Part shown: positions 1 to 34,184 of the stretch, one piece after another
Layout: each line of letters opens with the position of its first letter
Position numbering within the stretch: the stretch's first letter is position 1
NCBI GenBank assembly: GCA_027014125.1
Contig: JALWEI010000023.1
Span: 1 to 34,184 of the forward strand
Origin: Acidilobaceae archaeon
GTDB taxonomy: Archaea > Thermoproteota > Thermoprotei_A > Sulfolobales > Acidilobaceae
Direction: 5' to 3'
DNA: 34,184 bases
The notes under the pieces: generated by a model
What the model was told of the DNA's origin: nothing
Databases searched by the model: none
What the model saw: the letters and a program-made list of their open reading frames with translations, nothing else
Position numbers and translations under genes: made by a program

Positions 1-2745
1 ACATTGATAAACAATATAACACTGAGAATAGTATACCAGTATAGCAATTATATTAAAAGCGTTATACTACAAACTAATGATACTAGTATTATACTACCCT
101 ATGGGTACTATATGATATCTATTGAGAGGATGGGATACCAGACTATAGCAGTATCTAGAAATATTTCAGAGCCTAACATAAATCTCAACCTTAAGATGAA
201 GCCATTGATGTTAAACATACAATTCAACATATTGTATAATGACAGGATGACGGGTATAGCAAAAGGCGGGGTACCATCGACAACGCTGAAATTGACATTG
301 ATAGATCCGGGAGTCAAAGTAACGTATACTCTATACGGTAACGAAGATGGAATTGCTGTAGGATTAATAAGAGAAGGTATGTATAAGGTAGATGTAGAGG
401 GACCATACATAGAGGCTATAACGTATGAAATATCTGTTAGCAGAGATGGTGGGGCATATACTATATATGTAGAGCCAAAATACGCGATGCTAAATGTTAC
501 GGTTATTGATGCTGAGCTGCCTGTAAGGCTATCGGGCGTCACCTTAACAATATACAGGACAGGACCAGGCGAGGAGGCATCGGTAACAATCACCAGTATA
601 ACAGGTGTTGAACAACTACTCCTGCCGTTGGGAGACTATATTGTAACAGCTGAGATACCATCAAGATACGCGCCTGTAAGTCAAGATGTAAGGTTGATGG
701 GTGACATGTCTGTAACCATACGGGCTGAACCTGTAAAGGTTGCCATCCAAGTACTTGCTGTGACTGATAATGCATACATAGAGTATAAGGGTGTAAAATA
801 TCCGTTACCGCCAGGTATAGTATATAACGCTACAATAAGGTTAATCCCGCTAGACCCCCTGCTAGTATCGCTAGGAGTTAAGCCCATAGAAGTAGCATCT
901 ACCGCAAACTCAACCATAACTATGCAGGGAGTAAGGGCAGGTACATACATGATAGTGGCCATCAAGGACGGTTACATAAGCAAACCAGTCACCGTGCCAA
1001 TACTACAGGGCACTAGCCAAATAGAGGCGCCACTAATCCCAAGACAATGGTCCTGGTCATTCACGCTAAAGGATATAGAAGTCGTAGAGGAGTATGCATA
1101 TATAGATTCAGGCATACTAAAGATAACAACATATAACAATATATCCACAAATATAAACATAAAGTACAATAGCGGAGAACCGATCATAGTGCCAACAGGA
1201 ATATACAATATAACAGCTACTGCAAAAGGATACAATGGAATACCAAAACTTATAACGGTAGAAGCTAGTGGCAACGAGACACTAATGCTGCAAGCATACA
1301 GGGCAGTACTAGAGCTTGACATCATAGCCGACGTGGCGGGAGAAAAGAGACCTGTAGAATTCGGATTCATAGAAGCAATAGCATTAGACGTGCCACTCAA
1401 GACACCAATAATAACATTCAACGTAAGTAACGGTAAAGCTAAACTAGAGGTTAGGCCAGGAACATACCAGTTAGCGTATACAATAACTGGAGGCATAACA
1501 AGGTGGGAGCTCGGAGTATACAACATTACATCCAACTACAGCGAATCAAGGATGATAGAGGTTAAGCCAATCCCAATTAAGATAAAGCTACTCGACAGCG
1601 AGTATAACACAGACATAGAGGAGGCCAGCGTAGTAGTATCGTATCTAGGGCCATTCGGAAGAGGAAGCGAGGAGATAGATAGGTACAGGCCAGGGGTGGC
1701 AGACACAGTACTACTCCCTCCAGGGATAATAGAAGCAAAAGCCAGCGCATATGGATACAACGACCGTACAGTCAGGGCAATGATAGTCTCCGATACAGGC
1801 GAAATAGTAGTATATCTAAACCCGATAACGATACCAATAGTAATATCATTCTCAAACCCGGACGGAGGGGAAGTAAAAGAAGCGATGGATGTGATAATGA
1901 AATCAATGAGTCTACCGGCAGAGTATAGGGGCCAAATAGAGAAGTCAACGGTGTATTTCGGGGAAGTCAGACTCGGTGAATATGAACTAATAGTGAAACC
2001 AAAACTGGAGAATAGCATCTATAACACTACAATAACAACAGTGCAGGTAACTCTAGACGGGGTAAACACGCCCAACATAATAGTCAACTATAAGCTGTTT
2101 AATGTAAGTATAGTGATGATCGACAAGGAGTTGAACAGTCCAATAAAGATACCATATAAAATAACTGTAGATAGAAAAGGAGAGGCATCACAGCAACTAG
2201 GCTTCCCCAAAGAATACGAGGTAACAGGAGAAGCGAACATACTCCTACCACCAGGAGAGTACACCCTAACGATAACACCGGTAGACCTAGACGTGTACAC
2301 GCCGCCGCCTCAAGTGATATTTAAGATACCACAAGTAACTACCGTGAAAATAGACATGCAGCCCAAGAGGTATCCAGTAACAATACTAGTCCTAGACGAC
2401 CGTGGAAGATCGCTAGAGAGCACACTAGTAAAGATCCAGACCGCAGACGGAGTAACAGTAGCGGCGGGCTATACAGACGCTGCTGGGCAATACAGCGCCC
2501 AGCTACGCTACGGAGCATATACCATCACAGCAGAGAAGGTAGGTTACGTGAAAGCGTCAGTAGGCCTACAGGTGCCAGTAGAAACCACCAAAACAATATC
2601 CCTACAGCCAGAGCTAGTAACAAAGATAAAGAGAATGGCCCCACTAATAATAGGGGCAACCGGCCTCCTAGCACTAATGGCAGCAATCTACATAATGAGG
2701 GAGAGGCTAACCAGGAGAATACTAGAAGAGGAGGAATACTTCTAA
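1..2745 (+). CDS. Large repetitive surface protein with C-terminal membrane anchor (5' partial)
   Basis: The reading frame is open from the first base of the window, and no signal peptide is visible, so the start lies outside. About 913 residues are seen. The protein is built from repeated beta-rich modules with a recurring core of the form (L/V)PxGxYxxxAxxxGY, for example around residues 31-46, 205-216, 397-413, 575-592, 750-765 and 833-848. This resembles carboxypeptidase-regulatory-like or PEGA-type beta-sandwich domains. Near the C-terminus a single hydrophobic helix (about 878-898) is followed by a basic then acidic tail (RERLTRR, EEEEYF), which fits an outside-facing protein anchored at its C-terminus. 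NxT/NxS sites are frequent in the first half, fitting archaeal N-glycosylation. The 5' part is more AT-rich than the 3' part. It may be an S-layer-associated, adhesion or transport-scaffold protein; exact function is unknown. Confidence 0.8.
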   Translation, partial: TLINNITLRIVYQYSNYIKSVILQTNDTSIILPYGYYMISIERMGYQTIAVSRNISEPNINLNLKMKPLMLNIQFNILYNDRMTGIAKGGVPSTTLKLTLIDPGVKVTYTLYGNEDGIAVGLIREGMYKVDVEGPYIEAITYEISVSRDGGAYTIYVEPKYAMLNVTVIDAELPVRLSGVTLTIYRTGPGEEASVTITSITGVEQLLLPLGDYIVTAEIPSRYAPVSQDVRLMGDMSVTIRAEPVKVAIQVLAVTDNAYIEYKGVKYPLPPGIVYNATIRLIPLDPLLVSLGVKPIEVASTANSTITMQGVRAGTYMIVAIKDGYISKPVTVPILQGTSQIEAPLIPRQWSWSFTLKDIEVVEEYAYIDSGILKITTYNNISTNINIKYNSGEPIIVPTGIYNITATAKGYNGIPKLITVEASGNETLMLQAYRAVLELDIIADVAGEKRPVEFGFIEAIALDVPLKTPIITFNVSNGKAKLEVRPGTYQLAYTITGGITRWELGVYNITSNYSESRMIEVKPIPIKIKLLDSEYNTDIEEASVVVSYLGPFGRGSEEIDRYRPGVADTVLLPPGIIEAKASAYGYNDRTVRAMIVSDTGEIVVYLNPITIPIVISFSNPDGGEVKEAMDVIMKSMSLPAEYRGQIEKSTVYFGEVRLGEYELIVKPKLENSIYNTTITTVQVTLDGVNTPNIIVNYKLFNVSIVMIDKELNSPIKIPYKITVDRKGEASQQLGFPKEYEVTGEANILLPPGEYTLTITPVDLDVYTPPPQVIFKIPQVTTVKIDMQPKRYPVTILVLDDRGRSLESTLVKIQTADGVTVAAGYTDAAGQYSAQLRYGAYTITAEKVGYVKASVGLQVPVETTKTISLQPELVTKIKRMAPLIIGATGLLALMAAIYIMRERLTRRILEEEEYF

Positions 2746-2757
2746 GCCCAAGCCACA

Positions 2758-2767
2758 GTATTTATAC
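2758..2767 (+). promoter_or_regulatory. TATA box for the 54-aa gene
   Basis: TATTTATA lies right after the surface-protein stop and about 38 nt before the ATG at 2805, which predicts a short leader. The position fits an archaeal TATA element; no mapping data. Confidence 0.45.
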
Positions 2768-2804
2768 CACACACAGCCCGTAGAGGATCCCCCGGGTGGC
2801 CTAT

Positions 2805-2969
2805 ATGGAAGACCTGAAATCCGCAATGGAGAACATGGTGAAGACGGAAGCCGAGAAGAGCCTAGCAGACAAGAAGAGTAGACTAAAAGAACTCTATGAC
2901 AATGTCAAGAAGGATGTGAGGCATAGCTATGAAGAGGTAGTAGACAAGTTCAAGTCAATGGTAAAATAA
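2805..2969 (+). CDS. Small highly charged helical protein, 54 aa
   Basis: An ATG at 2805 opens 54 codons ending TAA at 2969. The protein begins MEDLKSAMENMVK and consists almost wholly of Lys, Glu, Asp and Arg with spaced Leu/Val/Met, as expected for one or two amphipathic helices or a short coiled coil. A TATA-like TTTATA about 40 nt upstream supports transcription. An in-frame GTG at 2796 would add three residues. The 3' end overlaps the end of the convergent DUF131-type gene by 15 nt. No family recognised. It resembles the small charged proteins often found in crenarchaeal genomes, some of which bind nucleic acid, but no binding motif is seen. Confidence 0.6.
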   Translation: MEDLKSAMENMVKTEAEKSLADKKSRLKELYDNVKKDVRHSYEEVVDKFKSMVK

Positions 2970-3191
2970 TATTTTCCTATACAATACTATAGTCAGAATC
3001 ATTAAAATTATGGCTAGGATTAAAACGATTAGCGCGATCCTTCCACTACTACCAAAGACTATAGGGATAGGACCAATAATCACCACACCACCAGCCTCAA
3101 TACTAGACGACTGGCTAGCCTTACCAAGCACGCCAATAAACACTAAAAACACCCCGAGAAATATGAGGACAAACCCGGCAACCACAAGCAT
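2955..3191 (-). CDS. DUF131/TIGR00304-type small membrane protein
   Basis: About 78 residues with two hydrophobic helices: one after the N-terminus (MLVVAGFVLIFLGVFLVF) and one near the C-terminus. They flank a loop containing GGVVIIGPIPIVFGSS, the recognisable signature of the archaeal DUF131 (TIGR00304) family. The frame is open up to a GTG at 3239, but the ATG at 3191 is preferred because GGAGG sits 2-3 nt before it and a TATA-like box lies about 35 nt upstream (around 3224-3232). A start at 3239 would leave no room for that promoter. Function of the family is unknown. The gene is divergent from the SRP RNA and convergent with the 54-aa gene. Confidence 0.75.
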   Translation of the reverse strand: MLVVAGFVLIFLGVFLVFIGVLGKASQSSSIEAGGVVIIGPIPIVFGSSGRIALIVLILAIILMILTIVLYRKILFYH

Positions 3192-3221
3192 ATCCTCCAC
3201 ACTCAACCCAGACCACCAACA

Positions 3222-3234
3222 TAGATAAATCGCC
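3222..3234. promoter_or_regulatory. Shared TATA-like box between DUF131 gene and SRP RNA
   Basis: The AT-rich word GATAAATC is the only good TATA candidate in the short gap. It lies about 26-30 nt before the SRP RNA 5' end on the plus strand and, read as GATTTATC, about 26 nt before the expected start of the leftward DUF131-type transcript. One box may therefore serve both directions. This is inferred from spacing only. Confidence 0.4.
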
Positions 3235-3258
3235 TCCACCAGGAATAATCAAGAAAAC

Positions 3259-3591
3259 GGTGCGCGGGAAGGGCCAGGGGGCTCGCCACCCCCTACGCCC
3301 CACCCTAAGGGGCGTCCCGAAGGCGTAACGCGGGGGCCAGCAACCCAGCTATACCCGATGGGCGACGCGGCGGCAGCCCCAGGCAACGAGGAACCCCGCC
3401 CCGTGGGGTCGGCGGTGCTGGAGGCGCCACCGGAGGGTGGCGTCCTACCAGCATAGCCGGGGAAACCCGGCCAGGCCCGGAAGGGAGCAACCTAGCCCCG
3501 GACGCCGACGTTCACGGGGGTACGGGGCGAGAAGCCTGGGGGCTATACTGCCGCCGCGTGCAGCCCACGGGTATAGCGGGAGCCGCGCACC
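3259..3591 (+). ncRNA. ffs: Archaeal SRP (7S) RNA
   Basis: The ends pair as helix 1: GGTGCGCGG at 3259-3267 with CCGCGCACC at 3583-3591. A long helix 5 is formed by 3346-3385 (GCTATACCCG...GCCCCAGGC) with 3534-3577 (GCCTGGGGGC...CGGGTATAGC). The apical part contains the SRP54-binding helix 8 signature, with GGAAACCCGGCCAGGCCCGG followed by AAGGGAGCAACC (about 3461-3492). The roughly 333-nt size and very high GC fit an archaeal hyperthermophile 7S RNA. It forms the scaffold of the signal recognition particle with SRP19 and SRP54 and directs membrane and secreted proteins to the translocon. End positions are set by helix 1 and could be off by a few bases. Confidence 0.93.
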
Positions 3592-3614
3592 TCCTACCAG
3601 CCAGGTGGGCCTAC

Positions 3615-4055
3615 ATGAGGTACAACAGCGACCCCTGCGGTATCCTCAATAGGCCTGTGAGGGAAATCATGTCGACTCCAGTCATAGTAGCGGGGGAGCA
3701 GGATAGGCTAATGGACGCTGTGAAGGAGATGTACAAGTCAAACGTGGGATCACTTATTATAGTAAACGAAGGGGAGGTGCGGGGTATACTAACGAGAAAG
3801 GATCTAGTATACCTGATAGCAAGCGGCATACTAGAGAAAAACCCGAGGCTAGGAGACGTCATGTCTACAAGCATAGTAACAGCCAGTCCAGACGATACTA
3901 TAGGGGACGTCGCCAAGAGAATGATGGAAACGGGAGTAAGGCACATACCAGTACTAAACAAGGGGGAGGTAACCGGTATAGTAACCATAACAGATATAGC
4001 AAGAAGGATAACAGAAGCCCTACTACATAAATGCAGACCCCAGGGAAACCTTTAA
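3615..4055 (+). CDS. Tandem CBS-domain protein
   Basis: A 146-residue protein made almost only of two CBS motifs. The first begins around residue 14 (VREIMSTPVIV) and ends with GILTRKDLVYLI; the second begins near GDVMSTSIVTA and ends with GIVTITDIARRI. The pair forms a Bateman module that normally binds adenine nucleotides such as AMP, ATP or SAM. No catalytic or DNA-binding domain is attached, so the likely role is as a stand-alone energy or ligand sensor for an unknown partner. The frame stays open upstream to 3558, but that part overlaps the SRP RNA. The ATG at 3615, preceded by AGGTGGG, starts just before the domain and is chosen. The stop at 4053-4055 overlaps the TATA-like box of the following tRNA. 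Confidence 0.88.
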   Translation: MRYNSDPCGILNRPVREIMSTPVIVAGEQDRLMDAVKEMYKSNVGSLIIVNEGEVRGILTRKDLVYLIASGILEKNPRLGDVMSTSIVTASPDDTIGDVAKRMMETGVRHIPVLNKGEVTGIVTITDIARRITEALLHKCRPQGNL

Positions 4056-4059
4056 ACCC
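4049..4059 (+). promoter_or_regulatory. TATA box of tRNA-Ser
   Basis: CCTTTAAACC, centred about 35 nt before the tRNA-Ser 5' end, overlaps the stop codon of the CBS gene. The same 35-nt spacing is seen for tRNA-Leu, which supports both. Confidence 0.5.
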
Positions 4060-4088
4060 CCCAAGGTAGGACAGGTAAACCAACGGAT

Positions 4089-4176
4089 GCCGCGGTCGCC
4101 TAGCCTGGTTAGGGCGCCGGCCTGCTAAGCCGGTGGGGGAGACCCCGCGCGGGTTCAAATCCCGCCCGCGGCGCCA
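4089..4176 (+). tRNA. tRNA-Ser (anticodon GCT)
   Basis: A complete class II cloverleaf. The acceptor pairs GCCGCGG (4089-4095) with CCGCGGC (4166-4172), discriminator G at 4173, CCA encoded at 4174-4176. The anticodon stem is CCGGC/GCCGG with loop CTGCTAA, giving anticodon GCT at 4124-4126. A long variable arm follows (about TGGGGGAGACCCCGC), and the T arm is GCGGG-TTCAAAT-CCCGC. The long arm and G discriminator fit serine. No intron is seen. It forms the left flank of the decayed element. Confidence 0.96.
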
Positions 4177-4305
4177 TACTATATACCCCACAATCGTATT
4201 ACAACGCTGATTCTAGGGAGGCAGACCTAAACTCTCTCATATCTCCTATACGAATGCCACTAACCCTACATGCCATAGGCTATCGTGGTCACAGGGATTC
4301 CGGCC

Positions 4306-4809
4306 ATGAAGATCCTGGAGAGGTTCAGGGGCATTGTGATAGACCCCAGCAGTAGGAGTGTGAGGATAACCAAGCTGGCTAAGCCGATAAATGGCGTCTA
4401 CTACCTCGACGATAAGGGTCGCAAGTATGTGCTGGTAAACAGGGATATGGTAGCGTACAGGGTGGAGGATACCAGGCTAAGCCTAGACTCCGAGCTCCTA
4501 AGGGATCAGGTGATACAGAGGATAGTGCGGGGCGTATCCAGGCCAGGCAGGCAGAGCATGCTAGCTGGCCTGGCATTCTTCGTTGTAGGCCTGCTGGCTG
4601 GCTCCAGCTTCGCCTACGGCTTCTCGGTGGAGGAGCATGGCAAGGCTGCGGCGGAGTGGGAGGGGAAGTATAAGGAGGCTAAGGCCCAGCTCCTGAAGTG
4701 CCAGCAGCAGCTTCAGGAGGCACAGGCAAGGCTCTACCAATACAATAACGCTACAAATAGTAACAATAGTGTTACTAATGTTACAGAAGTTGTAGGGGTG
4801 GGAGGTTGA
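4306..4809 (+). CDS. Element-encoded membrane and coiled-coil protein
   Basis: About 167 residues from the ATG at 4306; an in-frame GTG at 4285 would add seven. The N-terminal 85 residues form a soluble domain rich in beta strands (KILERFRGIVIDPSSRSVRI, VYYLDDKGRKYVLVNRDMV). A single transmembrane helix follows (MLAGLAFFVVGLLAGSSFAYGF), then a coiled coil of about 45 residues rich in Lys, Glu, Ala and Gln (EWEGKYKEAKAQLLKCQQQ), and an Asn/Thr-rich tail. This layout is common among virus and plasmid proteins of crenarchaea, but no family was recognised. The stop overlaps the start of the next ORF, so it probably leads a small operon reading toward the integrase fragment. Confidence 0.6.
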   Translation: MKILERFRGIVIDPSSRSVRITKLAKPINGVYYLDDKGRKYVLVNRDMVAYRVEDTRLSLDSELLRDQVIQRIVRGVSRPGRQSMLAGLAFFVVGLLAGSSFAYGFSVEEHGKAAAEWEGKYKEAKAQLLKCQQQLQEAQARLYQYNNATNSNNSVTNVTEVVGVGG

Positions 4810-5129
4810 GCGAGGCCATAGAGGCCCTGAAGGAGTACATAAGGGAGGCCTTCAAGCTGGCCAGGGAGGCCAAGTACATAAGCGACCCAGCAGAGGCGGC
4901 TGTAAGCCTGGCCCTGGCCAGGGAGGTAGAGAGGCGCTACGGAGTAAGCCTCCTACGGGAGATAGTGGAGCTACAGATCGAGCTTACCCGCTACACCAGG
5001 GCCCCGAGGCCCCTAGTCCTCGAGGCGCTGGAAGCCGCAGGCAGGGGCCTGGAGAGGCAGCGGATCACGACCAACGTGCTCCAGAGCGTTAGGAGGCGTA
5101 GGGTCGAGGAGGAGGAGCCCTGGGGGTAG
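4806..5129 (+). CDS. Small helical protein of the integrated element
   Basis: A 107-residue protein starting at TTG 4806, overlapping the previous stop by four bases and directly preceded by GGAGG. It is nearly all alpha-helical and charged (EALKEYIREAFKLAREAKYI, ERRYGVSLLREIVELQIEL) with a basic then acidic C-terminus (RRRRVEEEEPWG). No recognised domain. The gene ends 5 nt before the ATPase start, so the two are co-transcribed and their products may interact, for example as an adaptor for the ATPase. That is inference from order only. Confidence 0.55.
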   Translation: MSEAIEALKEYIREAFKLAREAKYISDPAEAAVSLALAREVERRYGVSLLREIVELQIELTRYTRAPRPLVLEALEAAGRGLERQRITTNVLQSVRRRRVEEEEPWG

Positions 5130-5134
5130 ATATT

Positions 5135-5452
5135 ATGGGGGGTCCCCAGTCTAGGGAGGAGGCCGAGGCCGCCTGCAAGGCTAGGCTGGAGAGGCAGCGG
5201 GAGGCCCCTACGCTGTTCAGGTACTTCGATGGGATAGCGTCTGGCGTGGAGAGTAGGGTGCACGTTATACTGGGGCAGACTGGTAGTGGCAAGTCCACCC
5301 TGGCCCTGCTATACCTTATGAGGCGGTACGACTGCGACTTGGAGGAGATCTTCGACAGGATCGTGTGGAGGCCCGACCACTTCCTGGAGAAGTACGGCGA
5401 GGGGAGGGATGTGCTTGTGTGGGACGATGCTGGGGTGTGGTTCAGGCGCTAG
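5135..5452 (+). CDS. P-loop ATPase, N-terminal part (broken by frameshift)
   Basis: A 105-residue reading frame from ATG 5135. It carries a clear Walker A motif, GQTGSGKST (about residues 49-57), and a Walker B-like strand, DVLVWDDAGVWF, near its end, then stops at TAG 5450-5452. The continuation of the domain is found one frame back (-1) immediately after this stop, where sequence such as LGKIHWDPLSITLTSIYD follows without any nearby start codon. The two halves together would give an ATPase of about 245 residues, as in the packaging, DNA-transfer or Zot/FtsK-like ATPases of archaeal elements; the exact family is not certain. Either the gene is decayed, or a single-base deletion occurred in assembly, or -1 frameshifting is used; no classical slippery heptamer was seen. 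Confidence 0.6.
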   Translation: MGGPQSREEAEAACKARLERQREAPTLFRYFDGIASGVESRVHVILGQTGSGKSTLALLYLMRRYDCDLEEIFDRIVWRPDHFLEKYGEGRDVLVWDDAGVWFRR

Positions 5453-5871
5453 GGAAGATACACTGGGACCCGCTGAGCATAACGCTGACCAGTATATACG
5501 ACGTGGGGAGGCTCCACGTCCCCCTCGTGTTGATGACTATGGTGAGCGATAGGGACCTGCCCCGCGGGCTGCGATACAACTCCTTCATCTACCGCAGCAG
5601 GACCAGGGTGTGGAGGGCCAGCGAGCCAGGCAGGCAGGCCACCAGGGCGGTGGCTGTTACCCAGTTCAGGAGGGAGAAGCAGGACTGGAGCCAGAGCTAC
5701 TGGGATACTGGCCAGGAGTACGTCTACAAGTTCTACCACTTTAGGGAGGGCGACCCGTTCTACAGGTTGTACCTTGAGACCCGTAGGGGGTATGCTAGGT
5801 TCTTCCTCAGGTATGCCATGAGGAACCTCGAGAGGAGTAGGCTCTACGAGCTCCTACAGCAGCAGGGGTGA
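5365..5871 (+). CDS. P-loop ATPase, C-terminal part (frameshifted continuation)
   Basis: The frame is open from GTG 5365, but residues encoded before about 5445 are out-of-frame shadow of the ATPase N-terminal part. The meaningful part runs from about 5446 to the TGA at 5869-5871. It continues the P-loop domain with LGKIHWDPLSITLTSIYD, a VPLVLMTMVSDRDLPRGLRY segment like a sensor strand, and an Arg/Tyr-rich C-terminal helical region (ETRRGYARFFLRYAMRN). It has no Walker motif of its own and no start codon at the right place, so it is best read as the second half of the preceding ORF. The stop overlaps the GTG of the next small ORF in GTGA. Confidence 0.55.
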   Translation: MEARPLPGEVRRGEGCACVGRCWGVVQALGKIHWDPLSITLTSIYDVGRLHVPLVLMTMVSDRDLPRGLRYNSFIYRSRTRVWRASEPGRQATRAVAVTQFRREKQDWSQSYWDTGQEYVYKFYHFREGDPFYRLYLETRRGYARFFLRYAMRNLERSRLYELLQQQG

Positions 5872-6089
5872 CAGGTGTGCGCTGGAGGCGGAGGGAGAAG
5901 CTCGGGGTGCTGCTAGCACGGCTGCTATCAGCCTCTATAGGAGCCTGGCCTAGGGGGCAGGAGCCCCCTAGGAGGCTAAAACCACCAGCACAGGAGCCTA
6001 GGCCCAGGCAGGATGGCAGGCCCTACATATTCCAGCCTAGGAAGCACAATCACAAGAGGCCCAGGCCCAAGCTTCAACACGGGTTTTGA
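5868..6089 (+). CDS. Small basic Pro/Arg-rich ORF of the element
   Basis: A 73-residue ORF starting at GTG 5868, overlapping the ATPase stop as GTGA. It has a short helical N-terminus (REKLGVLLARLLSASIGAWP) followed by a tail very rich in Pro, Arg, Lys and Gln (RRLKPPAQEPRPRQDGRP). The low-complexity tail suggests an unfolded, nucleic-acid-binding or vestigial product. The ORF ends within the inverted repeat at 6071-6098. No homology recognised; it may be only a degraded gene end. Confidence 0.4.
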   Translation: MTGVRWRRREKLGVLLARLLSASIGAWPRGQEPPRRLKPPAQEPRPRQDGRPYIFQPRKHNHKRPRPKLQHGF

Positions 6090-6132
6090 AGCCGTGTTCA
6101 TGGATTTTTTGAAGCCCATAATGGGTTCATGG
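6071..6132. repeat. Inverted and tandem repeats upstream of the integrase fragment
   Basis: GCTTCAA (6071-6077) is inverted as TTGAAGC (6086-6092). Overlapping this, AACACGG (6076-6082) is inverted as CCGTGTT (6092-6098). A second unit follows: CCCAT-A-ATGGG at 6115-6125 within GAAG...GTTC. Both units share TTGAAGCC at their left and GTTCATGG at their right (6086-6103 and 6109-6132), so they are diverged tandem copies. The position, directly before the integrase fragment start at 6143, suggests operators or recombination arm sites. Confidence 0.55.
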
Positions 6133-6142
6133 TGGTGATACC

Positions 6143-6511
6143 ATGCCTAGCGATGTATTAGAGTGCCTGGGCTATAAGGCTTCAAGACAGGGCTTCAACA
6201 TGTACATCTTCGTTAAAAAGGTTAAGCAGGGAGATAAAACATACTACTATCTGGTAATAGAAGAATACAATCCCGAATCAAAACGTAAGAGGGTGCTCCT
6301 ACACCTGAGCCTCAGGAAGATCCTAGAGTTGTACAAGAATGAGTCAGGGGGCGGGAAGGATTTCCCGTGGTGCGGGGGGTGGGATTTGAACCCACGCAGG
6401 CCTACGCCATCGGGTCCTCAGCCCGACCCCTTTGGCCAGGCTCGGGCACCCCCGCTCCAATGGTTACATATGCCTCGTGGCTGGGCTTTAAATCCTTCTC
6501 TGTGGCTATGA
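6143..6511 (+). CDS. SSV-type integrase, N-terminal fragment int(N), partitioned at tRNA-Leu
   Basis: From ATG 6143, about 70 residues are meaningful: a basic beta-rich N-terminal domain (FVKKVKQGDKTYYYLVIEEY, RVLLHLSLRKILELYKNE). This matches the layout of the N-terminal region of fusellovirus SSV1-type tyrosine recombinases (basic, Tyr-rich strands, then a helix ending LELY-like). The frame then runs antisense through tRNA-Leu and reads GWDLNP; another frame there reads GVGFEP, as SSV1 integrase reads GFEP through its tRNA attachment site. The catalytic Arg/His/Tyr domain is absent, as expected for int(N) after integration splits the gene. Translation after about 6368 is tRNA antisense and chance sequence. 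No matching int(C) is visible in the window. Confidence 0.65.
   Translation: MPSDVLECLGYKASRQGFNMYIFVKKVKQGDKTYYYLVIEEYNPESKRKRVLLHLSLRKILELYKNESGGGKDFPWCGGWDLNPRRPTPSGPQPDPFGQARAPPLQWLHMPRGWALNPSLWL
6368..6455 (-). tRNA. tRNA-Leu (anticodon GAG)
   Basis: On the minus strand a class II tRNA: acceptor GCGGGGG (from 6455) pairs with CCCCCGC (6378-6372), discriminator A at 6371, CCA encoded at 6370-6368. The anticodon stem is TCGGG/CCCGA, loop CTGAGGA, anticodon GAG. A long variable arm and a T arm GTGGG-TTCAAAT-CCCAC are present. No intron. The discriminator A and long arm fit leucine. The gene is the attachment site of the SSV-type element: the integrase fragment enters it from its 3' end on the opposite strand. 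Confidence 0.95.
6486..6496 (-). promoter_or_regulatory. TATA box of tRNA-Leu
   Basis: On the minus strand GGATTTAAAG is centred about 35 nt before the tRNA 5' end at 6455, the same spacing as for tRNA-Ser. It sits just past the stop of the thioredoxin-like gene. Confidence 0.5.
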
Positions 6512-6949
6512 GTACCTTTTGGCTATCTTCAGGAGATCGTCTGCGCCTCGGTATCCCGGTAGGATGGTGGAGTCTACTACCTTGCCGTTAGATACTTTTG
6601 CTATCACCACTGTGGGGGTGGATGTTATGTCCATTTCTATGAAGGTACTAGCAGCAGCGGGTGACGTGCATTGTGATGAGAACCATTCGCATAGCACTAT
6701 GTAGATGTGGAGTGGAGCGTTCAGCTTCTTGTTTGCCAGCTTGGTGAATGCTTCCCATTGTGGAGTGAATATCCTGCACGCGGGGCACTTTATATTATAG
6801 AAGTATATGATGTAAGTTCCGTCCCCATCTTCACCTATAGATAGCGGCCTTCCTTCCCTCCTAACTAGGATCCAGTCCCCATCCTTGTACTTGTATATTC
6901 CATGTGGTGATCCAGGTCCTGGCTTTGGCATGGTGGCCACCCTTGGCAT
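6506..6949 (-). CDS. Thioredoxin-like protein with CPAC active site
   Basis: A 147-residue protein. A thioredoxin-fold core begins around residue 44 with TYIIYFYNIKCPACRIF, giving the redox pair C55/C58 in a CPAC motif. Later TSTPTVVIAK supplies the cis-Pro strand, and the C-terminal GYRGADDLLKIAKRY is the usual final strand and helix. No signal peptide or membrane helix is seen, so it is probably cytoplasmic. Two further cysteines (C88, C94) could form a second pair. The ATG at 6949 is preceded by GGAGG. It is divergent from a VKOR-like protein only 67 nt away, and together they could form a disulfide relay: VKOR oxidised by quinone and this protein as its thiol partner. Glutaredoxin/PDO-like variants are possible. 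Confidence 0.85.
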   Translation of the reverse strand: MPRVATMPKPGPGSPHGIYKYKDGDWILVRREGRPLSIGEDGDGTYIIYFYNIKCPACRIFTPQWEAFTKLANKKLNAPLHIYIVLCEWFSSQCTSPAAASTFIEMDITSTPTVVIAKVSNGKVVDSTILPGYRGADDLLKIAKRYS

Positions 6950-7016
6950 CGTGTCCTCCCTCAGGGTTTAAGTACTGTACATAGCACGCCCCTGGGTATT
7001 GGGGGCCCGGTGGGGT

Positions 7017-7424
7017 ATGTGGAGTGTAGTTGCACTGCTCCTCACCGTAGCAGTCGGCCTAGCCTCCTCTATGGCAGGCTTCTGGGAGTACCGAGCGGGG
7101 GGCGGGGTGTGCGACTTGTCATCGTGGCTTAGCTGTAGCAAGGTTTACTACCTACCGGAGGCTAGGATCGCCGGGATACACCTATCGGAGGCAGCCCCCG
7201 TATACTTTATGCTCCTCTCGGGACTAGCAGCCATATACGGGTTCACAGGATCCAGGAGGAGCCTAGCAGGGCTGACAATAGCAGCGATGGCAGGCTTAGC
7301 TGTTGTCCCCTATCTAGTCTACCTAGAAGTATTCAAGGCCCGCTCCATATGCCTATTCTGCACCTTGATGCATGCATCAATACTATCATGCACACTCCTA
7401 TCATACAAGCTCCTAAAGTCATAG
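7017..7424 (+). CDS. VKOR-family membrane thiol oxidoreductase
   Basis: About 135 residues from ATG 7017; the frame extends to a TTG at 6999, but the ATG follows GGTGGGG and begins the first helix directly. Four hydrophobic helices are visible. The first external loop has two cysteines (C32 and C40 from this start, in GGGVCDLSSWLSCSK), and the CLFC motif (C112/C115) lies at the start of the last helix. This is the vitamin K epoxide reductase pattern. Archaeal and bacterial VKOR homologues pass electrons from a thioredoxin-like partner to quinone and so make protein disulfides. The divergent CPAC protein is a natural candidate partner. A TTTAAG box around 6967 may be its promoter. Confidence 0.85.
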   Translation: MWSVVALLLTVAVGLASSMAGFWEYRAGGGVCDLSSWLSCSKVYYLPEARIAGIHLSEAAPVYFMLLSGLAAIYGFTGSRRSLAGLTIAAMAGLAVVPYLVYLEVFKARSICLFCTLMHASILSCTLLSYKLLKS

Positions 7425-7429
7425 CATAG

Positions 7430-8558
7430 CTAGAAGGGGAGCATGGCTGGTATGGGCTTGTCCAGCCACCCGGTAATCCAGACAATCCTATAGGATGAAT
7501 CCCCTGAGACCAGACGTAGCCTATAGAAGGGGGCATACAGGAAGACGTACTTGTACACGGACCCGCCCAGAGAGGCCTCGATGAAGGAGCCCACGCTGCC
7601 CGGGGAGACCCTAGGCTCCTCCATCCTGCAACCCCTAGAGGGGGTTCTACTACTCCTGGAAAGCACAATATCAGCCAGTGCCTCCAACTCCCCTATGCCA
7701 GGCAGTATATCCTTAACCTCAACTATCAAGGGCCTCCTGCTCCTAGGCTCAACTAGCCCAGAGGCCTTAGCCAGGGAATAGAACCTCCTCCACCTCGACT
7801 CCCCGATCCTGGCAACTACCTCAGCCTTAGAGACAACCTTGCCAGCCAGCTCAGAGTAGAGGCGGAGCATATCTGGAGAGAAGCCAGAGAGCTCGCCAAG
7901 GGCCTCCTCTATCCTACCCCTTCTAAGAACCAGAGGGAGGCCACTGACTGCGGAGGCTACAAGATTCACATCCCTATATCTAGGCTCCCTACCCACCATG
8001 AATCGTGCAGAGATGTAGTAGAGTGGGTGGTAGATGCACTCCTCTAGAACAGGCTTCTCCCTCTTGAGGAAGAGAAGCTTCCTCGCGGCCAGCCTTGACG
8101 CGGCCTTAACAGCCTCCCTCTCGCCTATAACCTTCTCTAGGAAGAGGGCATCCCCCGGGATGCTCGCTATCTCCACCTGCTCCAGGATAGAGTCTAAGTG
8201 GAGGAGCTCGACCTTTAGGGCCTTGGCAACCCTCTCGGCGTCCCGTGTAAAGCCTGAGGCGGAGACGACTATAGCGCCCCTGGCTCCTATATCCTGAGCC
8301 ACTGTAGCAGTCTTGATCACGGTCTCCTTATCAACCTTCTTAGATAGGTTCTTCACCTCGACGATTATCGGTCCCTCATTTGTATCTAGCAACACGTCTA
8401 TCTCGTGGAGGGCCCCACTCCTACCCCTGACCCTCAGATTCCTATACGTAACAAAGCCCCTCAGCTGGCCCCACTTCTCTACGAGGTCCTCAAGCGCCTT
8501 GCCCTTAAGCCTGGGGTCCCCCCTTGTTACCCCGACTCCCCCCGTTTACTGCATCCAC
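7430..8558 (-). CDS. Mrr-like restriction-endonuclease-fold protein (frameshift near start)
   Basis: The clean frame runs from 8545 to the stop at 7430. It includes the nuclease core: helix KALEDLVEKWGQLRGF, then ALHEIDVLLDTNEGPIIVEVKN with the D...ExK catalytic pattern, then GARGAIVVSASGFTRDAE, as in Mrr/RecB-like PD-(D/E)XK enzymes. The C-terminal 200 residues are not recognised. The first usable start in this frame (GTG 8395) would cut off the catalytic Asp. Upstream in this frame there is no ATG, GTG or TTG before a TAA at 8546-8548. A GTG at 8558, one frame away and 24 nt after TATATATAG on the minus strand, would give a leaderless start, joined to the main frame by a one-base shift in one of two G6 runs (8537-8542 or 8518-8523). 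So a homopolymer error, mutation or slippage is likely. Confidence 0.65.
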
Positions 8559-8572
8559 CTATTAGTATCTAT

Positions 8573-8587
8573 ATTACTATATATACA
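8573..8587 (-). promoter_or_regulatory. TATA box of the Mrr-like gene
   Basis: On the minus strand GTATATATAGTAATA is centred about 24 nt before GTG 8558, as expected for a leaderless archaeal transcript starting at that codon. This supports 8558 as the true start despite the frame break downstream. Confidence 0.5.
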
Positions 8588-8588
8588 T

Positions 8589-9455
8589 TCATTCCCCCAG
8601 TATTAGCTCGTAAAACTTATAAAGAGGCCTCTTGAGGTCTTCGGGGGTGAACCCCGTAACACCGTGCTCCGTTACCGCGCCAGAAACCAGATCCCCCTCT
8701 ACACGGTCAAAGAGGTTATACGGTACATCGCCCCACCCCTCTACACGGTAGTAGCGGACCTCTACTTCCACGCTAGAACACCCAAGGCTGGGGTGGATCT
8801 TGAAAGACTCGAACACAGGGATAAATGGTTTTGAGAACCTTGACGCGGCCAGCGCCGCGGCTAGGCTGCCAACCTTGTTAAAGATGCACGGGTCCAAGGT
8901 GACGGCATCGGCTCCGACCATCACAATATCGCTTGACTCCACTATACGGGGTATCATGGAGTCCGGCACCAGGGACACGGGCTTACCGGACCTCCTGAGG
9001 CTCCTGGCGAACTCTATACCCTCGCCTCCAGGCAGGCTCTCCGCCACATATACCATAGAGGGCTTTGAGGCCATAAGAACAGTCTCCACCGCGCTACTAT
9101 AGCTCAGGGTCGCCACACTAGCCCCCTCAGGGACTGCATGCTCACCTACCGTATAGAGCATCCTCCTAGCTTCGTCTATGTACCATAGCACCCTCCTAGC
9201 AATATCCCCCATGCCCCTGCCAGACTTGCAACCCTCACGTAGTAGATTGGCCAGGTTATAGAGGGGCGCCATAGTCCTATTTGCAGACACTATAGACGAT
9301 GCAACCCTATCTATATCCCCACAGGATATAGACCCGGAATCGTGGTCCTCTATAACAGCCCTAGCCAGCCTTGACATGCTCCAGGAAGCGCCCCTAACCC
9401 GTTCCCTCCTAACCTCCTCCACAGCGGCTAGTATATGATTCATAGCTTGCCCCAT
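8589..9455 (-). CDS. eIF2B alpha/beta/delta-family protein
   Basis: A 288-residue protein with a helical N-terminal half and a Rossmann-like C-terminal half. The key segment SSDIVMVGADAVTLDPCIFNKVGS (about residues 185-208) matches the VGADAV...NKxG signature of the eIF2B-related family, which also includes methylthioribose-1-phosphate isomerase and ribose-1,5-bisphosphate isomerase. The usual acidic residue and Gly after VGADAV are changed here to TLDPC, so it may be a diverged member. Substrate cannot be told from sequence: translation-factor-like, R15P isomerase-like or another sugar-phosphate role are all open. Start ATG 9455 or ATG 9443. It is divergent from the membrane protein at 9503. 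Confidence 0.75.
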   Translation of the reverse strand: MGQAMNHILAAVEEVRRERVRGASWSMSRLARAVIEDHDSGSISCGDIDRVASSIVSANRTMAPLYNLANLLREGCKSGRGMGDIARRVLWYIDEARRMLYTVGEHAVPEGASVATLSYSSAVETVLMASKPSMVYVAESLPGGEGIEFARSLRRSGKPVSLVPDSMIPRIVESSDIVMVGADAVTLDPCIFNKVGSLAAALAASRFSKPFIPVFESFKIHPSLGCSSVEVEVRYYRVEGWGDVPYNLFDRVEGDLVSGAVTEHGVTGFTPEDLKRPLYKFYELILGE

Positions 9456-9502
9456 GGTTCAGGGTTATTTACCCGAGAGGGATATTATGTAACCACGACC
9501 CC

Positions 9503-9970
9503 ATGGGTGATGCAGCAGGGATGGTCGAAGTGATAATGCCATTCGCAACCACTATACTCGCAATGATCATATACATGATAGTCATAGTGATCCTAATAAT
9601 ACTGGTAATCAAGGCAACCAGTGGGATGGAGCCAATAGCGGTATATACTGGAGAGCGGAGAGTCCAAGGGGACCCGCGCAGCGTTGTGGATAGCCTAAAG
9701 GTACCCCTAGAAGAAAGGGGGATCCCCTATGAAGACACCGGGGACAGGATCATAGTCAGGGCCCCGCTATCCTACATAGAGGTATATCCCATAACAATGC
9801 CCTCGCCCGCAGTCGGTCTAAAGGTGCTTGTAAAGCCCGCTGGCATAATCATAGCAATAATACTACTCCTACTAGGAGCACTAGGTGTACTCATAGACGT
9901 GATCGGGGCCCTGATGATCTACGATAGATACAGCAAAGTAGCCAAGCTGGTAGAGGAGCTAAGGATGTAG
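9503..9970 (+). CDS. Two-helix membrane protein of unknown function
   Basis: A 155-residue protein. A long N-terminal transmembrane helix (about residues 12-38) is followed by a soluble domain of about 70 residues with predicted strands and helices (DPRSVVDSLKVPLEERGIPY, DRIIVRAPLSYIEVYP), then a second helix (about 112-140) and a basic C-terminal tail. With an even number of helices, the soluble loop faces the other side from both tails. No family recognised. It ends 46 nt before pyrF, separated from it by a good TATA box, so it is probably not part of the pyr operon. Confidence 0.6.
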   Translation: MGDAAGMVEVIMPFATTILAMIIYMIVIVILIILVIKATSGMEPIAVYTGERRVQGDPRSVVDSLKVPLEERGIPYEDTGDRIIVRAPLSYIEVYPITMPSPAVGLKVLVKPAGIIIAIILLLLGALGVLIDVIGALMIYDRYSKVAKLVEELRM

Positions 9971-9973
9971 CCA

Positions 9974-9984
9974 CCCTTATAAGC
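9974..9984 (+). promoter_or_regulatory. TATA box of the pyrFEBI operon
   Basis: CTTATAAG at 9976-9983 lies 34-40 nt before the pyrF GTG at 10017, allowing transcription to start about 10 nt ahead of the gene. Confidence 0.55.
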
Positions 9985-10016
9985 CCCCCGGCTCCTAGCC
10001 CAGATCAGGGCGGCGA

Positions 10017-10667
10017 GTGGCGCTAATAGTAGCGGTGGACAAGCCGCTAAGCATTACCACGATCCAGGGCATATGCAGGGAGGCAGACGGGATCAAGACA
10101 GGCCTCCCAACACTGGTAGAGGCAGGAACTAGGTGGATGCTAGACGCAGCTAAGGCGTGTAAGGGAATAAGGGTCCTAGACCTAAAGCTAGCTGATATAG
10201 GGCCAGTCATGGTTAGGACTGTGGAGCCATTCCTTGGAGTATACGATACGTTCATCGCCCACTCCTTCGTAGGTAGCAAGGGCGCGCTAGAAGACCTGAA
10301 GAACGAAGTAGAGAGGGTTGGCGGTAGGCTAGTGCTCGTGGCATCAATGAGCCATCCCGGAGCCACTGAGGTCTACGATGAATCGGCTAGGCATATACTG
10401 AGCGTAATCGATAAGGTAGATCCATGGGGCCTAGTAGCGCCAGCCACAAGGCCACAGATCATAGAAATGCTAAGGAGAAGATACCCCAGAAAGGCTATAC
10501 TATCGCCGGGCATAGGGGCTCAAGGAGCCAAGCCGGGAGAAGCCCTATGCGCAGGGGCATCATATGAGATAGTGGGCAGGAGGATCACAGGTAGCCCCGA
10601 CCCAGTCGGAGAGGCAAGGAGGGTGAGGGTGGAGCAATATGAAAAGCTATCCAACTGCAAACCCTGA
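10017..10667 (+). CDS. pyrF: Orotidine 5'-phosphate decarboxylase
   Basis: A 216-residue protein that decarboxylates OMP to UMP, the last step of de novo UMP synthesis. The TIM-barrel landmarks are in order: AVD (D8), GIKTGLP (K27), the catalytic DLKLADI motif (D55, K57, D60), AHSFVG, the STSM-like VASMSHPGA and the phosphate-binding ILSPGIGAQGAKPGEAL near the C-terminus, followed by GRRITGSPDP. Length fits the archaeal family. The GTG start at 10017 places residues directly before the first strand. It leads an operon with pyrE (29-nt overlap), pyrB and pyrI, preceded by a TATA box at 9976-9983. Confidence 0.95.
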   Translation: MALIVAVDKPLSITTIQGICREADGIKTGLPTLVEAGTRWMLDAAKACKGIRVLDLKLADIGPVMVRTVEPFLGVYDTFIAHSFVGSKGALEDLKNEVERVGGRLVLVASMSHPGATEVYDESARHILSVIDKVDPWGLVAPATRPQIIEMLRRRYPRKAILSPGIGAQGAKPGEALCAGASYEIVGRRITGSPDPVGEARRVRVEQYEKLSNCKP

Positions 10668-11250
10668 AGATATACTACTGGAAATAGGATCGGTCAAGCT
10701 AGGCAGGTTCAAGCTATCCAGCGGCAGAGAGAGCAGCATATACGTGGACCTAAGAGTAGCGACCTTCAAGCCCAGCCACTTCAAAGCCCTACTAGGCATG
10801 GCCGCCAGCATAGTAGAGGGGCTAGGAGTAGACGCCATCGCAGGGGTAGCCACAGGGGGAATACCATGGTCCACAGGAATAGGCATCATACTATCCATGC
10901 CATCAACGTACGTCAGACCCAGGGAGAAGGGACACGGGACCTCAAGGAGGGTTGAAGCAGACGTTGAAGGCCTAAGAGTTGCGGTAATCGACGATGTAGC
11001 CACTACAGGCTCCAGCCTGCTAGGAGCAATAGAGGCCCTCAGACTAAGCGGGGCTACCGTAGAGCATGCTGTAGTGGTCGTGGAGAGGGGTAGCGAAGCA
11101 AGGAGGAGGCTAGCCAGGGCTGGAGTAAGGCTCTACAGCATAACAACCCTAGAGAGGATCATAGACAGGCTAGAGGAGACCGGGAAATATAGCCCCCAGC
11201 TGATCCGGGAAGCCAGGAGGGAGGTTACAGGCAATGACATGGAAGGGTAG
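10639..11250 (+). CDS. pyrE: Orotate phosphoribosyltransferase
   Basis: A 203-residue type I phosphoribosyltransferase that joins orotate and PRPP to give OMP. It has the N-terminal hood with [20 protein letters not shown], the flexible catalytic loop REKGHGTSR (about 95-103), and the PRPP-binding motif [14 protein letters not shown] at 113-126. The start ATG 10639 lies inside the end of pyrF (29-nt overlap), and the stop lies 17 nt inside pyrB, so translation of pyrF, pyrE and pyrB is probably coupled. Product feeds the PyrF decarboxylase. Confidence 0.95.
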
Positions 11251-12157
11251 AAGCATAGTAAGCATACTAGACTTCAAGCGCAGCGAGCTAGAGGAGCTAT
11301 TCCGGGAGGCACGCATTATGGAGGAGCAGCTATCCAAGGGGAAAGTTGAGAAGATACTCAGCGATAGGATAGTGGCAATGGCGTTCTTCGAGCCCTCCAC
11401 CAGGACAAGGCTGAGCTTTGAAACCGCAGCCAAGAGGCTAGGGGCTAGCGTGATCGGCTTCACAGGCGAGGAGGCGATCAGCGTAGCCAAGGGGGAGAAC
11501 CTCGCAGACACCATAAGGATGCTAAGCTCATACGCCGACCTCATAGTGCTCAGGCACCGCTACGAGGGAGCCGCACTATACGCCTCCAAGGTATCCAGCG
11601 TTCCAGTGATAAACGGCGGAGACGGGAGACAACACCACCCGACCCAGGCGATGCTAGACCTCTACACCGTGGCAAGAGAACTAGGCCGGATCGACGGGCT
11701 CGTCTACGGGGTGCTAGGAGACCTTAGATACGGCAGGGCGGCAGCGAGCTTCATACTCGGCCTAACAAGGTTCAATCCAAGGAAGGTCTATCTAATATCG
11801 CCTCCCAACCTGGGCCTGAGGAGGGAGGTCAGGATGATTGTAGAGGAGCAGGGCCTGCCCGTCGAGGAGGCTAGCCTGGAGGAGGTGGTGGGCGAGCTTG
11901 ATGTGCTGTACGTAACCAGGGTACAGAAGGAGAGATTCCCCGACCCCGAGGAGTACGAGAGGGTCAAGGGCGCATACAGGATAACACCCTCTATACTAGA
12001 GGGCGCAAAGGAGAGCATGATCATAATGCACCCACTGCCAAGAGTAGATGAGATAGACCACCGGGTAGACTCTACCAGGCACGCGAGGTACTTCAAACAA
12101 GCCGCTTACGGGATTCCAGTCAGGATGGCAATCCTCAAGTTAGTCCTAGCGGGGTGA
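11234..12157 (+). CDS. pyrB: Aspartate carbamoyltransferase catalytic chain
   Basis: A 307-residue enzyme that makes carbamoyl-aspartate from carbamoyl phosphate and aspartate. The carbamoyl-phosphate site [13 protein letters not shown] is at 51-63, the mobile-loop Lys at K86 (SVAKGE), HPTQ at 135-138, and the aspartate-binding HPLPR segment near residue 261. Length equals that of typical catalytic chains. It overlaps pyrE by 17 nt and is followed after 4 nt by pyrI, so an allosteric PyrB-PyrI holoenzyme of the E. coli type is expected. Confidence 0.97.
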
Positions 12158-12161
12158 GATC

Positions 12162-12638
12162 ATGGACAGAGGGGATAATGGACTCACAGTAAGGAAGATA
12201 AGGAGCGGGACAGTCATAGATCATATACCCGCTGGCAGGGCCCTCAAGGTTCTACGCATACTAGGCGTGGAACCAGAGCAAGGCTATACAATAGCAGTTC
12301 TAATGAACGTCGAAAGCAGGAAAATCGGTAGAAAGGACATAGTAAAGATCTCTGGATTAGAACCAAAGGTAGAGGACTTCCACAAGATCTCGCTAGTAGC
12401 GCCCACAGCAACGATAAACATCGTGAGGGACTACGAGGTAGTCAGAAAGGAGAAGGTAAAGCCGCCAGAGAAGGTGGAAGGGATACTAAAATGCATAAAC
12501 CCAACGTGCATAACAAGACAGCCGAGAGAAGTGGCTACCCCAACATTCAGACTAGTATCAAGGAACCCGCTAGTCTACCAGTGCATATACTGCGGCTCCC
12601 TACTAGAGGAGAAGGAAATACTAGAGCAACTGGCTTAG
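12162..12638 (+). CDS. pyrI: Aspartate carbamoyltransferase regulatory chain
   Basis: A 158-residue regulatory chain. The nucleotide-binding domain contains VRKIRSGTVIDHIPAGRALK (about 10-29) and the usual NVESRKIGRKDIVKI. The zinc domain has C111, C116, C141 and C144, the four Zn ligands that hold regulatory and catalytic chains together. It follows pyrB by 4 nt as the last gene of the operon. Its end overlaps the end of the convergent pyrD by 18 nt. Feedback control of the pathway by CTP/ATP is expected from the family. Confidence 0.96.
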   Translation: MDRGDNGLTVRKIRSGTVIDHIPAGRALKVLRILGVEPEQGYTIAVLMNVESRKIGRKDIVKISGLEPKVEDFHKISLVAPTATINIVRDYEVVRKEKVKPPEKVEGILKCINPTCITRQPREVATPTFRLVSRNPLVYQCIYCGSLLEEKEILEQLA

Positions 12639-13577
12639 CTCCCGGGCAACAAGCCAGGGCGCAAACGGGCCCCTATGAATAACTGCACTCATAACCTCCA
12701 CCAGATCAGCGCCAGCATCGAGCAGGGTCTTAGCCCTATAGCCCGAGTCAACGCCACCCACACCAACCAGAGCAAAGCCACGGGGAGCCAGCGACCTTAA
12801 CCGCCTAACCATGAAGAGGGTCGTCTCGAAGAGGCTAGGACCCCCAAGCCCGGCTGGCACGCCATTATACATAATCCTCATGGTATTCCCAGCAACTATA
12901 CCAGAGAAGCCGCAGTCAAGCGAAGCCTCGAGGTACCTGGCCAGCACCGACTCATCCCTGGTAGGAGGGATCTTCAGAAGAGCAGGGGCCCTGAGCGGCT
13001 TCATATACCTACAAATCTCACGAACCATATCAGGATCCTCGAAGGTCCTATGATCCTCTACGTTCGGACAGCTAATGTTGATCTCAACCCAACTAGCAAC
13101 TCCTGAGAAGAGCCTGTAGAGCTCCCCATATCCCTTGGCGGTGAACGATGCTATATTAACAGCTATAGGCATGCCAGGAGGCTTATGGACCCGGAGCCTC
13201 TCATAGGCAACCCTCGGCCCCTTGCTAGGCAGGCCCAGCCTATTCACGGTTCCCCCACTAGGGAGCCTAACCAGGATCTTGGGCTCTACCCCCTCGTAGG
13301 GGTGGGGGAGCACGCTTCCAACAACATGAAACCCGGCCCCCATGGACCATGCCAACCAAACCATGGAGGCATCCTTATCCAGTCCAGCAGCTATCCCTAC
13401 TGGGTGCTCCAGCGTATATCCTAGGAAGGTTCTAGAAAGCCCTCCAGGGGCGGGAGGCCTGCCAAGAACCCTAGCAGCCTCATCTAGGACCTCGGCCCTG
13501 GCTGAGTGGAGTAGGCGCCACGCATACAGTGGGGGTAGGCTTCTCAGCATTCTCCATGCAAGCGTGGCCACGTCCAT
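12621..13577 (-). CDS. pyrD: Dihydroorotate dehydrogenase, class 2-like with Cys in the active site
   Basis: A 318-residue FMN enzyme oxidising dihydroorotate to orotate. The N-terminal helices, HPVGIAAGLDKDASMV (about 58-73), the segment GSVLPHPYEGVEPKILVRLP and VNRLGLPSKG are like class 2 (membrane, quinone-using) enzymes. The active-site segment, however, reads EINISCPNVE with Cys170 where class 2 enzymes normally carry Ser (SSPNTPG). Cys is the class 1 catalytic base. The C-terminal GVGGVDSG and GADLVEVMSA bind FMN phosphate. It is convergent with the pyrFEBI operon and divergent from pyrC. No PyrK-like partner is nearby, which fits direct quinone or other electron transfer. Confidence 0.9.
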   Translation of the reverse strand: MDVATLAWRMLRSLPPLYAWRLLHSARAEVLDEAARVLGRPPAPGGLSRTFLGYTLEHPVGIAAGLDKDASMVWLAWSMGAGFHVVGSVLPHPYEGVEPKILVRLPSGGTVNRLGLPSKGPRVAYERLRVHKPPGMPIAVNIASFTAKGYGELYRLFSGVASWVEINISCPNVEDHRTFEDPDMVREICRYMKPLRAPALLKIPPTRDESVLARYLEASLDCGFSGIVAGNTMRIMYNGVPAGLGGPSLFETTLFMVRRLRSLAPRGFALVGVGGVDSGYRAKTLLDAGADLVEVMSAVIHRGPFAPWLVARELSQLL

Positions 13578-13656
13578 ACGGCGTCCTCCAGGTGTAGGAA
13601 CAACAGGTGGGGCCTATAACTACTGGCGGCACCAAGAGGGTGATGGGTGCCCTTGG

Positions 13657-14916
13657 TTGGAGCCATACTGGCTATGCGGTAAACTAGCAGACTACCGCGG
13701 GCTACTAGGGGATGGGTGCGTCTATATAGAGGACGGCCGTATAGCCAGGATATCGAAGGCAGCCAGAACAGGGGAGAGACTTAGAGATTATAGCGGCAAG
13801 GGTGTTCTAGTCGCCCCAGGCTTCATAGACATCCACGTACACCTACGCGGCCTCCAGCAGTCCTACAAGGAGACAGAGGAAACCGGGGGCTGGGCAGCCG
13901 CAAGGGCAGGCATAACGCTGGTAATCGATATGCCAAACACCATACCCAGGGCATCAACCCCAGAGGTTGTGGAGAGGAAGCTAGACGCCCTCTCCAAAGC
14001 GCCAGTAGACCATAGCATATTCGCTGGGGTACCAGATCCACGAGACCTAGAACGCATGTCCAGTATGCCTATAGCCGGGTATAAGATATACCCAAGCGAC
14101 CTGCCGGAGCAGAAGACGGTGGAGCTCCTAAGAAGGTGGAGAGGCCTAGTCGTAGTCCACCCCGAGCTACCAGAGGCCGAGGGCGTGGTAGAGGAGAAGA
14201 TACGATCCCGGGGCCTACTTAGAGGGTGCTGGATGGAGGCCGCATCCCTCGACCTAGTAGCCGCAGCCAGCCCCGTATCAAGGCTACACGTAACCCATGC
14301 CTCGTGCCCGTCAACAGTCAAGCTAGCCAAGAGCCTGGGATACACCGTGGACGTGACCCCACACCATCTGATGTACGACTACCATGAGGGAGACGGGTGC
14401 ATGTACAAGGTAAACCCGCCTATACGGGGCCTCGTGGAGAGGGCTGTGCTCCAGCAGATGCTTCTCGAGGGTGTAATCGATGCTGTAGCTAGTGACCACG
14501 CACCACACGCGTCCTGGGAGAAATCAGACCCGCTATACTGTAGCCCAGGCATACCGTGGCTGGAGGTGTGGCCCTGGATCCTACACCGCCTAGTGGCGGC
14601 AGGGGCACTCAGCCTGGGAGAGTTCCATAGGCTAGCAAGCCGGGGGCCGGCACAGATCCTAGGATTAAGCGACTATGGCTCACTGGAGCCGGGGGCCAGG
14701 GCAAACCTGGTCATCTACGATCCCAGCGTGAGGTCAAGGTTCGGAGGGCCTAGGCACAGCAAGGCCAGACACTACCCATCGCTCATGGGCGAGACCTCCG
14801 GGAAGCCTGTAGAGGTGATTGTGGGAGGAGAGACGGTTTACCACATGGATGAACCAGTCCACGCCAGGCCAGGCGTGAACCCCTTTACCTCGAGAAGGCC
14901 CTTAGGACTTGCCTAG
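13657..14916 (+). CDS. pyrC: Dihydroorotase
   Basis: About 419 residues of an amidohydrolase that cyclises carbamoyl-aspartate to dihydroorotate. The metal motif HVHLRG is at 60-65, the carbamylated-type Lys at K143 (GYKIYPS), metal His at 168 (VVVHPE) and 214 (HVTHAS), and the catalytic Asp at D280 in VASDHAPH. The N-terminal strand (WLCGKLADYRGLLGDGCVYI) and C-terminal NLVIYDP strand complete the beta-sandwich. The frame is open far upstream, but that part overlaps pyrD. The only start codon after 13577 is TTG 13657, preceded by GAGGGTGATGGG and by a TATA-like CCTATAAC about 42 nt upstream. The 3' end overlaps the convergent VWA gene by 32 nt. Confidence 0.92.
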   Translation: MEPYWLCGKLADYRGLLGDGCVYIEDGRIARISKAARTGERLRDYSGKGVLVAPGFIDIHVHLRGLQQSYKETEETGGWAAARAGITLVIDMPNTIPRASTPEVVERKLDALSKAPVDHSIFAGVPDPRDLERMSSMPIAGYKIYPSDLPEQKTVELLRRWRGLVVVHPELPEAEGVVEEKIRSRGLLRGCWMEAASLDLVAAASPVSRLHVTHASCPSTVKLAKSLGYTVDVTPHHLMYDYHEGDGCMYKVNPPIRGLVERAVLQQMLLEGVIDAVASDHAPHASWEKSDPLYCSPGIPWLEVWPWILHRLVAAGALSLGEFHRLASRGPAQILGLSDYGSLEPGARANLVIYDPSVRSRFGGPRHSKARHYPSLMGETSGKPVEVIVGGETVYHMDEPVHARPGVNPFTSRRPLGLA

Positions 14917-16873
14917 CGGCCTGCCTGGCGTTGGATACTATAGCAATGTTGAACCCCGAGTCTTCGAGCCTAGCCCTAAGCTCCTCGTCGTGCCTCAAAG
15001 GCACTATAAACACTAGCTTCTTGCCCATCCTAGACGCTGACAGGGCAGCCTCCAGGGGGTCTCCCGCATCGATAGTCTGAGCCAGGTCGCTTATTATGAT
15101 AACCCTTCTAGCCCTCGTCTTGGAGGCCTCAAGTATCCCTGAGTAGATATCAGTGTATCCCCTGAATGAGGTCGAGAGTAGGATCCTCGCTATATCCCTC
15201 CTGCCAAAGGGGCCCTGATAGACCGTTGGCCTGGACGCGAATAGCACAACCCTATCCAGGCTACGGGCAAACATAGACGCCATCCCCAGAGCCCATATCG
15301 AGTATGACTCCATCGATCCACTAACGTCGAGAGCCAGCGATACCAGGTTAGACCTGAGCCTCCTCCTATATACCAGGGGCCTAGGAGAGCGCCTAAGCAC
15401 TCCATAAACACTCCTCCTGACATCAACCCTGCCAGGGCCCGTATCGTAGAGCCTCCACTTAGGCAAGGGCCTGAGCCCCTCCCGCGAGGAGGCCATATAG
15501 ATGAGCCTCTCCAATGCCCACTCGGCTATGCTCCTCCACTCCCCACCAGTCCTATACAGGCCCCTGAGAACCCTTACCGCCCTCTCAAAACCGAGCATGC
15601 CCAGGATCCTAGACACCTCACCCGGGCTGGGAGAATCCATGGACGCTATGCCAAGTATAGAGGAGGCTACCTCCAGAAGGTCCTCAGCCACCCCACTATT
15701 AAGCCTCCCAATACCCACATCACCCAGCCCAGCCAGGATGCCCCGAGACCTATCGATGTAGTCCCTAGCCATGTCAGCCCTAGCCGGGTCTCCACTCTCC
15801 AAGTATAGCATAGCCTCACGCACAGCGTTGGCAGCATAACTGGTAGCCTTCACAAGCTCAGCCTCACGCCCCCTAAGGCTAGTCCTCCTCACCCTCCACA
15901 ACAGTGAGGGGTCGACCTGGGATAGGAGCCTCCTGGCATCGTCCTCGCCCAGAGCCTTCAAGGCCTTCGAGAGGAGGTTCGCAGCCTCCTCCTCGCCCAT
16001 CCCATCAACAGCCCCGAGGATACTATCCACGTCAACCCTGCTACCCCTATCTATGCCCCTGCCCTGGCCAGTCATATAGAGCATCTTATCATGATCCGGA
16101 GTCAGCAGCCCAGCCTTCTCTAGTATAAACCTGGCCTGGTTCGGGTCAAGCCGACGCCCTGCCAAGACCCGGCGGGATACCTCCTCCCCCACCATGCGGA
16201 GCAGCTTATAGTTGCCCTTTCTAGATGCCGCCTCACCCAGCTTTAGTAGGCGCTTCCCATCTAGCCGGGAGAGGCTCTCAGGGTCTACCTCAAACCGGGC
16301 TTCAGCCTCCATTAGCATATAGTCTCTACTCCCCGCTCTCACACCCCGTGCGGCCTCTTCTAGGCTCTCGTAGCCCTCCTTAGCCAGTCTCCATGCTACC
16401 CCCCTTAGTGTATGGGCATCTACAACCCTCTCGGCACCGCTCCTACCACGGATGGCCCCTATCTTCCTCAACTCTAGGTATGCCCTCAGCTTCTCCTTCT
16501 TCTCCCTCTTCCTCCCCCCTAGACTCTTCTTCGAGACCCTGAGCCCCGGCTTTGCTCCGAGCAGGCTTAACCTCTCCTCTATGTCCTCTAGGATCCTCTC
16601 CGCCCTCTCGCGGACCCTCCTCCCTGCTAGGGAGTGGCGGAGAGCCTCACTTATGTCGGACCTACTAACCCCCCTAACAGCCAGCACGCTCTCCAGGACA
16701 AACACGGCCTCATCCTCACTTATCTTGCCGGCGCCGCGGAGGCTGGAGTATGATTCTATTATCCTTACAGCGTCCACCGCCTGGCTGGTGCCTATACTAT
16801 AGCCCATCCCTCTGAGCCTATCGACTAGGTCTGGTATAGACTCTACTAGCTCACTTACGTCAAGCAATCTCAA
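14885..16873 (-). CDS. VWA-domain protein paired with MoxR
   Basis: A 662-residue protein. The first 480 residues are helical, charged and not recognised. The C-terminal 150 residues form a von Willebrand A domain with a complete MIDAS: DVSGSM at 516-521, the Thr in RGYTDIYSG (about 571-579) and ISDLAQTID (about 594-602). VWA proteins of this layout, often called CoxE-like or YehP-like, work with MoxR AAA ATPases as metal-insertion or assembly chaperones. The upstream gene is exactly such a MoxR ATPase, and its end overlaps this TTG start (16873) by 14 nt, so they are translationally coupled. The client is unknown; pyr genes next door are only neighbours. Confidence 0.82.
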   Translation of the reverse strand: MRLLDVSELVESIPDLVDRLRGMGYSIGTSQAVDAVRIIESYSSLRGAGKISEDEAVFVLESVLAVRGVSRSDISEALRHSLAGRRVRERAERILEDIEERLSLLGAKPGLRVSKKSLGGRKREKKEKLRAYLELRKIGAIRGRSGAERVVDAHTLRGVAWRLAKEGYESLEEAARGVRAGSRDYMLMEAEARFEVDPESLSRLDGKRLLKLGEAASRKGNYKLLRMVGEEVSRRVLAGRRLDPNQARFILEKAGLLTPDHDKMLYMTGQGRGIDRGSRVDVDSILGAVDGMGEEEAANLLSKALKALGEDDARRLLSQVDPSLLWRVRRTSLRGREAELVKATSYAANAVREAMLYLESGDPARADMARDYIDRSRGILAGLGDVGIGRLNSGVAEDLLEVASSILGIASMDSPSPGEVSRILGMLGFERAVRVLRGLYRTGGEWRSIAEWALERLIYMASSREGLRPLPKWRLYDTGPGRVDVRRSVYGVLRRSPRPLVYRRRLRSNLVSLALDVSGSMESYSIWALGMASMFARSLDRVVLFASRPTVYQGPFGRRDIARILLSTSFRGYTDIYSGILEASKTRARRVIIISDLAQTIDAGDPLEAALSASRMGKKLVFIVPLRHDEELRARLEDSGFNIAIVSNARQAARQVLRAFSR

Positions 16874-17795
16874 GGCCAGCGGCCCCCTTGAGGACCTTCA
16901 GTACTGTATCCTCGTCCTCGACCCTTTTGGCTAGGACCGATAAAGCTGCCTCCACCAGGTCCTCCAGGGATACGACGCTCCTACCCTTCAGCCTAGCTAT
17001 GCTCCTGGCCATCCTAGCCCATAGGACTGCCTCCGCTGTCCCGGGCTTATGGGTTATACTGGTCCTCCTGAGCTCGTTTACGACATCGAGGATCAGCGAC
17101 TCCACGCTCCTACCCAGGCTGGGGCCGTCGCCGGAGCGTAGCCTTATGATCCTAGCCTCCACCTCCCTCGGGGGATAGTTGAACTTAATCCTGACAACCC
17201 TCCTTAGGAAGGCATCGCTCAGATCATTCTGTGCTATATCCTCCGGGTTGCTAGTGAATATGATCTGGAACCCCGGCCCCCGAGCTCTGAAGACCCTCCT
17301 GAGCTCAGGAACTATAACTCTCCTCTTATCGGCTATATCTAATAGTAGATTCTGGAATTCCTCGTTGCTCCTCCTAATCTCATCGACGAGGAGGCCGGTG
17401 TCTAGTATCATGGCAGCAAGTATGGTTCGAGGCGTGAAGCTCTCCTCATTAAAGCCCTTCTTCATTGCCATAAGCGGGTGGAAGTCCCCTATAACCTTGT
17501 ACTCGTCATAGTTGTCGCTACAGGGTAACACCAGGGGCTTCCTGCCGGACCATAACTCCAAGATCGCCTCTCCAATCTCAGTCTTTCCGGTACCTGGGGG
17601 GCCCTCGAATAGGACAGGCCTACCGTTCATGAAGGCTGCGAAGGTGAGGGCTACGACCTTCTCATCTACTATCAGCTTGAATCTCTCCTCAAGGATGCGT
17701 GTTGCCTCCTTTGGAGCCCTGACAGGCTTCCCATCCCCAACAAGGTCCAGGTAGGTCTGGTATACTTTCTCTACTATCGGGTCTCTGCCCTCCAT
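16860..17795 (-). CDS. MoxR-family AAA+ ATPase
   Basis: A 311-residue AAA+ protein. Walker A GPPGTGKT is at 65-72, Walker B LLVDEI at 135-140, followed by RRSNEEFQNLLLD as in MoxR, sensor 1 IIFTSNPED (about 178-186) and the arginine-finger region DAFLRRVVRI. The C-terminal lid domain is present. MoxR ATPases act with a VWA partner to mature or assemble protein complexes, and the partner gene overlaps its 3' end. ATG 17795 is preceded on the minus strand by a TATA-like ACTTATAG about 55 nt upstream (17848-17855). Confidence 0.9.
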   Translation of the reverse strand: MEGRDPIVEKVYQTYLDLVGDGKPVRAPKEATRILEERFKLIVDEKVVALTFAAFMNGRPVLFEGPPGTGKTEIGEAILELWSGRKPLVLPCSDNYDEYKVIGDFHPLMAMKKGFNEESFTPRTILAAMILDTGLLVDEIRRSNEEFQNLLLDIADKRRVIVPELRRVFRARGPGFQIIFTSNPEDIAQNDLSDAFLRRVVRIKFNYPPREVEARIIRLRSGDGPSLGRSVESLILDVVNELRRTSITHKPGTAEAVLWARMARSIARLKGRSVVSLEDLVEAALSVLAKRVEDEDTVLKVLKGAAGLEIA

Positions 17796-17855
17796 GTGGT
17801 TCCCCGTGCCCTGTAGCCGTGTGTATGAGCCGTCGCACCCTGGTGGCTATAAGTC

Positions 17856-18473
17856 TTAGACTATCCTCTTGGAGCCAAGCCAGGCCCCAGGCTCGTACAG
17901 CTCCCCATCGATCTCGTAATCGTCTATGCTATAACATATATCGCGGAAAGCGCACCTGGAGCATTTACGCTCGCTCCTCAGCGCGGCGGGGACTATCCCA
18001 TACTTCTTGACTAGCACTATCTCATCTATCACGTCCACAAGGGAGCCTACCAGGTCCTCGTTAACCCTGACAATCCTAACCCCGTCACGGTAGTGTATCT
18101 CCAGCACGGCATCCCTCACGGAGCCCCTAGAGAGTATTAAGGTATATGCAGTGGCCTGGAGTACGTCACTAATCCAGGCCCCCCTCCTAGGGCTTTTACC
18201 GCTCTTCCTCTCGACAACTCTAAGCTTGCCCTCCTCTATGGAATAACTGTCAGGCCTTCCCCTAAGCCTTACGCCTCCCAGCGTGGCCTCATTGACCTCT
18301 TCAACCCTCATCCCGGATAGCCTATCGGGGATCGACTTGACTATGTGGAACAGTGTGCCAAGGAGGAGGCGTAGCCTCTCCCTCAGGCTCCTCTCCCTGC
18401 CAAGGTTTAATGTGAAGAAGTATAGGCGGGGGCAGTAGGTGTACTGGTGGATCTCGCTAGGATACACCGTCAC
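17856..18473 (-). CDS. Stand-alone Cas4-like RecB-family nuclease with Fe-S cysteines
   Basis: A 205-residue PD-(D/E)XK nuclease of the Cas4/Dna2 type. It has C14 near the N-terminus ([10 protein letters not shown]), H43, the acidic Asp in RGRPDSY (D75), the ExK pair in VVERKSGK (E89, K91), the QxxxY motif in [10 protein letters not shown] (Q106, Y110) and a C-terminal cysteine cluster C171, C174, C180. The four cysteines would hold a 4Fe-4S cluster. Cas4 proteins trim DNA ends during CRISPR spacer capture, but no cas1, cas2 or repeat array occurs in this window. The GTG start overlaps the ileS stop as GTGA, so it is expressed with ileS. A general repair or replication nuclease role is as likely as a CRISPR one. 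Confidence 0.85.
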
Positions 18474-21400
18474 CTTGAACCCGCCTTTATCCCTATCTTC
18501 ACCCGTCCCTCATCCACCTCCCACACCCTGGTATAGGCGTCTCCAGGCGGCTCGGTGTAGTGGATAGCCTTGCTCCTGGTCTCGTTGGCTATGTAGCCCT
18601 CCATTGCCTTGGCGGATTCTACGATGGTCTCGTCGCCGGTTATCCATGTCTCTATGTAGGCGTTGACGGGGAGATCCAGCTCCTTCCTCATGGCTTGGAT
18701 CCTCCTGACGATCTCCCTGGCCACGCCCTCTACGAGTTCCTCCCTCTCTATCCTGGTATCCACCCCCACGAGGGCGATCTCTGTCTCCTTCACGCTGAGC
18801 CACTGCGGGTAAGCTGCGTTTAGCTTCACGTGAGATCTTTCTATCACAACCTCTCTACCGTCTATCGATGCCGTATATTTGCCCTGCCTGGCTATTGCTT
18901 CAGCCACCTCTCTACTGTGTTCCCGTATCAGGGAGACAACCTTTGGTGTTAGCTCCTTGAATGTAGGGCCGAGCTCCCTGTAGTTGGGTTCAACATCGTA
19001 TACCTTAGCTTGCTCGAAGAACTCTGATCCCACTACCTCAACCCTCTTTGTGTTGGCCATCTCCCTCACAATGTGCTCCAGCCTCCTAACCGCCTCATCG
19101 ACGCCAGGCTTGATGGGGGCTATGATGATCCTTCTTACCGGTCTTCTCAGCTTAATCCCAGCGTTGCTCCTGGCCGCTGCCGCAGCCTCCACTATCCTCT
19201 TAACGATATCCATGTCTGACTCTAGCTTATCATCTATTCTAGACGTGTCGGGTTCTGGCATGTCAAGTAGGTGTATGCTTAACGGTGCGTCATCCTCTGA
19301 GGGGCGCACGAGCTTCTGGTAGAGGTACTCGGTGGTGAATGGTATGAAGGGGGCAGCTAGTACTAGCCACGTTCTGAGGGCTGTGTATAGCGCTGCGTAT
19401 GCAGCCCTCTTGCCGGGTGTATCCTCTTCCTCCCATACCCTTCTCCGGATCAGCCTTATGTACCAGTGGCTGACATCCTCAACTATGAAGTTCTTTATCA
19501 TCCTGGCAGCGTCGTGGGGCCTAAGGTCCTCCATGGCGCTCCTATACTCTTTCACTAGCCTATTTAGCCTGGAGAGTAGCCACCTGTCCTCAGGTTGAAG
19601 GTCCCCCTCAACGTCGTCTAGCCTAGTTGCAGTTGGATCGTATTTGTCTAAGCTCATGTAGGTTGACGCGAATGAGAATGTATTCCATATTATATTAAAG
19701 GTCCTACCCATCTCCTCTAGGCCCTTCCAGCTGAATTTTAGGTCCTCCCATACAGTGGTTTGCATCACCCACAGCCTTACTACGTCTCTTGGAACCTTTG
19801 ATATAAGCTCCTCGAAGTCGACGTAGTTGCCCAGGCTCTTGTGCATCTCCCTGCCATGCTCGTCTAGGGCGAACCCGTGCACCATAACACTCCTGTAGGG
19901 GGACGAGTTGAAGCCTATAACGCCGCTCCTAAGTAGGCTGAAGAACCACCCCCTAATCTGGTCGTGTCCCTCCACGATAAAGTCCACGGGCTTCATCTCG
20001 TCCCAGAGGCGGCTCCGCGGGAAGCCTAGGCTGGCGTAGAACGAGATCCCGCTGTCGAACCACACGTCCAAGACGTCGGGGACCCTCTTCATCACGCCTC
20101 CACACTTGGGGCACTTTAGCTCGACCCTGTCAACCCAGGGCCGGTGGAGGTTCTCCGGCCTCTCCCCGCCCATCTCCTCTATCTCATCAACGCTGCCAAC
20201 CACGTGTGTATACCCGCAGGATTGGCATACCCAGACGGGTAGAGGTATCCCCCAGAACCTCTGCCTGCTTATAACCCAGTCCCTAACCTCCTTGAGCAGG
20301 TTAACGAACCTAGTCTTGGCCCATCCTGGCTGCCAGCGTATCCCCTCCGCCTCCCTCAACAGGGGAGTCTTGAGGGCTGAAACCTTGATGAACCATTGTC
20401 TAGTCGCCCTTAGCACTAGGGGCGTCTTACACCTCCAGCATACGGGGTACCTGTGCCTGACAGTGCCCTTATGGAATAGTGCTCCCATCCTCTCTAGATC
20501 CTCGACTATAGCCTTGTTGGCCTCGGTCCTAAAGTATAGGCCAGCATACTTGCCAGCGCCTTGGGTCATCTTCCCCGTGTCATCTACGAGTGATACGATA
20601 GGGGCTCCTACCCTATCCTCGTTTATCTTGAAGTCAATATCGCCATGACCTGGAGCCGAGTGCACAAGGCCAGTCCCCTCGTGGGCCGATACAGCCTCGG
20701 GAGCCATAACCACACGGTGGTAGGGGGCCAGCTCCTTCTGCGCATCAACCAGCTCCTCCAGAGGGTGTACATACTCTAGGCCCTCCAGCTCAGATCCCGG
20801 GATCTCCTCAAGGACCTCGTACTCGCTGACACCGGCCTCCTCCATAACAGCCTTTACCCTGCTCGAGGCAAGTATTAGGACCTCGTTGCCAACCCTTACC
20901 CGGGCATACTTTATCGATGGGCTAGCCATCACGAAGGCATTAGCTGGAAGAGTCCATGGGGTGGTGGTCCAGATCAGGAGGCTCTCGCCATTACGACCCT
21001 TCAGGGGGAACTTGACGTATATGGAGGGGTCCTCTAGGACCTTATACTCCGACACCTCATAGTCGGCTAGTGTAGTCTCACACCTCGGGCACCAGTGATG
21101 GACTTGAAGTCCCCTATATAGGAGCCCCTTTTCCCACGCCTTCTTTATGAGCCACCATCCAGACTCTATATAGTCGTCCTTATAGGTTACATAGGGGTTA
21201 TCCCAGTCCATGAAGACCCCTATCTCCTTGAACTGCCTGGTCATGGCCTCTATACTCTCATCCACGAAACGCCGACACTCTCCTATAAATCTCTCCACGC
21301 CTATCTTCTCAACTATCTCCTTCTTAGAGGTCACGCCCAGCTTCTTCTCTATCTTAACCTCGATCGGGAGGCCGTGGGTGTCGAAGCCCGGCTGGTCCCA

Positions 21401-21655
21401 CACCCTATAGCCACTCATCCTCTTATAACGGAGGACGACGTCTTTTATGATCTTATTCCACGCTGTTCCTATGTGTATCGAGGTGGCCGAAGCGTATGGC
21501 GGGCCATCCAGGAAGTAGAACTTCCTAGGGGACTTGCTCGACTTCTCCTTGACCAGCCTGTAGACATCGTTGTCTCTCCAAAAGGACTTCACCCACTCTT
21601 CAAGCGAAAACTGGTTATATTTCTCCTTGCTTAATTCGCCTGGAACCGACGGCAA
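18470..21655 (-). CDS. ileS: Isoleucyl-tRNA synthetase
   Basis: A 1061-residue class Ia synthetase that charges tRNA-Ile. The ATP-site HIGH motif is HIGT at 61-64, within [18 protein letters not shown]. The editing domain follows ([12 protein letters not shown]). A zinc knuckle pair is visible (CWRCKTPL and CPKCGGVM), and the KMSKS loop reads MHKSLGN. The helical anticodon-binding domain contains [15 protein letters not shown]. Length and variant motifs fit the archaeal/eukaryal branch, which includes mupirocin-insensitive types. The TTG start at 21655 is preceded by GAGGGGTG. It lies 16 nt after a small unknown gene and overlaps the Cas4-like gene by 3 nt. Confidence 0.97.
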
Positions 21656-21671
21656 TTCCGGTGCACCCCTC

Positions 21672-21920
21672 CTACGTGGAGATCCAGTCGACCCTGACGT
21701 ACATGGTGCCTGCTATATTCTTAACTAGGCCTGCGAGCTCCTCTTCCATCCCCTCCCGCTCCGTGTACACCTCTATAAACCTGAACTCCGGATGCACCCT
21801 GGATGGGTGCTCTACAACCTTGAACCCGTACCTCCTCTCTATCTCCTCGATAATCCTCTTATGGACATCATCACTATAAGTGGTATAGTAGACCCTGTAG
21901 AGTCTCTTCAGCGCCACCAC
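21672..21920 (-). CDS. Small conserved-looking alpha/beta protein upstream of ileS
   Basis: An 82-residue protein starting at GTG 21920 (or the next GTG at 21917). It has alternating strands and helices ([61 protein letters not shown]), the pattern of a ferredoxin-like or ACT-like small fold. No cysteine or catalytic motif. It is the first gene of an operon with ileS (16 nt away) and the Cas4-like nuclease. A role in translation is possible from context, but the family is not recognised. Confidence 0.65.
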
Positions 21921-22015
21921 CCCGCGGCCTTGCCCGATGGTAGCCAGGGGGTGGACAGGGGTAAATCTACTTTAACGGGAGGGAGGCCTCGCACTGGCCC
22001 GGTTCAAACACATAG

Positions 22016-22026
22016 TATTATATAAA
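22016..22026 (+). promoter_or_regulatory. TATA box of the AbrB-ACT operon
   Basis: TATTATATAAATC lies about 45 nt before the start at 22066, with GGAGG at 22060-22064 as ribosome site. Good match to an archaeal TATA element. Confidence 0.5.
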
Positions 22027-22065
22027 TCCGGATATGCACAATAATGAAGCCGGAACAGTGGAGGT

Positions 22066-22500
22066 ATGGTGGGAATGAGGTTAACCGCTATAGTGAAGGT
22101 AGACTCGAAGGGGAGGATCACTATACCCCAGACTATGAGGGAGACGATAGGCATAGAGCCCGGGATGCTCATGGCCGTTATAGCTGACACCGACAAGAAG
22201 GAGATAATAGTATCCCCGATCTACGGCAAGGGCACCATAATATACGAGCTCGAGGTATCACTCATTGACAGGCCAGGGGCAATAGCGGAGGTTGCAGAGG
22301 CGCTGGCCAAGAATAATGTAGATATAATCGCGCAGAGGTGCACCACAATTATGAGGGGCCAGGAGGGGAGCTGCACTATAATAGTTGACATGTCGAAGTC
22401 AAGCCTAAACGAAGAGGACCTAAAGAGCCTCCTAGTAAACCTAGACGCGGTAACGCAAGTCAGGGTTAAGAGGTTCGAGACCCACACCGCTAGCATATGA
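22066..22500 (+). CDS. AbrB-ACT fusion regulator
   Basis: A 144-residue protein with two parts. Residues about 5-50 are a SpoVT/AbrB swapped-hairpin DNA-binding domain (VKVDSKGRITIPQTMRETIG...GMLMAVI). Residues about 58-140 are an ACT domain, beginning IIYELEVSLIDRPGAIAEVA and ALAKNNVDIIAQRC, which normally binds an amino acid or similar small ligand. It should act as a ligand-responsive transcription factor. ATG 22066 sits right after GGAGG; ATG 22075, nine bases on, has better spacing to that site. It is followed after 6 nt by the MBL-fold gene, so it may control its own operon. Confidence 0.85.
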   Translation: MVGMRLTAIVKVDSKGRITIPQTMRETIGIEPGMLMAVIADTDKKEIIVSPIYGKGTIIYELEVSLIDRPGAIAEVAEALAKNNVDIIAQRCTTIMRGQEGSCTIIVDMSKSSLNEEDLKSLLVNLDAVTQVRVKRFETHTASI

Positions 22501-22506
22501 AGAGCC

Positions 22507-23190
22507 ATGAGGATAAAGGTTGCAAGAGGCGCATACATGATTCTCTACCCAGGCCTAGTCAGCGGCTACGACGCCGTATCACTAGCAATAAGACTGGGCG
22601 ACTCTATCGTCATGATAGACTCCGGCTCCGGGCTCCCAGCGTCAAACATGCAACTAATAAACGGCCTAATAGAGGCCGGGCTGAACCCGAGGAGCGTTGA
22701 GTGGCTAATCAACACGCACGCCCACATACACAACGCCGGAGGGGACAGGTGGGTAAAGGACATGCTCCACGTCAAGGTAGCGGCGCACACTCCAGACTCC
22801 AGGATAATAGAGGAGGGAGACCCCAAAGCCAGCGGAGCGGAGAGAATAGGCCTTACACTAAAGCCCACCCCAGTAACCCTGCACGTAGAGGGCGACCAGG
22901 AATTAGAGGTGAGCGGTGCTACAGTTCAACTACTACACACGCCAGGCCACACCCCGGGAAGCATGAGCATAATAATAGACCTAGACCAGCGTCTAGCCGC
23001 CGTCGGAGACGCTCTAGGAAGCCTATCCAAGGAGTGGAAATCAAGCGAGGACCAGTGGTGGCACAGCCTCCAAAGGCTAAAGGAAACCAGGCCCCAAGTA
23101 CTATGCACCAGCGTAAGATGCTACACCGGGGAAGCGGCCAGAGACGTGCTGAGGAGGGCAGAGGAGGAAGGGCCAATATGGATAGACTAG
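22507..23190 (+). CDS. MBL-fold protein with altered metal motif
   Basis: A 227-residue metallo-beta-lactamase fold. The N-terminal strands IVMIDSGSGLP lead to the metal motif, which here reads THAHIHNAGG (71-79 region): H71 and H73 are kept, but the usual Asp and His of THxHxDH are H75 and N76. Later HTPGHTPGS and VGDALG keep the third His and the bridging Asp. Loss of the second-site ligands suggests one metal ion or an altered reaction. It lies 6 nt after the AbrB-ACT regulator and overlaps the DUF72 gene by 13 nt. Confidence 0.8.
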   Translation: MRIKVARGAYMILYPGLVSGYDAVSLAIRLGDSIVMIDSGSGLPASNMQLINGLIEAGLNPRSVEWLINTHAHIHNAGGDRWVKDMLHVKVAAHTPDSRIIEEGDPKASGAERIGLTLKPTPVTLHVEGDQELEVSGATVQLLHTPGHTPGSMSIIIDLDQRLAAVGDALGSLSKEWKSSEDQWWHSLQRLKETRPQVLCTSVRCYTGEAARDVLRRAEEEGPIWID

Positions 23191-23936
23191 TCATAGGAAC
23201 CTGCGGCTTCCAAAGAGCCAGAAAACTCCACTACACCAGCCTAGACGGGGTAGAGGTGCAGCAGACCTTCTACGATCCCAGGGTAACCGATAGACTCAGA
23301 AAATGGAGGAGCGAGGCCCCGCAAGGCTTCACCTTCACAATGAAAGCATGGATGCTAGTAACACACAAGTACAACAAGAAGCTATGGAAGAGGCTCAAAG
23401 AGGAGCCTCCGGGAGATAGATCGAGATACGGCTTCTTCCAGGACACCAGGGAGGTATGGTGGGCATGGGAGAAGACGCTGGAAGCGGCTGACGCACTAGG
23501 AGCTGAGGTGATAGTACTACAAAGCCCCCAAAGCTTCAGGCCAACCCAGGTAAACCTTGAGGCTCTGGATAGGTTCCTATCCAAGGCAGAGAGGATGGGA
23601 AGGATAATAGCTTGGGAGCCACGCGGGGAATGGTGGCAAAAGCCAGACAAGCTACAGGAAATAGCCGACAAACACAACATACTAGTAGTGGGAGACCCGC
23701 TAAAAGAGCGAGCCCCAATAGGAGCACCAGCATACGTAAGGCTACACGGCATGGGAGGGGAGGTCAACTACAGGTACAAGTACAAGCAAGAGGAACTGGA
23801 GGCCCTAGCCCGATGGGCAAGGGACCGCAAGGACCGTGGAGCCTATATAATGTTCAACAACATATACGCCTACGAGGACGCGGTAAGACTAAAAACACTA
23901 CTGTCAGGACAAACTAATACTGAGCCGAACCGGTGA
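23178..23936 (+). CDS. DUF72-family TIM-barrel protein
   Basis: A 252-residue protein beginning MDRLVIGTCGFQRARKLHY at ATG 23178. The GTCGF start, VQQTFYDPR, FTFTMKAWMLVTH, LGAEVIVLQSPQSFRPT, WEPRGEWW and YVRLHGMGGE are the ordered landmarks of the DUF72 (YecE-like) family. The frame is open much further upstream, but that is a shadow of the MBL gene. Biochemical role of the family is not established. It overlaps the MBL gene by 13 nt and closes the operon. A strong hairpin, CCGCGG-CAT-CCGCGG, sits directly behind its stop. Confidence 0.88.
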   Translation: MDRLVIGTCGFQRARKLHYTSLDGVEVQQTFYDPRVTDRLRKWRSEAPQGFTFTMKAWMLVTHKYNKKLWKRLKEEPPGDRSRYGFFQDTREVWWAWEKTLEAADALGAEVIVLQSPQSFRPTQVNLEALDRFLSKAERMGRIIAWEPRGEWWQKPDKLQEIADKHNILVVGDPLKERAPIGAPAYVRLHGMGGEVNYRYKYKQEELEALARWARDRKDRGAYIMFNNIYAYEDAVRLKTLLSGQTNTEPNR

Positions 23937-23937
23937 C

Positions 23938-23952
23938 CCGCGGCATCCGCGG
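23938..23952 (+). terminator. GC hairpin after the DUF72 gene
   Basis: CCGCGG (23938-23943), loop CAT, CCGCGG (23947-23952): a perfect 6-bp stem directly after the stop codon. No T-run follows, so termination is uncertain; it may simply stabilise the transcript 3' end. Confidence 0.35.
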
Positions 23953-24021
23953 CGGGCCACACCACGATAGAGCCCGTTGGGGTAGCCCGCGGGGAGGGAT
24001 GGAGGCCACCCAGAAGGAGGG

Positions 24022-24246
24022 GTGAACCAGGGGTTGAGGAACACGCTATCATGGATCAAATGCAACCTATGCGGCAGGAGGATGGCTACGATAAAGTGTA
24101 GGCTAGGGAAGACAACAATGGAGCTATGCCCATACTGTGTAACAGCCCTGTCAATGCCCGGAGGGCCTTGTAGCCACAGGGCTAAGGCCAGGACGAGGAG
24201 GAGGCTAGACTTGGACGAGGACCTCCTATCTAAGCTAGGAAGCTAG
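24022..24246 (+). CDS. Small zinc-finger protein
   Basis: A 74-residue protein starting at GTG 24022; TTG 24034 is an alternative with better distance to AAGGAGG at 24014. It has six cysteines: CNLC (14, 17), C26, CPYC (36, 39) and C50, the first two pairs forming a likely zinc ribbon. The C-terminus is basic then acidic ([17 protein letters not shown]). Such proteins usually bind nucleic acid or a polymerase or ribosome partner; no specific family is claimed. Its end overlaps the convergent PCNA gene by 4 nt. Confidence 0.65.
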
Positions 24247-25001
24247 TCCAGCGAGGGTGCTATGTGGAGGTACATCTTCTCGGTGTTGGGGAACGTGAAC
24301 TCGATCTTCATAGGGTAGTCGGTGGCGTACTCTACCCTAACATTCTCAGCGGCGCCGGTAGGCTTAGTGGCAGTCTCCAGTGCAGCCCTAGTATAGGAGG
24401 ACCTTGTATGCTCATCTACCTCTAGCTCTATAAGAGGGTCTCCGATCTTCATGACCCACTCATAGCTTCTCTCCTCCGCCTCGCTCCTAACAACCAGCTG
24501 GTCCTCGTCAGCCTCGAATGTGAGATAGTCCCCCACAACCTTAGCGTCCTGTATTGCCTGCTTGAAGTCGTCAGCTATCATTATGAACCTTGCAGTACTC
24601 TCAAACTTAGGCTCCCTAAGCTCCGTTGGAGAGGCCTCTATTATGGGCAGGGTGAAGCTCCTCGACATGCCGGTCTTACGGTCCCTCAACGTGACTATGA
24701 TCGCCTCCTCCTCAGCGCTATACTCCATAATAAGGTCATCATTCCTAGTAGCCCTCTTCACTATCTTGTTAAACTCGTCGGTCCTCAGAGTAAACCTAGT
24801 CTCCTCCTCGACGCTGTACTCGTCAAATGCCATAGAAGGGGCCCTTAGTATTGCTAGGCTAGTCTTATCCGGGCTCATGATCCATGCGATCATAGAGTCA
24901 AGGGTAAAACCTATTATACCCTCATCGTTGATCTTGGCAAGAGTCTGTGTTATGTACTTAAACTTGGACGCCGCTGGGTATACAACCCTAAACACTCCCA
25001 C
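24243..25001 (-). CDS. pcn: DNA polymerase sliding clamp (PCNA)
   Basis: A 252-residue sliding clamp that tethers DNA polymerase, FEN1, ligase and other factors to DNA. The protein has the two-domain PCNA fold: [25 protein letters not shown] at the start, [19 protein letters not shown], the interdomain region [20 protein letters not shown], and the C-terminal [24 protein letters not shown]. Crenarchaea often have three PCNA paralogues forming a heterotrimer; which one this is cannot be told here. The start is GTG 25001. It is convergent with the zinc-finger gene and divergent from the 25075 gene. Confidence 0.95.
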
Positions 25002-25047
25002 AGCACCCCTACCCTCTTAATCCCAGTGTGTTAAGCAGGCTCCTAGA

Positions 25048-25059
25048 TCCCTTTAAGGG
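25048..25059 (+). promoter_or_regulatory. TATA box for the 25075 gene
   Basis: CCCTTTAAGGG is centred about 21-23 nt before GTG 25075, consistent with a leaderless or almost leaderless transcript. Confidence 0.4.
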
Positions 25060-25074
25060 TCAAAGCCCCAGGCC

Positions 25075-25518
25075 GTGTATACTGCTACTATAATATACCC
25101 CCGGCCACGCTATGCCTTAGTGGTGTTGGAGGTGGCCAAGGGCAGGATAGTAGTGGAGGTTGATCTAGGCAAGTATAGGAGCGTCGACCTGAGCCTCAAG
25201 GAGGCAGAGGAATTCCTATCCAAGGTAGTTGAGAGGCTTGGGTACGAGTCAAACGACGTTAACGAGACATACAGGATAATAAGGAACTTCGACGCGTTTT
25301 ACGAGACGATGCGGAAGAAGTTCAAGGACCACATAGCACCCGCCAAGAGCATGAACGACATGATAAGGGGGACCGTGATCGTGGACAGGGTGAAGCTATA
25401 CACAAGAGGGGATGAGAAGAGGATCGTGATAATACTAGACAGGAGGGTGCCAGAGGATGTTGTAGTAGGCGCACTAGAGGATATGGGCTTCGAGGTAGAA
25501 GTCAAGAGGCCCTCCTAG
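25075..25518 (+). CDS. Conserved-looking archaeal protein of unknown function
   Basis: A 147-residue protein starting at GTG 25075, probably leaderless. It is alpha/beta: strands YALVVLEVAKGRIVVEVDLG, a helix LKEAEEFLSKVVERLGYES, a middle helical part DAFYETMRKKFKDHIAPAK and C-terminal strands GTVIVDRVKLYTRGDEKRIV with a last VVGALEDMGFEVEVKRP unit. It resembles archaeal conserved proteins of the DUF2286 kind, but this is only an impression. Its last 4 nt overlap the end of the convergent Rpo13-like gene. Confidence 0.65.
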   Translation: MYTATIIYPRPRYALVVLEVAKGRIVVEVDLGKYRSVDLSLKEAEEFLSKVVERLGYESNDVNETYRIIRNFDAFYETMRKKFKDHIAPAKSMNDMIRGTVIVDRVKLYTRGDEKRIVIILDRRVPEDVVVGALEDMGFEVEVKRPS

Positions 25519-25814
25519 GAGGACTTCCTCCTCCTAGACGACTTCTTCTTCTTAACCTCAGGCTTAGCCTCTATAAGGCTCCTAATCTTGGAGTAAACCC
25601 TCTCCTCCGCGATGGCCCTAGCCTCAGAGATAGTCAACCCACCGCGGGCTACGGCCTCCAGTATATCAGTAACCTCGAGTAGCGCCTCGACAAGCAGGGG
25701 ATCAGAGATCTTATACTGCGTCACTACAACCTCCTCAGACTCGTCCTCGCCCCCAGACTTCCGCTCGGCAAGCTCGATCTCGCCCTCAACGGGCTCCTCC
25801 GATATTTCGACCAC
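25515..25814 (-). CDS. rpo13: Probable RNA polymerase subunit Rpo13
   Basis: A 99-residue protein with the three-part layout of crenarchaeal Rpo13: an acidic, unstructured N-terminus (about 1-30), a helix-turn-helix-like middle (LLEVTDILEAVARGGLTISE then ARAIAEE, about 46-72) and a Lys/Arg/Ser tail (KKKKSSRRRKSS). The middle matches the Sulfolobus Rpo13 pattern T-(D/E)-I-x-(D/E)...G-x-(I/L)-(S/T)-x-x-E-A-(K/R). Rpo13 sits in the downstream DNA channel of RNA polymerase and its basic tail binds DNA. GTG 25814 start. If this is wrong, it would be another small acidic-basic chromatin or replication accessory protein. Confidence 0.62.
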   Translation of the reverse strand: MVEISEEPVEGEIELAERKSGGEDESEEVVVTQYKISDPLLVEALLEVTDILEAVARGGLTISEARAIAEERVYSKIRSLIEAKPEVKKKKSSRRRKSS

Positions 25815-25859
25815 CCCCAGCGCGCGGGGTTTCCTGGCCCCGCCACCAGGTATTATAGG

Positions 25860-27182
25860 TTACCCGGCCCCGCTTAGCTTGAACACCATAACGTGATCCT
25901 CACAATAGGGATAACCAATATACAGGCCCCGCTCCACCAGATCCCTAAAAACCTGAACCCGGCTCCCCAAGAGGCTCCTGGCGACATACTCCTGATCCCC
26001 AGGATCGCTGATACGGCCAACAACAACGCCGGACCTCCTACCATGTATCGGAGGCGCAATGCCCCTACCCTGGGGAAGCCCGTCCAGGGCGATCAGGATC
26101 CTAGGATATCCACGCGAGGAGGATGCGAGCTCATAGGCCTCCCTAGCCATAGGCGCAGGCGCTATAATAACTAGCCAGTCAACACCGACATTGGACGATA
26201 TAGCCGCCGAGGCCAGAGCAATCCTAGCCTCGCTCGACTCGATCCCGCCCAGCCTGATGATCCCCGTCCCGCCTTTAGCGGCTATGGAAGTAGCTACGCT
26301 AATCTCATCCTCCACACTATCCACCCCAGGACCCAGAGATGCTAGGTCTACAACTAGCCTAGACCCACGTGCTATACGGAGCGAGTCGTCCAACTGCCTA
26401 TTAGTATAAAGCCAGATAACCAGCGGCTCACCAAGTCTAAGGACCGCCTCACCACTACTACACGCTACACCCCTATCCTGCCCTATCGAAACAAGCATCC
26501 TAGTAGGAGAGGTCCTGGATACGTAGCCTGCCAGCACCCCAACAGGGAGCCCTCTACACCTGTATGGGGGCAAGGGTGTAAAGGCCTGGGGAGAGAATAC
26601 GAGGAGAGCCCCCACAGGGCCTAGACCCAGAAACACCCCGGCAACCATAGACTCAAGCAGGCTCCTAGAAACCCTAGAGTACAACAGGCCCCCCACAAGA
26701 GCCCCAGCTATATGGGCAGTAGGACCATACACCCCCTCGTACCCCAGCCACCCGCCGGCTAGTAGAAGGTACGAGACGGCCAACCCTGCCGCTAGCGGGG
26801 TAGGCCTGAACACGCCCCTAGACATCTCAACAACCGAGTCGACGCCCCTAAACCTAGCCACAGACGCTACAAACGCAGCGCCTCCACCAGCTACAGTAGC
26901 GATAGCCACCTGCCCAACCCCCGCCATGCCGGTAAGCTGTACGACACCCAGCAGGGAGAAGAACCCCATAACTAGGCTGTGATGCAGGCTAGACGCGATG
27001 TAGACCAAGGAGGCCGCGACTACAGCAGAGGCATAGGCCATGAGCCATTGAGCCAACCCCCCATCCCCGCCCGGAAGGGTATAGTAGAGTAGTACAAGCA
27101 GGAGGCCGAGGGATAGAGATGCCATTATAACCCTAGACAAGCCTCTACACACCCGCAAGCCAGTCACCCCAAGCAGCTGCAA
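25860..27182 (-). CDS. Polytopic membrane protein with C-terminal soluble domain, unknown
   Basis: A 440-residue protein. The first 220 residues hold about seven or eight hydrophobic helices, several Gly/Ala-rich (for example MASLSLGLLLVLLYY, AVVAASLVYIASSL, AAGLAVSYLLLAGG, GALLVFSPQAF). The last 210 residues are soluble and alpha/beta, with strands such as RLVVDLASLGPG, GTGIIRLGG, DWLVIIAPAP and RILIALDGLPQG that suggest a Rossmann- or P-loop-like architecture without a Walker A motif. Start is uncertain: TTG 27182, GTG 27167 or ATG 27125. The first lies only 18 nt from the divergent helicase start. No family recognised. Confidence 0.65.
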   Translation of the reverse strand: MQLLGVTGLRVCRGLSRVIMASLSLGLLLVLLYYTLPGGDGGLAQWLMAYASAVVAASLVYIASSLHHSLVMGFFSLLGVVQLTGMAGVGQVAIATVAGGGAAFVASVARFRGVDSVVEMSRGVFRPTPLAAGLAVSYLLLAGGWLGYEGVYGPTAHIAGALVGGLLYSRVSRSLLESMVAGVFLGLGPVGALLVFSPQAFTPLPPYRCRGLPVGVLAGYVSRTSPTRMLVSIGQDRGVACSSGEAVLRLGEPLVIWLYTNRQLDDSLRIARGSRLVVDLASLGPGVDSVEDEISVATSIAAKGGTGIIRLGGIESSEARIALASAAISSNVGVDWLVIIAPAPMAREAYELASSSRGYPRILIALDGLPQGRGIAPPIHGRRSGVVVGRISDPGDQEYVARSLLGSRVQVFRDLVERGLYIGYPYCEDHVMVFKLSGAG

Positions 27183-27200
27183 CTAGAGAGGCTGACCAGA

Positions 27201-30032
27201 GTGGAGCCAGGCAAGAGCGTGGAAGAGCTACTACACCCCAGAGTAGCGAGGGCGATGGAGAGGCTGGGGTACAGAAGCCTCTTGCCAGTACAGGAGAAGG
27301 CCATACCAGTCATACTCAGGGGGGCCAACACACTCATCATAGCACCCACCGGCAGCGGGAAGACGGAGGCAGCCCTCCTACCCGTACTCTCCATGATACT
27401 CTCAAGGAGTAGAGGCGAGGGGGTAAAGGCGGTTTACGTGACACCCATGAGGTCGCTTAACAGGGATATAACGTGGAGGATGGAGAAGCTAGTATCAGAG
27501 TCAGGCCTCAAGCTGGGCCTACGCCACGGAGACTCCACCACATCCGAGAGGAGGAGGTTCATAAAGAACCCGCCTGATATAGTTGTAACCACGCCAGAAT
27601 CCCTCAACCTACTCCTAACCGTGGAGTCTGCCAGGAAGGTCCTGGCCAGTGTGAGGTGGGTCATAGTTGACGAGGTCCACGAGCTCCTAGACAGTAAGAG
27701 GGGTACAGAGTTCAGCGTTGTACTAGAGAGGATAGAGGCCGCGAGTAGGCATAGGATCCAGAGGATAGGCCTATCAGCAACACTATCCAGAAGGAGTATA
27801 GAGGAGGCCAAGAACCTGCTAGCCTGCTGTAGGAGGGTAGAGGTAGTAGAAGACAACTCCGCAAAGAGCTACCAGATACAGGTCAGAGTCACCTGGGACG
27901 AGGACTTCTGGGAAAGCGCTGCAAGGGAGATAGCGCGTATAGCATCTACGATACAAGGAAGCATACTCGTATTCACAAACACCAGGTCTACAGCCGAGAA
28001 GCTTGCAACAACCCTCTCAGGGATAATGAGGAACGAGAGGATCGAGGTACACCACGGCAGCCTGTCAAGATCCTACCGGGAAGGCGCTGAGAGGAGGTTC
28101 AGAGAGGGGAAAACCAGGATACTGGTAGCAACCTCCAGCATGGAGCTAGGTATAGACATAGGATCCATAGAGGCGGTGATCCAATTCCTCTCCCCAAGGC
28201 AGGTCAGGGCACTCGTCCAGAGGGTAGGCAGGTCCGGCCACAGGATAGGGGGCACAAGCAAGGGTTTCATAGTTACCATGGGCAACCTATACGAGGTCCT
28301 AGAATCCCTAGTCATAGCCCACAGGGCGGTCAGGGGCAAGCTAGAGGACCTAGAGACGCCTAAGGGTAGCTACGACGCGTTAGCGCACCAGATGGTAGCC
28401 ATGGTTAGGGAGGGTAGTGCCACCACGCTCGGAGAGGTTCACGAGCTAGCCTCCAGGTCGGGCCCCTACAGGGACCTAAGCCTGGATACCGTGGAGAGGA
28501 TAGCGCTACACCTAGACAAGCTCAGGATACTCAGGCTCAGGGAGGGAGAGCTCAGGGAAGGTAGGAGGGCGAGGAGGTACCTCTACAGCGTCTCTATGAT
28601 ACCCGATGAGGCACAGTTCAAGGTAGTGGACATGCTAAGCGGCGAGGTGGTGGGGAGCGTCGGGGAGAGGTTCATAGAAGTGTCAAGCCTAGCCCAGGGG
28701 GATAGGTTCAGGTTCATACTAGCAGGCCGCGTCTGGGAAGCGCTTGAGGTAGACTACGAGGCGAGAAAGCTCAACGCCAAGCCCCTGGGGGAGATAGAGG
28801 GGGCCATACCATCCTGGGAGGGGGAGCTGATACCGGTGGACTATAAGGTTGCCAGGGAGGTATGCAGCCTGATACACCTAGGCCTGGAGGACCCTGAGGC
28901 CCTCAGAGAGATACTACAGTATAGGGGGCTGGACGAGGAGAGCATAGCCAGGATAGTAGCGGTTCTAGAGGAGACAATGGGTAAGTGGGGAGAGGCGCCG
29001 CCGCCAGGATATGTTGGTGTAGAGCAGGCCGGGGATAGCGTTGTGGTCCATGCATGCCTAGGTAGCAGGGGCAACTTCGCCCTAGCCCTACTCCTCTCAA
29101 AGGTACTGGAGAGGCTAGTCAACGCGGAGATCCAGTTCATGCCATATGCCGTGGTGCTGAGCACCCCCGGAGGCCTCAGTGCAAGCCTAGTAGCTAGAGC
29201 CCTAGAGGAGGCGTCCGCTATGGACCACGTCGAGAGGGTCACACTGATACAGGACGCCGTCAGGAGGTCCAGGAGCTACCTGATCAGGATGATACATGTG
29301 GCAAAGAGGATGGGCATGCTAGACCCGGACAAGAGCGTCCCCCTAGAGACGCTGAGAAGGCTCAGAGACTCGATAAAGGGCACGATAGTAGACGAGGAGG
29401 TCCAGAGGGAGGTTGCATACGACAAGCTAGACTACAGGGTGCTAAACCAGTTCCTCGACGAGGTGCGTGGCGTCAAGGTACTGCCCGGGCCCTCCAGACT
29501 CACCAAGGAGGTCCTCGAGAACCCGTATATAAAGAGGGATGTAGGGGCTAACATAAAGGCCCTGGCACTGGACCAGATCGTGAAGGCAATACAAAAGAGG
29601 GTATCAAGGAAGACTATAGTACTACAGTGCGCCCGGTGCGGCCACTACTGGATAACCACGGCGGTCGAGGCATCCTCAGGATTGGCTAGGTGCAGGAAGT
29701 GTGGTGTATCCCTTCTCGCGCCCCTGCCAGATACAGAGTGGGGGAGAGAGACCGCTGAGGTCTACAGGAGGTACAAGCAAGGGGCAAGGGCTAGGGGGGA
29801 GAAGGCCAAGAGGGTCAAGGAGGTCCAGGAGAGGGCTCAGCTATACCTGAACTATGCGGTCCAGGGCATGGCTAGGTACGTCATAGAAGCCCTTTCAACC
29901 CCTGGGATAGGGCCTCACCGCGCAAAGAAGGTGCTAGACGCCGGGATCAAGGGGGGCGAGAAGAGCTTCTACAGGGAGCTTATAAAGGCGGAGGAGGAGT
30001 ACCTAGCCAATAGGAAGTACTGGAAACAGTAA
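27201..30032 (+). CDS. Lhr-type superfamily 2 helicase with C-terminal zinc ribbon
   Basis: A 943-residue DEXH-box helicase. Motif I APTGSGKT is at 48-55, motif Ia TPMRSLNRD, motif II DEVH at 157-160, motif III SATL, then the second RecA domain with ILVFTNTRSTAEKLA and motif VI QRVGRSGH. A winged-helix-like and Lhr-specific region follows. Near the C-terminus C810, C813, C831 and C834 (CARCG...CRKCG) form a zinc ribbon, then a basic helix. Lhr helicases remodel DNA or RNA:DNA hybrids in repair and restart. GTG 27201 is the start. It is divergent from the orphan membrane gene and followed by a convergent MBL gene after 3 nt. Confidence 0.92.
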   Translation: MEPGKSVEELLHPRVARAMERLGYRSLLPVQEKAIPVILRGANTLIIAPTGSGKTEAALLPVLSMILSRSRGEGVKAVYVTPMRSLNRDITWRMEKLVSESGLKLGLRHGDSTTSERRRFIKNPPDIVVTTPESLNLLLTVESARKVLASVRWVIVDEVHELLDSKRGTEFSVVLERIEAASRHRIQRIGLSATLSRRSIEEAKNLLACCRRVEVVEDNSAKSYQIQVRVTWDEDFWESAAREIARIASTIQGSILVFTNTRSTAEKLATTLSGIMRNERIEVHHGSLSRSYREGAERRFREGKTRILVATSSMELGIDIGSIEAVIQFLSPRQVRALVQRVGRSGHRIGGTSKGFIVTMGNLYEVLESLVIAHRAVRGKLEDLETPKGSYDALAHQMVAMVREGSATTLGEVHELASRSGPYRDLSLDTVERIALHLDKLRILRLREGELREGRRARRYLYSVSMIPDEAQFKVVDMLSGEVVGSVGERFIEVSSLAQGDRFRFILAGRVWEALEVDYEARKLNAKPLGEIEGAIPSWEGELIPVDYKVAREVCSLIHLGLEDPEALREILQYRGLDEESIARIVAVLEETMGKWGEAPPPGYVGVEQAGDSVVVHACLGSRGNFALALLLSKVLERLVNAEIQFMPYAVVLSTPGGLSASLVARALEEASAMDHVERVTLIQDAVRRSRSYLIRMIHVAKRMGMLDPDKSVPLETLRRLRDSIKGTIVDEEVQREVAYDKLDYRVLNQFLDEVRGVKVLPGPSRLTKEVLENPYIKRDVGANIKALALDQIVKAIQKRVSRKTIVLQCARCGHYWITTAVEASSGLARCRKCGVSLLAPLPDTEWGRETAEVYRRYKQGARARGEKAKRVKEVQERAQLYLNYAVQGMARYVIEALSTPGIGPHRAKKVLDAGIKGGEKSFYRELIKAEEEYLANRKYWKQ

Positions 30033-30035
30033 CAG

Positions 30036-30923
30036 CTACGATCTAGAGGCCCTCCACAGGACGCCCCTAGGACCTACAGAGGCTTCAAACCGCTCCCTCA
30101 TACAAGAGATGTACCCTTTAACCGCCGTCTCGACGAGCATAAGCATCCCGGGGCCAGGGCTAACGTTGTACCTGGAGGCTAGCATGTAAGCTGCCTCGCC
30201 CACACTCCTAGGCTCAGACAGTATATCCAAGAGTGCATCACCAGCATCCCTAACCCTATCCAGGTTAGCGTCGACCAGAGCCTCAGCCTCGCCTCCCCTA
30301 GCAGGTAGGCCGTGGCTAGGGACTAGAACCTCGATCCGGCCCCCCAGGTTATCCCTAATCCACTCAAGAGTCCTCAAGGCCCGGCACGGGTTGAAGTGGT
30401 AGGGAACGCCGTACGTATCCAAGACCCTAGGGCCAAATATCGAGTCGGCGGCATACAAGACACCGCCGGGGGTTAGGACCCCAACCTGACCGGGAGTGTG
30501 GCCTGAAAGGTCAACGATCTCCAGCCCATCCAGCCTAGCCCCGGGGTCCAGGACCTCATCCACGTCCACGCTGGGTGCATGGAATGGGAGCAGCGGATCG
30601 CCGCTGGTCAGGGGTATCCCAAACGTCAAGGAGACCCGGATCAGGGGGTCCCTTATAGCAGGCTCATCCAGCCTAGGGGCCACAACCTTCTCCAAATGCT
30701 CCCTCAGCCCCTGGGATATAGCTGAGTGGTGATCACTATGATAGTGGGTAACCACCGCTACTAGCCTAGAGGCCCTGAGGCCACCCGCTTCTTTACGTAT
30801 CTGCTTAACCCTCTTCTTGCCATGCCCAGGATCGACTACATACACTACATCACCAGCCCTATAGAACAGGGTAGAAGGGCTACCCTTCAACAGCATCGAA
30901 TCCCCGACCTCGACCAAGGGCAT
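30036..30923 (-). CDS. MBL-fold metallohydrolase, canonical metal site
   Basis: A 295-residue metallo-beta-lactamase-fold protein with a full THYHSDH motif (H60, H62, D64, H65), then LSGHTPGQ, YAADSIFG and VPSHGLP, giving all ligands for two metals. A helical C-terminal region of about 80 residues follows (EALVDANLDRVRDAGDALLD), as in MBL enzymes related to glyoxalase II or LACTB2-type hydrolases. Substrate cannot be told. ATG 30923 lies about 137 nt from the divergent DHH gene. Compare the partly lost motif in the other MBL gene at 22507. Confidence 0.85.
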   Translation of the reverse strand: MPLVEVGDSMLLKGSPSTLFYRAGDVVYVVDPGHGKKRVKQIRKEAGGLRASRLVAVVTHYHSDHHSAISQGLREHLEKVVAPRLDEPAIRDPLIRVSLTFGIPLTSGDPLLPFHAPSVDVDEVLDPGARLDGLEIVDLSGHTPGQVGVLTPGGVLYAADSIFGPRVLDTYGVPYHFNPCRALRTLEWIRDNLGGRIEVLVPSHGLPARGGEAEALVDANLDRVRDAGDALLDILSEPRSVGEAAYMLASRYNVSPGPGMLMLVETAVKGYISCMRERFEASVGPRGVLWRASRS

Positions 30924-31028
30924 ACCCTAGACGCACCCCGATCCCAGGGGCACCACAGGGAGCCCGCCCGGGGTTAAAACTGGGCCACACGATGCGGTTA
31001 AGCATATAGCCCCCCGGCATGGTATCGA

Positions 31029-31039
31029 TTCTAAAAGGT
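31029..31039 (+). promoter_or_regulatory. TATA box of the DHH gene
   Basis: TTCTAAAAGG is centred about 27 nt before ATG 31061, suggesting a leaderless mRNA that begins at the start codon. Confidence 0.45.
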
Positions 31040-31060
31040 TTATGAGTGGTGTAAAAGGGC

Positions 31061-32125
31061 ATGGATGACAGCGAAGGGGAAAGGGTACTAATAGTAGCAG
31101 ACTGGGATGCCGACGGTGTCGTAGCAGCTGCCCTTATGCTCTATGCCCAGGAGAGGGCTGGCCGCTTCCCCCTAGAGAGCAGGATAAAGCCTGATCTCAT
31201 GCCCGCCGGCCCCAGGAGCATATCCGAGGTCCTAGCGGAGGGTTGCTGGGACCACGTGGTGATTCTAGACATACCCTACACCCAGGAGGTAGAAGCCGTG
31301 CTATCCAGGCTTAGGAGGGAATGCGGGTCCAAGATCTACTACTTCGACCACCACAACACCACAATAGAGAATATGCCACTACTAGAAGAGAGGCACGACG
31401 CCTTCATAGTAGTAGGCAGGTCGCCCACCTCCGTCATAGTGCAGAGGTTCCTAGAGGGCCTGGGGGTCAAGCCCACCCCCAGGCTGGCGGAATTCGTAAA
31501 GGCGGTTAGCGTACTCGAGGGCGGCTACAAGGGCCAGGGAAAGGCGTCGACGGGCATGATAAGCGTGGCGGCGTCGATATCAAAGAGCCTAAACCAGCTG
31601 AGGAACAGGAGTGCATGGGTAAAGTATGTGAGATGGCTTGCAAACCCCCTACCATTCGAGGACGCCTCGCTAAGCCTGGGCAACTCCAAGGTAAACCTAG
31701 TAAAGTATGGAATGGAGGTCTCGAAGAAGAATGATGAAGAACTCAAGGATATAGCAATGGAGCTCGCGATGTCAGCCAAGAACCTGGGCTTCATAAGGTT
31801 CGTGGATGCCAGGGACAAGTGGAAGAGGAGGGGGAGCTCGGCCCTCACCTCAGCGATCTACAGAGTACTCAACACTCCGGTAGCGGCACTCTACGAGAAG
31901 GATGAGGGGACGCGTATACTAATAATAAGAGCCGGGGAAGGCTTCGCCCAAGACGTCATGAAGACGCTAGAAGAGATGGGGGCCGTGGAGGATGTAGGGG
32001 GGCACGGTAACATAGCAGTCGCGAAGGTAAGGGACGAGGTCACCATAAAAAGGCTAGAGACCGCGCTTAGAAGAGCGGCATTCGAGGCGAACAGGAAGAG
32101 ATTCGAGGCAGCCCTAGACAAGTAA
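31061..32125 (+). CDS. DHH-family RecJ-like phosphoesterase
   Basis: A 354-residue protein with the DHH superfamily motifs in order: ADWDADGVVAAA (D14, D16, D18), ILDIP (D70), FDHHNT (D96-H98) and in the C-terminal DHHA1 domain VGGHGN (313-317). Archaeal members include RecJ/GAN-like nucleases bound to the replicative GINS complex and nanoRNase-like enzymes. The sequence alone does not separate these, although the short length fits archaeal RecJ-like proteins. The ATG lies 27 nt from a TATA-like box, suggesting a leaderless mRNA. The membrane-protein gene at 32158 follows after 32 nt. Confidence 0.88.
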   Translation: MDDSEGERVLIVADWDADGVVAAALMLYAQERAGRFPLESRIKPDLMPAGPRSISEVLAEGCWDHVVILDIPYTQEVEAVLSRLRRECGSKIYYFDHHNTTIENMPLLEERHDAFIVVGRSPTSVIVQRFLEGLGVKPTPRLAEFVKAVSVLEGGYKGQGKASTGMISVAASISKSLNQLRNRSAWVKYVRWLANPLPFEDASLSLGNSKVNLVKYGMEVSKKNDEELKDIAMELAMSAKNLGFIRFVDARDKWKRRGSSALTSAIYRVLNTPVAALYEKDEGTRILIIRAGEGFAQDVMKTLEEMGAVEDVGGHGNIAVAKVRDEVTIKRLETALRRAAFEANRKRFEAALDK

Positions 32126-32157
32126 AAAACCCGAATGCAGGCAAGCCATACAGCCGG

Positions 32158-32613
32158 ATGACCGGAATGGCGCTGGCCTGCATAGCAGCCAAGATCCAGG
32201 AGCACCCCCTAGAAGTCGCCATACTACTGCTATCAATACTCATCTTCTCAACGCTAGGAGCAACCCTGGGGCCGTACAGGACAAGCATAACAATAATGGG
32301 GCTACTCCTCCTATACATACTACTCCAGGGAGCATCAACCCCCGTTAGGCTGATCCCACTAGCAGCGGCAGCGGCGGCACACATAGCAGCGGTGCTAGCC
32401 TACTACTCACACCCCCTCATACTCCCACTAGTCGTACTAGAGAGGAGCCCCACGCACGGCTACTCGATAAACATAGACATAATCCAGATAGCAATACTCT
32501 ACGAGGCACGCCAGATCCTCAAGAACCCGCCTATATGCGCAGAGAAGGAACCGGAAGACACAAAAACCCCACCCGAGGATACACTGGAACCCGGGGACCA
32601 GGCGCCGCGGTAG
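32158..32613 (+). CDS. Small membrane protein ending inside tRNA-Glu
   Basis: A 151-residue protein from ATG 32158 (ATG 32167 alternative). Three hydrophobic helices are seen (about residues 17-40, 44-60 and 65-95), followed by a charged Pro/Glu-rich tail (KEPEDTKTPPEDTLEP). The last codons GCG CCG CGG TAG overlap the tRNA-Glu gene by 10 nt, so the tRNA 5' end is encoded within the 3' end of this ORF. No family recognised. It follows the DHH gene in the same direction after 32 nt. Confidence 0.55.
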   Translation: MTGMALACIAAKIQEHPLEVAILLLSILIFSTLGATLGPYRTSITIMGLLLLYILLQGASTPVRLIPLAAAAAAHIAAVLAYYSHPLILPLVVLERSPTHGYSINIDIIQIAILYEARQILKNPPICAEKEPEDTKTPPEDTLEPGDQAPR

Positions 32614-32681
32614 TATAGCCCGGCCCAGTATGCGGGCCTCTCGAGCCCGTGACCCGGGTTCAAATCCCGGCCGCGGCACCA
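32604..32681 (+). tRNA. tRNA-Glu (anticodon CTC)
   Basis: Acceptor GCCGCGG (32604-32610) pairs with CCGCGGC (32671-32677), discriminator A at 32678, CCA encoded at 32679-32681. The anticodon stem is CGGGC/GCCCG with loop CTCTCGA, giving anticodon CTC at 32640-32642. The T arm is CCGGG-TTCAAAT-CCCGG. D-arm sequence GTAGTATAGCCCGG is typical of archaeal tRNA-Glu. No intron. The upstream ORF runs 10 nt into its 5' end, and an accessory-looking tract begins directly after its CCA. Confidence 0.95.
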
Positions 32682-32736
32682 CTGCGCGGGCCCCCACACG
32701 GGGGTCAAACCATCAAACCCCTCCCAGAGGGGTGTA

Positions 32737-33132
32737 ATGATGCGGATACTACTCGAGCTGGCAGAGATTATATGGGAGACAATCGCTAGCGAGGATGCCA
32801 GAAGGATCTATGCCACGTTGTCAATACCTCTAGCCGTTATAAGTGTTGCATTGGGCGTCATCGGGTTACTCGCTATTGATATAGGATTCATGAGCCTGGG
32901 AGCGTTTATGCTAGACCTTGCGTTTTACCCCATTGCTCTTAGCATGGTCCTAGTTGCAATGTCAGGATATTTCAGCCTTATGGGCACTATCGTGATTGCC
33001 ATAGCTGCAGCGCTAATGTTCAAGCACCACCCATACTTGGCCATGCTAATACTGCTAGCTAGCCCTATACCGCCAGCCCTGCTCACGAGGAGCCTAACGC
33101 CGAGCTCATGGATAGAGTTCTGGGGTAGGTAA
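32737..33132 (+). CDS. Polytopic membrane protein, unknown
   Basis: A 131-residue protein with an amphipathic N-terminus (ILLELAEIIWETIASEDARR) and about four hydrophobic helices after residue 25 (for example LSIPLAVISVALGVIGLLAI, PIALSMVLVAMSGYFSLMG, TIVIAIAAALMF, LAMLILLASPIPPALL). ATG 32737 is preceded by GAGGGGTG, which lies in the right arm of a small hairpin CCCCTC-CCA-GAGGGG. The layout recalls small membrane proteins carried by archaeal plasmids and viruses. No family recognised. The next gene starts 3 nt after its stop, so the two form an operon. Confidence 0.6.
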   Translation: MMRILLELAEIIWETIASEDARRIYATLSIPLAVISVALGVIGLLAIDIGFMSLGAFMLDLAFYPIALSMVLVAMSGYFSLMGTIVIAIAAALMFKHHPYLAMLILLASPIPPALLTRSLTPSSWIEFWGR

Positions 33133-33135
33133 GAC

Positions 33136-33537
33136 ATGGCCCTAAATAAGTCCCAGGCTGGTGTAATACAACTAGGGGGCAGTACTGTGACACTGGCAGA
33201 AGCGGCCAGACTTCTCAGGGAGATAGCATCCAGAGAAGACCTAATGATACTAACAATAACTAAAACATGGGCTCGTGATTATTGGATGTATGTACTTACG
33301 TTGCCTAAGATACCGGGAGGCTGGCCCCGGTATTACAAGGTTGAGGTCGGGGACGGAAAGCTAATCATATTCTTTAGTGATGAGAAGAGGCCAGGCTATA
33401 GGAGCGTGACTAGGAGGCACAGTAGTGCTCAGATCACTATCCCTACTCGGTTAATTAAGCAGCTTGGAGACGTGGGGCCTGGTCCTGTTCTGGCGGAGAT
33501 CGTTGATGATAGGACTATAGTTGTGTATCTAGGCTAG
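33136..33537 (+). CDS. AbrB/SpoVT-like domain protein
   Basis: A 133-residue protein. The C-terminal 45 residues contain RRHSSAQITIPTRLIKQLGD followed by GPVLAEIVDDRTIVVYL, the swapped-hairpin AbrB/SpoVT DNA-binding pattern (xxITIPxxLxxxLG...). The N-terminal 90 residues hold alpha/beta elements (TLAEAARLLREIASREDLMI, DYWMYVLTLPKIPGGWPRYY) that are not recognised. In elements such proteins act as repressors or antitoxin-like factors. It is 3 nt behind the membrane-protein gene in the same operon. Confidence 0.65.
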   Translation: MALNKSQAGVIQLGGSTVTLAEAARLLREIASREDLMILTITKTWARDYWMYVLTLPKIPGGWPRYYKVEVGDGKLIIFFSDEKRPGYRSVTRRHSSAQITIPTRLIKQLGDVGPGPVLAEIVDDRTIVVYLG

Positions 33538-33663
33538 CGCGGATTCTAGGCTCTCTGGCGAGCTCCCAGTCCCGGCTAGGCTTGGCATGGCCCCCGTAGG
33601 AAGTCCTGAGCATATAACATGAAATATAGCATAAACCTGGTTTCCTGCTTTAGTCCAGTCGAT

Positions 33664-33687
33664 CCTGTCAACCGTGTGGTTGACAGG
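33664..33687. repeat. Perfect inverted repeat, 10-bp arms
   Basis: CCTGTCAACC (33664-33673), spacer GTGT, GGTTGACAGG (33678-33687). The symmetrical 24-bp site lies about 30 bp upstream of the TATA box at 33717 and has the size expected for a dimeric regulator. The same sequence could fold as a hairpin ending the operon upstream. Confidence 0.6.
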
Positions 33688-33716
33688 TTAGCCAGGGTTA
33701 TGACTGGTAGGTGGGG

Positions 33717-33724
33717 TTTATAAG
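33717..33724 (+). promoter_or_regulatory. TATA box of the HTH gene
   Basis: TTTATAAG lies between two inverted repeats, with the expected transcription start near 33745-33750, inside the second repeat. Confidence 0.5.
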
Positions 33725-33732
33725 GAACTCTA

Positions 33733-33753
33733 CCCCAAATCTTTGATTTGGGG
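33733..33753. repeat. Perfect inverted repeat overlapping a predicted transcription start
   Basis: CCCCAAATC (33733-33741), loop TTT, GATTTGGGG (33745-33753). It covers the expected start of the HTH-gene transcript, so a bound regulator would block it, or the RNA would begin with a hairpin. Confidence 0.6.
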
Positions 33754-33780
33754 TGTTGTGGTGTGGCGGTTTCAAGTAGG

Positions 33781-34140
33781 ATGGAGGTGTCTGGGGCTTA
33801 TAATTCTTCTGATGGTAGTGTGTACGCGTTTGTTCATAGGCTATCTAAGCCTGCCCGCCGTGAGCTGGTCCGTCTGGCTGTTCAGGCTAGCGGCGGTAGC
33901 GCTGCCGTATTGGCTGAGAGGGTTGGGGTGAGGAGGCAGAGCATAAGCAAGTTCCTCTCGGGCAGGGCGCACCCCAGCGACGAGACTATGGTTAAGATAC
34001 TGTCTGTTATAGCCACTAGCGCCTCGGGCTACGTGCGCCGTGAGGCGGCCCGTATCCTGAGGGAGGAGATGGAGGCGGTCGTAAGCGGGTATGCCGTGGC
34101 GCTGGAGCTCCTGGGCCCCGACTCCTCTGAGTCATCCTAG
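33781..34140 (+). CDS. HTH regulator of the accessory tract
   Basis: About 119 residues from ATG 33781 (GTG 33763 in frame is an alternative). The middle contains a helix-turn-helix, SAAVLAERVGVRRQSISKFL followed by SGRAHPSDETMVKIL, as in Xre/Cro-type proteins. The N-terminal SKPARRELVRLAVQASGGS and C-terminal REEMEAVVSGYAVALEL are helical. The TTG at 33748 would start inside the inverted repeat and is not preferred. The gene is preceded by a TATA box and two inverted repeats, which suggests autoregulation. It may be the immunity repressor or copy-control protein of an element, or the start region of a larger recombinase; the window ends 44 nt later. Confidence 0.6.
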   Translation: MEVSGAYNSSDGSVYAFVHRLSKPARRELVRLAVQASGGSAAVLAERVGVRRQSISKFLSGRAHPSDETMVKILSVIATSASGYVRREAARILREEMEAVVSGYAVALELLGPDSSESS

Positions 34141-34184
34141 CCGGGGGTGGCTTGGGGTTGGATTGTGGTGGTGCATGGCGGGAG

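What the first reader, a model, noticed from the sequence alone, without database searches (positions are those of the whole stretch)
6143..6455. Partitioned SSV-type integrase fragment reading antisense into tRNA-Leu(GAG)
Seen: a basic, Tyr-rich N-terminal domain of about 70 residues runs straight into the 3' end of an intact tRNA-Leu on the other strand and reads DLNP (GFEP in another frame) across the T arm. Known: SSV1-type integrases carry their attachment site inside the gene, encode GFEP across a tRNA, and are split on integration into int(N) and int(C). Inference: a fusellovirus-like element integrated at tRNA-Leu(GAG).
Basis: partly seen in the sequence, partly recalled or inferred. 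Interest (0 to 1): 0.7.

Follow-up and report, generated by a model that had tools for sequence, protein, structure and literature searches.

The report
Relic of an archaeal virus integrase
Next to a leucine tRNA gene of a heat-loving archaeon lies the front part of a virus integrase that was cut in two when the virus inserted itself; it is a decayed relative of a known ovoid virus of Aeropyrum, and close kin sit at all five leucine tRNA genes across this archaeal family.

Summary
ORF 6143-6511 (+) has a 75-residue N-terminal domain that runs antisense through an intact tRNA-Leu(GAG) (6368-6455, -), reading WCGGWDLNPRRPTPSGPQPD. It is an int(N) fragment of an SSV-type ('suicidal') tyrosine integrase. 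[quoted passage not shown] The gene two upstream (5135-5868, frameshifted) matches the APOV1 DnaA-like ATPase, in the same order and direction. The element is therefore guttavirus-like rather than fusellovirus-like in the strict sense.

It is a one-sided relic: no second att site or int(C) partner was found in the genome for this copy. Two other tRNA-Leu genes of the genome carry elements with both att copies (UAG and CAG). One of these has a nearly identical int(N) (6 substitutions in 75 codons, 5 synonymous). So two related, once functional integrases used two different isoacceptor genes.

Across the host family the same int(N) family abuts all five tRNA-Leu isoacceptors and changes isoacceptor often on its tree. 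Two of eleven att pairs differ exactly at the anticodon wobble base. The kind is known; breadth and wobble mismatches are modest extensions.

The parts
6143..6367 (+). int(N): N-terminal domain (75 aa) of an SSV-type tyrosine integrase; ORF continues to 6511
   Evidence: 45% identity to APOV1 integrase, E=2e-14; 97.7% nt identity over 385 bp to a second copy on contig C10; dN/dS ~0.05
6368..6428 (-). att core (3' part of the tRNA incl. anticodon arm), read as WCGGWDLNPRRPTPSGPQPD by int
   Evidence: extent inferred from paired att copies of sister elements (61 bp identical in the GAG element L058)
6368..6455 (-). intact tRNA-Leu(GAG), integration target
   Evidence: ARAGORN, Rfam RF00005
5868..6089 (+). 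small basic ORF (73 aa) at the position of APOV1 orf20
   Evidence: position only; no sequence match
5135..5871 (+). DnaA-like P-loop ATPase, frameshifted near 5440-5443 (ORFs 5135-5452 and 5365-5871)
   Evidence: APOV1 orf19: 38.6% over 70 aa and 30% over 123 aa in adjacent frames; hhalign E=1e-20 to orf19 profile; phrog_5484
4806..5129 (+). ORF 107 aa, probable element gene at the position of APOV1 orf18
   Evidence: position and direction only; profile comparison negative
4285..4809 (+). ORF 174 aa (membrane/coiled-coil-like by eye), probable element gene at the position of APOV1 orf17; left border of the relic lies somewhere between 4177 and 4285
   Evidence: position only; profile comparison negative
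6456..12000 (.). host flank on the tRNA 5' side (thioredoxin-like, VKOR-like and further genes)
   Evidence: 77% nt identity, colinear with same-genus contig G002:C58 from 6367 to 12000

Best explanation
This is a decayed, one-sided provirus relic of a guttavirus-like (APOV1-like) circular element. Its SSV-type integrase gene carries attP inside the gene as a copy of the 3' part of tRNA-Leu. Integrase-mediated recombination between attP and tRNA-Leu(GAG) split the gene: int(N) stayed next to the restored tRNA, and int(C) with the second att went to the far end. The far end was later lost here, leaving the int(N)-proximal genes (ATPase, now frameshifted). The split integrase is presumed inactive. 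Related elements of this family use all five tRNA-Leu isoacceptor genes and switch between them. Shown: homology, gene order, junction at the tRNA, paired att sites in sister elements. Inferred: the recombination event itself, the loss of the far end, and inactivity.
For: int(N) and ATPase homologous and in the same order and direction as in APOV1. APOV1 is integrated in tRNA-Leu (PMC5882108). Same genome: C22 element with tRNA-Leu(CAG)+int(N) and a second 61-bp att followed by a broken int(C) (Pfam PF16795, 3e-19); C10 element with tRNA-Leu(UAG)+int(N) and a second 60-bp att inside an intact integrase ORF. That integrase matches the three PDB 'probable integrase' chains 3UXU, 3VCF and 4DKS (SSV1 Int, from general knowledge) at E=5e-21 to 1.5e-20. 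Same-genus G002 sequence stops being similar at the tRNA 3' end. The int(N) family adjoins tRNA-Leu in many family members. G015 carries an APOV1-like provirus in tRNA-Leu(UAA) with a 64-bp att pair as a positive control.
Against: No second att or int(C) was found for this copy on the left or elsewhere in the 47-contig assembly. Genes at 4285-5129 and 5868-6089 have no detectable similarity to APOV1 orf17, 18 and 20. No empty orthologous site with both flanks was found: the G002 contig ends 80 bp past the tRNA and carries another int(N) remnant.
Confidence: 0.9

Rival explanations
1. Relic of a fusellovirus proper (spindle-shaped virus).
For: The catalytic part of a sister integrase in the same genome resembles the SSV1-type PDB chains more strongly (E=5e-21) than the APOV1 one does (2e-6). 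PHROG 5484 for the ATPase is a generic DnaA-like family. APOV1 is itself reported as linked to fuselloviruses (PMC5882108).
Against: N domain not detectably similar to SSV1 int(N) (hhalign probability 1%); different translation frame over att; ATPase is upstream of and codirectional with int as in APOV1, whereas the SSV1 DnaA-like gene is on the other strand beyond the C-terminal end; phage-collection hits with support are APOV1 only.
Confidence: 0.12
2. Capsid-less integrative plasmid that merely shares the integrase and ATPase module.
For: No structural gene is left in the window relic; integrases of this kind occur on plasmids as well (PMC8371274).
Against: Closest gene order is viral (APOV1); L075 and L072 show that APOV1-like proviruses occur in the host family. 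Cannot be excluded for this truncated copy.
Confidence: 0.2
3. Post-integration copying: the int(N)+tRNA blocks at GAG (window) and UAG (C10) are duplicates of one another by gene conversion rather than two integrations.
For: 97.7% identity over 385 bp, ending at the 5' end of the tRNA, with unrelated DNA on both sides.
Against: Of 6 differences in the 75 codons 5 are synonymous (dN/dS ~0.05), which points to divergence while the integrase was functional; the anticodons differ.
Confidence: 0.15
4. Chance open frame antisense to a tRNA.
For: Antisense tRNA frames are often open; frame length alone is only moderately improbable (12 of 2000 shuffles).
Against: Homology E=2e-14 to a viral integrase and tens of homologues at tRNA-Leu genes.
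Confidence: 0.005

Closest known systems
[quoted passage not shown]
   Same: int(N) 45% identical; DnaA-like ATPase homologous and in the same order and direction; DLNP frame over att; tRNA-Leu as target
   Different: Window copy is a relic without int(C), second att or structural genes; target is the GAG instead of the UAA isoacceptor; three small ORFs not detectably related
SSV1 and other fuselloviruses (SSV-type integrase prototype)
   Same: att inside int, gene split on integration, target in the 3' part of a tRNA gene; family catalytic domain PF16795 matches PDB 3UXU/3VCF/4DKS
   Different: N domain not detectably homologous; T arm read as GFEP in SSV1 and DLNP here; gene order around int differs
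Suicidal integrases of pT26-2-type plasmids (Badel et al., reviewed in PMC8371274)
   Same: One integrase family spread over many tRNA genes, with target switching reported as restricted within tRNA classes with or without a supplementary loop
   Different: Hosts are mainly Thermococcales there; here only tRNA-Leu genes (long variable arm) were found for this int(N) family, all five isoacceptors, in Acidilobaceae

Membership tests
SSV-type (suicidal) tyrosine integrase | Gene translates through a tRNA-derived att site | tested here: met
   frame open through tRNA-Leu; intact homologues L006 10957-12018 and APOV1
SSV-type (suicidal) tyrosine integrase | Gene partitioned into int(N) and int(C) flanking the element with two att copies | tested here: inconclusive
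   met for the sister element on C22 and in relatives; for the window copy only int(N) is present
SSV-type (suicidal) tyrosine integrase | C-terminal PF16795 catalytic domain with the tyrosine-recombinase active-site residues | tested here: inconclusive
   absent from the window fragment by its nature; present in the intact sister integrase, conserved R and Y columns
Guttaviridae / Betaguttavirus | Integrase and DnaA-like ATPase homologous and colinear with APOV1 | tested here: met
Guttaviridae / Betaguttavirus | APOV1-like structural genes, ovoid virion | tested here: not met
   no APOV1 orf1-orf18 homologue detected in the window; the relic is therefore called guttavirus-like, not a member
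Fuselloviridae | int(N) homologous to SSV1 int(N); SSV gene order | tested here: not met

The most novel reading that the evidence does not exclude
A family of self-splitting integrases in Acidilobaceae treats the five tRNA-Leu isoacceptor genes as interchangeable targets. An incoming attP carrying one anticodon can recombine with a tRNA-Leu gene bearing another, with the host's own wobble base kept in the restored tRNA and the foreign one left in the far att; tandem insertion can rebuild an intact integrase with a new int(N).
Probability: 0.4. Interest if true: 0.5.

Novelty: new member of a known kind. Interest (0 to 1): 0.35.

Why it matters
It extends guttavirus-like integration, known from one cultivated virus with a sequenced genome, to much of an archaeal family. 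The many natural int(N)/att pairs at five near-identical tRNA genes form a ready series for testing how self-splitting integrases change target without damaging the tRNA, a process that the review PMC8371274 calls not fully understood.

Tried and rejected
Pfam and PHROGs scans of the 75-residue domain: no meaningful family. Fold prediction of the N domain (pLDDT 76, four strands plus one helix) and PDB fold search: best match E=0.2, so no domain assignment. A genome-contig scan gave three MAG loci, two titled Acidilobaceae and one Desulfurococcales. Attempts to find the left junction: a DNA search with window 1-4280 found only tRNA-Ser, SRP RNA and weak matches in relatives. The idea that the G002 contig showed an empty site was dropped after its last 80 bp proved to hold the end of a different int(N). 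The C29 int(C) was considered as the missing partner and rejected: its att matches a tRNA-Glu-like sequence.

Full report
Observation. The ORF 6143-6511 (+) has 75 codons before the 3' end of an intact tRNA-Leu(GAG) at 6368-6455 (-) and reads WCGGWDLNPRRPTPSGPQPD through it. The frame alone is moderately unlikely by chance (12 of 2000 shuffles); homology settles it.

Identity. tblastn against phage records gives APOV1 (NC_028256, Betaguttavirus) at 45% identity, E=2e-14, in a gene annotated as a putative SSV-type integrase. Upstream, ORFs 5135-5452 and 5365-5871 are the two halves of a DnaA-like ATPase split by a frameshift around 5440-5443; both match APOV1 orf19 (hhalign E=1e-20). ATPase, a small ORF, then int(N), all codirectional, is the APOV1 order. 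SSV1 has its DnaA-like gene on the opposite strand past the other end of int. The ORFs at 4285-4809, 4806-5129 and 5868-6089 sit where APOV1 has orf17, orf18 and orf20 but show no similarity; that correspondence is by position only. ICTV's profile states that APOV1 is a provirus in tRNA-Leu (PMC5882108).

Integration. Same-genus contig G002:C58 is colinear with the window from 12000 to 6367, 77% identical, and similarity ends at the 3' end of the tRNA. The 80 bp left on that contig contain a decayed end of a different int(N) class, resembling the one on C22 (FNIGVEGVGWCGGW), so this tRNA has apparently been used by different elements in the genus. No far att or int(C) for the window copy was found in the window or the genome; the left border is not resolved and lies between tRNA-Ser (ends 4176) and 4285.

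Sister elements in the same genome. C22 (L007): tRNA-Leu(CAG), int(N), and 4.9 kb away a second att followed by a broken int(C). C10 (L006): tRNA-Leu(UAG), int(N) 97.7% identical to the window over 385 bp, and 9 kb away a second att lying inside an intact 353-aa integrase ORF. That ORF matches PF16795 (5e-26) and PDB chains 3UXU/3VCF/4DKS (E=5e-21 to 1.5e-20). An intact integrase at the far att is most simply read as a tandem arrangement in which the int(C) of the inner element is fused to the int(N) of an outer one. By identity the int(C) groups with elements whose int(N) is like the outer type, so the modules have probably been exchanged at some point; the order of events is not resolved. 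The window and C10 int(N) differ at 6 sites in 75 codons, 5 synonymous, which favours two separate integrations of sister, then functional, integrases.

Family-wide pattern. In the host family (relatives titled Acidilobaceae or Desulfurococcales archaeon) int(N) relatives adjoin tRNA-Leu of all five isoacceptors. On a tree of N domains without the tRNA part the isoacceptor label needs 15 changes (least possible 4, shuffled mean 18.2), although most inner branches are weak. Of 11 att pairs, 9 have the same anticodon on both sides; L007 (tRNA CAG, far att GAG) and L062 (tRNA CAG, far att UAG) differ at the wobble base. Two of 8 mismatches in about 650 compared positions fall on 11 wobble positions, which I estimate at p of about 0.007 by hand; it was noticed after the fact, and both far copies carry other mutations, so ordinary mutation remains possible. 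Published precedent: target switching among tRNA genes by suicidal integrases, and related integrases using two tRNA-Glu genes that differ by one nucleotide (PMC8371274).

Verdict. A guttavirus-like, SSV-type int(N) relic: real, well explained, new as a locus but of a known kind.

Noticed in passing
L006 10957-12018 (-), with att 11755-11815 (own genome contig C10): Intact 353-aa SSV-type integrase ORF spanning a second tRNA-Leu(UAG)-type att, although a separate int(N) already abuts the tRNA; tandem insertion may have rebuilt a full-length, possibly chimeric, integrase.
   Followed up: partly
L075 2482-16756 (G011:C28): Near-complete APOV1-like provirus in tRNA-Leu(UAA), with relatives of 14 of the 21 APOV1 ORFs and both att copies; L072 (G002:C160) is a partial one.
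   Followed up: partly
L154 12725-13520 (own genome contig C29): Another PF16795-type int(C)-like ORF, 39-43% identical to the C10 one, preceded by a tRNA-Glu-like att: a fourth element of related type at a different tRNA.
   Followed up: partly
L007 7902-7962 and L062 14611-14655: Far att copies whose wobble base differs from that of the tRNA-Leu(CAG) at the other end of the element (GAG and UAG instead).
   Followed up: partly
window 4144-4176 and 6368-6400: The relic lies between two tRNA genes, tRNA-Ser(GCT) and tRNA-Leu(GAG), whose similar 3' ends face each other as a 33-nt inverted repeat (82%).
   Followed up: no
window 3261-3589 (+): Archaeal SRP RNA gene (Rfam RF01857); the start of a CBS-domain ORF (3558) overlaps its 3' end, so that start codon is doubtful.
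   Followed up: no
window 6070-6140: Short inverted repeats just upstream of int(N) (TTCAACACGGGTTTTGAAGCCGTGTTCATGG and similar), shared with C10; could be integrase or regulator binding sites.
   Followed up: no
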